Shown here: positions 1 to 64,000 of the stretch, piece by piece | Numbering within the stretch: the stretch's first letter is position 1 | How the letters are laid out: every line of letters starts with the position of its first letter | Assembly: GCA_027604705.1 (NCBI GenBank) | Contig: JADHYV010000017.1 | Coordinates: 1 to 64,000 of the forward strand | From: Allomyces arbusculus | Taxonomy: Eukaryota; Blastocladiomycota; Blastocladiomycetes; Blastocladiales; Blastocladiaceae | Length of the DNA stretch: 64,000 nucleotides | Reading direction: 5' to 3' | Notes under the pieces: model-generated | Told to the model about the DNA's origin: nothing | The model's input: the letters and a program-made list of their open reading frames with translations, nothing else | Databases searched by the model: none | Translations under genes and position numbers: made by a program

Positions 1-3000
1 GCGACAGTCATTGGCTTCCCGCTTATTTGTTGGGGCCGCTAATCAAGGTCAACCCGGTCTTGCTCGTCATTCCCCATCAACCCGTTTACCCCCCCCCCCC
101 CCCCCCCGCTAACGGCCAAAACAACACGTACCTCCGAGTGAATCTGCCGGTGCACATACACTAGGAAATCCACGTAGCTCATCGCCTCGTGGTTCTTATC
201 CTCGACCATGTGCGCCACAAACTCGAGTTCCGCCTGGTCGATTCCCTGCCGCACGACATGGAACGCCAAGTGCCGATGGTACCGGGCAAACACGCCCTGC
301 AGCACCTTCTGCACGCGCTGGTTGACCTCGTCATCGCGCGGCGGGAGGACGTGCAGTCGCGGATCCACCTGGTCGACCGACGCGACACCAAACACGCCCT
401 GCACAAAGTCCGACGACACGTTCCGCCCGAGCCACAAGTGCATCCCCTGTCCGTTCTCGACCAGGTAGCAACCCGTCGGATCGAGCCGCTCGTACGAGAC
501 GCGCACGGCCGTCGGTTCGGGCGTATGCAGTGCGACGAGCCGCGGGTAGAGCAGCGGGATACTGAGCGGGACGGGCAGCGACTTGAGTTCGCGCATGGCC
601 GCGACGCGCACGTCCGACGCGACATCACCGGCCTTGAGTGCCTTGTGCTTGTGCAGGCACAGCGTGAAGAGCGGGAACAGCTTGAACGTTTCCGGCAAAA
701 TGAGCTGGCCGGGGGACGTCGACGCGGCGCAGTTTTTCCGGTAACTGGCGAGGACCTTGACACAGGTCTCCGTCAGCTGCGTGCGCACCGTGTTGAGCGA
801 CGCTGAGAGCACCGTAGTCATGGCCGACTTGGCAAGGAAGTTGACGGTCGTATCAAGTTCGGCGAACCGGAAGACCGACCCAAGCAAAGTCGTATTGGTC
901 AGCGACGTGGTCAGGACACGAATGCGCCGGTGGCCCTCGGCCGTCGTGTACAGCAGGGCCACCTGAATCGCCGACTCGGCTTTTTCGTCCAATTTATCGT
1001 CGTGCTTGAGCGCGACCGCAAACGCCTTATCCGCGTCGATCCCAGCCAGCTCGAGATCGCCCGTGCCCTTGTCGAGGAAATTGCCGAAATGGTCGTGCAC
1101 GCGGAGACCCGACGACGCGCGCACGCGGACCATGGCATTGTACCCAAATTGCCGCGTCAGTGACCGCAGCACGTCGGTGTGCAGCCGCGCGCCGTCGCGC
1201 TCGAGATGGAACTGCGGGTAGAGCTTGCACTCTCCACCCGTGATCGCCGACAATTGGCCAAACGAGGCCACGTCCTGGTACCCGAAAGCGAAAAGGTACT
1301 GGTCAATGCACACGCCAGCACCGACGGATTTTTCGCCAAGCGACTTGTAAAAGGTATCTTGCGGCGCAAAGAGTTGCTTTTCCTTGTCGGTGCCGTAAAG
1401 CTTCGGGTCCTCGCGGTTCTTGAGCTGGCCAGGGCCAAAGTTGGGCAGCGCCGTGTGGAACAGCATCAGGCGGCCGCCGCGGTCGTTCTAGAAGTGAAAA
1501 ACGAGTAGTAGGTGAGTGAACGGGGCGCGTGGTCGTCTCCAGGCAATCAGGAAACGTACGAGGTACGACACGATTGACTCGGCCACAGCGCCAACTGCGC
1601 TCTCGGCCATACGATTCTCCTGGAAGAGAGTGGGCAATGCGTCGAGGAACTGCTCAATCACCGGCTGCGACTCGTATGGGTCGACCAAGAAGCCCGTCGA
1701 CAGCGGCACAAACATTTCGTCGACGTCCGGGACCACGAGCATCTGGAACTGCTCGAGTGCGGGCTATACAACACGCAAGACGCAAACGTCAGTTGCGCGG
1801 ATATCGACCAAGGCACCGATCGTCAACCCAAACGTACGTGGAAGTTGTAAAAATGCACGGCACGGTCGTAAGTCAAAATCGCGACCTGCGCGCCCTTGGG
1901 GAACCGCGCCTGCGCGTTCTCGGCATAGAGCCAGTCGCGGATGATGCGCGCCATTTGCGCGGGCAAGCCCGACTGCACGGCGTTCCACGACACGTCGATC
2001 GCCAGCACAACAGCCACGGGTTTCGGGTCCTTGGCAATGAACTCCTTGCCCGCCGCGTACTCGACGACACCGCACCGCAGTTCTGGACGCGCCATGATGT
2101 CGACGCGGCGGCCGTTCATGTCGAGGTTGCAGAAGTACTCGGCTGGCACTAGAGTGAGCAAGTGGGTCGTTAAATCCCCGCAACGACGCGCTTCAATCGA
2201 AAGAAGCCGTTGCGTACCGTCGTTCTGAATAAAGCAAAAGTTGCACATGAACTTGCGCCCGCCGTCGGAAAACTGCATAAACGCATTCATGTATGCGCGG
2301 CATCGGCGGCACCGCATCGGTCCATTCGGCCCGGGCTCGACCAACTCGATCGGCGCTTCACCCCCCTTCAACTCGGCCAGCGGCTGCACAATACACCCGA
2401 GCGGGATCATCGACTGCGCGAGCAAGTCCTCGGTGCACGGCACGTTATAAGTCGTCATGCGCAAAAACCGCGCCGAGACATTGCCCTCGTCGATGACACG
2501 AAACTCAGTCGAGGCCAGCGGCGGAATCGTCTTGGAACAGGTGCGGTACGGTTCGGTCGCGTACTGCGCCTGGTCGTTGTCCTGCACCGCCACGGGACTC
2601 GGGATCTGGTCCGGGTCGATTCGCGACCGCGACCCGCCCGACGGCGTCTGCGGGGTACCGGGCGCCGCGAGCGAGTTGGAACTGCCGCCGAGACCACCCA
2701 TCGACGGCTGCTGCGGGATCATGCTGGGCGCGGCGGGCGGCATCATCATCCCCGCCTGCCCCTGCGGCTGCGGTGGCTGCCCAGGTTGCCCAGAGAGCGA
2801 CATTTGGCTCATCCCCTGCGCGAGCTGGTTCGGCGACCCGTACGGCGCCGCGGCAGCGACACCGCCGGGACCGGGTGGCGCTGGAGCGGGCGGCTGGCCG
2901 GGGGACCCGGCGCCCGCGTAGGCGCGCGCCATTTGCTCCGGGTACATGCGCCGGCGCGTCGCGCTCGGCGGCGACGCAGGCGCCGGCGGCTGCCCCTGCT

Positions 3001-3575
3001 GTTGCGGCGGGACGCCGTTCGGTGCGTACTGCTGCGGCGCCTGCTGCTGCTGTTGCTGATGATGCTGTTGCTGGTACTGCTGCGGCTGCTGCTGCGGGTA
3101 ACCCTGCGGCGGGAACCCGGGCTGCCCAGGTTGCCCCGGCTGTTGCATGGGCGGGCGATAATGCTGCTGCTGCTGCTGTTGCTGGTACGGCATCGGCTGG
3201 CCTGGCTGACTCTGTTGCGGCATCATCCCCGGGCGCGGCTGCGACGGCGGCTGCTGCTGGCCGTACGCGGGTGGGCGCATCATGGGCGCGGGCGATCCCG
3301 ACGGCGCACCCTGCGGGTACGTTTGCGCGCGCGGCGCGCCGTAGCCCGGTGGCGGCGTGCCCTGCGGGCCCGGACCGCCTGGGAACGGCGGGCGGTAGGG
3401 CATCTGCGCGCCGGGTGGGGGCGTGGCTAGAAAAGCAGAGCAGGGCTCCCAGATCAGCACGCGGTTGTGTCGCAGATGCTGGAGCGTGTGCCGACGTGGA
3501 CGTACGCGCGGCGTTCTGCGCAGCCGGGTAGCCCGGCTGGCCCGGGATCGGTGGGCGGGCGGCGGCGGGGTGCAT
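1..3575 (-). CDS. SEC24: Sec24, COPII coat cargo-binding subunit (3' end off window)
   Basis: Cargo-selecting subunit of the COPII inner coat; pairs with Sec23 on ER exit membranes. Modelled exons, minus strand: 3575-3506, 3426-1838, 1763-1560, 1487-132, then probably 38 to the window edge. The start ATG at 3575 was chosen because splicing a 79-nt intron joins MHPAAARPPIPGQ to the Pro/Gln-rich tail in frame. After about 400 disordered Q/P residues come the Sec23/24 zinc finger (CRRC ... CNFC), the trunk (VVLAIDVSW; HFYNFH spliced to PALEQFQMLVV), the beta-sandwich/helical regions and the gelsolin domain ending MSYVDFLVYVHRQIH. All four donors are GTACGT. The last intron holds a 19-nt C run (G on the sense strand), and its acceptor TTGATTAG coincides with the stop that a read-through frame would meet at 39. 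About 1,072 residues are visible. Family assignment is secure; the extreme C-terminus is not. Confidence 0.95.
89..107. repeat. 19-nt C homopolymer inside the last visible SEC24 intron
   Basis: An uninterrupted run of C on the plus strand (G on the transcript strand). It lies inside the intron whose donor is at 131 and likely acceptor at 39. Confidence 0.9.
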
Positions 3576-4355
3576 GGCGTTCGCGTTGGCGCTCGGCGTG
3601 GTCGCGGTGCTGGCGCGTGTCGGGTCGCGAACGTCGGCTCCCGCAGGCGTTGAAGATCGCACGTCCTGCGCGCGTGCAGCCTGGTCGGATCGTGCTGGGT
3701 GCCGCACGAGCTGGTCGATCTTTGCAGTCGCGCTTGCAGCCGTCGTGCTAACGTCGGCGTCGCGGTCGGGTCGTGGGCGTCGTCGCTGGTCGATGTTGGC
3801 TCGGACGGGTCGCGAGTCGCCGTCGCCACGACGAATGGCCGGCCAGCCAGAAAATCAAACGCAAAACGCGCAACACGCGCATGGCACGTGCCTCAAGCGC
3901 GACACGTCGACGCGTCGGTAACCTAACCTGGCGTCCTTTCGTGTCTGACTTCGCAGATGTCGCACACGCGCACGGCCTCACCACCGACCCGAAGAGGAGC
4001 GGGCATCGTAAGGGTGATTTGGCGGTCGCGGCGATGCTTGCTGGCCTTCTCCACCCGTTCCGATCCCGGTACGCCAGATGCAAACGGCTTTACATTGGTT
4101 GCGGGTCCAAGTTGAGATGAAAAGGCGTGATGGAAAAAGTATGGGAAAAGATGGAGATGCGAGCAAAAGAAGACGATGCCAAAAGCCGAATATCAAAAGA
4201 CGACGCGAGAGATGTGAAGGGGGAGGGAGGAGGAGGGAAGAAGACGGCGAGATGGGATCCATTGGCAAATTAGTCACCGCGCACGTCGTCGAGCCCAGTC
4301 CGTCCAGTCCCCACTTGCTCGCGAACGCCCGCGCGTAGCAGTCCATCAAAGTCTC
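3576..4355. other. Intergenic: SEC24 upstream region and tyrosinase 3' flank
   Basis: 780 bp between the SEC24 start and the tyrosinase stop, both genes on the minus strand. Only short, composition-driven frames are open. The part near 4120-4250 is unusually A/G-rich for this window. No RNA gene or further coding exon was recognised. Confidence 0.6.
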
Positions 4356-6224
4356 CTACACGAGCCACGCGGCCACCGCCACCAGAGCGAGCGTGACCAC
4401 GTTCGTCCACTCGTCCATTGCGCGCGCAGCGTGCGCGCCCGAATGCACATGAGCCGCGCTCGCATTCGCATTCGCGCTGCTCCCCTGAGCAGCCTGCAGC
4501 TGCGCCGCGGCCGTCTGCACGACGTCAATGCCCGAGTCCTGGTAGTCGTCGTCGTCGACACCCATCGAGCAGTTGGACACCGACGACTGGAACAGCTGCG
4601 CGACCGTCGGCAATTGCGTCACGTTCACGTGCCCGCTCTGCACTTCTTGGTTGAGCAGTTGCGCGACGTCGTTGACGCGTTTCTCAACCTCTATCATACG
4701 GATACCGACCATGCTCAGTTCGCGCACTCCCCAGCGCGTCCCGGACTCGGAAACCCACGTACCGCGCCATGCGTCAATCGACATGTTGGGCATGATCCGT
4801 GCGACGCGGTCGGCCGGCAACGGCTCAATCGTCGGGAACGGCACCGCTTGTTTCGGCGGGCGCGGAATGCACTTGCCCGACCCCTTCTTGGTCGTGTTCG
4901 ACGTCGACGCGTCCTCCTGAAGCCTCCGTGCCGCCGGCGCGGTCATGAGCGGGAGCGCGTACTGGTAGCACAACCGGGTTCGGTAGTAGACAATGTCGCG
5001 GTTGGTCCACCGTTCCGGGTAGAGCACGACGCGGTCAGCGAGCGGGATCGCCGTTTGCCCGTTGCGCAGGTCCGTGCTCGTCAGGTCTTGGAAGTTTTTG
5101 AGTGAGAGACTTTGCCACTACGAGGCGGGAGGTGATGAGTCGCGTGATGACGGCGGCGCGATCGAGATCGAGGAGAACGGACCAGAGCCCACTACGTGTC
5201 CATCACGACCAACAACCGCGAATCCGTCGTCAGTTTCTGCACCCTCACACCACATGAACACGCCCCAGGACCGCCCGTACCAGCAAATCAATGTACACGT
5301 GGTGCACCCAAAACGTCGGGTCCGACGGCGAAATTGACGGGTCCCCCATGTGGCCACCGACCAGGACATGGTACTGGTTATGCGGCGAGACTTCAAGAAT
5401 CTTGGCCATTTGGCCATAGGTCGTGACGTTGCGCAGGATCGCGGCCATGACCTGGCCCGAGGGAAGCCACTGGTACCGCGTCGAGAGAGCCAGCGGGTTG
5501 CGCGTCACGAGATTGTTCGAGTCGTCGCGCAGACCGGCAAACGCGCCGCGGAGAGGGCCACGGACCAAAGGGCCCAGCATGTCTTGCCGGAAGACAACGG
5601 ATTGAGTGATGGGTCCCGACGTGTCGACAAGTTCGTCTAAAAGACCAAGAAGCTCAGCAAACAGTATCGTGTGGCGCACCTGCGCAACGCACGCGTACCC
5701 CAGTAGGGCGCGCCCGTGAGTCCCGGCGCGACCTTGAGCAGTTCGTCCTCGTAGTCCTTGACGAGGGCTAGGTGGCGATGACCGGTCAATCCAAATTCGA
5801 TCGTGTTCATGCTGGGTTCAACCGAGTACGGACCGCGGTGCATGAGGAAAAAGTAGGGCGTGCCATGCCAGGCCATGCCTGACCGGTGCCTGCGCGAGAG
5901 CTGGTCGAGCGTGCCGCGCGCCTTGAGCCTGTGGGTCCGCGACCGAGCCGGTTCGGTCAATCACGCGTTCGATCTGATCGCCATCCACGAAAAGCGCGAG
6001 ATCGCGTACGTCTTCATGCCGTTCACGTAGGCGCGGCGCTCAGCGTCGGAGAGCGACGCGAGCGGCTTCCGCAGACGCACGCCCGTCGGGCATGTCGTCG
6101 GCGACGGGGCCGTGGCCGCAGCAGCGGCGCGAGTCGGAGTCGTTGCGGCGGAGACGGGGCTTGATGTCGCGCAGAGCAGCAGGAGAAGTGCGGCGAGGAG
6201 CAGTGCAGTCGACCAGCGGCGCAT
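4356..6224 (-). CDS. Tyrosinase-family type-3 copper oxidase, secreted or surface-anchored
   Basis: Predicted to oxidise phenols to quinones, as in melanin synthesis. Exons, minus: 6224-6010, 5928-5699, 5636-5281, 5117-4356; 520 residues. A signal peptide is evident (MRRWSTALLLAALLLLLCA). The CuA site is His86, His93 and His102 (WHGTPYFFLMHR); the CuB site is His234-x3-His238 plus His260/261 in DPTFWVHHVYID. The second splice creates APYWDE and the third IDLLWQ, both expected in tyrosinases, which supports the intron calls (81, 62 and 163 nt). The C-terminal 240 residues are not catalytic, contain N-glycosylation sequons and end in a short hydrophobic tail (NVVTLALVAVAAWLV) after small residues, suggesting a GPI or membrane anchor. 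Hemocyanin is the only close structural alternative and is unlikely in a fungus. Confidence 0.93.
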
Positions 6225-6666
6225 GGTTGAGTGGGGGAGAGTGGTGGTGGTGGTGGGCGTGGAGATGGCTGCGAGTGGCAGCATGAACGTCTGGATGGGC
6301 CCGGAGAAGACAGAGGAGGGCACTGCGACAAGCAGAGCAGCGGTGTGGGGCCGGTTGGTGGGTGGTTGCGAGGGTCGTAAGGTCGACGGCGAGCCGGTCG
6401 ACGGTGGGGAGAGAGGAACCGCGCGAGCGGGGCGGCGCCATTCGCGGTGGCCGTTGTCTTGGGCGCGCGCGCTTGAGGCTTCAGCGTCGACCCGCAGTGC
6501 AGCGCCTCCACGCGTTCCCAAGACGGCAAGTGGGAGTGGCTGTCTCGCGCGGCGCATGTGATCTGTGCGAGACGCGCTTTGCGCGGCGCAGCGTTTTCCG
6601 CGCGCGCCTTGACCGACGACAGCCTGATCACCATGGCTGACCATGACGCTCCACCAACCGCACATG
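6225..6666. other. Intergenic: tyrosinase promoter region
   Basis: 442 bp upstream of the tyrosinase start and downstream of the RING gene stop. It contains CA/GT-rich and purine/pyrimidine stretches but no recognised gene or clear motif. Confidence 0.5.
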
Positions 6667-7968
6667 TTACTCAGGAGCCGCTGCATACGGCCGCCGCCCC
6701 GACCGCGTCGCCGGCACCACCACCTCGCGCACGCGCGCCGTCGTGGTCGTCGATGCGCGCGACATGCGTGACCCCGGCGGCACCATGGCTGCAACCGCAC
6801 CACCACCGCCACCATGCACCGACGTTGTGCTCGACTGCAGCGAGAATGAATCGACCGCGCCCAACCCTGCCGTGGCGCCTGCTGCACCCATCATGCCTGT
6901 CGCCGGCGGCGGCCGAGGTTGTGGTTGCCCGCCACCACCAGCATACTCGTTCGTCCAAGGCACCCGACTCGTCCCGAGCATCGGCAGCGGCGGCGCCCCG
7001 GCCGTTTGCAGTGGGCTCGGCAGGACGTATGGGGACACGGATGATGGCCAATGACCTGGGTGCGATGCACTGGTCGTAGGTCGCGTCGTGCCTGGGCGGC
7101 GGAAGAGGGTCGTTGGCGGGGGCGCGGCACGCGACGGCGGTGGTGGAGCCTGCTGCGGCGGTGGTGGACCGGGTCGGTGCGGTGTCGCGCCAGTCGCCGC
7201 CTGTTGTAGCACAGCGACTTGTTGTCGGAGCTGTGCGTTCTCCTCTTGCAATCGCGCGCATTCGCTAAGGTCAAGTGCGGCAAGATCAGCGTCCACCACC
7301 CTACACCCATCGTCCAAGCGAGGGGAAGGTACCTCTTGACCTGCCGACTCTGAATCAAGTCGTGCCGCGCGCGGTTCAGCAAGTCCTGGTACCGCGTAAG
7401 CCGCCCGCGCAGGTACCGCATCAAGCTCGCCGCGTTATCGAGCTGGAACCGGTAGGCGTCGAGCGCTGTCGCCAACTGGTCGGCGACAGGGCGGAAGTAG
7501 GGCGCCACGTCGCCGGCGAGCTGATTTGTGCCCGGCACGAGGACGGGTAGGACGGGCGCGGTCGCCGCGTGGCACACGGGGCACGGAACCAAGACGGCAC
7601 CAGACTCGGGATCGTGTTGCTGTTGCGGGCACGCGGCGAGGCAGTCGTGGCACAGCAGGTGGCCGCACCCGGAGACGACGTGAAAGGCCGTGAGCGGGTT
7701 TCCCGCGGCGGGGCCCGTCGCGGGTGGGGCCAGACGGGATGAGGTCCAGGGGTCGCGGTGGCACCTAGGATCGATGATGATTTTGGGTCGTTGCGGTTGG
7801 TCATTCAATGGGTGTCGCTTGTCGCATCGTCGTCTCGTACGCATTGCAGTGGATCCACTCGAGCCCTTCGGCGCCCGGCACGGAACCGGGCGTGCTCGAG
7901 GCGTGGCTCGCGGCGGGGCGGCCGTGCGGCGCGGCCGCGGCAGGTGGTGGGCCGTTTGGTGCTGACAT
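6667..7968 (-). CDS. Zip3/HEI10/RNF212-like RING protein (candidate meiotic SUMO/ubiquitin E3)
   Basis: Exons, minus: 7968-7841, 7764-7333, 7264-6667; 385 residues. Splicing the first intron (76 nt) restores WIHCNACHRDP and completes a C3HC4 RING: Cys41, Cys44, Cys76, His78, Cys81, Cys84, Cys104, Cys107. The order WIxCNxC, then SGCGHLLCHDCL, then a CPVC pair near the N-terminus, followed by a helical/coiled-coil segment (about 120-200, continuing after intron 2 as LQEENAQLRQQVAVLQQ) and a Ser/Pro/Gly-rich tail, is the architecture of Zip3, HEI10 and RNF212. These proteins localise to the synaptonemal complex or crossover sites. The gene shares a 612-bp divergent region with CHK1. Intron 2 has two in-frame acceptors; the one giving a 68-nt intron was preferred. 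A generic RING E3 remains possible. Confidence 0.75.
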
Positions 7969-8580
7969 GTAGATGTCTTGAACGCGGTTGCAGCGGTTCT
8001 CCGGCGTCGATGCGGCCAAGAATTCGGCATGCGTGCGGCTGCGCGGGTCGAGTACCTGGAGGACCGAGCAGCGAGCATCACCCATGTAATCATGGCCGGG
8101 GCCGCCGTGCAGGGCAGAGCGCCCACATCGTGGCGCGCGGCGGTGCAGTGGGCGACTGCTCGACACAGGCAGTGTTGGTTCTGCTGACTCGGGCCACGGG
8201 TCTGTCGGAGTCGGTGAGTCACTTTGATGCCTCTCCCATCGTCGCCCATGCGCTCGCTGCGCCCGCGGAAACTGGGTGTGCAGCACATTGCTTGCATCGA
8301 CTCGACGAGCATCGGGCACACACACGCGCAAGCCAGCCTGCCAGCGCACGCACCACGACTGCGACACGGTGCTCACCACCCGCACTTGCTCGCCGGCCGC
8401 GCACCTGCAACGTTCTGCCCGCCGTCACGCCTGTCGGAGAGCTTGCCCCTGCCGCCGTCAACCTTCAGCGGCCGTCTGCCCGCATCAGCAGCGCGTCTGC
8501 CGCTCACGAGCTGCACCCATCGCACTTGGACCGAGTTCTCAATCGCCTATCGCTCCAGCCCGCCAGCGGCTCTCTGCGCC
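7969..8580. promoter_or_regulatory. Divergent intergenic region between the RNF212-like gene and CHK1
   Basis: 612 bp separate the start codons of two oppositely transcribed genes, so it must hold both promoters. Small open frames here are not conserved-looking. No specific element (such as an MCB or damage-response box) could be assigned by eye. Confidence 0.6.
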
Positions 8581-10804
8581 ATGCTCGGCACGCTCCGCGA
8601 CCGCGAAATCCACGGCTTCTCGCTGCTCGAGACCATTGGCGAGGGCACCTACGGCAAGTCGGTACCGCGCCCCCCAATATGCTTGTTCTTGTGCCCGGAT
8701 TGCACTCTGCACGGCGTGTGTCTCGGAACACGCATCAACCAACGCATCACCTGCTCCATCACCCAGAGTCAAGCTCGCGCACAACCCGGCGACGGGCGAG
8801 AGCATCGCCATCAAGATCCTGTGCAAGAAGACACTTGACGGCGCCTCGCAGGACGATGCGGCGCCCGTGCCGCCGCCAGCGAACGACGTCTCGAACGCGC
8901 CCAAGTCGACCTCGATTTCACGGCTCGAAAAGGAAATCACCATCCATCGCGCGCTCAACCACCCAAACATTATCCGGCTCTACGAGTCCTACGAGGACCG
9001 CCACTACATGTTCCTGCTCATGGAGCTGGCCGCGGGCGGCGAGCTGTTCGACAAGATTGGTAAGTTGCACGCGTCGCACGCGTCGCGGTAGACATGCTAG
9101 AACACACTCTCTGACTGTACGGGCGTCGCGTGCAGTTCCCGACGTTGGTCTCGACGAGGAAGTTGCGCACTTCTATTTTCGCCAGCTCGTCAACGGCGTG
9201 GTGCGTCTCCGTTTCGCGTACCGTTCGCCTTGCCGCCGTATTTCTCTCTGACGCGCTCCGTCGCTCGCCTAGGCGTACCTGCACAAGCGCGGCGTCACGC
9301 ATCGCGACCTGAAACCCGAGGTACGGACACCTGCATCGCATCAAGCTCATGACCGGAATCGAGCTTGGTCTAATGCGTGTCTTTCAAGTAGAACATGCTC
9401 GTCGATGCCCAAGGAAACCTGAAAATCTCCGACTTTGGCCTCGCAACCGTCTACCGGTACAAGGGCAACCGGCGAACACTCACGACGCCGTGTGGGTCCC
9501 CACCATACTTGGCGCCAGAGGTTCGTCTACCCCATCTTGGTTCAGTCGACCCGCACCTATCTTTATCACTCACGCTTCTTGCCCATCGTCTAGGTCGCGC
9601 AGGGCAGCTACGATGGCGAGCGGTGCGACGTGTGGAGCATGGGCATCATTCTCTACGTGCTCCTGCAGGGCTGCTCGCTCTGGGATGAGCCGACGGGCCG
9701 CAGCCCTGAATTTGTCGCCTTCATCGCGAGCCAGTGCGACGGCGAGCCGCTGCCCGCGGCTTGGGACGCCGTCCCGCCGAAACCGCGTAAACTGATTCTC
9801 GGTATGCTGCAAATGCCCAACAAGCGCACGTCACTCGCCAACGTCGCCGCCGACCCCTGGGTCACGCAGCCGAACCCACTCTACAATGACGAGGATGGCA
9901 TGTGCGCCGACGTGGAGCGGCTCACGAACAAGCTGATGCACCAGCTCGAGGAGCACGGCGAGGAGCCGTACATCACCGACGACCACCCCATGTTCCGGTC
10001 GTACTCGCAGCCGCCGCAAATTTCGGAGCCGCTGGCCGGCGCGCTCGATGTACCCGTCACGGCCTTTTCGCAGCCGGTCATGCGCGCTTACTCGCAGTAC
10101 TCGCAGGCCGTACACTTGGTGCATTTCCCTCATTTGCTCATCGACTTGCACGCGACCAACGAATCACTGACCCCCCCCCCCCCCTTCCGCCACTCCAGTC
10201 GCAATCGCAGGCCCCCTTCAACCCAACCCAATCCGGCGCCTTTCTGTCGTCTGCGCGGCTCACACGATTCTACACCGAATCGCCACCGCAAGTCCTGGAG
10301 CGCCTACTTACCGGCGCGCTCGACGTGTTGAAGGCGCAGTCCCAGTCGGCCGTGGAGCGCGACTCGGCGCGCATGGTCTTCTCCGTTCCTGATTTGCGTA
10401 GCCCGATCACGGGTAGCATTCGCATCCAGCCGATCTTCACTTCGCTCACGCGCACCGTCTGGCTCGTCCAGTTCCAGCGTCGCAAGGGGGACCCGATCGA
10501 GTTCAAGAGGTTCTACAAGAAGGTGACGGCGTGCGAGGACGTGCAGCAGGTGATGTTGGTAGGTAGTGGCGCGAAGCAGGCGGCGGCCGGCCTTGTGGCG
10601 GTGCAGGAGATGAGGAGCGCGCAGGCGCCGCTGCTGCCGCTGTCAATGTCGCAGCCGGCGGCGACGGCGTCGTCGACGGCGCCGGAACCAAGTGGGTTCA
10701 CACCGCTGTCGCAGCCGTTGGCGGAGGTGAAGGCCGCGGCCGCGCGCGCAAATGGATTGCCGCTGCTCAAGCGTGCGGAGGAGGTGCACCTTTTCGAGGG
10801 GTAG
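8581..10804 (+). CDS. CHK1: Chk1 checkpoint serine/threonine kinase
   Basis: Effector kinase of the ATR DNA-damage and replication checkpoint. Exons: 8581-8657, 8767-9059, 9136-9200, 9273-9320, 9392-9520, 9594-10109, 10199-10804; 577 residues. The glycine loop GEGTYGK starts the kinase domain; Lys42 is in IAIKILCKK, the catalytic loop is THRDLKPEN with Asp157, DFG is at 175-177 and the activation segment ends GSPPYLAPE. Chk1-specific features are the PDVGLDEEVAHFYF helix and the C-terminal KA1-like domain (LTRFYTESPP, then DPIEFKRFYKKV). Between them, residues 342-387 hold seven SQ/TQ sites, the expected ATR targets. The first donor (GTCGGT) is weak but is the only one that preserves the glycine loop. 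Intron 6 carries a 14-nt C run. Confidence 0.93.
10171..10184. repeat. 14-nt C homopolymer in CHK1 intron 6
   Basis: An uninterrupted C run 13 nt before the intron 6 acceptor AG (10197-10198), where a pyrimidine tract would be expected. Confidence 0.9.
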
Positions 10805-11245
10805 GGCCGGTGGAGTCGCGCACGCGACGTGGCGGCAGAGATGGGCCAGCTCTGGCAGATTCCGTATTGAAACCGTTTTTGTGACAATTTTTGTGGTCGT
10901 CATGGTTGGATTTGGATTTGGATTTGGACATGATTTGAAACGATCCTGCGAAGCCAGTGAGGCTAGGAATCGTCAGACTCCTCGACGACGGGTTCCAGCA
11001 ACATATCACGTGCTCCTGCGTGACTGATCACAACGTGGTTTGCCGCAGTTCGGCCGCACCACGATCTACGACCACGGCGTGCTGTCAATCAAAATACGCG
11101 TCGGCAGCAGGAGCAGAGGCAGCAGCAGCATTCGCAGAAAGAGGAGCAGCACGCACCACCCATTTGGCCGACATTTCCAGCGCCCAACGACCACCGTCCC
11201 TCAGCCAACTTTGCCGAACTCGTCTGTCACCCACCGCTCGCTGCA
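10805..11245. other. Intergenic between CHK1 and UTP15
   Basis: 441 bp. It holds a short hexanucleotide tandem (GGATTT, about three copies, near 10908-10926) and nothing else recognised. It presumably includes the CHK1 3' UTR and the UTP15 promoter. Confidence 0.5.
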
Positions 11246-13599
11246 ATGGCGACCGACTACGTCAAGCTCGCCGTGCCGTCGGCGCTCGGCCCAAAACTGC
11301 ACGACCGTATCACGCAGGACGTGCGGTACTGGTCCAAGTACCGCAAGCCCACGCTGCTCAAGGAACTCGCGCGTATTTCGTCGCTGCACTTTGCCGAGGC
11401 CTCGCCGCACTTGCTCGCCGCGACGGTCGGCGGCAAAGTCCAGATCTACCACCCGAGCACGCACGAGCTCGCCAAGTCGGTCTCGCGGTTCCAGGATACG
11501 GCCTACTCGGGCCACTTGCGGTCCGATGGGAAACTCTTGGTGGCCGGAGACGAGGGCGGCAACGTGAACGTGTTTGAAATGGGGTCGCGGTCGGTGCTGC
11601 GCGCGTTCAAGGAGCACCAGAGGTCCGTGCTTTGGTGGTGAGCATGGGGAATGAGCGTGCGCTGATGTCGACGTCCGTGTAGTCCCGTGCAGTTGACGCG
11701 ATTCCTCTACAACAAGACGCAGGTCATGTCGGGCGCCGACGACACGACCGTGAAAGTTTGGGACATTCCGTCGAACGCGTGCGTGCACACGTTTGACCAG
11801 CACACGGATTACGTGCGCGCTGGTGCCGTCTCGCGCGATAACCACAACTTGCTCGTGACGGGGTCCTACGACCATACGGTGAAAGTCTGGGACGTGCGGT
11901 CGCCCACGGCGGTCCTCTCGGTCGACCACGGCGCGCCCGTCGAGTCGGTGCTCGTCTTCCCGGGCGCGAACGCGTTTGTCTGCTCGGGTGCGTGCGCTTC
12001 TCTCTCCTGATCGCGACCGCCGACGCTGCAAGTTTGCTCACACGCAAACCACTCCACTCGCAACTAGGCGACAACTACTTCAAAGTCTTTGACCTCGTCT
12101 CTGGCGGCAAGGTGCTGCACCACGTGTCGAACCATCAGAAAACGATCATGACCATGTCGTTTGACCATTCGGGCTCGCGCCTGTTGACGGGTTCCCTCGA
12201 CCAATCGGTCAAGATCTACAACGTCGCCAACTACAAGGTCGTGCATACGCTCAAGTACGCTGCGCCCATTATGTCCCTTGCCGTCTCTGCCGACGACACG
12301 CACATGGCCGTGGGCATGCTCGACGGCACCCTGGCCCTGCGCTCGCGCGACCTGCACGTCGACGACGTGCGGTCCGAATCCGGCGGCGTCGCTGAAACCT
12401 ACCGCACCGGTTCCTACCGGTACTTTATGCGCGGCGAGGGCTATCAACCGACGGCGTCGGACGTTTTGGTTGCCAAGACGGCCAAGCCCAAGCTCAAGGA
12501 CTGGGACGTCTATCTGAAACGGTTCGAGTACGCCAACGCGCTCGACGTGTTGTTCCAGCAGAACCAGCCGCCCGCTGTTGTCGTCGCCTTGCTTGAAGAG
12601 CTCATGGACCGCAACGGCCTCGACCGCGCATTGCAGGGCAGGTCGGACGATGCGCTCGCGCCCCTGCTCAAATTTCTTGTGCGCAACGTCACGCACCCGT
12701 ATTTCACCAAGACGCTCACGACCGTCACGCACGCATTGCTCGATATCTACACGCCCGTCGTGCACCGGTCGGAAGCCCTCCAGGAGGCTCTGCACAAGTT
12801 GGCATTTAAAGTCACGGGCGAGCGGCGCACCGTGAACGACTTGACCAAACTCGTGGGCGTGCTCGATATGCTGTTTGCGAATTCGGCTAAGACGGCGGAA
12901 TTGCAAGTCACGTGGAAAGAGTCGGACGAGGCGATCATTCGTCGCGTCGTCGACGCGCAGGAGGAACAGAACTTGCGCGACGCCGAGGAACGCATGCGCC
13001 GGCAGGTGGTTCTCGACGAGGCCGATGCCGATGGGGACGCGGCGATGATGGACGTGGATGCGGGCTCAGAGACCGCCGCGGATGCGTCTCCGGCAGTGGA
13101 TGGCAGCGAAGAGGATTTGCGCGCCTACTTGGCTCGGATCGAGCGCGGCGAGCAGATCGACGTGTCGTTTGGCGGCGACTGGCGCACCGAGCAGGACCGC
13201 GCACCAGTATCCGCAGCGGTGGTGACGGCAGACGAGGTAACGAACGTGGCGGCCGCACCCGCGACCGAGGTGGATGATGGCGAGCGGTACGAGATGGTCG
13301 TGGCGCCCCCGACGGCGGGAAAAGACGCGCTCGCGGCCGAGATTGGCGCGGCGGCAGGCGCCGCTGCAGGAGTAGCGAGGCGCAAGTCGAAGCGCAGTAA
13401 GGACAAGGCGACGGCCGCCGCGCCAGAGCCGGAGCCAGAACCGATGGCCGTGGATCCCGCACCGGCACCAGCACCTGCCGCGTCCAAGCCGACCAAGCCG
13501 GCGCCTGCACCGGCACCGGCACCGGCGACGCCCAAGCAAGGCGGTGCGAGCAAGCCGTCAGGCAAGGGCGGGAAGCGGAAATACAAGGCGAAGCAATGA
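11246..13599 (+). CDS. UTP15: Utp15, WD40 subunit of the t-UTP/UtpA small-subunit processome complex
   Basis: Nucleolar factor for pre-18S rRNA transcription and processing. Exons: 11246-11637, 11683-11987, 12068-13599; 742 residues. The N-terminus (KPTLLKELARISSLHF) leads into WD40 blades such as GADDTTVKVWDIP and GSYDHTVKVWDVR. The UTP15 C-terminal helical domain follows (LKDWDVYLKRFEYANALDVLF). The first splice yields SVLWCPVQLTRF, the second CSGDNYFKVFDLV, matching the blade pattern. Compared with about 515 residues in yeast or human, the protein carries an extra acidic then Ala/Pro/Lys-rich tail (about 560-742) ending in a basic KGGKRKYKAKQ, a likely nucleolar signal. The first intron, 45 nt, is the shortest confident one in the window. 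Confidence 0.95.
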
Positions 13600-14180
13600 G
13601 GAGGTGTCTTTGGGAGTGTCGCGTTCTAGGGTTGCTCTGATTTGGTCTCGATAAAAGACGTTCTGTCCACGATGGTTGCCGTCACCTTGGCCTCCAGCTT
13701 GTTCGACTAGCGACACGATGCCGGAAAAACGCTTCTTTTTTGACCCAGTCGCACACAGCAATAATAATGAATGGAGAGAGAGAACCAAGACCAACGAGAA
13801 AAGACGCCCACCTGTGTTGACCGGTAACGTCGCGCAATGACGACGCTGCCGACGACGACGAGCGGAAAGGCAGGAGGGGGTACAGAATGAAAGAAACGAC
13901 ACACCACGCGAACGAAACCAAACCAAACCAAAAGAACGGCGACACTTACCGTTTCGCGGCGCACGAACACGAGGGCCCGCACCACCGACTCAAATGGGCA
14001 CCAGGGGGAGACGGAAACGAAACCAACCAACCAACCAACCACAGACACACGCCCGAACGAAAACAAAGAAGAAACACGCCGCATCCGCCAGCACGCAAAC
14101 AAACGATGAGGAAAGGGGAAAGAGGGAGAGACGCTCTACTGGGAAAGACAAGAACGAAAAACGGAATTCACGCAGCAAGT
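13600..14180. other. Intergenic between convergent UTP15 and CCCH genes
   Basis: 581 bp between two converging 3' ends. It contains an AACC tetranucleotide tandem near 14021-14040 and A-rich stretches that may include poly(A) signals (CGATAAAAG near 13649). No gene was recognised. Confidence 0.5.
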
Positions 14181-16310
14181 TTACCGCCACGACGACGTAG
14201 CCGAGGCTGCCGCAGCAGCCGTCGACGCGTGCGCAGCCGTCGGAGACATGAGCGCCGCGTCGAGTGCCTCCATCGAGAAAATCGCTTCTTCCTCGAGGAG
14301 CACCGCCGAGTCCGACTTGCGTAGCTCGCCGGGCACAGCCAAGGCGCCCGGGTAATACGCGGCGGGTGCAGCGTGCGCCATTGACGCCGGCACGCGTCGC
14401 TGTGACGAGAACCGCAACTGCTCCGTGGGCGTGAGCAGGTCGCTCAGCGACGACGGCAAAATCGAGTGCATGGCACCATCGTCCTCGTCGTCGTTTTGCT
14501 CGGTTGGCGTGGGCAAATCGTCCGAGAACCGCCGGTCGAGCGGCGTGCGCGGCACCTGGTGATGGAGGTGGTCGCTGCCGCGGCGCCGGTCCGTCGGAAA
14601 GGGGTCGTCCTGGAACGAAAAGGACCCGTAGCTGAGCCCGAGACCCGTCGCAAAACCGGCCGAGAAGGACGCCGAGACGGGGCCCGTGCCGGGCGGGAGC
14701 GGCGAGGCGGGAGGCGGTGGGAGCGCACCGAAACTGGCCGGTGGCAGCATCCGCGACGATGACGACTGATACCCGTGGTGCGGCGACGGCGGTGGGAGCG
14801 GCATGTCCCGAGCCGACATGCCGCCGTGCAGCCGCGTCATATCGAGCGCGTCCGGGCGCGCGGGCGACGACGTCGAGTAGGGCGACCACGGGTTGGGTGA
14901 GGTCAGCGACGTCGATAGCGACGAGCCCAGCGGCGGGAGGGCTGCCGTCGACACAGACAGGGACAGGCCCGGGCCCGCAGACGAGGTCGGGGTTGGGAGC
15001 GGCGGTAAGGGCGACCAGGGTGCGCCGCCTGTGCCGTTCGCGCGGTGCAGGGACGACGTGCTGAGCAACGGCTTGGCCGAGGAGCCGCGGTAACCCGACA
15101 GGCCCGCATAGCTGGCAGACAGCGTTGAGGCCCGCCGCATGCGTGCGGGCGAGCGAGCCGAGGGCGACGGCAGGTCTTGGTGGTAGTGGTGCCCGCTGTG
15201 GCTGTTGCTCAGCGCCGAGGCGGCCGTCAGCGAAAGCCGGAACGAGCGGTGCTGCAGCGGTGACGGCACGGGCGATCGAGGCGGTGCGACCGACGACGAG
15301 TAGCTGGGCAGATGCTGGTTCTGCTGGTTTTGCTGCTGTTGAAGTTGCTGTTGCTGTTGCTGCTGCTGCTGCTGCTGCTGCTGTTGCTGGTTCTGGCTCT
15401 GCTGCTGCTGTTGATGATGCTGCATCTGTTGCACAAACGACGTATTGGCCATGGGTGGGGGCGACAGCAACGCCTCGAGGGCCGCGGCCGCGGCGGCCGC
15501 CGACGACGGCGCACTCCCATTCCCGTTCCCGTTCGCCCCGTTCCCGCTTCCACTCCCGGCACTCCCACCACCGTTCCCCAACGCGGCGCCAAACCCAGCC
15601 AACATCGCCGGCGGCCCGAGATGCGCCAGCGCACACTTGGTGCCAAACTTGCACGCACCCTTGGCATGATACTTGCAAATCGCCGGCGACGCCATCGGGT
15701 CGCGGGTGTGCGAGAACGAGCAGTTTGTACCAGCCGAGCACAGCCCGGCCTTGTAGAACTTGCACGGGATATGCTGTGTCGGTGACCGCGCGGGCATCGC
15801 GGATGCGAGCGACAACGGTGTGATGGGCGCGAGCGACCGGGTCGTGCCGTTCGGTTCTTGCACGGTACTGCCGTTGCCGCTGTCGTTGGGCGACGCCGGG
15901 GCGCGGAGTGCGGCATGCATCGACGGGTGCTTGAGCGCACCTGCGCGCGCATTCGCCTCGGCGCGGGTCAGTGGCGGCGGGGCACGGGCGGACGGGTCCC
16001 GTGCGAGACCAGAGGCAGTCACAGTCGCATCGACGGGCCGCGGCGGCGCGTGTAAAGCAAGCAGCTGGTGCTGGAACGGCGCGAGCGCCGCGGCAGCGGC
16101 CGACGGCATGGCAGAGGCGGCGGTGGGGAGCACGGTGGCCGTGGGCGGCGGTGCAGTAGCGGCTGTCTCGTCTTTTTCGAGCGAGTTGGGCGACGAGAGC
16201 GCGGGAGAGAGCGCGATTGTCGGCACCGGCACGGCAGAGGCAGCACGGTCGGCAGTCGCCATGGCCACGTCGGCGCCAACGGCGGAGCGCGCGGGCAACG
16301 TCGGCGTCAT
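14181..16310 (-). CDS. Tandem CCCH zinc-finger protein (fungal Lee1-like)
   Basis: Probable RNA-binding regulator. No intron is needed; 709 residues from the ATG at 16310 (MTPTLPARS). Two adjacent C-x7-8-C-x5-C-x3-H fingers lie near residues 175-225: IPCKFYKAGLCSAGTNCSFSH and ICKYHAKGACKFGTKCALAH. The arrangement and the KFGxKCALAH signature match the fungal Lee1/CPS-type family. The rest is low complexity: Ala/Pro/Ser-rich N-terminus, a long polyGln tract (15318-15424) and Ser/Pro-rich C-terminal half. The frame stays open upstream with ATGs at 16492 and 16562, but that stretch includes the 11-bp tandem repeat and looks non-coding, so 16310 was preferred. mRNA targets cannot be told. Confidence 0.85.
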   Translation of the reverse strand: MTPTLPARSAVGADVAMATADRAASAVPVPTIALSPALSSPNSLEKDETAATAPPPTATVLPTAASAMPSAAAAALAPFQHQLLALHAPPRPVDATVTASGLARDPSARAPPPLTRAEANARAGALKHPSMHAALRAPASPNDSGNGSTVQEPNGTTRSLAPITPLSLASAMPARSPTQHIPCKFYKAGLCSAGTNCSFSHTRDPMASPAICKYHAKGACKFGTKCALAHLGPPAMLAGFGAALGNGGGSAGSGSGNGANGNGNGSAPSSAAAAAAALEALLSPPPMANTSFVQQMQHHQQQQQSQNQQQQQQQQQQQQQQQLQQQQNQQNQHLPSYSSSVAPPRSPVPSPLQHRSFRLSLTAASALSNSHSGHHYHQDLPSPSARSPARMRRASTLSASYAGLSGYRGSSAKPLLSTSSLHRANGTGGAPWSPLPPLPTPTSSAGPGLSLSVSTAALPPLGSSLSTSLTSPNPWSPYSTSSPARPDALDMTRLHGGMSARDMPLPPPSPHHGYQSSSSRMLPPASFGALPPPPASPLPPGTGPVSASFSAGFATGLGLSYGSFSFQDDPFPTDRRRGSDHLHHQVPRTPLDRRFSDDLPTPTEQNDDEDDGAMHSILPSSLSDLLTPTEQLRFSSQRRVPASMAHAAPAAYYPGALAVPGELRKSDSAVLLEEEAIFSMEALDAALMSPTAAHASTAAAAASATSSWR
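15318..15424 (-). repeat. CAG/CAA repeat encoding polyglutamine in the CCCH protein
   Basis: Mixed CAG/CAA codons on the minus strand encode an interrupted polyGln tract with a pure core of about 16 Gln. The codon mix argues for selection on the protein rather than recent triplet expansion. Confidence 0.85.
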
Positions 16311-16749
16311 GTCTTGGCCGGCGGCGTCGGCGGTGCTGGTGCGAGCGCTGGTGTCAGTTTCGCTCGGATGGGAGAACGGCAAGGCGATGGGGACGGCGAT
16401 GGGCGGCCGAAACCGAAAGCGTGCAAGACTTCGAGCGGTTGTGCGGGACGGTTGGTCCACGTGCGGCCATGCGCAAATCACAGCCTCTTCCATGCGGTGA
16501 TGTGGTGCTCGCGAGACGGCTGCGAGACGGCTGCGAGACGGCTGCGAGACGAGCTGCACGTTCATCCTCAAAACAACAGAAAACAACGACCGCCCCCGCC
16601 GCCTCCCTTCTAACAGTTGCCGCGACGACGTGGGTCCTCCTCGCCAAGCCAACGGCAACGTGCTGCATTGCAGGCCCGTCGTACTCAGTAGCGATCGGGC
16701 GTCTTTGGCCACACATCACGACATCATCACCGCGCGACCAACCACCACC
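16311..16749. promoter_or_regulatory. Divergent region between the CCCH and LYC1-like genes
   Basis: 439 bp between two divergent start codons. It contains the 11-bp direct repeat at 16511-16550. No other element was identified. Confidence 0.5.
16511..16550. repeat. 11-bp direct tandem repeat (GCGAGACGGCT, about 3.7 copies)
   Basis: Three perfect head-to-tail copies of an 11-bp unit followed by a partial fourth. It lies about 200 bp from each flanking start codon. Confidence 0.85.
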
Positions 16750-18190
16750 ATGACCAAGGAACAAGACTCCGAGCACGGGGTTCCAATCAGAGACCTCGCT
16801 CCCGCTCATGCCCGTGTCTTGCGCCAGCCGCACGTCGTGGCCCGCGATGGCGCCACGACGGCCCTGGTTCGGGCGACCATGGCACAGCACTTGGCCGCAA
16901 CCAGGCTTCAGTTCGTCACCCCATGCGGCTCTGTCAGAAAAGAGCAAGTAGCTGATTACACGATACTTGTCCACCCTGTAGCGCCGTCGAGTGGGGCACC
17001 ATGAGCGGTCTCGGCGAGGACGAGTATGTTGACCGCGAAATCAACGCGCTGCAAGCGACCGAAGACGCGCGTAATGGCCATTGCGGCTGGCTGCTCGTGC
17101 CAGCAAAAGAGTGCAATCAAGAAAACCCGACCATCCTGGCATCGTGTGAAACGTTTCATCGGACCGGAAAGCTAGGAGGGCGGAGTTCGTATCAAAATTG
17201 GCCTTGCTCTCTTGAGTCGTCGCGCACATCGAGTCTCATCCCTTCCTCGAACTTGAATATCATAGACGTGGACGTGTGGGTCCTGACTACCGTCTACGTC
17301 CCGGAACCGCACCGTGGCAAGGGGTACGCCAAGGACCTGTCGGTCCAGGTGCGCGACCACTTGATCGCGACCAACCCGGACCTCGGTGTATCGATTCTCT
17401 TCTCGGACGTCGGGCCGTACCTGTGTACGCTCCCGTCTCATTCACGCTGTATCTTGTGTGTGATCACGTCCTGATCCTGAACGCCGAACCCCAACCACCA
17501 GACGCAAAGCTCGGCTGGCAAGTCTATCCCTCCACCAGCTTCGAGTTCCGCGTCCCACTTACCACAGACGTCCCGCCGCCCATCCTCCCCGCGGGCGCCG
17601 AGTACCTCACCACGGCACTCGCCATGACTCTCGTCCGCAACGAGCCTCCCACGCCCACTGTTGACCCATCTACGGGCCGCGTCGTCTTCACCCTCCCATT
17701 CACGCCTGCACGACTTGCGTGGCACGAGGCGCACCGGCACTTCTACTACACCCACCTTGGCGCGTCGCGACCGGACCGCCGCTCCGCGCTCGCGCCGTAC
17801 GGGACTGACACGGTCGGCGCACGGATCGGCGGCAACCACATCGTGTGGTTCCACCACCCGTCGTTGGGCGGTGACGGCCGCGGCACGCTGTTTGTCCTGC
17901 ACGTGCACGCCGACTCGGTGGAGGCGGCGGCCGTACTGCTTCGGATTGCCGCGGAGCATGCAGTGTTCTGTGGGCTGGGGGTCGTCGAGGTGCATTGTGC
18001 CGACGAGTCAGTGTTGGCGGGTGAGCGCGGCGCGGAGCTCGCGCGATTGGTGGCGAAGGATGGGTGGGTGCACAATGTGCCGCGGCACGACAGTTTGAGC
18101 AGTTTACTGCTCTGGCGCAACGGGAAGGTCGTGGCGGATCCGCAGAACGAGGTGGCCTGGTACGGCAACGAAAAGTATTCGTGGAGCTGA
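16750..18190 (+). CDS. LYC1-like GNAT N-acetyltransferase (candidate lysine N6-acetyltransferase)
   Basis: LYC1 of Yarrowia starts lysine catabolism by acetylating the epsilon-amine; this is the closest family I recognise. Exons: 16750-16910, 16982-17184, 17266-17424, 17502-18190; 403 residues. Splicing assembles the family hallmarks in order: LVRATMAQHLAATRL, then AVEWG, then TILASCETF, then the acetyl-CoA loop VYVPEPHRGKGYAK, then LFSDVGPYLYAKLGWQVYPS, which spans intron 3. The C-terminal half includes a second conserved region (GGNHIVWFHHP) typical of long fungal members. Intron 2 (81 nt) is stop-free and a multiple of three, so a retained form would stay in frame; it was removed because the spliced version fits the GNAT fold better. 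Two donors are GTTCGT. Substrate is inferred from family only. Confidence 0.75.
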
Positions 18191-18301
18191 ACCGTGAGCG
18201 AAAGTGGAAGAGACAGTGCGCGTGTTTCATTCTCGGGTGAACAACGATCGTCATACGAGCTTCTTTTCATTTCAGGGTATCTAAAACTCTCGCACGTCCA
18301 C

Positions 18302-19818
18302 CTACATCATCGACGCCTTGGTCGCCCGCGTCAACGACCGCGACTCGACCATCGCCTGCGACTCGGCCATCGCCTGTGCCCCGCCCATCCCGACCGCCAG
18401 GAACCCCATTGCGCCCGGGTCCAGCAACGACCGCCGCCGGCCCATGACGGGCGCCGCCACAGGCGTCGGGGATGGCGGTGACGGTGCCGGACATGCATCA
18501 ACCGACATTCTTGATACTATCACCTTAGTCGATCCAATCACGGGCGCCGCCGCACCGCTGCTCATTCTTACCGTCCCGGCAGGCATCATCGATTCACTCA
18601 CCGCCGGCGCCGACACTCGTCGTGGAATCGCCATCATCCCGTTCCGCCCGACCGCGAGCCATGGCGCCGGCAACGCTGGGGCCACGACGACCGGCGCCGC
18701 CTCAACCGGCATCCCGACGTGCACGGGCTTCAGCGGGTCCGCCATCATCGGTGCCGTAAACAGGTCCCCCAGCGCTCTCTTGGCCCCCGTCAGCACCGTC
18801 GGTGAAACCGCGGCCACGACCGTCGCCGAATCGAGCGACGACGACGCAAGCGAGCAATTCGATACCATGTCGCTCGCGGGAGGAGCGACGACCACCGGGG
18901 TGGGTGCGGCCGCAGCGATACGTGCAGCCCGGTCGCGCATATAGATGTAGTACTCGAGCAGGAACTCTTCCTGCACGTCGGTCTCGACGGCGCGCGGCGA
19001 CCGCCGGCGACGCACGGTTTGGATGGCCCGGTCGTCGTTGGCCGACCAGCCGTAGCGCATCAGGTAGGCGCAGGTGACGAGGGAGGCGCGGCCGATGCCT
19101 ACAGAGGTGGGACATGAGTCAGTGGTGGATTGGGAATGAGAGGGAACTGGGAACGGACCGGCACGGCAGTGCACGAGAACGTGATTCCCGCTCGTCAGGT
19201 GCTGGTGCATGGATTCTAGTGCGGGTTCGAGGTCACGGCCGTGCGCAGGCGCACAGCCGTCCACCATGGGGGTTCTGGACCGAGTGGAGACGGTAGGCAC
19301 GGTCGAGATGAGACAAAAGGGAGCCGCTTTGCAGCATCAATGGGGGAAATCGTACCGAATCACGTCCAGGTTGAGTTTCCTGGCCATGGCCGAATACTTT
19401 GACCACGGCACGCCGAGATGGTCAAGTTCATCGTCGTACAGACAACTAAAAACGACGCGTTCAACATGAGCATCCGGGACCATGCCACCACAGCGTCGAC
19501 CCAGGACGCACCACACAAGGGCCCGAATGCCCATCATGGCCATGCGAGTCATGTCGACCTCGAGGTCACGCGTGAGTCCCACGTCTTGCTTGCCCGGGCA
19601 CGACGCAATGGCCAGGTTTCCATGAACGGGCGGGAGAACGACTTGAGGTGAGGGCCCCAGCGTGTCCGTGTCGGCAAGCTGGTCCAACAGGTCGACCAAA
19701 GAGCGTGGCGCCGTCGCGCCAATATTCGTGAACTGGTACGTTGCAGACGGTATCACATGTACGGCGAGCGGGTCGGGCGGTGGCGCCGAGAGGACATGTT
19801 TTGGGAAGACCCACGATA
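18302..19818 (-). CDS. CDKN3/KAP-like dual-specificity phosphatase (5' end unresolved)
   Basis: Exons, minus: 19818-19512, 19445-19356, 19274-19159, 19098-18302. The spliced product reads NLAIASCPGKQDVGLTRDLE, then DELDHLGVPWSKYSAMAR, then the P-loop VHCRAGIGRAS (Cys-x5-Arg), then YIYMRDRAAR. This order matches CDKN3 (cyclin-dependent kinase-associated phosphatase). The P-loop is split by a 60-nt intron after HCRAG, and removing it is needed to form the catalytic signature. A 230-residue Ala/Val-rich C-terminal extension is unlike human CDKN3. Upstream, 19818 follows an acceptor (TTTAACATAG), so at least one 5' exon is missing; a candidate start is the ATG at 20535 (MPVSFTSIDAQGS) with a 47-nt intron, but the connection was not proven. 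Confidence 0.7.
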
Positions 19819-21042
19819 CTATGTTAAATCCGAAGAGACGTGAGCATGGCCGCCCGCACGAGCAAGTGCGCCAAAGAGGGTTGCAGCAGACTTTGGATGG
19901 GGTGTGATATAGACGTGCGCACGGCCGTGACGGGCCGGCCGGGAGGCAGCGGCATTGCCATGGCAGTGAGCGGGAAGAAGTCCAGCAGAAGGCCGGATGG
20001 TGGTGGGACGGGTTCAAGTATGGCAGCGTGAGGACGGTGCTTGAGGGGTCTGAGAGCTGGTGTGGCTGAGCCGAAGGACGAGGAGAGAGCGGGTGCGACG
20101 ACCAGGAAGGCAAAGCTGGCAATGGGGTAGAGCAAGGGAGGAATGTGGGAAAAGCGGGAAGCTGCTGGTCATGGCCAGAAGCGGATGCTGCTCGTGGGCG
20201 GGGGCACAGCCTCTTTTGAGCGGTTTGTAAACGGGCATGAAAGCCCCTTGATGACGATGGTGCCGATGGCAACAGAAATGGTCGCTGGCGGACGGTTCGT
20301 GCTCGATGGCCGCCCCCCGTGTCAGGATCGTCCATCCTGAGCATGTCGGGCACTGACATCCCGTCGGGATTGGCGGCAATTTGGGCATGTACTATCGGTC
20401 CAGCATTCAGGGCCGCGATGGTGGCCTCACGCTGACTGGGCGAACAGATCAGTGCGCGCTTTGGAGGACACCGGATACATTATTAGAGCTGCTGCTACTC
20501 CCTTGCGCATCGATGGAGGTGAAAGAAACTGGCATGTCGACTTCGCGGCCGGTGGACGGACGCGGACGTAGCGCGGGGAGGCGGCAGAACCTGGCGGTAG
20601 GGCGGTTCGAGTCGTACGGCAGTGGAAACGTCCATTGCCATCGAACGCGCCAAGTTGCGTGGTCGGGCCGAGGCGGCGGAGCGATCTGGGCGAGCCGCGG
20701 CGGTAGAGACGTGCCGGGCCGCGAGCGCGCGGAACGCGGGCAGGAATGAGAGCACAGGCGCGAGACAAGAGGCAAGTGCACTTACGGCACCTGACTATCA
20801 CATGCGTGCGTAGTGATTTCCTCCCGCACATCAACGTTGTCCTCGTCGTCGTTGCTGATGAGCGACGGCATCTAAGCGCAACGCTGCCGACGATGCGGCG
20901 CTGACCATGGCGACGCTCAACTACCCGCAATCCCGTGCGACGAGTGCATGCGACAAGTCGCCCGCTGATCCGGCCCCGACGCGCCAAACACCGTGACTGC
21001 GACTCGTTCCCAACCAGCTCGGACCCTCCTACAGCACTCGCC
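19819..21042. other. Region with unresolved 5' exons of the phosphatase and a divergent promoter
   Basis: Upstream of the phosphatase model. On the minus strand, the ATG at 20535 opens a short frame that can splice (donor near 20478, acceptor near 20432) to REATIAALNAGPIVHAQIA, which looks like protein, but no donor linking it to 19818 is convincing. The part near 20600-21040 presumably holds promoters for this and the following plus-strand gene. Confidence 0.35.
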
Positions 21043-22612
21043 ATGCCCCTACGCGCTCCGCCTACGACGGGCGACCCGATTTCTGCTGCTCCCGCAACCA
21101 TTTGCGGTAGCAGCACCTCGTCGCTACGCATTCCCGCTCTCCCGTCGATCCAGCGCCCGCTCGACCTGCTGCCAGAATCAATCGAGGCGATTCGCCGCGT
21201 AAAGCATTACCGCGCCCCCCTATCACGCGGCTTGGCTGGGCTTACCAGCGCGTCGCCAGCATGGCGGGCCGACCGTATACGCCCAGGCGACGACCCGCTA
21301 CGCACGGCCGTCGCGTTCAATGTCGTTGTTGCTGCGGCCAAAGATGCCTCGGCGGCAGCCGCCGCAGCTGCCGCGGGCGAAACGTCCCCCACGACTCCCT
21401 CGGCTAAGTACGCCATGATGCCGGGTGCGGCTGGCGAGCGGCGGACTGGCAGGGAGTCGCCGTCGCGGCGGACGTCGACGTGGATCGGCGCAAGCGTGGG
21501 AGCTGCGCCCGAGGCGCACGCAAACGCGCCGCCAAAGTCGGGTGGCGGTTACCGCAGCGCGTGGGACCGCCGTCGGCTTTCGGTGGAGGTGGATCCGACT
21601 TTGGCGCAGGTACACGCTGCTTGGTTGATCTTGCCGAGTCCTGGCGGCACAGCGTACTCACGGACAATGGTTGCCACGCCTAGCACGAAACGATGCGTCG
21701 CCACGCGCAGAAACTCACGACGATGCGCGCCAACATCACGCGGCACAAGTCGCTTGCCGCCAAAATGGGCCACGCGGCGCTGGCTGCCACACCGCCCACG
21801 ATCCTCCACCGGCCGGATCCGCTGCTCGCAAGCGCGACGACTGGCGACGCGGGTATGACCGCAAGCATGTCGACGGCGACACAGGCCGCCATGGCGCTGC
21901 TGGCGCGACACCCGGACGATGCTGAGTCCGACGACTGGGCTGAGGCGCTGCAGGCTATCGCGCGAAGGAAATCGGTAACCGGTTCACTGGGTGCTGACCG
22001 TCAGTCGGATATGCTCACGAGGTGCATGGGCATGTCTCAGTCACCAGGGTGGGGCGGCATCGACTGACTGCTCCCCGTACCCGTAGATCCTCGTCGCGCA
22101 GCGCGCCGCCAACATCGGGCAAATTACGTCGGTCCGGGTCGACTGTTACCGCCGCGCACGCGCCGTCACGGTCACGGTGCTCGTCGACGCTCTACGCCGA
22201 AATCACGGGACCCCGCGACTTGCCGCTGGGTGCGGGTGCCGCCGATCCGATGCCAAGACACTACCGTCTCTCGGCGGCGTCTACGTCAGGATCCGACACG
22301 GTGCCGCACTTTATCGTACCGTCGCGATTGCTCGACCCGCTGCACGAGGCCGTTGACTTGGCGCTCGACGATCCGTTGCCGCTCCTGCCACTGCAGCCGC
22401 AACCTGAGGATCCGACTGCGGACGACGCGGAGCCGGCGGTGCCACTCCCACCCGCCGTCCTCGTTCCGAGCGGTCTTGAGGAAGTTCCAGGCGTTCGTGC
22501 ACGGCACGCGTCGTCGCGCGCGATGGGTGTCCGGTACTGGCGGCCCGCGTCGTTGATGGGGACGACGGCGGCGACGACTGGTGGAGGTGCACTTTCACTG
22601 GTGGGCCAATGA
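21043..22612 (+). CDS. Unknown protein, Ala/Ser/Pro-rich with helical centre
   Basis: Not recognised. Modelled exons: 21043-21609, 21684-22021, 22087-22612; 476 residues. The donor at 21610 (GTACAC) and acceptor CCTAG join DPTLAQ to HETMRRHAQKLTTMRA in frame; the second intron (65 nt, GTGCAT donor, GACTGACTG branch region) joins SDMLTR to SSSRSAPPTS. GC-rich third positions agree with coding. Visible parts are a Pro/Ala-rich N-terminus, a basic helical middle (about 190-240) and an acidic Leu/Pro-rich stretch (LALDDPLPLLPLQPQ). No signal peptide or membrane segment. The frame stays open to an earlier ATG at 20935. The start and second intron are uncertain. Confidence 0.5.
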
Positions 22613-22847
22613 ATGAACTTCTTTTCCACTGCACAAAACACTGTTGATTGACTTCACAACCAGGGCACCGCAAAGATTTGATTTTCCAAAGCACGATTAG
22701 CTGACACGAGCGACGACACATTCCATCTACCAAGACAAAAAAGGTGGGGAGAGAGATGATTATGGACAAGGGAGACGGGATGAAAGAAAAAACTACATGC
22801 AGGAAACAAGGGCGGGCCGGCAATGCTCAAGGACGGGCTGGCGATGC

Positions 22848-25800
22848 TCATCGCAACTCGCCCATGGACCGGATCTACGTTGATGGGAGGAGTGTAAAGA
22901 GTGAGCTGGGAACATCAATGTGCGATGGGATAAGAAACTCGGATCCTGCTGTACCTTGCGCACTTTCTTCGACAACGTCGAGAAAAACCCAAACTTGCGC
23001 CCACCACCACCACTTCCCGACTCGCCAACCTCACTGGATGGCCCGGCGACCGCCGCACTTGCGCCGCCGTGCCGCAACGCCGACCGCAGCGGGGGCCTCG
23101 GCTGCGTGACAGTCGTCATGGCCGGTTCGCTCGGCCGACGCACGCCCTGCGGGAACGTCGTAATACTCTGCGGACCGCTGCCGACCGCAAACGATGCAAC
23201 ACTCGCCGACGATGACGTGACGTCCGGCGTAGTCCCACCCGTCGCCGCGGTCGCCGCCGCCGCGTACGCACCGACTCCCGACGCCGTCTGGCTTCGATTC
23301 CGTGCCAAACTCACCCCGCTCCCATTCCCACCAGGTGGGCCCACGACCGACGCGAGCGCGGGCGCTGCCGACCCGGGCCTCGGCGGCGGCGCGCCGTACA
23401 CGTACGGCGCGTACTCGATGGGCCGTGCCGTTGGTGGAGCTCCACCGGACACGATCGGTGGCGCCGAGCCCGGCGGTGGGGGCGGGAAATTGTACCGCAG
23501 TGGCGGCGGCTGCTGCGATGTGCGAGCACCGCCGTAATGCACGCCCTCGGACGCGGCGGCGGGTGCGAGAACGGGCCCGTCCGACTCGGACTCGTCGTCG
23601 TCGACGTCGTACTCTTCCTCATGGCTGACGACGACTTCGTCGTCGTAATCCTCATCGTTGTCGGATGGGCGCGCACGGCTCCTGGGTCCGGCGAGATCGT
23701 CGTCGGTGTCGTCGAGTGTGGAGTGCGGCGTGGCCGCGACGGTCGCCGAGTACTGTCCGCGAACGGGCGGCGCGGGCGTGCGGCCGTTGAGATTGGGCCG
23801 CGCGCGGTGTCGCACGAGGCTCGGGTAGACGGGGGTGCCCGCACGCGCGGTCGCGGACGACGCGGCAGACGCGCCGGTCGCGCGGCGCTGGTGCGAGTGG
23901 TGGCCAAAGTGCTGCGGCTCCGAATCGACGGGTGGGATCGTGCCTTGTGTGGACGACGGCGCCGACGACGTTTCGAACCCGGTCGAGGTCGACAAACCCG
24001 CAGCGGTCCCCGGCGTCGGCGGGGTCGGGAGCGTGCCCGTGGCCGACGTTGACGCGGGCGTCGCCCCACCGGCACCGGCACTCGTGGACGTGACCGACGT
24101 CGGCAGGCGGTCCATGGACGACGAGTGCGCAGCGACCGCGGTCGTCGTGGAGGCCAAGTTCTGCAGAGCCTGCGCCTGCAGATTCAGCGTCTGCGACTGC
24201 TGCGTTGTGATCGTCTCGTGGTTGAGCTTGAGCCAAGTGACCTGGTGCTCAAACAACCGGATCGTGCCGTCCTTCTGGTCGACTTCGCGCAATAGGTGAA
24301 TGTTCTGCTCGCGCAGACGCCGCACTTCAGCCTCGACGGCCATGCACCGTGCCTGCACCTCGTCGAGAATCGGAAGCAACGCCGCGGTCGTTGCCGTCGT
24401 CGTGGTCGACGCCGACGTATTGACGCGCGATCGTCCCACACCGCCTCCTGGGCTCGTCGCGGGCAATGCTCCGGTGCCACCACTTGCATCAAACCCGCGC
24501 AGGAGCGCACCAACGTCCGGCTCGACCATCGACGTTGGCCGCGACCCCGCACCTACACTCCCCGGTGCCGGCGGCAACAACGCGAGCACCAGTTTCAGCT
24601 GATGCGCGACCTGCGCGAGTTCCTCGTGTCTCGTCGATTCGAGATGCTTGATGAGCTGCTCATTCGCGGCAATCTGGGCCTTCAACTCATCCACGGCCTC
24701 GTGCGCGGCCATTCGCGCAGCGGCCGCCGCCGCCTGCGAGACCTCGGCCGCGGCGGCTGCGCGCTTATCCACGAGAAACTGTTGTTTCCTGATCTCCTCG
24801 GTCATGCGATCGCTCACGAGCCGCGACAGTTCCGACCCCTGCGCCTGCAGCTGCACCGACAGATCGTCCATTTTCGCGAGGTACGACGCGCGGCCCATGC
24901 CCGCGGTGCCCGCACCACGCCCACCGGTTCCACCACCCACGGTTCGAGGCACGGGCGAATCCACATCGCTCTCTGCCGCCGCTGCGGCCGCGGCGGCAGC
25001 CCACTGCACGGGCCCGAGCCGCACGCGGTCGTAGTGATCTTTCAGCGTCTGCACCGTAATCTGCGCCTCGCGCGCGTCGCGGTCAATCTCGAGCAAGTTC
25101 TCCTCGACGATCGCGAGCTCGAGCTGCGCGGCATCGGCGTCGCCCGTGACGGAGCTGCGGCGATGCGCAGCGACCTGCGCGCCCGAGTCGAGAAACTGGA
25201 TGGTCCGGCACACGAGCTCGTACCACCGGTCCATCCAGAACGCTTCGAACCCGCGAATCCGGTTCGCGTATTCGACGACCTTGCAGTACTCGTGGTACAT
25301 GTGCTGCACGCGGTCTTCCGCCGAGAGGGCCGCCGCGGTCGCGGCCGCGGTCGCCGCGGCGGCCGAGTGGCCGTTGGCGGTGGCGGGCGCGGATGCGGAT
25401 GGCAGTGGCGGTGGCGGCGGCGCGTGGACCGGTGGTGCTCCCGATGCGGGGGCGGCACCGGCTCCGCCCGGGTCGAGGGACATGGACTGCGCAAGCGTGC
25501 GCAGGGGGGTCAAACTCGACGACGGCGGCGGGTTGTCATAGTCGAGTGGGGGCTCGTGCGCGCGATTCTAGGGACAACCCGGTTTTGCCCACATCAGTCG
25601 AGCGAAAGCCCAGTCATCCTGGACCAGGTGCGGCACGTACCGACGTATTGGGCGCTGCCGCGGCCTCCTCGTCAAGCTTGAGCGTTTCCTGCAAGATCGT
25701 GCGCACTTCGTCGTACCGCATCCCGTAGTCGAGTGCAGTCCACCCGTTATCGTCGCGGTGCGTGACCGACGCGCCGTAGTCTAGCAAGGTCTTGACGGTT

Positions 25801-26840
25801 TCAACGTGGTTGTCGCGGGCTAGAGGGCATGGCATTCGGTTCAGTGTCCGAGTCGCTGGAATCGTGCAGCGGGCAGGGGGGGGGGGGGGGCACGTACCCG
25901 CGTACATCAACGCCGTGCCATTGTGCGAGTCGACGGCATCGACGTCGGCGCCCGCCTCGAGCATGCGCGTCACGTACTTGTCCTTGCCGAGGTAACCTTT
26001 AGCGAGAGAGGCAAGGCACCTTGTTTGGTCAGCATCCACCACGGAATCCTCCCTTGTACTGCCGAATCGAATCGAAGAGACGACCGTACTGGCGAGAATC
26101 AGCGGCGAGATATGATGAATACACGGGTGCCCCTGGCCAAACACCGCGGGGGGTACATTCGCGACCAGCACGTCCAAGATGGCCGCGTGGTGCGGATGCA
26201 CATGGCTCACCCACGGCAGGTTCTCGGGCGTGATATCGAGCGCGTCCACGCCGAAAATACACGCGAGCAACGGCGTGCGCCCGAGCGAATCGGCCGCGTC
26301 GACATCGGCCACGGTCCCGTCCGCGCGGAACCGGTCGACGATGCGCTTGACGGCGCGCACGCACCCAGCAAGTACCGCCAGGTGCAGCGGCGTCGTCTCG
26401 TAGGTCAGCGCGCGCACTTGCGGGACGGGCGTGCCGAACGGGGACGGGGTCAGGGTCACGGCCCACGACAGGTGCGCACGTAAGCGACGGCCCGCGGGGC
26501 CGCGCGGGTCCCGGTCGGCCTGGTCGACGAGCGTCGCAAGGTCGGCGTCGAGCCGCGCAAGGGCGACGGGGTCGGACGGGACGGGCGCTGGGGGGACGGC
26601 AGCAGCCGAGGCGGATGGGGATGCGAGCGACGTTGGTGGTGGGGCCGCGGCCGCAGCGGCGGCGGGTGCGTGCGCGGGCGAGGAGGAGGCGAGGTCGTGT
26701 GCCGACCTTGCGCGCTGGTGCAGGTGTGCAGCGTGCTGCTGGTGCATCTGGGAGGCCTGGCTCTGCGTCGCTGGTACTGCTGCTGGGTGCGGCAAACTGG
26801 AGCCATGGCCCGGCGCGGAATTGGCGGCACGGAGCGGCAT
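22848..26840 (-). CDS. Ankyrin-repeat/coiled-coil protein (one gene, five exons)
   Basis: Exons, minus: 26840-26090, 25996-25898, 25819-25641, 25567-22955, 22874-22848; 1,222 residues. The N-terminal third holds ankyrin repeats: TPLHLAVLAGCVRAVKRIV, then LILASYLGKDKYVTRMLEAG, then TALMYAARDNHVETVKTLL, then WTALDYG. The middle is helical with long coiled coils (about 480-780), followed by a Ser/Thr/Pro-rich tail and a basic end (KFGFFSTLSKKVRK, then IRSMGELR after the last intron). Without the 73-nt intron at 25640-25568 (GTACGT donor, GACTGATG branch, CCCTAG acceptor, phase 0) the region looks like two genes. The frame 5' of the apparent second gene has no good ATG and reads protein-like back to that acceptor. 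Probably a cytoskeletal or membrane adaptor; function unknown. Confidence 0.75.
25876..25890. repeat. 15-nt G homopolymer in intron 2 of the ankyrin gene
   Basis: A pure G run on the plus strand, C on the transcript strand. It begins seven bases after the GTACGTG donor at 25897. Confidence 0.9.
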
Positions 26841-27303
26841 CGCGGCGCTGAGCGGGGCCGATGCAGCTGGCGCCGATGCAGCAAGAGGATGCGGGCGCGG
26901 GCGGCGAGCGCGGCGCCGTGTCGACGGGAGAGCAATCAAGCGTGCAAGGGTCGGTGTTCGAGAGATGGAGGGGAGAAAACGGTGCGAGGGCGGTGGGGTG
27001 GTGCAAGCACGAACCAGCCGAGGACCCAGGCGAGTCGTGCGGTGGGCCGTCCACGTGGTGCCGATGCTGGTGGCACGCAGGCGCGTCGCCGCGATCGCCG
27101 CGCTGATCCGGGCGGCTGACCACCGCCCGCCCGCATCCCTGTGGTTTCCAACGCCAAGTCAGATCGACGACCACGATTTCCCCAGCGAGTGCGCAGGATC
27201 GGGACCGCCGATGATGTTTTTGTATTTCTGGATGGCGAATTGCTTGCCTTGCCGTTGCGCCAGCTCGCTCCGCGGTCCTCCCCGTCTCGACTGAAACCAC
27301 GTC
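26841..27303. other. Intergenic upstream of the ankyrin gene
   Basis: 463 bp between the ankyrin/coiled-coil start and the SSK1 stop. The ankyrin frame continues upstream to 26939 but without an ATG. No other gene was recognised. Confidence 0.5.
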
Positions 27304-30185
27304 TCAATTGGGTGCCGCGCACGCACCGGCCTCGCGCGTGCCCTCCATCATCATTCGCCCCTCACTCCTTGCGCGCCCCTCTTGCTCGCCCTGCTGGTCC
27401 ACCCTCACCGCATTCCCAGTACCCCCGACCGGACCACCGGCGGCGCCGTACCCAATTATCGCCTGCATGCACGCCCATTCGACCATCCGGCGCTCGAGCC
27501 ACTTCAAATTCACCGGTTTCTCCAGGTAATCGTCACACCCGGCCGCCAGCGCTGCGCGGCGATTTGCTGCCGCCGCGCCCGCCGACAGAGCGACAATCAC
27601 GGCGCGCGGCGGCCGTGCGGTTCCCGCAGCCGCACTCTCGACCGCGCGCATTTGTCGCGTCGCTTCGAGCCCGTCCATGCCGCCGGCCAGCTGCAAGTCC
27701 ATGAGGACCAACGGCGGTGCCCAGGCCGCGAACTGCGCAACGGCCTCGGCGCCCGTCGAGGCCGTGTAGTGCGCGACCCCACGCTGCCGTAAAAAAGTCG
27801 CCAGAATCCGCTGGTTGATGGCGTTGTCCTCGACAATCAAAACGCGCACGCGCGGGAGGACGCGCGCGGCCAGCGGGATGGCTGCGGTCGTCGCCGCGCG
27901 CCGTGGCGTCGCCGCCGCAGGTGCTGTTGGCTGCTTGTCGGGTGTGGGAAACGTGGGCGCCGCGCGCGTCGGCGCCGACCCACCCGACATTGGTAACGGC
28001 GGGAGCGGGACGGTGCGCCGCCGCATTGCGTGCGCTGGGGCCTTGGTGGTCGTCGCGGTGGTTGTCGGCACGCGGTCCAGGGTGCTCCCGCCGAGCGACG
28101 ACGTGGAGACGACTGAGTCCATGATGCTGCGGCGGTGGGAAAAGCCCGCTTCGCGACCGTGCGGCGTGCGCCGGGTCGCCGCGCCGCGGGCACTGCTGCC
28201 GGCGGCCTCAGTCCGTGGCGAGAGCCGCGCAGTGGCGCGGCCCAGCATGCTGGGCGACGTGATCGGGGTCGGCGTCTCGGCGGCACGATCGGTACTCTTG
28301 GTCCCACGAAGATCGAGGTCGGGGCGCGGCGGCGCAGTTGCGCACGGGGTCACAGCAGCATCTCCATCGCGTCTTGGCGGAGCGTCGGTCTTCCTTCGGT
28401 TGTCCTCGGCGTGCACCACTTCACACTCTGGCGGCGTCGCCAACCCGCCCATCCATGCGCGCCTGCCGGCCCCACACGCGCTGTCCCCTACCTCGGCGTG
28501 TAGTTGCGCGTAGAGGTCGTGCAGGTACGCGAGGAGCGCCGGGATGCATACGGGCGCCGCGGCCACTTGCACAATCATGGTTGACGCGACATCCAAGTCG
28601 AGCACGGCGCGGGCGACGGCCGTCATCGACGCATCGTCGGGCATTTGCACAAGCACGCCGATCCGGCGGCGCGGCGGCGCGACACCGGTAAGAATGCTAT
28701 GGAGCCGGTGCAGCGCTTTGACAACGGCCGGGCACGACAGGCCGTACGCGACGATCAGCGGCGGCAGCGCGTCGGCGGGATGTGCGAGGAGTGTGTCGTC
28801 GTTGTCGTCGCCGCCGCTGAGGACCTGGAACGGGATTGCACCCCACGCCGGAGACCACCATGGCAAGACGACGGGACCGTGCGGGGTCTCGTCGACGCGG
28901 TCGGCTGTCGGGTCGATCTTGGCGAGGACCGCGGCGGGCGCGACGAGGCCAATGACGAGCGGCGCGGCAGCGTTGGGGGCTGCCGCTGCGGTGTGCGGGC
29001 GCTTAATGGGCGTGCCGAGCAGCAAGTGCAGGCAGAAATGCTGGTAGGCCGATGACGGCTGTGAGTGCAAGTGCGCGTCTGCGGGGCCTTTGATGGTGGC
29101 GCTGGTGGTGGTGATCGTGGGCGAACGAGGGTCGCCCCGCGTGGTCGAGCCGGTGGTGGGCGGTGCGGGTTGTCGTGCCACGGCGCCGGGCGAAACCGGG
29201 TCCCGATCGGCGGCCTTCGCAACCCTGGTGATCGCCGGCAAGATCACGACCGCTTGCACACCGGCCGGCGCCTTTGCGCGCTTGCCACCATTGACACTCG
29301 GCACGACATAGACGGAGCACGTCCCGGCCAGTGCGCCGCGCATCGTCTCGGCCACGGCCGCGTGCCAGTGCAGCCCACCAGCGACGAGCGGCAGCGCGCA
29401 GACGAGGTCGACAACGAGTTTTGGGGCTTCGAGGTCGCACTCGAGCCGCGCGCCGACGCGCCCGCCGCTACCGACCGCGTCGACGGCCGTGCCGAGGGCT
29501 ACGAGCACGGCGCGCGAGACGTGCTGCGCGTGCGCACATACGTTGAAGAAGGGATCGCTACAGGCAAACTCGACGCGCACGCGCCTCGGTTCGGCGGCGC
29601 GCGCAATCTATATATAGAGCAGTGTGCCAGTCGCACCATCATGAGCCGTCCGCGGGCAGGAGGGACACTTTGCGCGATCCAAACGAAAGCGGAAGGAGCG
29701 CGTGAACGACGTACCGTGCCGAGCAAGCTGCATACGAGTGCCGGCAGATCAACTTTGGCGGGACCCGGACCGTGGCCGCTCGAGTGACCGGTGCTATCGC
29801 CGCCGCCGCCTTGGCCGCCGATGCGCGCCGCGGCCGTGATGGCCGTCGAGAGCGCCCACGCGAACCGGCTCGTGTCGGGGACCGTAGCGTCAACGGGTAG
29901 CAGCGCAGACCGCAGCGCGGCGGTGGCGAGCCTTACGCCCTCGAGAATTAGGTGCAGGTGCATGGAAACGGGGTTGGGGAGGGCCGCCGTGGGCCGATGC
30001 ACGGTGACTGTGGCCGCGTCACGACGAGTAGGGCGCGCTTCATGGCGACTGGCGACGACATGGCGGTCGGCGAGCAGCCAGGCCAAGCCGTGCGCCGCGG
30101 CCGAGTCGGAGTGAAGCAGCGCCAAGAGCGCGTGCGTGTGCGTCAGCGCGAGCGCGACGGCCACGTCGGACCGCACGTCGGTCAT
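27304..30185 (-). CDS. SSK1: Ssk1-type response regulator of the HOG osmostress phosphorelay
   Basis: Receives phosphate from an Ypd1-like transmitter; the unphosphorylated form activates the Ssk2/22 MAPKKK. Exons, minus: 30185-29715 and 29607-27304; 924 residues. The intron (107 nt, GTACGT donor, TATATAG acceptor) is phase 0. The receiver domain spans about 743-865: VLIVEDNAINQRILATFLRQ, phospho-acceptor Asp794 in LVLMDLQL, switch residues VALSAG and the conserved Lys in YLEKPVNLKWLERRMVEW. The signature EDNxINQ and the LKWLERRxxEW end are typical of Ssk1/Mcs4 rather than of Skn7 or hybrid kinases. The long N-terminal half has hydrophobic alpha/beta segments conserved in Ssk1 proteins and a Ser/Thr/Pro-rich linker. 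No DNA-binding domain is present. Confidence 0.9.
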
Positions 30186-31324
30186 GATGCGTAACGTGAG
30201 CAGCGGGGCGCGTCAGGGCGCGGTTCGACCGGGAGGTGTGGGCGCGGCGGATCAGGATCGGTGCGGCCGGATCGGGCGCACTCGAGGTCGTGGGAGGCAT
30301 GCGAGCCGTGGGGGATGGAGCGAGGCGTCGCCTTGGATCGACGAGAAGAATGCCGAGTCCTGGCACGGAGGAGAGGTTGTGTTGCAGGGCCCAGAGCTTG
30401 CGATCGCGTCGTCAGGACGCGACGCGTCGCGGCTCGCCGCTCGCAGCGCGGGCGGCCGTTCCTGCCGGCAACGGGCGACGGTTGGCGACGGCGACGGTGA
30501 CGGCGACGCCATGACCGCCGGCCGACCGACCCTCCCCCTCCCCCCCCCAGCATGCACGCGCGGCCGTGGAACGTGTGCGCGATTGTGAAGGCGCGCGCGC
30601 GCGCGCTGGTCAGGCGTGAGCCACATGGCCGCAGCCGCCGCCGCGCCGTGCGGCGGGCCGTTCCGCAATCGTGCGAACAGCGCAAGCCGAGGGCGCACCC
30701 CACTTCGCACCGGAAGCAAGGGTTCTCTTTGAAGAGACGATCCTGACAGAGAGGGAAAGAGGTCCTAGCGCGCGCGTTGTCCTTGCTCGCCTTCCAGAGT
30801 GGCCGCGGCCCGACGCGCCACAGCCGCTGGCAAGGCGAGAGGATGCACAACGTCACCGCCGCAAACGCGTCGAGAGGGGGGCCGGGGCTGTTTGCACGCG
30901 ATGGCGACCGCGCGGCCCCGGTCGGGGGACGGCACGCACACGACGAGCGCATGTCTCAGCGCGCGCAATAGGGCACGGAACGCGTTCGGAGAAACGGTGC
31001 GAGACGCGTTTCGGGTTTACTCGGAGTCCAAGACGAGCCAGCGCCATCGATTTCGACAATAAAATGGTCAAATATTTGGAGCGGATATGGCACATACGAG
31101 GTGCAAGAGCAAACAAAACGGATGGTGCGAGAATGGTGGTGGTGGCAGATGGTTGACGAAATGGATCAGCAAAGCGAGGACAGCTAGGCACCTCGAGATG
31201 GCCGGGCATGCAATGAAACAAGAGCACCGCGTCGACACGACAGCTTGATGGTCTGCGGCAAAACTAATGCACGCCGCACAATAAAGATCGCTCAAAAATC
31301 GATCTTGGAGTTCGTTCGGTCACA
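30186..31324. other. Intergenic between SSK1 and the MscS gene
   Basis: 1,139 bp, the longest gene-free stretch on the left half. It contains an alternating GC run near 30591-30610 and a short C run near 30538. Open frames on both strands are fragmented, arginine-rich and not family-like. It presumably holds the SSK1 promoter and the 3' UTR of the channel gene. Confidence 0.5.
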
Positions 31325-34158
31325 TCACGACGACGACTCGTGCGGGGCCAGCGACGCCATCACCGCCGCCGCCGTCGCGGTCTGAGGGGGCGAGCCCGGC
31401 GGCTGCACCGACACCTTGGCCGTTGGCGCCGACACGACGACCGTCGCGCCCGTCGCCAGCACCTGCTCCCCGACAGCCAGGTCCGGCACGGGCTCCGCCT
31501 CGGGGCCGGGCCCCTTGATCCCGAGCTTGATGACGGCCTCGCGCAGGGCCTCAATAAACCGCTGCCGGCGCGCGGCACGTGCGGCCTGGTCCTGCCAGTT
31601 GCCCTTGTGCGGAACCGGCACAGCAAGCTCGAGCGCGTGGTCGGCGAGCTCGATCCCCTTGACGGCAATTGCAAACTTGACGGGCGGCAGGAAATCGCGC
31701 TTGTACTGCGCCATCCACATGCGCAGTTCATCCTCGAGGTCGGCAATCAGGGCCGCGGGGGTCGTGAGCGCGACTTGCAGCGTCACCGACTCGGCCATGG
31801 CGCCGGACATGCGCACGTTATCGATCGGTTTCGCAAAGAGCGTCTTGTTCGGGTAGTGCACGATGCGGCCGTCGGACCGCTGCATGACGGTCGTCTGGAT
31901 CGAAACCGACTTGACCAGGTACGACTCTTGGTCTATCACGACCCAGTCGCCGACCGTGTAGGCCTGGTAGAGCAAAATAAACACGAGCCCTTCAAACACG
32001 TCCTTGAGCGAGCTACCAAAAATAAACGAAAACGGCAGCAGCAGCGACACGGCCGACGTGAAGTCGAGTTTCAGGTTGAAGAGCGTGCCGACCACAAAAA
32101 CGATGAGCAGCAGCGCCATGATCGAAAACAGATTGTCGAGCGACCCGACCGCCGCGGCCGCGTCCTGCATCGAGTCCTCGAGATTCTGCTTCTCCTTCAT
32201 GAGCTCCGTCAAGATGGCCTTCATCTCAGTCTTGGACACGTCGCCGTTCCCGTCGCGGTCCCAAAGCCGGAAGGCGCGCCGCGCGTCGGCCTCCGAGTCG
32301 AAGAACGGGACAAAGTCGGCGAGCACCAACTCGGTCGCGCGCGGGGCCGCGAGAGCCGTGAACAAGTTCTTGGCGAGCAAATTGGCCTCGGACGGCGTGA
32401 GCGGGATCGCCGTCGCCGAGTGCAACGCCGTCGGGTCGAGCAACGTATTACCGATATTCGCGGCCACGGCACGAGCTTTCCGCGCAAACAGTTTGCGTGC
32501 GCGCGCAAGCCCCTTTTCCTTGAGCGTCTGTGCGCGGTGCATGCGGCGCGCGTCGTTGGGCGCGTGCACGCGCTGGTGCAGTGCCGCCGACAGCTTGCGC
32601 ACGACCGCGTCGGCAAACCGCATGCGCTTGATGCGCGTCGCAAATGCCGACTGCTGGAACCGCACGACCATGATCGCGACCACCAGCCGCTTGGCCGTCC
32701 AGACGGCCGACGTGGCGAGAATGCCGAGCAGCGCGCGTGACACGTAGTCCCACCAGATCCACGTCTTCTTGTCGTCGGGCGTGACGCCAATGTAGTCGAG
32801 GTACTCGTTCTTCCACTGCCATGAGACGACCTCGCTCGAAATCAGCAGGTTCCAGAGCACGTTCGACAGGAACGCCCACGCCGCGATGGTCAGGTTGCGG
32901 TGCAGAGCACGCACGTAGCCAATGTACCGCGCAAGCTTATCCTTGTAGTAGGAGCCGAGCGCGAGCAAAAGCGAGCTCTGCAGGAGCGTCGGGATGATGC
33001 CGAGCACGTAGAGTGTCGCCCAGTGCAGCGAGTACGAAATCATCAGGTAGCATGCCCACAGCAACAGCGGCATCCCGCCGATGTTGATGTTCGACGTCCA
33101 TTCGTGCACGGGGCGCGGGTCCGACAAGTACTTGGTCTTGGAGAAAATGAGATCCGGGAGCCCGAGCGCGGCAAAGATAATCGTGTCGCCAATCAGGGCG
33201 CTGATCTGTCACGGACCAAAAATTGCGGGCCAAAACCAGCGAATCAGTCAAACGCAACGCGACTGGGAATGCACGGTCTGCGGTGAAGACGTACCAAACA
33301 CTGCAGCGCAAACGGCAACCACGAGTAGAACGCGCCCAGGGCACCACAGCACTGCCGGCGCTTGCGCTTCGTGTCGGCGAGCGTGTCGGTGTCGTCGTCC
33401 TGCTCGACTTTGCCGCCATCAAGCTCCCAATCAAACTCGTCGGCGGGAAGCTCGGCCTCGACTACGGCATCGACGCGTTGCTGCGTGTTCAGATGATGAC
33501 CACCACCGTCCTCGTCGTCGGACGACGCGTCGTGCGCGGGCGCCAACTGCGACCGCCGATGCGACTGCACACTGAGCCGCGTCCGGCGCCGCCGCAATTC
33601 CACTTCGTCGACCAATTCGCGCGACGCGGCTGCAGATGCTGCGGGCGAGCGCCGAATTGGTGAACCGGCCGCTGCCGCATCCTGCGCGTCAAACAGCCGG
33701 TACGCCGTGTGCGGCGGGACCGCCGTGCTGGCGCCTGCAGTGCCCTTACCGCCAAAACTCGGCACCGGCGGCGGCATCGCGATCGTGTTCAGCGTCGTTT
33801 CCGAGGCCGTCGGGTGCAGAGACGGGTCTATCGCGCCCGGGTGTGCCGACAGGTACTGCGGCGGCGGGACCGGGTCCCACGGCGTCGCCGTGGCCGTGGC
33901 CGATGGGAGCGTCGGTGGTGCCGAAATGGGGGGAGCAGAAATGGCGCCTGGACGCGCGAGCGTCGCGCGCAGCTGGCGGAAATCAGCGGTCGGGTCGGGC
34001 TCGTCGTGGTCGTCGTAGCCGGGGAAGAGCGCCAGCGGGTGCGATTCGACGGGGCCCGAGGGCAGGACGGCGGCCGGGGTCGGGGTGGATGATTGGCCGG
34101 AGCGCGGGTCGGCGGTAGCGCCGCGCGGGCCGTAGTTGGCGGGGGGAGGCGACGGCAT
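31325..34158 (-). CDS. EF-hand MscS-family mechanosensitive ion channel
   Basis: Eukaryotic small-conductance mechanosensitive channel of the fungal Msy1/Msy2 type, which in fission yeast acts in ER membranes during hypo-osmotic shock. Exons, minus: 34158-33295 and 33205-31325; 914 residues. The N-terminus (to about 270) is disordered and basic. Splicing an 89-nt intron joins FALQCL to ISALIGDTIIFAALGLPDLI, reconstituting the first membrane segment. Further membrane segments follow, then a canonical EF-hand loop (DRDGNGDVSKTE) directly before the pore helix region, then the MscS beta domain (VGDWVVIDQESYLVKSVSIQ) and the cytoplasmic C-terminal domain. The EF-hand placed just before the pore is characteristic of fungal members and predicts calcium control. 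Confidence 0.93.
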
Positions 34159-34623
34159 TATCGTGATCAGGCCGGGAGGAGGATCAGCATAAGCGGCTGG
34201 ACGTAGAACAAGTAACGTGGAACTTGAGTAACGTTGTTGTGAAGAGAGAGAGAGAACACTTTTAGCACGATTTTCTTGGCCGTCGGGGTCGTGCGAGAGG
34301 TGCGTGTGGACTGGCATGCCGTACTTGTTGGCCAAGCTCCCCACCGTGCTCCGCCAGGTTAGTTATGTTGGGCGACGATGGCACTTTGCGGTCAGGCAAG
34401 TCTTCTTGCCGAAGCCGTCGTGTGCGACGCGAGGAGTGGTGAGACCGGAGGCGGGCGATGCAACACACCAGCCGCGACGCACGCTTGCGCCAACTTTCGC
34501 GGAAGCAACACTCAAGAAACGGGCAACCGACGAACAAATAACAACCGGCCAGGACCAAACTGGCTGGCGCACCGGAAGCTACAGTGGATACACAACATTC
34601 AACAACAAATATACATGCAAAAA
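34159..34623. other. Intergenic between the MscS and TRM61-like genes
   Basis: 465 bp upstream of the channel start and downstream of the methyltransferase stop. A GA-rich run occurs near 34239-34256. No gene was recognised. Confidence 0.5.
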
Positions 34624-36201
34624 TCACGCCTCGTCTCGGGCAATGCACTTGAGCTTGAGCAAAAACGCCGTGTGGCCCGTTGCGTAGTTGACGGGCCGGC
34701 AAATCCAGTCCACCGACGTTGGCAGCCCCGTTCTGGGCGCCGCGGCGGCTGCGACGGTCGCGTTTGACAGCACCTCTCCGGAAGTGGTCGAGTCCACCGA
34801 ATCGGCGGCATCGGCTGCATCCGCTTCCGAGCGCCCCGCTGCTTTCAGCTCCGCGGTCGCCGTGTTTGCATTCCCATCCGTGTCTGTCGCACCAACTTCT
34901 GCCGTCACACCAACCTCCCTTATCACCTCGTTGGTCGCACCACCCGCCTTCATCTCCGGCCACTTGATCTTGACGGGCCGCAAATCCCACTCGCGCTGCG
35001 TGACCTCGAGCGCCTTGTCAAACACGAGCGGCAGCCGGTGCACGCGAATCTCGTCCAAGAGCTTGATGCCTTGTGTGATATTCGGCACGTACACGACGAC
35101 CGCGCCGTCGGGCTTGACGACGCGGCTCACAGCCTCCAAATACGCCCACGGGTTGAGCAAGTCGAGCACCACGCCGTCGACAGTGCGCGACGTCGACGTG
35201 TACCGCGCCGCCAAGACGTCGCCGAGGTCGCCTGTCACAAAATCAATTGCGTCGCGGTACCGCCCACGTCGGAAGCGCGAGACAAATTTCTCGGCGTGGG
35301 TCGTGTGGCTCGCGCGCAAGTCGATCGACAGGATGCGGCCGCCGCTGCCGCCCGAGACGACGCGGGCAAGGTGCAGCGTCAGCGACCCAGTGCCGGTGCC
35401 GGCCTCGACAATGTGGTGGTCCGGGCTCAAATCGAGGAGTTGCATCTGGAAAGAGAGAGAGAGAGAGAAGCACACAGAGATCAGAATTGGTTGACAAACG
35501 GACGCAACTCGCGACCCGGCCGACACGGACCACAGCGTGCGCGTCCTTAGGGTAAATGGGCGTTGCTGTGCGCGGCGCAAAGAGCACGTCTAAAAAAACG
35601 ACTCCGTCAGTCACCCCACACGATTTCTCGGCGAGACAAGAATCGAGCCAGCGACGCACAGTCTTCGAGCGTTGGGAAATGAAGCATGAACCCGTGCGAC
35701 TTGTGCGTCAAGATCTGGGCGCGGGCGGCCTTGCCAATGATATCCTTGTGGGCGATGACGCCGGCATGGCTCTTGATCGCTCCTACCCTTTCCAGACTCT
35801 TGAATGAGTGCGCGGGTTAAGAAAACTGTGGCAAACCGCGAACGCTGCGCACCGTCTTCTGTGAGCGGGCCAGCGAGTGTGCGCTTGCCCGACTTCATGT
35901 CGCGCAGCATGACCACGTCGCCCAGTTGAGCACGCTCCAGCGCGGGCAGCTCCGGGGTTGTGAGGTCCGTTGGCCCCGGTGTTGAATCCTCAATGGGCGC
36001 GCACAGCTCGTCGTCGGACTTGGTAACAAATCGCCGTGCTGGATGCGCAGCTTGCCCACCAGGTAACGGTCGGTTCCTCGGGCTCTGGCAAAAAATCGTA
36101 GCAATTGCAGCGGAACTAACGGCATCGCGGCCGTTCAAAACCGCCACGGCCCCTGAGCGGCCCGTGCTCACTGCGCGCCAAGCTGATCTTGCCAGCGACA
36201 T
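34624..36201 (-). CDS. tRNA (adenine58-N1)-methyltransferase, TRM61/TRMT61B-like, probably mitochondrial
   Basis: Installs m1A58 in the T-loop of tRNA. Exons, minus: 36201-35853, 35782-35660, 35589-35531, 35445-34624; 450 residues. The N-terminus is Arg/Ser/Ala-rich without acids (MSLARSAWRAVSTGRSGAVA), a good mitochondrial presequence. Splicing assembles VIAHKDIIGKAARAQILTHK, then FPTLEDY joined to VLFAPRTATPIYPKDAHAV, then MQLLDLSPDHHIVEAGTGTG (SAM motif I), then VVLDLLNPWAYLEAV and VYVPNITQGIKLLDEI. The YPKDA and NITQ motifs resemble TRMT61B and archaeal/bacterial TrmI more than nuclear Trm61. A low-complexity Thr/Ala insert sits before the final FLLKLKCIA strand. Intron 3 carries a CT-repeat polypyrimidine tract just before its acceptor. 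Confidence 0.87.
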
Positions 36202-36929
36202 TGTGCAGGCGCTCGCAAATATTTAGTTGAGGGGACGTTGGCGCGACTAACTGCCATGCAGTATTGCAGCGAACAGGCTGGTTGAATGTACAGCAAATGA
36301 CAGGGATTGGATCACGTGGATATGAGCCCCTGGGGAGACACGTCCAGCAACCACCTTGAATTTTGCGCGACCTGATCATACATTCGTTTTCCACGGCCGA
36401 CAGCGCAACAGCGCTCACATTGTCCGTCACTGACTGCATTCTGTGCAATTGCTCGAGCCCGCTCGCCCACTCCTGCCTTGATTCGACGTCGGCTTGGGCC
36501 CCACTGCGGCTTGGCAGTCTCGCCAAGGGCCGCACCGCCACCGCACTCACGCACAACCATCTCATCTGCCTGAGCTCATCGGCGTGTTCCTGTGTACTTT
36601 CTTGCCCGGCACCTGTCCATCCCGGCTCTCGAGCACAAGGGGCGTATTCAGCAGCAAATGCGGCGCATTTGACGCGAATTGATCCCGACCCCAGTCTGCT
36701 GCTGCTGCGACGCGCTCGCCACTCCGTTGACGGCCCATTGCCCCTCCCTTTGACACACGTCCTGCCGCTCGCCGGATCGACGACCCCCTTCTCCTCGCAC
36801 GCGTGTGGTCCAGGCCACCGACCCCCCTTTCTCGATTTGATCCGGCACGCCCTGCCGCTCGGCACTTATCCATCGCTCTTCACCTGATACCGACCGAGCC
36901 GGGCGCAAGACGATCGCACGCACGGTATC
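36202..36929. promoter_or_regulatory. Divergent region between the TRM61-like and RGS genes
   Basis: 728 bp between two divergent start codons. A 174-codon plus-strand frame is open at 36363-36887 but has a Cys/Ser/Leu/Pro-rich composition unlike the neighbouring genes, so it is taken as leader or promoter DNA. Confidence 0.5.
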
Positions 36930-39900
36930 ATGTCGACCTCGGACGGCCCCGACAAGGCAGTCAGATTTGCCTCGCTCCGTCGCGACGCTGTGAGTGGCGT
37001 GAGCCAGCATGGGTCCATGTTGGGACCCGCGGGCAGCAATAGTGGGTCGAGCGCGGCGAACCAGGCCTCAGCATCGTCGCTGTTTAGCGTCGAGGACGAC
37101 GACGTGCACGAGTCTGCCGAGTCGCTTGGTACGCTAAGAGCTCCCCCCCGCCCCTCTCTCTCCGCTCCTTTCCCTCCCCCAACCATGCCAATTGTTTTGA
37201 CGCGTTTGCTTGCTTGGCACTAGAAACCCGCTTCAAAACTCGCGCCGCTTACGTCTACCAGAAAAAGGCGACGCGCGCGTCCAACCACATTGTCTCGTTC
37301 ACGCGGCTCTTCATTCAAGTCGCTGCGGCGTCGGCCATCTTCCCCGTCACGGTCGAGTCGAGCCGCACCATCGAGTATCTTGCCGCGCTCATCGAGGCCG
37401 AGTATGCATTCCGGTACACGGCGATTGCCACGCACTTCAAGGATCCGCGGCCCGAAGGCGAGCGCGACAATGACGGCGTCGAGGCCAGATCGTCGGGCTT
37501 GGTCGTTGGGCTCGTGTGCGACGTCAATGGCAACGCGTTACAGTTCCACGACACGATTGCAGCCGTGCTCAACCTTGGCGACACGGTTGTCGTCACGCAC
37601 GCGCTCGACGGGTGGAACCCGCAGGCAGAGGGGCTGACGGTACCTCATTTGTTTTCTCCTCCAGGCTTTTGTTGCACTTGAGCTGACTGAGCCGGCCACG
37701 TCGATTTCAGAAAAACACGGCCACCGTTGAGTCCAAATTCGACCTATACGAGAACCCGACCGCAGCCGACACGCCGCAGCTCGACGGGTCCGCCGACAAC
37801 CGGTTCTTGGCCGTGTTGCGCAACTTGACGGGCCTCAACCTGTTCCGCGAGTACTGTGTCGCGCAGTGCAACCTCGAGTCGCTCTTGTTTTGGCTCGACG
37901 TGGAGATCTTTTCGGGCATGGCGCCCGAAGTGCGGTGGCTCATGGCCAAGTACATCTTCTACATGTACGTGGCCGACCAGGCGCCGCTCAAGGTGAACCT
38001 GGCGCAGGAAGTGCGCGCCGAAATGGAGCAAGTCGTGGAAGTCAAGCGCGACGTGCACTTGTTTGACGAGGCGCAGTTTCAAATCTACGGGTACCTGAAA
38101 AAGCAAGTCTATGCGTCGTTTGAACAGTCGGACCAGTTTCGCGAGTTTTTGCGGTTCCGGTCGTCGAGTACGCCGCTTTCTTGTTGATCTGAGAAGGGCT
38201 GAGCGAGTTGACTGACTTCCTGCTTCCCTTCCCTCTCAGGCCCGCAAGCCTACTTTTCGTCCAAGATCCGCGGCGACTTTGGCGAACACTTCAAGCCAGA
38301 CCTCGAGCTCATGCTCGAAGTGTGCGGGTCGGCCGCGATATCGACGCGCGGCGTGCCGTCGTTCATCAGGGACAAGTACCTGAACCGCGTCGTCAAGCGG
38401 TACTTCCCGTCGGCCGTCACGATCGAGGGGTACTGGGACAGTATTGGCAACTCGACCAACCAAGTGCGGCTGCGCAAGGTGCTCAAGGAAAAGAAGCTGT
38501 CCAAGTTCTTCGGCATCGACCGCAACTCGGACCGCGCGCAGCTCGCACAACACCTGCAGGGCCAGCCGGCCACGGGCAGTGGCGCGACCGCGTCGGTGCC
38601 CGGCAGCGCCTACGAACTCGAAGGGTCGCTCGACTCGGATGACCCGCGGTCCGATGCGCCGAGCGATGAGGGCGACTCGTCGAGTGATGACGGCAACTTG
38701 TTTGCGCGCAAGCGCCGTGCCGATAAGCTCACCGAGTTTTTCGGGAAGAAGGTGGATTTGATGGAGCTACAGCATACGACCACGACGTCGTCGTTGCCCG
38801 CACCAGATCCGGCCGCGCTCGCGGCGGCCGCGCAGCAGGCGCGCGTCGTGACGGTCAATGAACTGTCGTCCGAGGACAAGGCCATGCTCACGCGCCGGTC
38901 CAAGAAGCTGCGGCACGTGCTCGGCGAGACGCTTGACGAGAACACGGCGTACGAGAGGTGCGTCTGTTTTTTAACCGTTTCGCTTGTTGCGGAGTGGGAG
39001 ACCAGAAGAATACTGATTTGCCGCGACTCCAGCCTCTTACGCGAAATCTTCAACCCCGGCAACAACGACCGCCGCCGGACGTCGAGCAACATCACGGCCG
39101 CCGCGTACCGGGCACGCACGGCCCTGCTGGCATCCATGCCCGAGGCCGACCCGCTCGAGCAGGAGCTCGACCTGGCCGACAATGCGTCGGTGGCCTCGTC
39201 GGCATCGTCGGCGTCATCGTCGTCGCTTTCCGACGAGAATACGGCCGAGCCGAGCAAGCGTAAGCTCAAGACGATTCGGCGCCGCGGTAAGTTGCAGCAG
39301 GTGTTTGGCCAGGGCAACCTGCCGCCGGAACTCGTCAAGAGCATGCCCGCGGCCGGTGCAGCTGCTGCGGCAGGCGCCCCTGGTGGGCGTCCGCTCACCA
39401 AGGAAGACCGGCGCAAGAAGATTGCGCGCGCGACCAAGCTCGAAAAAGTGTTTGGCGAGTTGCCGCCGCCCGAGGCGCTTTCGGCGCTCCAGCGTAAGAC
39501 TATTCAGCACCGCCGGTCGATTGCGTCGCTGAGCCTGGTCCTGTCGGACGGCGAGGCTGTTGCGGGCCTGCTCGACTACCTCATGACGCAGGAAAAGCCC
39601 GCCGGCAGCGGTGGAGCGAGACCAGCTCTGGGCGGTTCTAGGTCGCACAGCACTGATGCTTCGGCGACTGGGGCGGCGCGGCTCGCACCCTCGTCGTCGG
39701 TGACGGCGCCGGGCAGTTGTAGTCCGTCGATCACGGGCGGTCTCCTGCTGCCGCCGTCGGCCCTGACGCCCACGTCCCTGGCCGATTCAGCGTCGAGCCG
39801 CACGTCGCTGCTCACGGCGAAATCAGACGACGACGATTCGCCGACCAAGGAGCGTAAGCTGCGCAAGCGCAAGTTCAAGAAGTTGCACAAGTTCTTTGGC

Positions 39901-40383
39901 GATAATGTCGACCCGGCGCTGCTCATTGAGCAGAACATCTTGGCCAAGCTCGAAAAGGAGATTGAGGAGGACATCGGCACCGACGAGTCGTCCATGTCGG
40001 TCTTGCGCGCCGACTTGGCCGTGCTCCGCGAACAGGTCAAGGTGATCACCGACCAGATGCGCGTCGCGGCGTCGCCGGGTGGCGGGAGCGTCCCTGACAC
40101 GCCCACCGATGACGCGTCGTCCTCGGCCAACGAGTCGGCGCCATCCACAACAACGCTCCTGCGGCGCAACGCGTCGACGGCGTCGCACGAGTCTGCGGCA
40201 CGCGCGCGCGTGACCGTCAAGCCGCGGTCAGTGTCAGCGCGCGAGCCCTCGGCTCAGGAGAGCGGATTGCAGCTCCTGGGCGGGTTTGCGTTTGAGTCGC
40301 ACCCGGCGATTTCGCTGTCGGAGGTGCAGGATAATGGGGGCGCGCCGGGGACCGGCACGGGCGCGCGGGCGCCGCACGTGTGA
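36930..40383 (+). CDS. RGS-domain protein with six internal KLxxxFG motifs
   Basis: Regulator of G-protein signalling: RGS domains speed GTP hydrolysis by G-alpha. Exons: 36930-37128, 37224-37639, 37711-38167, 38240-38957, 39033-40383; 1,046 residues. A conserved-looking N-terminal domain (about 67-205, ending VVVTHALDGWNPQ) precedes the RGS domain at about 235-410 (FLAVLRNLTGLNLFREYC, then SLLFWLDVE, then YASFEQSDQFREFLRF). The C-terminal half has a motif recurring six times: KKLSKFFG, DKLTEFFG, KKLRHVLG, GKLQQVFG, TKLEKVFG, KKLHKFFG, each preceded by basic residues and often followed by an acidic/Pro stretch. Intron 4 (75 nt) is stop-free and a multiple of three, so retention is possible. 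The gene converges on two tandem 7TM genes. Not a GoLoco protein, since the GoLoco QSxRxDDQR core is absent. Confidence 0.85.
38491..39915 (+). repeat. Region of six degenerate KLxxxFG protein motifs in the RGS gene
   Basis: Motif copies start near 38491, 38721, 38901, 39287, 39433 and 39871. Spacing is irregular (about 150-440 nt) and DNA identity between copies is low, so they are ancient protein-level repeats rather than a recent tandem array. Confidence 0.75.
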
Positions 40384-40646
40384 ACGGGCATGCGCGGTTG
40401 GTTGGTTGGAGAATGTGAGGGACTGGTCGCGAGCTTCGGAATTGGGGGGACTGGCGTTGGAGAGCGTTTGATGGCAACATGATGACTTATCGTGGCGCTG
40501 ACGTTCCTAGCAGATCACGGCGTCCCAACGTGAGCAGCACAGCACTCACGTCGACAGGGTATTCTTATTCACTCATTCATCGTCTGGGAAAAATACATGA
40601 TTCGCATCGCACAGCGTCGCCGCGCTGACAAGCTCGCTCCTACGCG

Positions 40647-42297
40647 TTACTGCAACCTGTTAGTCGCCGAAACGGGTTCCTGCGGCACCCACACTTGCTT
40701 GGCCGGTTCGGACGCAACCACGCTCGGAGAAAACACGCCCGGATGCACGCCGCCGCCGCCGCCCGGGAGTGATCCTCTGCCATGCACGGACGCGGCACCG
40801 TGCATCGACGTGGATCTTGTCGCCGACGACCCCGCACGCACTTCCGCGACGCGCGCTTTGAGCCGCATGTTAGCAAAGTAAGCCAGACCATTGATCCACC
40901 CCGATCCACCAGGAGCGAGCACGTAGAGCGCGCCCGTGATTGGTTCGACAACACCGCACGTGGCGAAAATGGCTGTGGCCCACCCGCCAATTGCCCCGGG
41001 CGTCGACGAGAGCATCGACGCGGCCAGCAGGTTTGACAGCGACTTGAGAATCAGCTGGTGTTCCGTCAAAACCGTATTTTGCGCAGCCGTCGCGGCCATG
41101 GCATTTTCGAGCGTCCGCACGTGCGGGTAGTCGGCGGGCCGTGCGGCACGGACGGATGCAAACATGCGCATCGCGCCTACGACTTCGCGCGCGATCATCG
41201 TGTACGAGTAGGACGAGGCCAAGGTGTTGAATGTCGACATGAACCCGCCAATGTAGGCGAGCATCACGCCGGTCGGTTTTTGCAAGTCGTGGCTGCAGCT
41301 GCATGGTGAAAGGAATGCATGCTGATTGAGAACGATGTTCGCGAGTATGATCGGTCACAAAAGTGGAAAGAACTATTATACGCACATGTACCCCGTTGGC
41401 CCCAAGCCTGATGTAACGATTTCAAACAGCCACAAGGCACCAAATGCAACGCCGACCGTCGAAAACAGTCGCCAATCGCCCGTGCCGAGCGGGATCGTAT
41501 AGTTGCGCACGACCTTGAAGTACGTGTAGAGCGCCAAGAACCCATACATGAGCTGTTGAACTCTGTTTCGCAAAAAATATCGGGTGGAGAAGCACATTGT
41601 CAGTCATCTTCACCCGTTACCGCTGGCAAACGCGGAGGGGTACGTACCCATAAGAGACGCAAAGCACCGACGCAAACGCAAGGCACTTGTCATGCTCGGG
41701 GAACCGGCCCGTTGTGAGCAGCAGCGCGTGCTCGAACGCGTGAGGCAGGGCAAACACAATCTCGCACACGGCAATGTAGACGGGGAATCGCGCCGCAAAG
41801 TCGCCGCGCATTAGCATGTGCGCCGTGTCCATGCACGATCGCCGCTTGGGACGCGTCGGGCAGGTGGCCACGGACGCGTCATGGCGAACCGAACCGGGCC
41901 CAACAGTGCCTGACCCGGAGGGGTAGTGCGGTTTGATGTCGGGGTTCGACCCGGTGCGGGCGCGGCCCAGCGACTGGTCCGAGAGCGCGTACGTGTCGAA
42001 GGGTGTCGGCGGCGGGGGAACGTCCGTGTCGGAGCACTTAAAGAAGCCAAAGCAGTGCGCAATAACGAGGATCGATGCGACCACCGACACACACGCGTTG
42101 AGCATACTGACCCAGTGGACCGTCACGAGCACCTCTGGGTAGTTCCCGATCCGGATGGGTCCGCCCATGTGGATCTGGGTCGTTGGGATGAACCAGGTCG
42201 TGTCGACTAGGGCGGGCAACGACTTGAAGAGTGGCGCGCCGGGCCCCGTGCCGTTACCGGGCGGCGGCGCAGCGGAGTCGACGACGAAGCCGGTCAT
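40647..42297 (-). CDS. Seven-transmembrane receptor-like protein, copy A
   Basis: Exons, minus: 42297-41648, 41562-41386, 41298-40647; 492 residues. Paralogue of the gene at 43397-45097: shared segments include the TTWFIPTTQIHMGGPI-type N-terminus, the first membrane segment (HWVSMLNACVSVVASILV), FPVYIAVCEIVFALPHAFEH, ALYTYFKVVRNYTIPLG and GVVEPITGALYVLAPG. Spliced, it has seven hydrophobic segments, a long loop between 1 and 2 and a charged loop before segment 6 (LTEHQLILKSL). Intron 2 lies at the same place and phase as the intron of copy B; intron 1 (85 nt, between SYG and VQQ) is unique to A. The fold suggests a GPCR-like receptor. I cannot assign it to a GPCR class, and a ligand or G-protein link is inference. 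Confidence 0.75.
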
Positions 42298-43396
42298 GGG
42301 TGCGCAGAACGTTGCAAACGGGTAAGAGTAGAAACAGCGACGACGACGAGCACGGAGCCGAGGTGCAACATGAAGCTGCGTTAGTGATCGGCGCGTGCGA
42401 AGTCGACGAGTACGCGGCCGATACGGTGAATGACGACGCTGTCGTCTGCCGTTTACTTGCGAGCAAAATACTTGGGGGAGAACACGCTCCAGACGGGTTT
42501 GGCAGCGCGACGGGGGATCTCTTGGGGTAATATATCGTGCACGCGCGCGCGCAAACTCGTTCTTCTGTCGCCGTTATCGCCCACCCTGTATAACGCGAGT
42601 CGAGGGGTGCAGCTCGTTGCAGTTGCTGTGGAACAGGTGCTCGGCTGAAAGTTTGGTATGGCGCGTCGCGGCAGCTTGCAGAGGCTCGGTACAGGTGGAG
42701 GACATCGCACTCTCGTGGCCAAAATCGACCCGACGCCGCCCAACATCGGGCGAGGGCCAGCAAGGGAAGTTGCAGAAGGAACGGGGCCTTTGGAGCGCAG
42801 GACGTGTGTGTGCGCGTGTGCAGGTGTGCGACATATGGTTTGTGTTGTGGTTGTGCGTGCAACGCCTTGTGCAACTGCGGCCTGCCAACGCCCCCGGAGA
42901 GCAAATGGGTCCGCGCGTGCGACTGGCAAGCCGCCCCCGGGGCGCAACGTCGCACAAAGGAAGCGCTTCTGGGGCGTCGTTTCAAGAATCGGCCGGGGAG
43001 ACGACGAATGTGATAATTTGGCAGGCAGGTGTCAACGACGATCTGTGAATGGTGATTTCGCGCTTTGATGACTGCTGATCCGCCCGACCTTCCAGCGCAC
43101 CAAGCAGCGCGCCCCTGCCTGGTGATCCGCCCCGGGTCGTGGTTGGCACCCTTGGCGATTAGCTGGCGTCGTCAGCAGTGTGATGGCGAGCAAGCGCGTC
43201 GCGACGACCTGCTGATCGTTCGGAAATGTATGAACACCTGACCGCGTCGCGCCCACCAAGCCGGCCCCAGCGGCCCACAGTCGCGTGTTACGCACTCTGT
43301 GCCTGTTAATGACGCTGTCTGACCGTTCATGTACGACCCTCGCGCGAGCCCCACCCCCGCACGCGTAGGGTCGTTTATGTCAACGCACAGCGCACT
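42298..43396. other. Intergenic between the two 7TM paralogues
   Basis: 1,099 bp upstream of copy A and downstream of copy B. It has an alternating CG run near 42541-42551 and several short frames with no family resemblance. No repeat matching the genes themselves was noticed. Confidence 0.5.
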
Positions 43397-45097
43397 CTAA
43401 TACAATTCATTTGTCGCCAAGATCGGCAGATCCGCCGGCGACGGCGGCGGTCGGCCTGGCCCCACGACACTCGCACTTGGGGCCGGCTTGGTTAGCGATC
43501 CCTGCGCGACAGCGAGCGCGGCCGCGGCTTGGCCCGCAGCGCTCAACGATGCCGACCCGTGCATGCCTGGTCCGGCGGCAATGATCGCGGGCAACTCGGC
43601 GGAACTCGATGCGCGAATTCGCGCTCGCGCAGCTGCAGATTTTATCCGAGCGGTCGCGAAATAGGCCCACATATTGCACCACCCACTGGCGCCCGGCGCG
43701 AGCACGTAGACGAGGCCCGAGATCGGTTCGACAACCCCAAGCGTCGCGAAAATGGCCGAGAGCCAGGCGCCGAGCGCGAGCGGCGTCGAGCATGCAATCG
43801 ACGAGTAGAGCAAGTACGAGAGCGACCGTAGGATCAGCTGGTGCTCGGTGAGCCGCGGGCGTCGTGATCGTCGGCGGCGGTAGAGTCCCGGTAATGGAGG
43901 CACGACAACGTTGGACGAGGTGGATGCCGACTCACTTGTCGTCGACGGCGTGTCGTGCGCGTGCGTAGGCGACCGCATCGGCGACCGCATCACGGACTGT
44001 AGCTGTACCATGGTCCCGCGCACCTCGGTCGCGATTTTCGTGTAGCTGTAGTAGCCACTCATGGCGTTGAAAGTGGCCGAGAGCGCGCCAACGTACGCGA
44101 GCAGGATGCCCGACGGTGCGTGAATGTTGAACGTGCACCTGGTAAGCGATGCAAATGAGATCAGACCGATGGGAACCAGCCAGCAAATTGTTTGCAAACG
44201 ACGTCGAGCACGCCGCCCATGCACGTACGTGAACCCACTTGGCCCCAGTCCGTCTGTCAAATGCAGAACCACGCCGAGCACCGCAAACGCGAACGCAATG
44301 GGAATGTGCAAATAGCAATCCATGGGCCCGAGCGGCAAGTGCACGCCGCGCACGACCTTGAGGTATGTAAACAAGCTCAAGAAGCCGGCGTAGTATTGCT
44401 GAAACCCGAATGCGATGCCGACGACCGTGGAAATGGCGACGCAGTCTGGCGCGCTCGGAAACCGGCCCGTGGTGAGCAAGACGGCGTGGTCAAACGCATG
44501 CACGGCCGCAAAAACAAGCTCGACGACGGCGATATAAATCGGGAACCGCGCCGAAAAATCGCTCTTCATCAGCGTTGTGATCAGTTCGCGCCAGGTCATG
44601 TCGCGTCGTGCTCGTGCCCTGGGCGACTGCGGCTGGGTATCCATGGATGACGGCGCTGGTGCGACCTCACCACCTCCCGTGGTCGATGGCACGCTTGGAT
44701 GCATGGCGCGCAGCTCGTACACGGCCGCTGTGATATCCTTGGACGCGGCTCGTGTCTGCCTCGGTGGCAGAGGCGATAGCGGCGGGTCGGAACATGGCAC
44801 CGATGATGGCGCGCTTGCTGGGGCGGTGGATGATGGTCGTGGGCATGGGTACTCGAAGAAACCGACACAGTGCGCGAGAACGAGCAGCGAGGCCAGGACC
44901 GAGACGATGGCGTTGAGCATGCTGATCCAGTGCAGCGCGCGAAAGAGGCCCGGGCGCGTGCCAAGAAATATGGGTCCGCCGAAATGAACGTCGGTCGCGG
45001 GAATGAACCATGATGTCGCGACGAGTGCCGGCACTGGTGGGAACTGGGCAGGCGGGGGTACTGGCGCATTGCGAGGGGCGCCGTGCTCTGCTAGCAT
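43397..45097 (-). CDS. Seven-transmembrane receptor-like protein, copy B
   Basis: Exons, minus: 45097-44229 and 44138-43397; 536 residues. Start ATG at 45097 gives MLAEHGAPRN and aligns with copy A just downstream (ALVATSWFIPATDVHFGGPI). Hydrophobic segments lie near residues 52-78, 184-208, 217-249, 259-282, 303-327, 396-420 and 421-440, seven in all. The intron (90 nt, GTACGT donor, GGTCTGATC branch region, TTACCAG acceptor) joins GPSGFT to CTFNIHAPSGILL, aligned residue for residue with GPTGYI-CSHDLQKPTGVML of copy A. The intron is stop-free and a multiple of three, so the frame stays open if unspliced. The loop before segment 6 is long and rich in Ser/Thr/Arg, a plausible regulatory or coupling loop. 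Confidence 0.75.
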   Translation of the reverse strand: MLAEHGAPRNAPVPPPAQFPPVPALVATSWFIPATDVHFGGPIFLGTRPGLFRALHWISMLNAIVSVLASLLVLAHCVGFFEYPCPRPSSTAPASAPSSVPCSDPPLSPLPPRQTRAASKDITAAVYELRAMHPSVPSTTGGGEVAPAPSSMDTQPQSPRARARRDMTWRELITTLMKSDFSARFPIYIAVVELVFAAVHAFDHAVLLTTGRFPSAPDCVAISTVVGIAFGFQQYYAGFLSLFTYLKVVRGVHLPLGPMDCYLHIPIAFAFAVLGVVLHLTDGLGPSGFTYVHGRRARRRLQTICWLVPIGLISFASLTRCTFNIHAPSGILLAYVGALSATFNAMSGYYSYTKIATEVRGTMVQLQSVMRSPMRSPTHAHDTPSTTSESASTSSNVVVPPLPGLYRRRRSRRPRLTEHQLILRSLSYLLYSSIACSTPLALGAWLSAIFATLGVVEPISGLVYVLAPGASGWCNMWAYFATARIKSAAARARIRASSSAELPAIIAAGPGMHGSASLSAAGQAAAALAVAQGSLTKPAPSASVVGPGRPPPSPADLPILATNELY

Positions 45098-46036
45098 GGC
45101 GACGCTGTGTCGACCGCTGGTGATGGCAACGCAAGCACACGCGCGTCGCGGTGGTTGGTGAGTTGTATGAGTTGGCCGTGTCGAAAAATGGACTGGGTCC
45201 TGAGCAGGAAGTTGCCAGTTGCCGCCTCGTCGGGTCCTGGCGTGAACCGTGGAGGACCCGCGGCGCAGGTCGGGCGGCACGCGCGTCGCAACAGGACGGT
45301 GGAGAAGGTGGAGAAACCCGTCCAGGGTTGCTCGGTGACGAACGAAAAGACCTTGACACCCGCATCGCGAGCACGTCAGCATGTTGCGGGTCAACCGAGC
45401 GCAAATCTCCGTCGGTTCATCGGGCGCCGAGTGAAAAAAGTGGCCCCGTGGCGCAGTCCTCTGGCCCCATTTGAGGTGCGGAAAATGAAGGCGCGATGGC
45501 GCCAAGAACAACCGAAGTGCTGATGCGCAGCGCCACCAAGAAGCACACGCCGGCGTTGGAATTGTGGGAATGTGACTTGTGAGGGGTGGGAGACGTGTCG
45601 GCTCGATCATTTTGCACTCGCATGCTCCCGCACTTCCAAGTCTTGCAACGTGGTCGTCAAAACGACGATGCCCGCGGCAGGCGGTGGGGATAGTTTTGTA
45701 ATCCCTCCGCAACACGATGCCCTCATTGATTCAATAACCTGGCGCCATGAATGCGTGGACATGGTCATGGCCGAAGGAGGTAGTGTGGATGGATGTGCGA
45801 TCGTGCGGTGGTGAATGTCCCGATCAAGATGGCCGTGACAGATCCAACACGTGGACGCTCCAGACCGCGTCGCGTCGCCCTCCCTTCGCACTGACCAGCT
45901 CTCGGTGGGTGATCATTTTCGTCACGTCGTCGACCACTCTGCTGTTGCTCGGCCCCACGCAGCAACACTAGCTGCAGCTCATTACACGAAGCGGCTGCCG
46001 TTGCTCGCTCGCCAGCCATCCACGCTGGCCCTCGAC
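45098..46036. promoter_or_regulatory. Divergent region between 7TM copy B and OST3
   Basis: 939 bp between divergent starts. The copy-B frame runs open upstream to about 45715 without an obvious better ATG, and that extension has Arg/His/Ser-rich, non-family composition. No RNA gene was seen. Confidence 0.5.
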
Positions 46037-47354
46037 ATGGCCGGATCGTTCCCGTCCGCACGCGAGGCCGCGCGCGTGCGGTGGATGGCCATTTTGGCCA
46101 CGCTAATCGTGGCGCTCCTCCTGTCGGTCGCCGTGCCGCGCGTCGACGCCTACACCATGGGCTTCAAGCACAAGAAAATGGCCTCGGTCACCAAGGAGTC
46201 GGGCGTCATGATCCTCGACGCCAACGCCTTCAATGTCATCACCGAGGCCCCGCGCAACTACTCGGTCGTCGTCGTCCTGACGGCCATGTCGCCGCAGATT
46301 GGCTGTGCCGCGTGCCAGTACGCTGTACTTCGGCCACTTATCGCTGCTGCTCGCGATCCACGACGACTGAACTTTGTTTGCTTGTGGCCAGCCAATTCGA
46401 ACCCGAGTTCAAGGCCGTCTCCTACTCGCGCTCTAAGACGCCCGGACAGCACCCTTTGCACTTTGCCTCGATCGATTTTGAGTCGGGCCGTGAAGTGTTC
46501 CAACGCGTATGCATCTTTTCTCGTGTTCCCTCGTCGCTGGGCATCTAGCGTAATGCTGACGCTGTGAACTGCTCTTGATCAGCTCGGCCTGCAAAGCGCC
46601 CCAAACGTGTTCCTCTATCCGGCCACGACGGGCCCGTTCAAGCTCGACGATGGCGGCGCGCCGTACTTGAACTACGACCTTGCGCGCCGGTATGTTGGAA
46701 TTTTGCTCCTGGCAATTACACAAGGTTCGGATCACTGACCGTCATTTTTTGCTGCCTCCAGAGGAGTTGCTGCCGAAACCCTGGCTGATTGGCTCTCCAC
46801 GGCCATTAACGAGCCGCTCCCCGTGACGCGTCCGCTCGACATGACCCTTGTAGCTCTGGGCGTCGCGGGCGTGATTGTCGTTGGCGTGACGTGGCGGCTC
46901 CTGTACCGCGGCATAATGGCGCTCGTGTCGCACCGCAAGACGTGGGGCATTTTGTCGATGGTGCGCCCCACCTTCCCCGCACTCCCCCCTCCATCATCTC
47001 CCACCCTTACCCACCCTCCCTCTCTAGGCCCTGATCCTTGCCTTCACGTCGGGTATTATGTGGAACCAGATCCGCAAGCCGCCGCGGTTCGCGGCGCGGC
47101 AGGATGGGTCGATCGAATACGTGGCCCCCGCGTTCCAGTCGCAGCACGGGATCGAGACCCAGATGCTGGCCATGATGCACGGGACGTGTGCAGTTGCGAC
47201 ACTGCTCTTGATCCTGGCCGTGCCCAAGATCCAGTCGGTCATGGCACAGCGCGGGGCCACGATCACGCTGATCACGCTGGTTGTGCTCGTCTACTCGGGC
47301 GTCGTGCGCACGTTCTTGATCAAGAACCCGGGGTACCCGTACCGTTTGCTGTGA
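46037..47354 (+). CDS. Ost3/Ost6-type oligosaccharyltransferase subunit
   Basis: ER-lumenal thioredoxin-like subunit that holds substrate cysteines during N-glycosylation. Exons: 46037-46317, 46392-46506, 46583-46689, 46762-46960, 47028-47354; 342 residues. An N-terminal signal/anchor (MAILATLIVALLLSVAVPRV) is followed by the thioredoxin-fold domain with the redox motif Cys90-Ala-Ala-Cys93, split by the first intron and continuing as HQFEPEFKAV. Next come SAPNVFLYPATTG and four membrane segments: PLDMTLVALGVAGVIVVGV, ALILAFTSGIMWNQIR, GTCAVATLLLILAVP and TLITLVVLVYSGVVRTFLI, ending GYPYRLL. The 342-residue length and the GxMWNxIRxPP motif match Ost3/Ost6. Whether it is the Ost3 or Ost6 type cannot be decided. 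Confidence 0.93.
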
Positions 47355-47488
47355 AGGAGAAGCGAGGAGCTGTTTTTATGTGGATTGGGTTGGGTTTTTG
47401 GACAAAAATTTGGATGTAGCTCACGCACGATTTTGGAGGGATGGGGCACAACGCCACATGGGGGAGACAGCAATTACGTAGGTTCTGT

Positions 47489-48940
47489 TTAGCGTAAATG
47501 TCGCGCTTGCTGAAGCGCGACCTCGGACGCGCCATTCGTCAGGCCATGGACCCTTGCCGCGACCCGTGCTTGCAGTGACGGCGGCAAGCCGCGCGCAAAG
47601 TGAAGCAGCGACGCCGCGTACGCGCGGCCCGTGTCTCCGGCAAACACGAAATCCGTGACCCACGGCGCGAGAGCTGGTGGTGAGGTTGCCGGTGCGCTCG
47701 AGGTCGAAACTGTGGCTCCAGTCGATGGTGGAAGGGATTCGTAATCGTCCCACGTCGCCGGCCGCACGTTCCCCTTCGCTTCAGGATCGGCGAGTTGTGG
47801 CACGGCAAATCGCACATCGGGCCGCGGGAACGACGACGGCGCGACTCCGCGCGCGGGCGGTCCCAAACTGCCATCCGGCAAAAAGCAATACGGCGGGACG
47901 AGCGTCGCAGGTTCCGGTGCCGTCTCCCATTCCGAATCCAATTCGCGGTTCCTCTCCATGTCGTTCACAGGCAACGGCTCGGCGCCACCGCCCTCGGCCA
48001 TCGCCGCCATTTCCCTTGCGAACCACGGCTCGGCCCACGCCGCCAACTTGTCCGCCTCGCGCACATACACGGACTCGCGCGCGTTAAACGTGCGGCAATT
48101 GTTAATGACTTTCCAGAAATCGGCCTGGAACTGGTCGAATGACCGGTACACCTGGTTCTTGATTTTCTGCGCCATGGTCCCGAAATCCATCGGGTCCGTG
48201 ATGACGAGCAGGTACTCGGGCACGTCGCGCACGTCGACGGGCGCGCCAAAAAAACCATACTGGTCGCGCCGGCGCATCAGGTCGATTCCGCGCTGCAAGA
48301 CGGCAAATAGATCGCGCCGGCGGCGCGTCAGCGGTGCGGACGAGGTCGGACCTGACGCGGATGTGCGCGTGGTGACAGCGGTCGCGGCCGCACGGCGCGA
48401 GACGCGCTTGGACCGTGGTGCTGGTCCTTCGTCGGGGGACGGTGATCGCCGCCTGCGGCGCCGTAAGGTACGGCGCGGCCGCGCAGCAGGCTCGACGCGC
48501 GCGTCTGAGACTGTACTGGTTGAGTCGGACCGCGGCCGCGGAGCAGGCGGCCACAAAGGTGCTGCGGACGGCGGTAGCGGCGGCGGTGCCGATGCGAGAC
48601 TTGGCGTGCGGTCCTCGTCGTCGATGGGCGATGCAGCAAGGAGCAATCGCGAGACTGGCCGGGAGCTCGACGATGCCACGTCGGTGGTTGGAGTCGCGGC
48701 GCGGGAGGCCGACTTGAGGGCCAGGTACAGGTCGCGCGACGACTGCGCGTCGCCGTCGTCGTCAATATCAATGTCCCCGTCGTCATCTTCGTTGTTGTCG
48801 TTGTTGTCGTAGGGTTGGTCCACGTCCATGGCATCGTCGTCGGGTGCTGCCCACGGGTCTGGCAAGCTGCCGGTGCCGCCATTCGGCGCGGGCTCGCCAA
48901 ATTGAATGGAGGAGGCGCGTATCTCGTGCAGATCCGTCAT
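47489..48940 (-). CDS. Bromodomain protein, BRD7/BRD9-like
   Basis: Predicted acetyl-lysine reader on histones. Single open frame, 483 residues, ATG at 48940 (MTDLHEIRASS). The N-terminal 200 residues are acidic then basic and disordered. The bromodomain lies at about 205-300: FFGAPVDVRDVPEYLLVITD, DPMDFGTMAQKIKNQVYRSF and the acetyl-lysine-binding Asn in VINNCRTFNARESVY. The PxDFGTMxxKIxNxxYxxxxxFxxDF pattern is that of the BRD7/BRD9/BRPF group. Downstream residues (about 330-483) contain an SFPRPDVRFAVP-type segment and no second bromodomain or PHD finger. The gene stop lies 135 bp from the convergent OST3 stop. Membership of a SWI/SNF-type complex is inference. Confidence 0.85.
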   Translation of the reverse strand: MTDLHEIRASSIQFGEPAPNGGTGSLPDPWAAPDDDAMDVDQPYDNNDNNEDDDGDIDIDDDGDAQSSRDLYLALKSASRAATPTTDVASSSSRPVSRLLLAASPIDDEDRTPSLASAPPPLPPSAAPLWPPAPRPRSDSTSTVSDARVEPAARPRRTLRRRRRRSPSPDEGPAPRSKRVSRRAAATAVTTRTSASGPTSSAPLTRRRRDLFAVLQRGIDLMRRRDQYGFFGAPVDVRDVPEYLLVITDPMDFGTMAQKIKNQVYRSFDQFQADFWKVINNCRTFNARESVYVREADKLAAWAEPWFAREMAAMAEGGGAEPLPVNDMERNRELDSEWETAPEPATLVPPYCFLPDGSLGPPARGVAPSSFPRPDVRFAVPQLADPEAKGNVRPATWDDYESLPPSTGATVSTSSAPATSPPALAPWVTDFVFAGDTGRAYAASLLHFARGLPPSLQARVAARVHGLTNGASEVALQQARHLR

Positions 48941-49316
48941 CCTGCGCTCTATATTGTGCGCAAGAGCGCCGGTATCGAGAATCGCATGCTGATCAGCTTC
49001 CGGTCATAAACGGGATCGAATCTCGTCGCGTCGCGGTTGCCGGTGCTCGAGATGGCCGGTGCGGGCAGTCGCGCCATCGGCACATCGCTTTCGTCACGCT
49101 CTCCGGCACACGTCGCGGGAAGTCACGCACCGGCAACGCCTGTTCTTGCTCGGCTGGCCATGGTTGGCGGTGGGGCAGCGGTTGACAGAGGCACGTGCGT
49201 CTGCGGTGCGTCCCTCGCTTGCCCATGTCACTGTCACGCGACGCGTTGCTTGATCATTGCCTTGAGTAGGTTTTGCCATCTCTGTCCTCGCTCTTGAGCT
49301 CGACACTTCGGTCACG
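48941..49316. promoter_or_regulatory. Divergent region between the bromodomain gene and an unknown gene
   Basis: 376 bp between divergent start codons. No specific element was recognised. Confidence 0.45.
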
Positions 49317-50622
49317 ATGCCGCCAGCAGCATTCGCTGTAACCGACCGCAACACGACCGGCAGCATGTTTGATGTTATCGACCAGCTTCCCAACCTGGCC
49401 GAGCGGCTCCGCGACCTTGTCGACCAAATTACCTCATCACTGCTTGCGCAAAACCAAAGCGACGAATCCACCCGGCAAGAATTGCACAGCAATCGAACAC
49501 GACCTCAAATTCATCCGACGACCGATGGAGCACGCGGTCGTGTGGCGCCACGCAGCTCCGACGGTGCGGTGCTGGACCCAGTCGCATTGACGACGTGCCG
49601 CGTGCTCAAGGACGTGACTAGGCTGCCCTGGTTACGGCCTCGATCGCCCTCGGAATGCCGCGAGCACGGGAGTGCACTCTTTGCGGAAGCGCACCGGCTC
49701 TTGGCGGTGTGTGAATCGAGCCGGATCAATGGCAACAATGAGTCCATTTCCCCAGCAGTTTTTGAGTTGGTTCTGTTGCTCGGTGTCGGCACGTTTGCTA
49801 TCTTACGCTCGCCGATGGCCCGCCATTTGTCTCGGGCTTTTGTCGAGCGCGACGTGTTGCTGCTGGTCCGCTGTGCGCGGGTGTTGGAGGAAGCGATTGC
49901 TGTGTTATTGGACGAATCGCCGCTGGTTCATCGGCAATTAGTCGGGTTGGTGCTCTTGGCTGTGCTCGAATTTGGAACCTGGTACTGACGGCTTGTCTTC
50001 TCCTCGTAGTCTCCACATGTTTGTCGTCTCCCAATTCGTGCACTTGGCTCAACCCATCTGCATTCGTCATTTTCTCGCCCTCTTCTTGTCGGCACCTCTG
50101 GTCCCACGACGCCCTGCGACAGCTCCACCCGTTTTTGCGACGCTCCTGCACCAACTCAAGGTCCTCGCAACGCTCGCCCCATCCGTCCCTTCCACTGACC
50201 TCGCGCTGCTGTGGCAAGCCGTTTACCAGTCGCTCGAACGCTGCACTTCTCACTTTACGCTCGCTCCTGCCGACTTGCCGCACCTCCTTTGCATGCAGCA
50301 GTGTGTCATCGTACTTGCGATGCGCGACACGAACTTGACGCGGTTCCCCGTATTTCTCGCGACGGTCGTGACCAACCTCGCACGGCTGCTGCTCTTACCG
50401 CGCATAACGCTCGTCGCGCAGGACCTGGTCGCGACGGCACTGAGTACGATCCACGGCGCGTGCTTTGCGCACTGCGGCGACCCGCGCGACTGGTACCTCG
50501 TGCTCGACCGCGTGCGCGCAGGGGGAAAATTGGACTGGGACAAGGTGCCCGTGCTGCAGACGCTGGTGGATGCGGCCAAGAGGCTCGTTGTGTGTCCATT
50601 GTTCGACCAGTCGATCCCATGA
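49317..50622 (+). CDS. Unknown all-helical protein
   Basis: Not recognised. Modelled exons: 49317-49945 and 50010-50622; 413 residues. Leu/Val/Ala-rich helices dominate after residue 140 (FELVLLLGVGTFAILRS, LLLVRCARVLEEAIAVLL, FVVSQFVHLAQPICIRHFL), and the C-terminal end reads RDWYLVLDRVRAGGKLDWD. They look like packed helices of a repeat or scaffold protein rather than membrane spans, since Arg/His/Asp are interspersed. The 64-nt intron (GTTGGT donor, ACTGAC branch, CTCGTAG acceptor) is phase 2; without it the frame stops at 49988 and restarts. An alternative donor at 49981 would give an implausible 28-nt intron. The gene shares promoter space with the bromodomain gene. Function unknown. Confidence 0.5.
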
Positions 50623-50696
50623 CGGTCAATAATGATCTGTATAAAACGATACCTAGGCGAAGAAAAACGGCAACCAACAAAACCAGCAACCTCCAC

Positions 50697-51559
50697 CTAT
50701 GCCTTGATCGAGCCCGCCGGCGCAGGCGCAGCCTGCGTGGCCTTGGCAATATCGAGGTCGCTCAGGTCCTGCGCAAACAGCTTGATCTGGCCCTTTTCCT
50801 TGATCTTGCGCTGCTTGCGCAGCCACACGCGGTAGGCCTCAAATGACGTGACTTTCTCGCCATAGTAGTCGTACATTTGGTTACCTGGTCCCGTGAGCGA
50901 CGCGTCGGCGCGGTACTTGAGAATGCGCTTGTAGAATTCCTTGTCGAGCTACGGATGCGCAAACCAGAGCATGGCTGGCGTGAGTTCGCTGACCCGTCCG
51001 CTCATCGGGTGGAGTACATTCGAGACAGCAACTACCAACGCACCACGTCCATCTTCCGCGTGAGCGACCGCGTCGCGACGCGCCAGAGCCCCTCGAGCGT
51101 GGCCGGCGTGATCATGGCAGCCGTCGCGCCAATCGCAAACGCGACCATCCCATAGGCCATGGGCGCCTCGAGCCCCATAACCATTTGCGTCGGGTCAAAC
51201 TCGTAGGTCGTGGCAAAGTACATGGATCCGCCCACAAACCCGGTCGGTGCGCCGACAAACGTGAACAGATGGTTGCGCAGCCGGCGACGCTGCCGCGCGG
51301 CAAAGTACTCGCGCCAGGTCATCGGAAGCGGCGCGCGCGCTGAAATCGTGGGTGCTGCTGCTGCTGCATCGACGTTGGCATCAGAGACGGGAGTTGCAGT
51401 GCTGGGTGCGGCAGCTTCGGTCGAGTTGAAACGCAGCGTGGGCGTGCGGAGGGCGTGGATGGCCGCGACGGCGGCGAGCGGTGCGCCGCCGCTGGTCGTG
51501 CGCAGGACGGCGGCAGGCTGCGCCAAGTGGCGGATCGTTGGGCGGACGAGGGCGAGCAT
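50697..51559 (-). CDS. PAM17: Pam17, subunit of the TIM23 presequence translocase motor
   Basis: Inner mitochondrial membrane protein needed for assembly of the Pam16-Pam18 module of the import motor. Exons, minus: 51559-51044 and 50948-50697; 255 residues. The presequence (MLALVRPTIRHLAQPAAVLR ... RFNST) precedes MTWREYFAARQRRRLRN, two membrane spans (GAPTGFVGGSMYFATTYE and MAYGMVAFAIGATAAM) and, after a 95-nt intron (GTGCGT donor), the conserved LDKEFYKRILKYRADAS and YDYYGEKVTSFEAYRVWLRK. All family blocks are present in order. An extra Ala/Pro-rich end (about 20 residues) follows. Pam17 is fungal-specific, supporting the organism call. Confidence 0.93.
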
Positions 51560-51791
51560 GGTGGAATGGTATACGTTTTTCAAGATTGAGAGCGAATCGG
51601 TGATAGGTGTTGGCCAGCTTGGGCCGTGCGGTGGATCGCTGTCGTGACCGTGCATGACCATTCCACCGCACGCGTCGCTCAAGTTGAGCTTTTCGCTTCC
51701 ATCACCAGCTTGGCGCGGCCGCACGGCTGCTGCTCGACGATCCACCAATCTATTGCCGGCCCACCACGCTGCAACTTCGTGCATTTCCGCC

Positions 51792-53138
51792 ATGTCCAAT
51801 GCTCATCAATACTCGACCTTGTCCACCGTCGATGTGGATGATCCGGTTCGCATCCGCCGCCGCTCCATTTCACCAAGCTCACTCGCTTCAGAATCTGACC
51901 TGAAGGGATGTAATGGACAGGACGCCCCCGCGTCGCCGACTGTGGCGACGCCCATGTTCACCATTGACGACGATGCCGATCGTCAAGCATTTGAGGGTAC
52001 TCGATCTAAGCTGATACCATGCCCGCCACGACCCTGATCTGATCGCTGCACCGTCTCTCCACGACAGCGTTCACAGCCACAGCCAAACCCGTCTCGACCG
52101 GTCCGTCACCTGCACGCGCCGAATCACCCAAGCTCATTTCGACGTCCCCAATCGCGCAACCGCCCGTGACGGCCAGGTCGGCCGCCGCGATCCCGCTGCC
52201 CGTGACGCCCACCAAACCCGGAACGCCCTTACCGCCGGCAGCACCAGCACCGTTGGCCACGGCGACCGTCATTCCGATTGGTATCCCTTTCGGCATGGGC
52301 TCGTCGGCGCCCGTGCCAGAGCAGACCCCGATGGCGCCGCCCGAAAATACCAAATTCTACCAAGTCGAGCACTACATGGGATACTTCAATGTCGATACGA
52401 CCGATGTACGTTACCTGTGTCTCTCCACCGCCTTGCCGTTCCTCACCGTTAATTTCACTCGCACGACAGATCCTGATCCGCATCCGGCTCGCGCTCTACC
52501 CCAACGACTCGTTCCTGACGGCGCTGTCGCTGAAAAAAGACCTCTACGGCCCGTTCTGGATCCCGACCACGCTTATTTTCGCACTCTTTGTCACGTCATC
52601 CATGGCCAACTCGATTGCCTCGTTCATCTCGGGCAAACCCTACTCGTACGACTTCACGCGGCTCAGCGTCGCCGTCTCGACCATCTACCTCTACACGTTT
52701 GCGTTGCCGCTCACCGTGTGGGGTGTTGCACGGTACTACTCGCGAACGCTGAACGTGATCGACCTGTGGTCGATCTATGGGTATGGCCAGGCGCTGTGGC
52801 TGCCCGTGACGCTGCTGTGCATTATTCCAATGGAGTTTGTGCGGTGGATTATGGTCGCGCTCGCATTTGTCGTAACGGGTACGTTCTGTTGGTGCTGGGT
52901 CGTGTTTTGCTCAAGATTACGCTGACCGTTGCCGCGTTCGAGCAACGTAGGCATGTTCCTGATCCGCAATCTGCACGTTTTGCTCACGGGGATCACGACC
53001 AATGCGCCGATCCCGCTGCCGGCACCCGCGACCAAGATGGTCCTGTTTGGCGCGCTCGCCGCGCACGCGACGTTTGCGCTCCTGCTCAAGTTTTTGTTCT
53101 TCAACTACGAGCTCCACGCGCCGACGACCAGTCCGTAG
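51792..53138 (+). CDS. YIP1-family membrane protein (YIPF1/2-like)
   Basis: Golgi/endosomal membrane protein that binds Ypt/Rab GTPases and their partners. Exons: 51792-51996, 52068-52405, 52470-52878, 52951-53138; 379 residues. The cytosolic N-terminal half is Pro/Ala/Thr-rich, ending in FYQVEHYMGYFNVDTTD, the short motif preceding the Yip1 domain in YIPF1/2. After the third exon begins (ILIRIRLALYP) come DLYGPFWIPTTLIFALFVTS, typical of Yip1 proteins, and five membrane segments in all, ending LLLKFLFFNYELHAP. Intron donors are GTACTC, GTACGT and GTACGT. Orthology to yeast Yip5 or another paralogue was not resolved. Confidence 0.88.
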
Positions 53139-53576
53139 CGGAGTCTTACTTGTTCGCGCGTTTTGAGCGGTGTTGGCGGAAGAAAACATATCATGGCGGC
53201 TTGGCTGGGTCGTTGGACCCGATTTTCGCTCTATCGAGGATCGGAATGGGCTTGCCGTTCACATGTTTCTCTTCTCCACCCTGAAATGAGTGAGGATGTC
53301 GTTGCCGAGGCCAGTAGATGGTGTGGGGCCGTGGGCAGATGGGAATGAAAGTCGGTCGGCGACTCCGAAGCTTTACCACTCGGCACAAAACAAACACTCG
53401 GCACGGGCGCAACCACGGTCCAGCACACCACGGCCACCCCACCAAGGTCTAACTTGGTGCACTGCATTGTGGGCGCTGCCGTCGCGCCAACCGTACGATC
53501 GCATTGAGTTCAATCCAGCCGTGGCGGTGTTCCAACACGATCAAGAGTTGCACCGGTCTGCGAGACGCGACGCGCC
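53139..53576. other. Intergenic upstream of the 53.6-kb unknown gene
   Basis: 438 bp. The plus-strand frame of the next gene is not open through it. No gene or repeat was recognised. Confidence 0.45.
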
Positions 53577-54953
53577 ATGGACAGGCAGCCTGTCGAACCA
53601 CACGCCGACACGCCAGACCCTGCCGTCCCCGATCCCGGGAGTGCTCCAGGCTGCGAAAAGGACCATGATGCGCCCTCCGACGCGTCTGTCCCCGTGAAGG
53701 CGACTGCGGATCGCCTTGCTGCCGACGTCTCGACCGCCCCATCGTCCGACGACGCGGCCGTGGGGCCCGCACCCGCAGACTCGCCCACAGCGTCCGGACC
53801 TCGTCATGCACCACCGGCTCCGTCACCATCACTGCCCGAATGGACGCTCCTCGCGTCTCCGCAACCCGGCCCGGCGCGGCCCGATGCGAGCTCGACCGCT
53901 TCCCCCTCCCCCGCACCGCCGGGCGGCGACTCAAGATCCGCGCCGGCGCCGCACCCCTCTCCACCCACGACGCGGCGCACACGTTCGCGCACCCGCGCCG
54001 TCGACGCACTGCGGTCCCTGTCCACGAGGCTCGACCCCCCACCGCGTCGCGTCAACGAGCCCACAACGATCCCGCCCGCCCAAGCTGACCAACTCGCGCG
54101 CGAGCGCATCTACGACGTGCGTCTCGCGTCGCGCGGGACCGTGCACTACGAGCCGTTACGTGACGCGGCCCTGCACGACCATTTCTGCAAACCGTCGGTG
54201 CGCGCGCACCTGCAGCAGCTCGGGATCGTGCGTGGTTTTCGTTCTCCCCCCGCGGTCCGCCGGCGCACTGTCCACTCACGCAGTCCCGGTTGCTTAGATT
54301 GATGGCCAGGGCGCGATCACGCCGGACCCGGCGTTTCGCGCGACGCAGCTCGCGCTCGACCGTGCCGACCGCGATACGCGCGCGCGGCGCGCGAGCGATG
54401 AGCGCGATTTGGCGCGGGAAGTGGAGGTGTGCCGTCTCCCGCCCCCCCCCCCCCCTCCCCGTTCCTTCCGCCCTCTCGCTGATCCAACGCTCGATAGGTC
54501 CTGGTCCGTGCCGGCACCAACCCGATCCCGCCCAACGTCGGGCACGGGCTCGACCGGTGGTCCGCGACCGTCGAGGCCTATACGCGCGCACAACTCCCGC
54601 CGCTCACGACGCCACCGTTTGTCGCCAACGCGGCGGGCAGGCTGGCCGCACGGTACCCTCCTGCAGCTGCATCGCGGTCGCGCAGTTCCAGCACGCCACC
54701 GGGCGCCAAGCCGTTGCCGATTACCACGCGGCATGCCGGTGGAGACGCGCGCCGGCACCGGACCGCGTCCGAAGGGGTCGGTGATCGGCCGCGGTCCGCG
54801 GCGGGAACACATGTACCGCCGCTCGATGGGGAGAAGGGGGTGAACTTCCCGCGCAAGGCGCCGTTGCCAGAGATCACGTCAGAGGTGTCGGCAGGGGATG
54901 CGCGAGGGGGTGGAGACGGTGCACGCGATGGTGTGGGGGCAGGGGAGACTTGA
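53577..54953 (+). CDS. Unknown protein with a conserved-looking helical core
   Basis: Not recognised. Modelled exons: 53577-54227, 54298-54426, 54498-54953; 411 residues. The N-terminal 160 residues are disordered (Asp/Pro/Ala/Ser, then Arg/Thr/Pro). The core (about 165-330) looks folded: RERIYDVRLASRGTVHYEPL, then HDHFCKPSVRAHLQQLG, spliced to IDGQGAITPDPAFRA, then a charged helix (ALDRADRDTRARRASDERD), spliced to VLVRAGTNPIPPNVGHGLDR. The C-terminus is again low complexity. Both introns are phase 0 (70 and 71 nt, donors GTGCGT and GTGTGC). Intron 2 holds a 14-nt C run. No signal peptide, membrane span or known motif is visible. The clean joining of helical segments across both introns supports a real gene. 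Confidence 0.55.
54442..54455. repeat. 14-nt C homopolymer in an intron of the 53.6-kb unknown gene
   Basis: A pure C run 15 nt after the donor at 54427, similar to runs in introns of SEC24, CHK1 and the ankyrin gene. Confidence 0.9.
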
Positions 54954-55427
54954 GAACTGGTGCAAATCTGAGGTAGCAACAGCGATATAGTGAATCTCTT
55001 TTGGCACGCGGCTCTAGCTTCACCAGCACCAGCCAAGCGGTTTGTCGGCCCGCCCCGTTCCCGCCCGCGCGCCAACGGCATAGCGAAAACGGATCCGCGG
55101 TATCAATTATCAAGGCTAGGGCTAACGGTGTATTGCCGGCACGCGCCGTGCAGCAGGGAGGGGTAGGGTAGGTACGAAGCAGGAGTAGCAGCAAGCAAGG
55201 TGGCCACCAGCCAAACCATGATCAACCGCAGAACGACTAGAGTGAGGGTAACATGAATCGCGAACAAACCACATCAACGAGGAAGAAACGAAAAAATACA
55301 CGAGCTCAAGCGCTTGGCTTTGTTTTCATTTCCCATGGCGTGCGGACCCGACCCGACCGCCGCGATCCGACACCGTGATCCCATTTGTGCTGCGTCGCAC
55401 GAGCACCACTTGCTTGCCGCGCGCATT
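54954..55427. other. Intergenic between two convergent unknown genes
   Basis: 474 bp between convergent 3' ends, with A-rich stretches near 55284-55300 that may serve 3' end formation. No gene was recognised. Confidence 0.45.
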
Positions 55428-57434
55428 TCACGACCGCACCATTGACCGCCGCTTCCTGTGGACCCACAAAAGTCAATTGATCAGTCAGTCATGTCCACCT
55501 TCTCGAACCCCCGAAACCAATGAGGAGCCATCGCGCTGCGTACCTCGGCGACCCCGGCGACCGGCGCGCCGTCGTTGTTCCGCTACCATCCACCCCATCA
55601 TCCCCTGCCGCGGGGGCAGCGACTCTTGCCGAGCCCGCGGGCACGGGCACAGGCACGGCCGTGTCATTCGACGAGGCCATCAACGAAAGGATTGTGAGCA
55701 GTGCCCACCGCGCCCAAACGCCCAGGGCCTCCGCTACAGCGACCGTCGCCGCGCGCGATTTCAGCATCCCCGACGCGAGGAGCTGTTGCGCGGGCCGCAG
55801 CCGCGCACGAACAGCCGGTCGGCCGGCGACGAGCGCAGCAAGAAAACGGCGGTTTGCGGGGAGGGCGAGGTACGGCGTGCGATCGATGATGGCGGCACAG
55901 AGCTGCAAAGCGTGTGCCATGGGCATCGCAATCGGGCGCATTTCCTTCATCAGAGCGAGGTGGCGTGAGCGTGAGGGCGAGTCGGCACAAGTAATCAAGA
56001 AAGAAAACGCACCCCAGTCGCCCACCGAACATGCGCGACCAGCGCGGCCTCGCGCAGCTCGCGCAGCACGTGCTGCCGGCCGAACCGTGTCCACGAAACG
56101 GTGATGGCCGTGAGCACGGCCGGAACAAGAAACACGGCCAGAACCGCAGCGACAACCATGCTCGACACGAGCACGGGCGCCGGCGTCGTTCCGCGACGCG
56201 CCGGCACGGTTGGCGAGCCCGTCGATGGTGTCGCCGCCAGAGTTCCCGTCGGCGTCATAGCGCCTACAGGCGTGGCCACGCCGCTCCTGGCCGCTACCTG
56301 CATCTGCGCGCGTCGCGCGTCCTGGTGCCGGTTCGCATAATGCACAAATGGCTGCAGAAACGCGACCGTGACTGACGCAATCGAGAGCAGGTAGTTGGTG
56401 GGCAATGGGCCCGTCGGCACAGACGGTTGGCCCGCAGCCGCAGCAGCAGCCGCGACACGCGCCATTAAGTCGGCGTGCGGTGCGGGTGCAGTCGATGGTG
56501 TCCCGGGCGCTGTCGTGGGCGTCGCGTACCCCGCAGGGTACCCCGGCGGCGCGTAGTACGAAAACGGCACGTGCGGTGCGGGTGGCGACCCTGGTGCGCC
56601 GCCGGCGGGCACGTTCATCAAGACGGGCATCAGGACGGGCGTGCCTGGGTGCGGCGGCGCTGTGGCCACCAAGTGGTGGTGGTGGTGCGCGTCGTGCGGC
56701 GGCGGCGGGTAGGCGTATATCACGGGGGTTGGCGGCACGGGCGGCGTGGCGGCGCCGTGGCCGTGAGGATGCATCGGCGTCGTGGCGGTCCATGCGGGGG
56801 TCGCTGCAGGCATGGGTGCAGCTGCCGATGCGGCGGTCGGCGGCGCTGCGGTCGGTGCCCTCGCGGCCGTTGCCAAATTGGGCGCCGCGGGCGATTTCAG
56901 CGCGGTGCCGCCGGCAAACGGGTTCCACGCCGCGAGCGAAGTCCACGAACTCCACCTGGTCGCTGCCGGAATTTCGCTGGGAGTCGCGGTCGCAGGCGTA
57001 CTGGACCTGGGTGCGGACTGGAGCGGCGCCGACTGTTGGAGGTGGTGGTGCATCGGCGGCGCGGCCATGGCAGCCATGGCACCGACCGATGGCGCGCTCG
57101 ATGCGCTCGACGACGCCGTGGAGGACGAGGACGCCGAGGACGTGACCGATGCGGCCGACGAGTGCAGCGGCGAGGGCGCGTAGGCAGGGTACAGGTGCGC
57201 GTAGGGCGATGGCGATGGCGGCATCATCATCATCAGCGGCGCCGAGGACGGCGAGCCCACGAGCGTAGTTGGCGCGGGGGATGCAGCACCACCGCTGCCG
57301 CTGCTCGCGCGCAAGTCGGCGGCCGACGCACGGCGGCGAGGAGCGGGGGCGGGTGGCGGCTTGGCAGCGGCAGCGGCCGCGTGCTTGGCAGGCGAGTCGA
57401 GGGCCGAGTCCTGGCGAAGGAGCGCGGCAAACAT
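55428..57434 (-). CDS. Unknown membrane protein with long disordered N-terminus
   Basis: Not recognised. Exons, minus: 57434-56013, 55944-55544, 55455-55428; 616 residues. The first 370 residues are Pro/Ala/Ser/Thr/His-rich and disordered. Hydrophobic segments follow: LLSIASVTVAFLQPFVHYA, then VLVSSMVVAAVLAVFLVPAV, then ARWALLTILSLMASS near the end. A helical segment between them (MPMAHALQLCAAIIDRTPYL, then RRFLAALVAG) may be cytosolic or lumenal. The C-terminal intron (88 nt, GTACGC donor, CTGACTGAT branch region, CCACAG acceptor) replaces a hydrophobic-looking read-through end with a short basic tail ending SPR-KRRSMVRS. The pattern of hydrophilic N-terminus and C-terminal spans occurs in organelle-shaping or tethering proteins, but no family was identified. 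Confidence 0.55.
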
Positions 57435-58286
57435 GGCGGCGGAGCGTGCGCGAGGGCAGGGAGAAAGGGGGGTCCACGCGCGCGGGCAAGGGAGAGGAAC
57501 GGGAGCCAAGGCGTGTGCGAGCCGGAGGAGAGAGATTAGTCGTGAGCGAGAGAGAGAAGGGAGCGAGCGAAGTGTGCGGGGGAGGCGTGTCCGGATCGCG
57601 CGGCCTGGTGCCCCGCGCACCTTCGAATTTATACATGCCAGGGTGGAGCTGGCCGAGCCGCGGCAGGTCGCCCGCCGCCGCGGTGCCGAGCGGCCCGTGT
57701 CATGTCTTGCACGCCGAGGACGTGTCCGCCGCGCCCACGCCGCTGCGATGCGATACGAGACACGGTCCCTGTCGCCGCGGCCCGGCGTGGGTTGCGGCCA
57801 GTCTCGCTCGTGTCGGTGGAGGTGGTGTGCGCGAGATCCGGGTGCGGTGAGCCGCTGTCGTGCGCGTGCGCGTCCGCTTGCTTGGTAACGTCCACACGCC
57901 TGAAATTGGTCTGCAAAGCGCCGATTGGGGGTAGTGATGCAACGGAATGAGGCAGCGCTGCTTCGTGGGCGCAATGTCTGCGTCCTGTTCTTTGGCCCTG
58001 GCAGTGCCGGCCGGCCCCCTCCCCCACGGAGCTCTCGATCACGGGCCACAGATCACACCGCACCGACACAAAACAGGGTGGAGAAGGTCGGGGACAGTGT
58101 CCTCCAACGCATCATGGGGGTGCTCTAGTATGCAAAGATTATGGAACAAGATGGGGAGGGCAGCAATGCCGACGCACAACATGCCGCCACCCGCGACGGC
58201 GCGCCCCTGGGACAACCGGCCCACCCCACAGACACCGATCGACCCGGACGCCAACCGCCAACTCGACAGGCCCCACCGCCTCCAGC
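57435..58286. other. Intergenic upstream of the unknown membrane protein gene
   Basis: 852 bp between the start of the membrane protein gene and the stop of the phosphodiesterase gene. It includes a GA-rich stretch near 57536-57560. The minus-strand frame of the membrane protein is open further upstream but with arginine/histidine-rich composition and no convincing ATG. Confidence 0.5.
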
Positions 58287-59660
58287 TTACTCGGCCGAAT
58301 GCATCGCTTCGTCTTTCCCCTGCTCTGCCGCCATGACCGCCGACGACCCAGGCCACGCCAAGGTCGCCGCCACGCCCATGTGGTCCGACAACTGCAAAAA
58401 GTTCGGGTGCTCGGCCTCGCACTTGTCGATCACGACATTGTGCACGTTCCACGGCCCACCGGCGGCCGAAATGGCCGTTTCCGCCGGCGCGAGCGACAGA
58501 ATGTAGTCGAGCCGCCCGCCCTCCTGATCAAAAATATCACGCGACAGGTCGCGGCGCTTCTGCGAGAGCCATCGCCAGGGAATCTGCGTGTAGTCGGCGT
58601 GGCCGTGCTGCGCGAGCAGGTCGGTCACGGTAAACTGCTGTTGCGGGCCCTTGAGCATATCGAGCAGCCGCTGGTACTCGGTCTGGTTCGACTGCAGCGA
58701 GTTGACGTTCAAGTCACCGCACACCAGGATTAGGTGGTGTGGCTTGTCCCGCGTCGACGCGGCGTCGTCGCTGTCGGATGACGCGGGCCGCGGCGGCGCG
58801 TCGTGCAGGCGCGGCGAGCTCGGCCGGCTCGGCATCGCCGCGTCTTTACTTGCGGGTGCCGCCGTGGCGATCGCGTCGGAAGGGACCGCCGCAAAGACGT
58901 GCTTGCTGACGTGGTGGTGGATAAACTCGGCGAGTTCGCGCACCTGGTCGTCGCGGCAGGCCACCGACGGGTTCTGGTGCGGGTCCGGCGCGGTCGAGTA
59001 CGACGCCTGCAGGTGCGTGTTAAACAGGTGGAGGTGCACGTTCTCGCACTCCGGGTGCACATGGTGCGTATACGAGACGCCCTTGGCCGCGAGCCGGTCG
59101 ACCGTAACGCCGCGCGAGTAGGTCCAATTCGAGCTCTCGATAATGGGCCACCGCGACAGCACCAAGAGTCCGGCATCGAGCAAATGGCCGTGGAGCACGG
59201 TGCCCTGCGGGCCGCGGACATGACCCAGGTACCCCTGGCGCACGGCGGCCTTTTCGAGCCGAGCGACGCGCGACGAGTACCCAGAAAACGTTTCTTGCAG
59301 GGCCAGGATATCGTACCGCGGCAGGACGCGGTGGATGAATTCTTCGAGCCGCTCCTCTTTGCTGTCGCCCTTGTAGTCGGCAATCAACGGCGGGCGCAAA
59401 AAGAAATTGTAGGTCATGAGCCGCAATACGGCCGGATGCGCGCTCGCAGGGGCGGGGCCCTCGGCGTGGTGTGCCTGCGGTGATGGAGCCGAGTGCGTGC
59501 TCGAGTCGTCGGAGCTAGTGGTCGGGTCCGGGTAGGTGGCCAAGGACCGCTTGGTTGGGGTCTTGGCGGGCGCGACCAAGTCGGACGGCGCGTAGACCGG
59601 CGGCGCATAGGTCTTGGTCGTCGCTGAACGCGGCGAGCGCGGGCGGCGGCAGCACTCCAT
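58287..59660 (-). CDS. DNase I-like phosphodiesterase, neutral sphingomyelinase type
   Basis: Member of the endonuclease/exonuclease/phosphatase superfamily; a sphingomyelin or inositol-phosphosphingolipid phosphodiesterase is the likeliest role. Single exon, 457 residues, ATG at 59660. After about 75 Ser/Pro-rich residues the fold starts at LRLMTYNFFLRPP, with the metal-binding Glu in ILALQETFSGYSS, then GLLVLSRWPIIESS, the substrate-loop block HLFNTHLQASY, the catalytic GDLNVNS, RLDYILS and the terminal SDHMGVA. NTHLQASY and the KGxxYTHH block favour sphingomyelinases over nucleases or inositol 5-phosphatases, whose signatures are absent. A Ser/Asp-rich insert lies before GDLN. No membrane segment is visible, unlike yeast Isc1, so a soluble enzyme is expected. 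Confidence 0.8.
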   Translation of the reverse strand: MECCRRPRSPRSATTKTYAPPVYAPSDLVAPAKTPTKRSLATYPDPTTSSDDSSTHSAPSPQAHHAEGPAPASAHPAVLRLMTYNFFLRPPLIADYKGDSKEERLEEFIHRVLPRYDILALQETFSGYSSRVARLEKAAVRQGYLGHVRGPQGTVLHGHLLDAGLLVLSRWPIIESSNWTYSRGVTVDRLAAKGVSYTHHVHPECENVHLHLFNTHLQASYSTAPDPHQNPSVACRDDQVRELAEFIHHHVSKHVFAAVPSDAIATAAPASKDAAMPSRPSSPRLHDAPPRPASSDSDDAASTRDKPHHLILVCGDLNVNSLQSNQTEYQRLLDMLKGPQQQFTVTDLLAQHGHADYTQIPWRWLSQKRRDLSRDIFDQEGGRLDYILSLAPAETAISAAGGPWNVHNVVIDKCEAEHPNFLQLSDHMGVAATLAWPGSSAVMAAEQGKDEAMHSAE

Positions 59661-60276
59661 GACGGCCGGCGCAAAGCGGGGTCCAGGTCCGAGTCGAGCG
59701 AGCGTGATCTCCGGCGAGCGAGGCAGTGGATGCGGTCGTGTAGCCGTGCAGCGGCCGGCGATGGGGGTGTGTGAGAGAAAGCGGGAGATTCGCTTCCCGA
59801 GGAGCGATTGCAGCGAGTTTGAGAGTGTGCCGGTGCTGGGCGGCCGCGGCGGGAGCGATGGCGACGGCGTCAGCGACAGTTTCGGTGCCAAGCCGAGCCC
59901 AACGTTGGCCGAAGTGCGGCCGAGGCGCGCGGCGTTTGGGGTTTGGGACCGAGACAAGGTAGACGGCGAAAACCAGGGTTTGGCGCGCCGGTGGTGCGAG
60001 ACACGCGTGACGCGGCGTGGCTGGTGCGCGTGGCTTGGCAGGGCCCGTCGCGGTGATGAAGATGCACGTGCGCACGACTCACCTTCACCCTTCGGCAGCG
60101 CGAGACGCGCCTCGCTGCTCGTCACCTTCCACCCCGCCACCTCCGCGAACCACGGTCAACACGCCAAAACGCAGGCCGCAACTTGAACGACCACGGCGCG
60201 TCGTCGGCAAAGACTCTCTCTCCCCCGCCTGCTGCCGCTGCCCGCCGCCGCCGCCGCCGCAACCACCCTCACGACC
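59661..60276. promoter_or_regulatory. Divergent region between the phosphodiesterase and threonine synthase genes
   Basis: 616 bp between divergent starts. The phosphodiesterase frame continues upstream without a better ATG. No Gcn4-type TGACTC element was noticed in a visual scan. Confidence 0.5.
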
Positions 60277-61896
60277 ATGCGCTACATCTCGACCCGCGGC
60301 CAAGCACCGGCACTCTCCTTCTCGGCCGCCGTGCTCGCCGGCCTCGCGCCCGACGGCGGCCTCTACGTGCCCGAGCGCCTGCCGCAGCTGCCCGCCGACT
60401 GGCAAGTCAAGTACCGCGACCTGTCGTTTGCCGACCTCGCCGCCGAGCTCGTCGCTCTGTTTGTCGACCCGAGCGACATTCCGCACGCCGACCTGCGCCG
60501 GCTCGCCCTCAAGTCGTTTGGCCCGCACTCGCGGTTTGCGCCCGGCGTCGACGTGACGCCCCTGCACCCGCTGGCTCGCGCCGTGCCGCGCGCCAGCAAC
60601 GACGACCCGGCCACCAACGCACCGCACCGCACGCCGCTCAACATTGACATTCTCGAGCTTTTCCACGGGCCCACGCTCGCCTTCAAGGATGTGGCGCTGC
60701 AGTTTCTCGGCAATCTCTTCGAGTACCTGCTGGCCCGCTCCAAGTCGACCAAGACCGTGAATGTGCTCGGTGCCACGTCGGGCGACACGGGGTCGGCGGC
60801 GATTGACGGTCTGCGCGGCAAGCAGGGCGTGCGCGTGTGCATTCTGCACCCGCACGGCAAAGTCTCGCCCGTGCAGGAAGCGCAAATGACGTCGGTGCTC
60901 GACGAGAACGTGTGCAATGTGGCCGTCGACGGCACGTTTGACGACTGCCAGGCGCTCGTCAAGCAGCTGTTTTCGGACCCAGCGGCGCGCGACGAGTTCC
61001 AGCTCGCTGCTGTAAACTCGATCAACTTTGCCCGCATTCTTGCGCAAATCACGTATTACGTGCACTCGTACCTGCGGCTCAAGGACCAGTACGACCAGCT
61101 CGTCTACTCGGTCCCATCGGGTAATTTCGGCGATGTCCTGGCCGGCATGTACGCGCGTGCCATGGGCGTGCCCATTGCCAAGCTCGTGATTGCCACCAAC
61201 GCCAACGACATTCTCCACCGGTTCCTGCACTCGGGCATCTACTCGCCCGACCCGGCGTGGACGCCAAAGGCCGCCGATGCCGCGACGCACGTGCCTGCGA
61301 CCGCGACCCCCACGCTCTCACCCGCCATGGATATTACCGTTGCGAGCAACTTTGAGCGCGCGCTGCTCGCGTGGGCGCCCAACGGCGCCACCGACGTGCG
61401 CCAATGGATGGAGGATCTCAAGACCCAGGGCGGGTTTGCCGTGCCCGCGTCGGTTGTCGACCAGGCGCGGCAAGTCTTTTGGTCGCACCGTGTGCCCGAC
61501 CACGAGATTGTCGATACGATTGGCCGGTACTATGACGCGTGCGACTATGTTCTCGACCCGCATACGGCCGTCGGCGTGCGCGCCGCCGAACAGTTTGGTG
61601 CGGGGCTGTTCCCGCGCACGACCGTCCCCACGGGCAACGTGCACTTTGTTTGCCTCGCCACGGCGCACCCGGGGAAGTTTGGTGACGCCGTGCATGCCGG
61701 TCTGCGCCGCAGTCGCCGCGCGCAGGGGGTCGGGTCGGAGGAAGCGCTCGATGCGCTGTTTGTGCCGCCCGTGCTCCAGGCGTTGAAGAATGTGCCGCGC
61801 CGCGTCGTGCGCGTGCAGGATGGGACGGCTGCGGAGGTGGCCAGGGTTTTGCGGAGTGAGTGGCCGATGGTCGAGGTGCAGAGGGCCAAGCTGTAG
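60277..61896 (+). CDS. THR4: Threonine synthase
   Basis: PLP enzyme converting O-phosphohomoserine to threonine, the last step of threonine synthesis. Single exon, 539 residues; the ATG at 60277 begins MRYISTRGQAPALSF, the standard N-terminus. Family blocks in order: GLAPDGGLYVPE; LELFHGPTLAFKDVALQ with the PLP Schiff-base lysine at about 137; the substrate/PLP-phosphate loop LGATSGDTGSAAI; VNSINFARILAQITYY; YSVPSGNFGDVLAG; KLVIATNANDILHRF; and the C-terminal DPHTAVGVRAAE. All catalytic blocks are intact and the length is close to the yeast enzyme (514). The absence of introns is unusual among the neighbours. Confidence 0.97.
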   Translation: MRYISTRGQAPALSFSAAVLAGLAPDGGLYVPERLPQLPADWQVKYRDLSFADLAAELVALFVDPSDIPHADLRRLALKSFGPHSRFAPGVDVTPLHPLARAVPRASNDDPATNAPHRTPLNIDILELFHGPTLAFKDVALQFLGNLFEYLLARSKSTKTVNVLGATSGDTGSAAIDGLRGKQGVRVCILHPHGKVSPVQEAQMTSVLDENVCNVAVDGTFDDCQALVKQLFSDPAARDEFQLAAVNSINFARILAQITYYVHSYLRLKDQYDQLVYSVPSGNFGDVLAGMYARAMGVPIAKLVIATNANDILHRFLHSGIYSPDPAWTPKAADAATHVPATATPTLSPAMDITVASNFERALLAWAPNGATDVRQWMEDLKTQGGFAVPASVVDQARQVFWSHRVPDHEIVDTIGRYYDACDYVLDPHTAVGVRAAEQFGAGLFPRTTVPTGNVHFVCLATAHPGKFGDAVHAGLRRSRRAQGVGSEEALDALFVPPVLQALKNVPRRVVRVQDGTAAEVARVLRSEWPMVEVQRAKL

Positions 61897-62057
61897 TTGC
61901 GCAAGTAGTGTCGGGTTCTTGTAGGACATAATATATTCTCGCTTTGGTTTTGCATTTTGGGCCCCCAGAGATGAACCGCACCCTTATTGAACGCCTGGAA
62001 AATTGCTCGACCAACTCGGACCAACTCGTCTCGTATATGATCACGCCCGAACCACAA

Positions 62058-62976
62058 CTAATAATGAACATCTTCGACCGAATCAAGCACCTCGCGCACC
62101 GCCCCCACTTCGCAATACCGCCACGCCTTGAACTTGTGGTTCAGCCGCCGCTCCGTGTGCACTTTCACGACCGACCCAAGCCCGCCCGTGCTCGGTGCCG
62201 GAATCGCGTAGACGACCGAGTCGACTCGCGAGTGCAGAAGCGCCATGCTGCACATGATGCACGGCTCGTGCGTCAAGACTACCATCAGGCCCGTGCACAG
62301 GTAAGTCGCGTCGTCGGCCTTGCGCTTGCCCGACCCGGCGGGAGCAGAGCCGCGCGCCTGCGCGACCTGCTCGATCAGGTTCATGGCCGTGTGCGCGAGC
62401 GGGTGGAACGTAGTCACGCGCGTGTCGTGCGCAATGGCGTGAATGGTCTTGGTGGTCGGGTCGTAAACGAGGCCGGCACTGCACGGTTTCTACGTCGCGC
62501 GGCATCAGATCCGCCACCGGATGGAGAAGTAAAAAATGATTCGTGTGAACGTACATGATTCGTCTCGCGTTCCACCTTGGCGACATGCGCGAGCACCTGG
62601 TCACGCATCAATGCCTGGACCGCATCGCGCGCCGCACCGACCAACGGATCCTTGCGCGCAGCGCTCTCGCGCCAGTACATGGGCCACGTGTCCTTCCATG
62701 CCTCGTACTGCGCGCGCGTCAGTGGCGGCCACCGCGTGACGCCGCGCCGGTAGAGCCGCGGCTGGTGGTCTGGCAAGCGCTGCGCGAGTTTCGCGCGCAC
62801 GTCGGTCTCGGAGACGGAAGCGGTCGAGCCGAGAAGGATGGACAGGATCACTGCGATGCGGAAGTGGGAATCAGGCCGGATACTAGAGTAACGGGTGGGT
62901 GGAGAAGTCGGTACGCACCGGAGCCGTCCGCGTCGGTTCGTCGGATGCGCTTGAGGTGGGCAAAGTCGCCGCCCAT
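62058..62976 (-). CDS. TAD3: Tad3/ADAT3, non-catalytic subunit of the tRNA wobble adenosine deaminase
   Basis: Partner of Tad2 in converting A34 to inosine in tRNA anticodons. Exons, minus: 62976-62919, 62850-62555, 62489-62058; 261 residues. The spliced N-terminus reads [20 protein letters not shown], followed by [19 protein letters not shown], typical of ADAT3. The deaminase domain has the zinc ligands HPLAHTAM and HEPCIMC, then [33 protein letters not shown]. The catalytic Glu expected in HxE is replaced (His-Thr-Ala), as usual in Tad3, whereas Tad2 keeps it. Introns of 68 and 65 nt (donors GTGCGT and GTACGT) are phase 1 and 0. A Lys/Asp insert (GKRKADD) interrupts the domain before YLCTGLM. 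Confidence 0.9.
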
Positions 62977-63897
62977 GGTGGTGTTTGGAAAAGCCCTGCA
63001 AGAACACAGAGGTGAGTCGAGAATGTCGTGCAGGAGCGGACTTGGACCGAGACCAGAACCGTACGAGAGAATCGCATTGGTATGTGCCGGCTCAGTATCG
63101 GTGATCCACATTTCGACTGCGAGGCAGGCAGACTTGGCGGTTAGACAAATGGTCGAATGATCTGAGCAAGTGATTTGCCGTGATCAGGGCGCGCACCCGT
63201 TTCCAGATCCCTGCATTCCTCATCGGACAGAATGAACTCCATGGCCGGAAGATTATCTGAGCTTGGCCCAGGAGAGGGGTTGGTGATGCCGTTGTGATCA
63301 ACCATGGTCATTGCAGGTATTGCAGGTTGCCGAGTTGATTTGGAAAGTCTTGTGCAATGGGCGCGTGTGTAAGAATGGGTCGGGCCGGACGCCGCGGCAA
63401 CTTGACAGCTGGTATTTTTGTCTTTTGCGCCCAGTTCTCTGGCAATCAAGCGGTTGGTTGGCGACTACTTGCTTGGCCGGCCGGCCAGGGCCTGAACGCT
63501 GCAAAAGAAAGCGCAAGGACAACGGAGGTGCGAGACAAAGTGGTTGCGTCACGTGGAAATGGCTCAGATCGCGCCTGGTGTCTCGCGCCTCCACCTTTTC
63601 CTGCCACGTCGCAAGCTGAAGGCCGACGACAGCGTCTGCTTCCACGCTGCTAGCCGACGAGGTGCGCGTGCCCTCACGCTCGCACGACGAGCCCTTGGAT
63701 CTGTGGGGCGGCACTTTCTGCAAAACGTGGTCGCTCTCGAGACAAGATGATTTCAGCACCTTGCGAGCTCGCACCAGGGCGCACCAAGCACCCACGACGG
63801 TCTGGCGCCTCCACAAGCGGCCGTGACAGTACTGCCGCCGTCTCCCAATGCAATCTCGATCACTGCTCGAGCGACCGAACGCCAAGCCCAGTACGCG
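62977..63897. other. Right-end region upstream of TAD3
   Basis: 921 bp. A small minus-strand frame from the ATG near 63304 (MVDHNGITNPSPGP) ends at 63141 with an acidic helix (MEFILSDEECRDLETG). It could be a short protein or an exon, but there is no supporting context. Otherwise nothing was recognised. Confidence 0.4.
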
Positions 63898-64000
63898 ATG
63901 CCGGACCCGTCCAACGCCGCGCCCAACCAACGGCACCACGACCCGACTTCGGGCGTCAGCGCACACGGCGATGGGCGCTCCTCGTCCAGTCGGCGGCCCT
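63898..64000 (+). CDS. Possible start of a plus-strand gene running off the window
   Basis: From the ATG at 63898 the frame MPDPSNAAPNQRHHDP... is open to the end. It is preceded in the same frame by about 45 further open codons of protein-like Pro/Ala/Ser composition with GC-rich third positions. A second frame, from the ATG at 63747, is also open to the edge, so the frame is not settled. Only about 34 residues are visible; no family can be named. Confidence 0.3.
   Translation, partial: MPDPSNAAPNQRHHDPTSGVSAHGDGRSSSSRRP

Follow-up and report, generated by a model that had tools for sequence, protein, structure and literature searches.

Probable CAR-like receptors encoded by a tandem seven-helix gene pair adjoining an RGS-domain gene

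Two seven-transmembrane (7TM) genes that lie side by side next to an RGS-domain gene likely belong to a small family of divergent CAR-type (fungal class 5) GPCRs; in the same account, which we favour with some confidence, the RGS neighbour is more an adaptor than their GAP, and the adjacency of the genes arose by chance. The window, by which we mean the whole stretch of DNA analysed, covers the opening 64 kb of contig C17 in a genome of 25.9 Mb on 197 contigs. The features discussed are as follows.

36930..40383, plus strand: RGS-domain gene, spliced open frame, exons 36930-37128, 37224-37639, 37711-38167, 38240-38957 and 39033-40383, 1046 aa
37804..38148, plus strand: RGS domain, aa 237-351, from Pfam PF00615 on the spliced protein and the genome scan, and from PDB RGS chains
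38494..39900, plus strand: six KLxx[F/V][F/L]G motifs in the C-terminal tail of the RGS protein, at 38494, 38725, 38905, 39289, 39436 and 39880, from a shuffle test
40647..42297, minus strand: 7TM-A, putative divergent CAR-like receptor, exons 41648-42297, 41386-41562 and 40647-41298, two GT-AG introns, 492 aa
43397..45097, minus strand: 7TM-B, putative divergent CAR-like receptor, exons 44229-45097 and 43397-44138, one GT-AG intron, 536 aa

These gene models bear out the arrangement described in the earlier note. The RGS-domain gene on the plus strand is supported by a five-exon open frame with a Pfam RGS match, and the two paralogous 7TM genes on the minus strand by spliced frames, 45% identity and seven averaged hydrophobic segments. 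The RGS gene converges on the 7TM pair with no other kind of gene seen between: 263 bases separate the ends of the RGS gene and 7TM-A, and none of the eight open frames that occupy or extend into the inter-gene spaces matches a Pfam family.

RGS domain and G-alpha contact face

All four introns of the RGS gene have GT-AG borders, and the spliced product is a single open protein of 1046 aa. Pfam RGS (PF00615) matched this protein with an E of 5.3e-18 (66 bits, cut-off 23.9). In the genome scan the window domain scored 71.1 bits, the top value among the genome's RGS matches, and a PDB search using the domain returned 34 distinct sequences at E <=0.001, the best at 1.2e-10. Pfam and PDB searches with the N-terminal region gave no match. 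A ubiquitin-like character of this region, an impression gained by eye, was dropped as it had support from neither Pfam nor PDB; a literature search on RGS domains combined with ubiquitin-like parts found nothing.

For the contact face, eight residues in RGS4 numbering were placed on RGS17 and then compared. These residues and their numbering, E87, N88, N128, D163 and R167 among them, are what we take to be the G-alpha contacts of RGS4; a literature search on RGS4 contact residues found no paper confirming the set. RGS17 and CG5036 carry all eight. The window domain keeps one of the eight (E87) and so departs from the canonical GAP pattern, with seven replaced, including the positions of N88, N128, D163 and R167. 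A canonical GAP role is doubtful on this comparison of residues, because one in eight of the assumed contacts is kept. The other ten RGS matches of the genome also vary at the contacts (two keep 5/8, the remaining eight keep 0 to 3, and several are partial exons), so such losses may be widespread in this genome and do not necessarily imply that GAP activity is gone. It is conceivable, and we lean against it by no great amount, that the domain is a working GAP whose fungal contact surface has shifted, unconnected with the neighbouring genes. Its leading score among the genome's RGS matches and the variability of the contact positions in the others speak for such a GAP; the exchange of seven assumed contacts speaks against it. 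Compared with R4/RZ-type RGS proteins such as RGS17, the window protein likewise has an RGS domain by sequence, but it differs in its contacts, in its long tail with six KLxx[F/V][F/L]G motifs and in its N-terminal region, which matches nothing in Pfam or PDB.

The 7TM family and its receptor class

The 7TM genes were spliced using their mutual alignment together with GT-AG borders. The intron of 7TM-B is 90 bases long, in frame and free of stops; we treated it as an intron because, as judged by eye, this position interrupts the reading frame in 7TM-A and in the two further paralogues described below, C and D. G+C was maximal at codon position 3 in all seven exons tested, as in coding sequence here. 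Identity between A and B rises from 45% overall to 56.8% in the helices. Searching the genome gave 9 matches for a stretch of B and 14 (E <=1) for a query covering most of C; all of them fall in four genes, A and B in the window and C and D elsewhere, so that the family has at least four members.

C20, 355.7-358.8 kb, minus strand: 7TM-C and 7TM-D, second tandem pair, from the genome search with family queries
C20, 353246-354853, minus strand (the same strand): class A GPCR, the next recognised gene downstream of C/D, Pfam 7tm_1 E 7.6e-24

Core identities are 73.4% for C-D, 56.8% for A-B, 55.2% for B-C, 53.5% for B-D, 50.2% for A-D and 48.5% for A-C. No relative of the family was confirmed in viral_contigs (45 pattern-matched stretches) or genome_contigs (55); as these are virus and prokaryote collections, the result is uninformative on the spread of the family among fungi.

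Family-averaged hydropathy over the four paralogues (426 columns) gave exactly seven peaks at or above 1.0. It is the alignment that supports the count of seven, since proteins scanned singly with a cut-off of 1.1 gave 5 to 8 segments (B 7, A 5, C 8, D 5, the D row being incomplete). When the helices were delimited by eye and the N terminus was placed outside, K+R amounted to 99 of 871 residues in inside loops and 17 of 351 in outside loops, and near the membrane to 47 of 360 and 11 of 184, respectively. The averaged hydropathy and this positive-inside pattern together predict seven helices with the N terminus out, as for a GPCR. C219 at the start of TM3 and C291 in the TM4-TM5 loop of B are invariant in all four paralogues, a placement (TM3 start and ECL2) which we take to be that of the GPCR cysteine pair. 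The family further shows a conserved W-x-I in the N-terminal part, an inside loop 1 that measures 35 to 104 aa, a TM7 ending in G-W-x-N-x-x-x-Y-F and several invariant histidines and acidic residues within or beside helices. The receptor-like 7TM character ascribed to these genes in the earlier note is supported by the topology, the cysteine pair and the CAR-like helix order described below, and their status as receptors stands as a prediction.

Model searches did not name the family. Comparison of the 7TM proteins with GPCR family HMMs, the check put forward in the earlier note, matched no Pfam GPCR model: at E <=1 Pfam had no family match to A, B, C or D, and at E <=10 it had a single one, a photosystem model that hit one member at 8.3 and that we regard as meaningless. 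A four-member profile matched no PDB chain at E <=10. The CAR model PF05462 matched none of the four members, and in the genome scan was positive only at C164 and C21. A Git3 receptor search gave no match here, but it carries no information, as control genomes likewise gave none.

We then turned to the order of the helices. Each family helix was compared with each helix of the genome's 7TM proteins, and the natural order was ranked among all 5040 orders using two seeds. Against CAR, the family ranked 28 and 26 of 5040, indicating same-order helix similarity. No such similarity was seen with class A (1341/1413), class C (4252/4230), Frizzled (1278/1053) or PAQR, a 7TM non-GPCR of which one protein was tested (4163/4246). 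Among the controls, CAR-Frizzled ranked 13/17, CAR-class A 196/192, CAR-class C 281/385 and class A-Frizzled 986/645, and the other PAQR pairs ranked between 2443 and 3545; the family-CAR ranks are thus of similar magnitude to those of CAR-Frizzled and CAR-class A. An earlier form of the test with cruder shuffles gave family ranks of 97 for CAR, 718 for class A and 4095 for class C, with controls of 81 for CAR-class A, 764 for CAR-class C and 1592 for class A-class C. The test has limited power, because helix borders were drawn by eye, each set held one to four sequences, the family entered five comparisons and the related pair class A-Frizzled reached only 986/645; we take the ranks as moderate evidence for proximity to CAR. 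Profile comparison using hhalign gave the family nothing significant and did not favour CAR (class A 27.5, CAR 15.9, the family against its reversed self 27.2). It also failed for CAR against class A, and we judged it to be without power.

Since the permutation test puts A and B nearest the CAR GPCRs, they are probably divergent CAR-like receptors. Like CAR-like GPCRs (Pfam PF05462 Dicty_CAR; fungal class 5), they have seven helices, a predicted outside N terminus and a cysteine where TM3 begins. Helix-for-helix similarity to CAR is highest in TM1, 3, 5 and 7, and by eye the family ends TM7 with G-x-x-N-x-x-x-Y-F just as the genome's two CAR-like genes do. They differ from CAR in that the CAR model does not detect the family, in the length of the first inside loop and in the N-terminal W-x-I. 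It is rather unlikely that the 7TM proteins are instead no receptors and form a different seven-helix family with the N terminus out, of an enzyme or transporter-like kind that the libraries have yet to name. The lack of any library or PDB match would agree with such a family, as would the several histidines and acidic residues that are invariant in or beside the helices; the resemblance of cysteine pair, loop pattern and helix order to CAR receptors argues against it, as does the lack of resemblance to the single PAQR tested.

Neighbourhood of the three genes

The genome is rich in candidate receptors. Class C accounts for 88 exon-level matches (5 under the Pfam cut-off), which merge to 59 loci; together with 2 class A, 2 CAR-like, 1 Frizzled-like (a hit of the 7tm_2 model, named by eye) and the 4 family members, this makes 68 GPCR-like loci. 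Such a receptor content fits a fungus like Allomyces macrogynus, for which PMC3251606 reports 78 glutamate-type receptors. At least 11 RGS matches were found in the genome, and a further RGS-like protein on C8 lies >200 kb from the class C matches of that contig. Among the 11, the window's match alone adjoins a GPCR-like locus; four of the other ten are on contigs with no listed GPCR-like locus, and the nearest of the remaining six is at 12.2 kb. When 11 RGS genes were placed at random, the probability that at least one fell near a GPCR-like locus was 0.103 for a distance of 300 bases, 0.140 for 1 kb, 0.199 for 3 kb and 0.275 for 5 kb.

Convergent genes share no promoter. The adjacency by itself carries little weight because at least one such neighbourhood would arise by chance with a probability of 0.10-0.20 and because these genes, being convergent, have no promoter in common. 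For the RGS-7TM neighbourhood, chance in a genome rich in GPCRs is the best explanation. A functional G-protein cluster, as proposed in the earlier note, in which the RGS protein would shut off a G-alpha used by both receptors, is improbable by comparison. The 263 bases between the ends of the RGS gene and A would suit it, and so would G-alpha genes in about a dozen genomic places (37 exon-level matches, grouped by eye). It is countered by the convergent orientation, by the single contact kept of eight, by the chance probability of 0.10-0.20 (gap of 300 bases to 3 kb) and by the second tandem pair: the sole RGS match on C20, at 14.8 kb, is ~340 kb away from C and D, on a contig that ends 4 kb beyond C and covers no more than that on the upstream side. 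Being within chance, the cluster as first read would carry no weight. A literature search on GPCR-RGS gene clusters found nothing related. The proteins described in section 3.1 of PMC12842992 are alike in pairing a 7TM part with an RGS domain, but they do so in a single protein, whereas here the two are separate convergent genes.

Tail motifs and proposed roles

The six KLxx[F/V][F/L]G motifs in the tail of the RGS protein compare with a mean of 0.002 and a maximum of 1 in 20000 tail shuffles. A strict KLxxFFG DNA pattern matched the window three times (0 in 100 window shuffles) and the whole genome 22 times, versus 9 for a backwards control pattern. All 22 places were read, and 10 of them lie in assignable frames.

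Window RGS gene: KLxxFFG three times, by the strict DNA pattern
C104, C15 and C7: KLxxFFG once each, beside a RasGEF N-terminal domain (Pfam RasGEF_N for C104 and C15; C7 by eye)
C33 and C8: KLxxFFG once each, in RGS-like proteins (C33 RGS from the genome scan; C8 by eye)
C28: KLxxFFG once, between a Byr2-type Ras-binding domain (Pfam) and a kinase domain
C2: KLxxFFG once, ahead of a PH domain (Pfam)

The kinase part on C28 matched Pfam at E 1.2e-5, below its cut-off, the domain being cut by the stretch analysed. A second KLxxFFG on C2 lies in a neighbouring frame with no Pfam match, and the remaining 11 places, which received no assignment, are mostly in short frames, two being in frames of 172 and 180 aa. 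Literature searches on the motif letters found nothing related.

A bolder and rather doubtful proposal casts the RGS protein as a multivalent scaffold in an undescribed signalling code, where it gathers Ras-MAPK components by KLxxFFG as a docking motif, and its 7TM neighbours as a CAR-derived fungal receptor class missed by family models. In such a scaffold, KLxxFFG docking would be common to RasGEF-type, RGS-like, Byr2-like kinase and PH-domain proteins, with the window protein offering six copies beside a decayed G-alpha face. If functional, KLxxFFG would be a short, testable link among RGS, RasGEF and MAPKKK proteins.

In the account we prefer, A and B would be two members of a small GPCR family, most likely an offshoot of CAR (fungal class 5), predicted to have the N terminus outside, long loops 1 and 3 on the inside, a cysteine pair in GPCR-like positions and a TM7 that closes with G-W-x-N-x-x-x-Y-F. 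Both would probably respond to a ligand at the surface and signal via one of the fungus's many G-alpha proteins. The neighbouring gene would encode a large regulator that kept the RGS fold and lost the usual G-alpha contact face, and this regulator would more likely be an adaptor, working by way of its six KLxx[F/V][F/L]G motifs, than the GAP that serves A and B. Should A and B prove to be receptors, one kind of fungal GPCR escapes the present family models, and model-based counts of fungal receptors are too low.

KLxxFFG motifs in the genome

The KLxxFFG motif is common to RGS-like, RasGEF-type, Byr2-like and PH-domain proteins, which are encoded in the window and on contigs C2, C7, C8, C15, C28, C33 and C104 of the same genome. 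Across the whole genome, the frames of these proteins hold 10 of the 22 strict matches to a DNA pattern for KLxxFFG. The same pattern reversed, serving as the control, gave 9 matches in total.

38494-39900 of the window: KLxxFFG motif region

Two other open frames were recognised in the window.

27307-29607, minus strand: encodes a response-regulator receiver domain (E = 4.8e-17)
31328-33208, minus strand: encodes a mechanosensitive-channel domain (E = 3.7e-11) as well as an EF-hand

Receptors in the genome

Class C GPCRs gave 88 exon-level matches in the genome, which were merged into 59 loci; on contigs C50, C74, C88 and C98, several lie near one another. One receptor was matched by the 7tm_2 model, and its N-terminal cysteine-rich part, judged by eye, appears to resemble the Frizzled type. 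A second tandem pair of 7TM-family genes lies on contig C20, and the next recognised gene downstream of it encodes a class A GPCR.

C56:13724-14344: receptor matched by 7tm_2
C20:353246-354853, minus strand: class A (rhodopsin-family) GPCR

The intron of 7TM-B

The intron of 7TM-B, one of the two paralogous receptor-like genes in the window, is in frame and contains no stop.

44139-44228 of the window: 7TM-B intron

If retained, it would add 30 residues to the TM4-TM5 loop.
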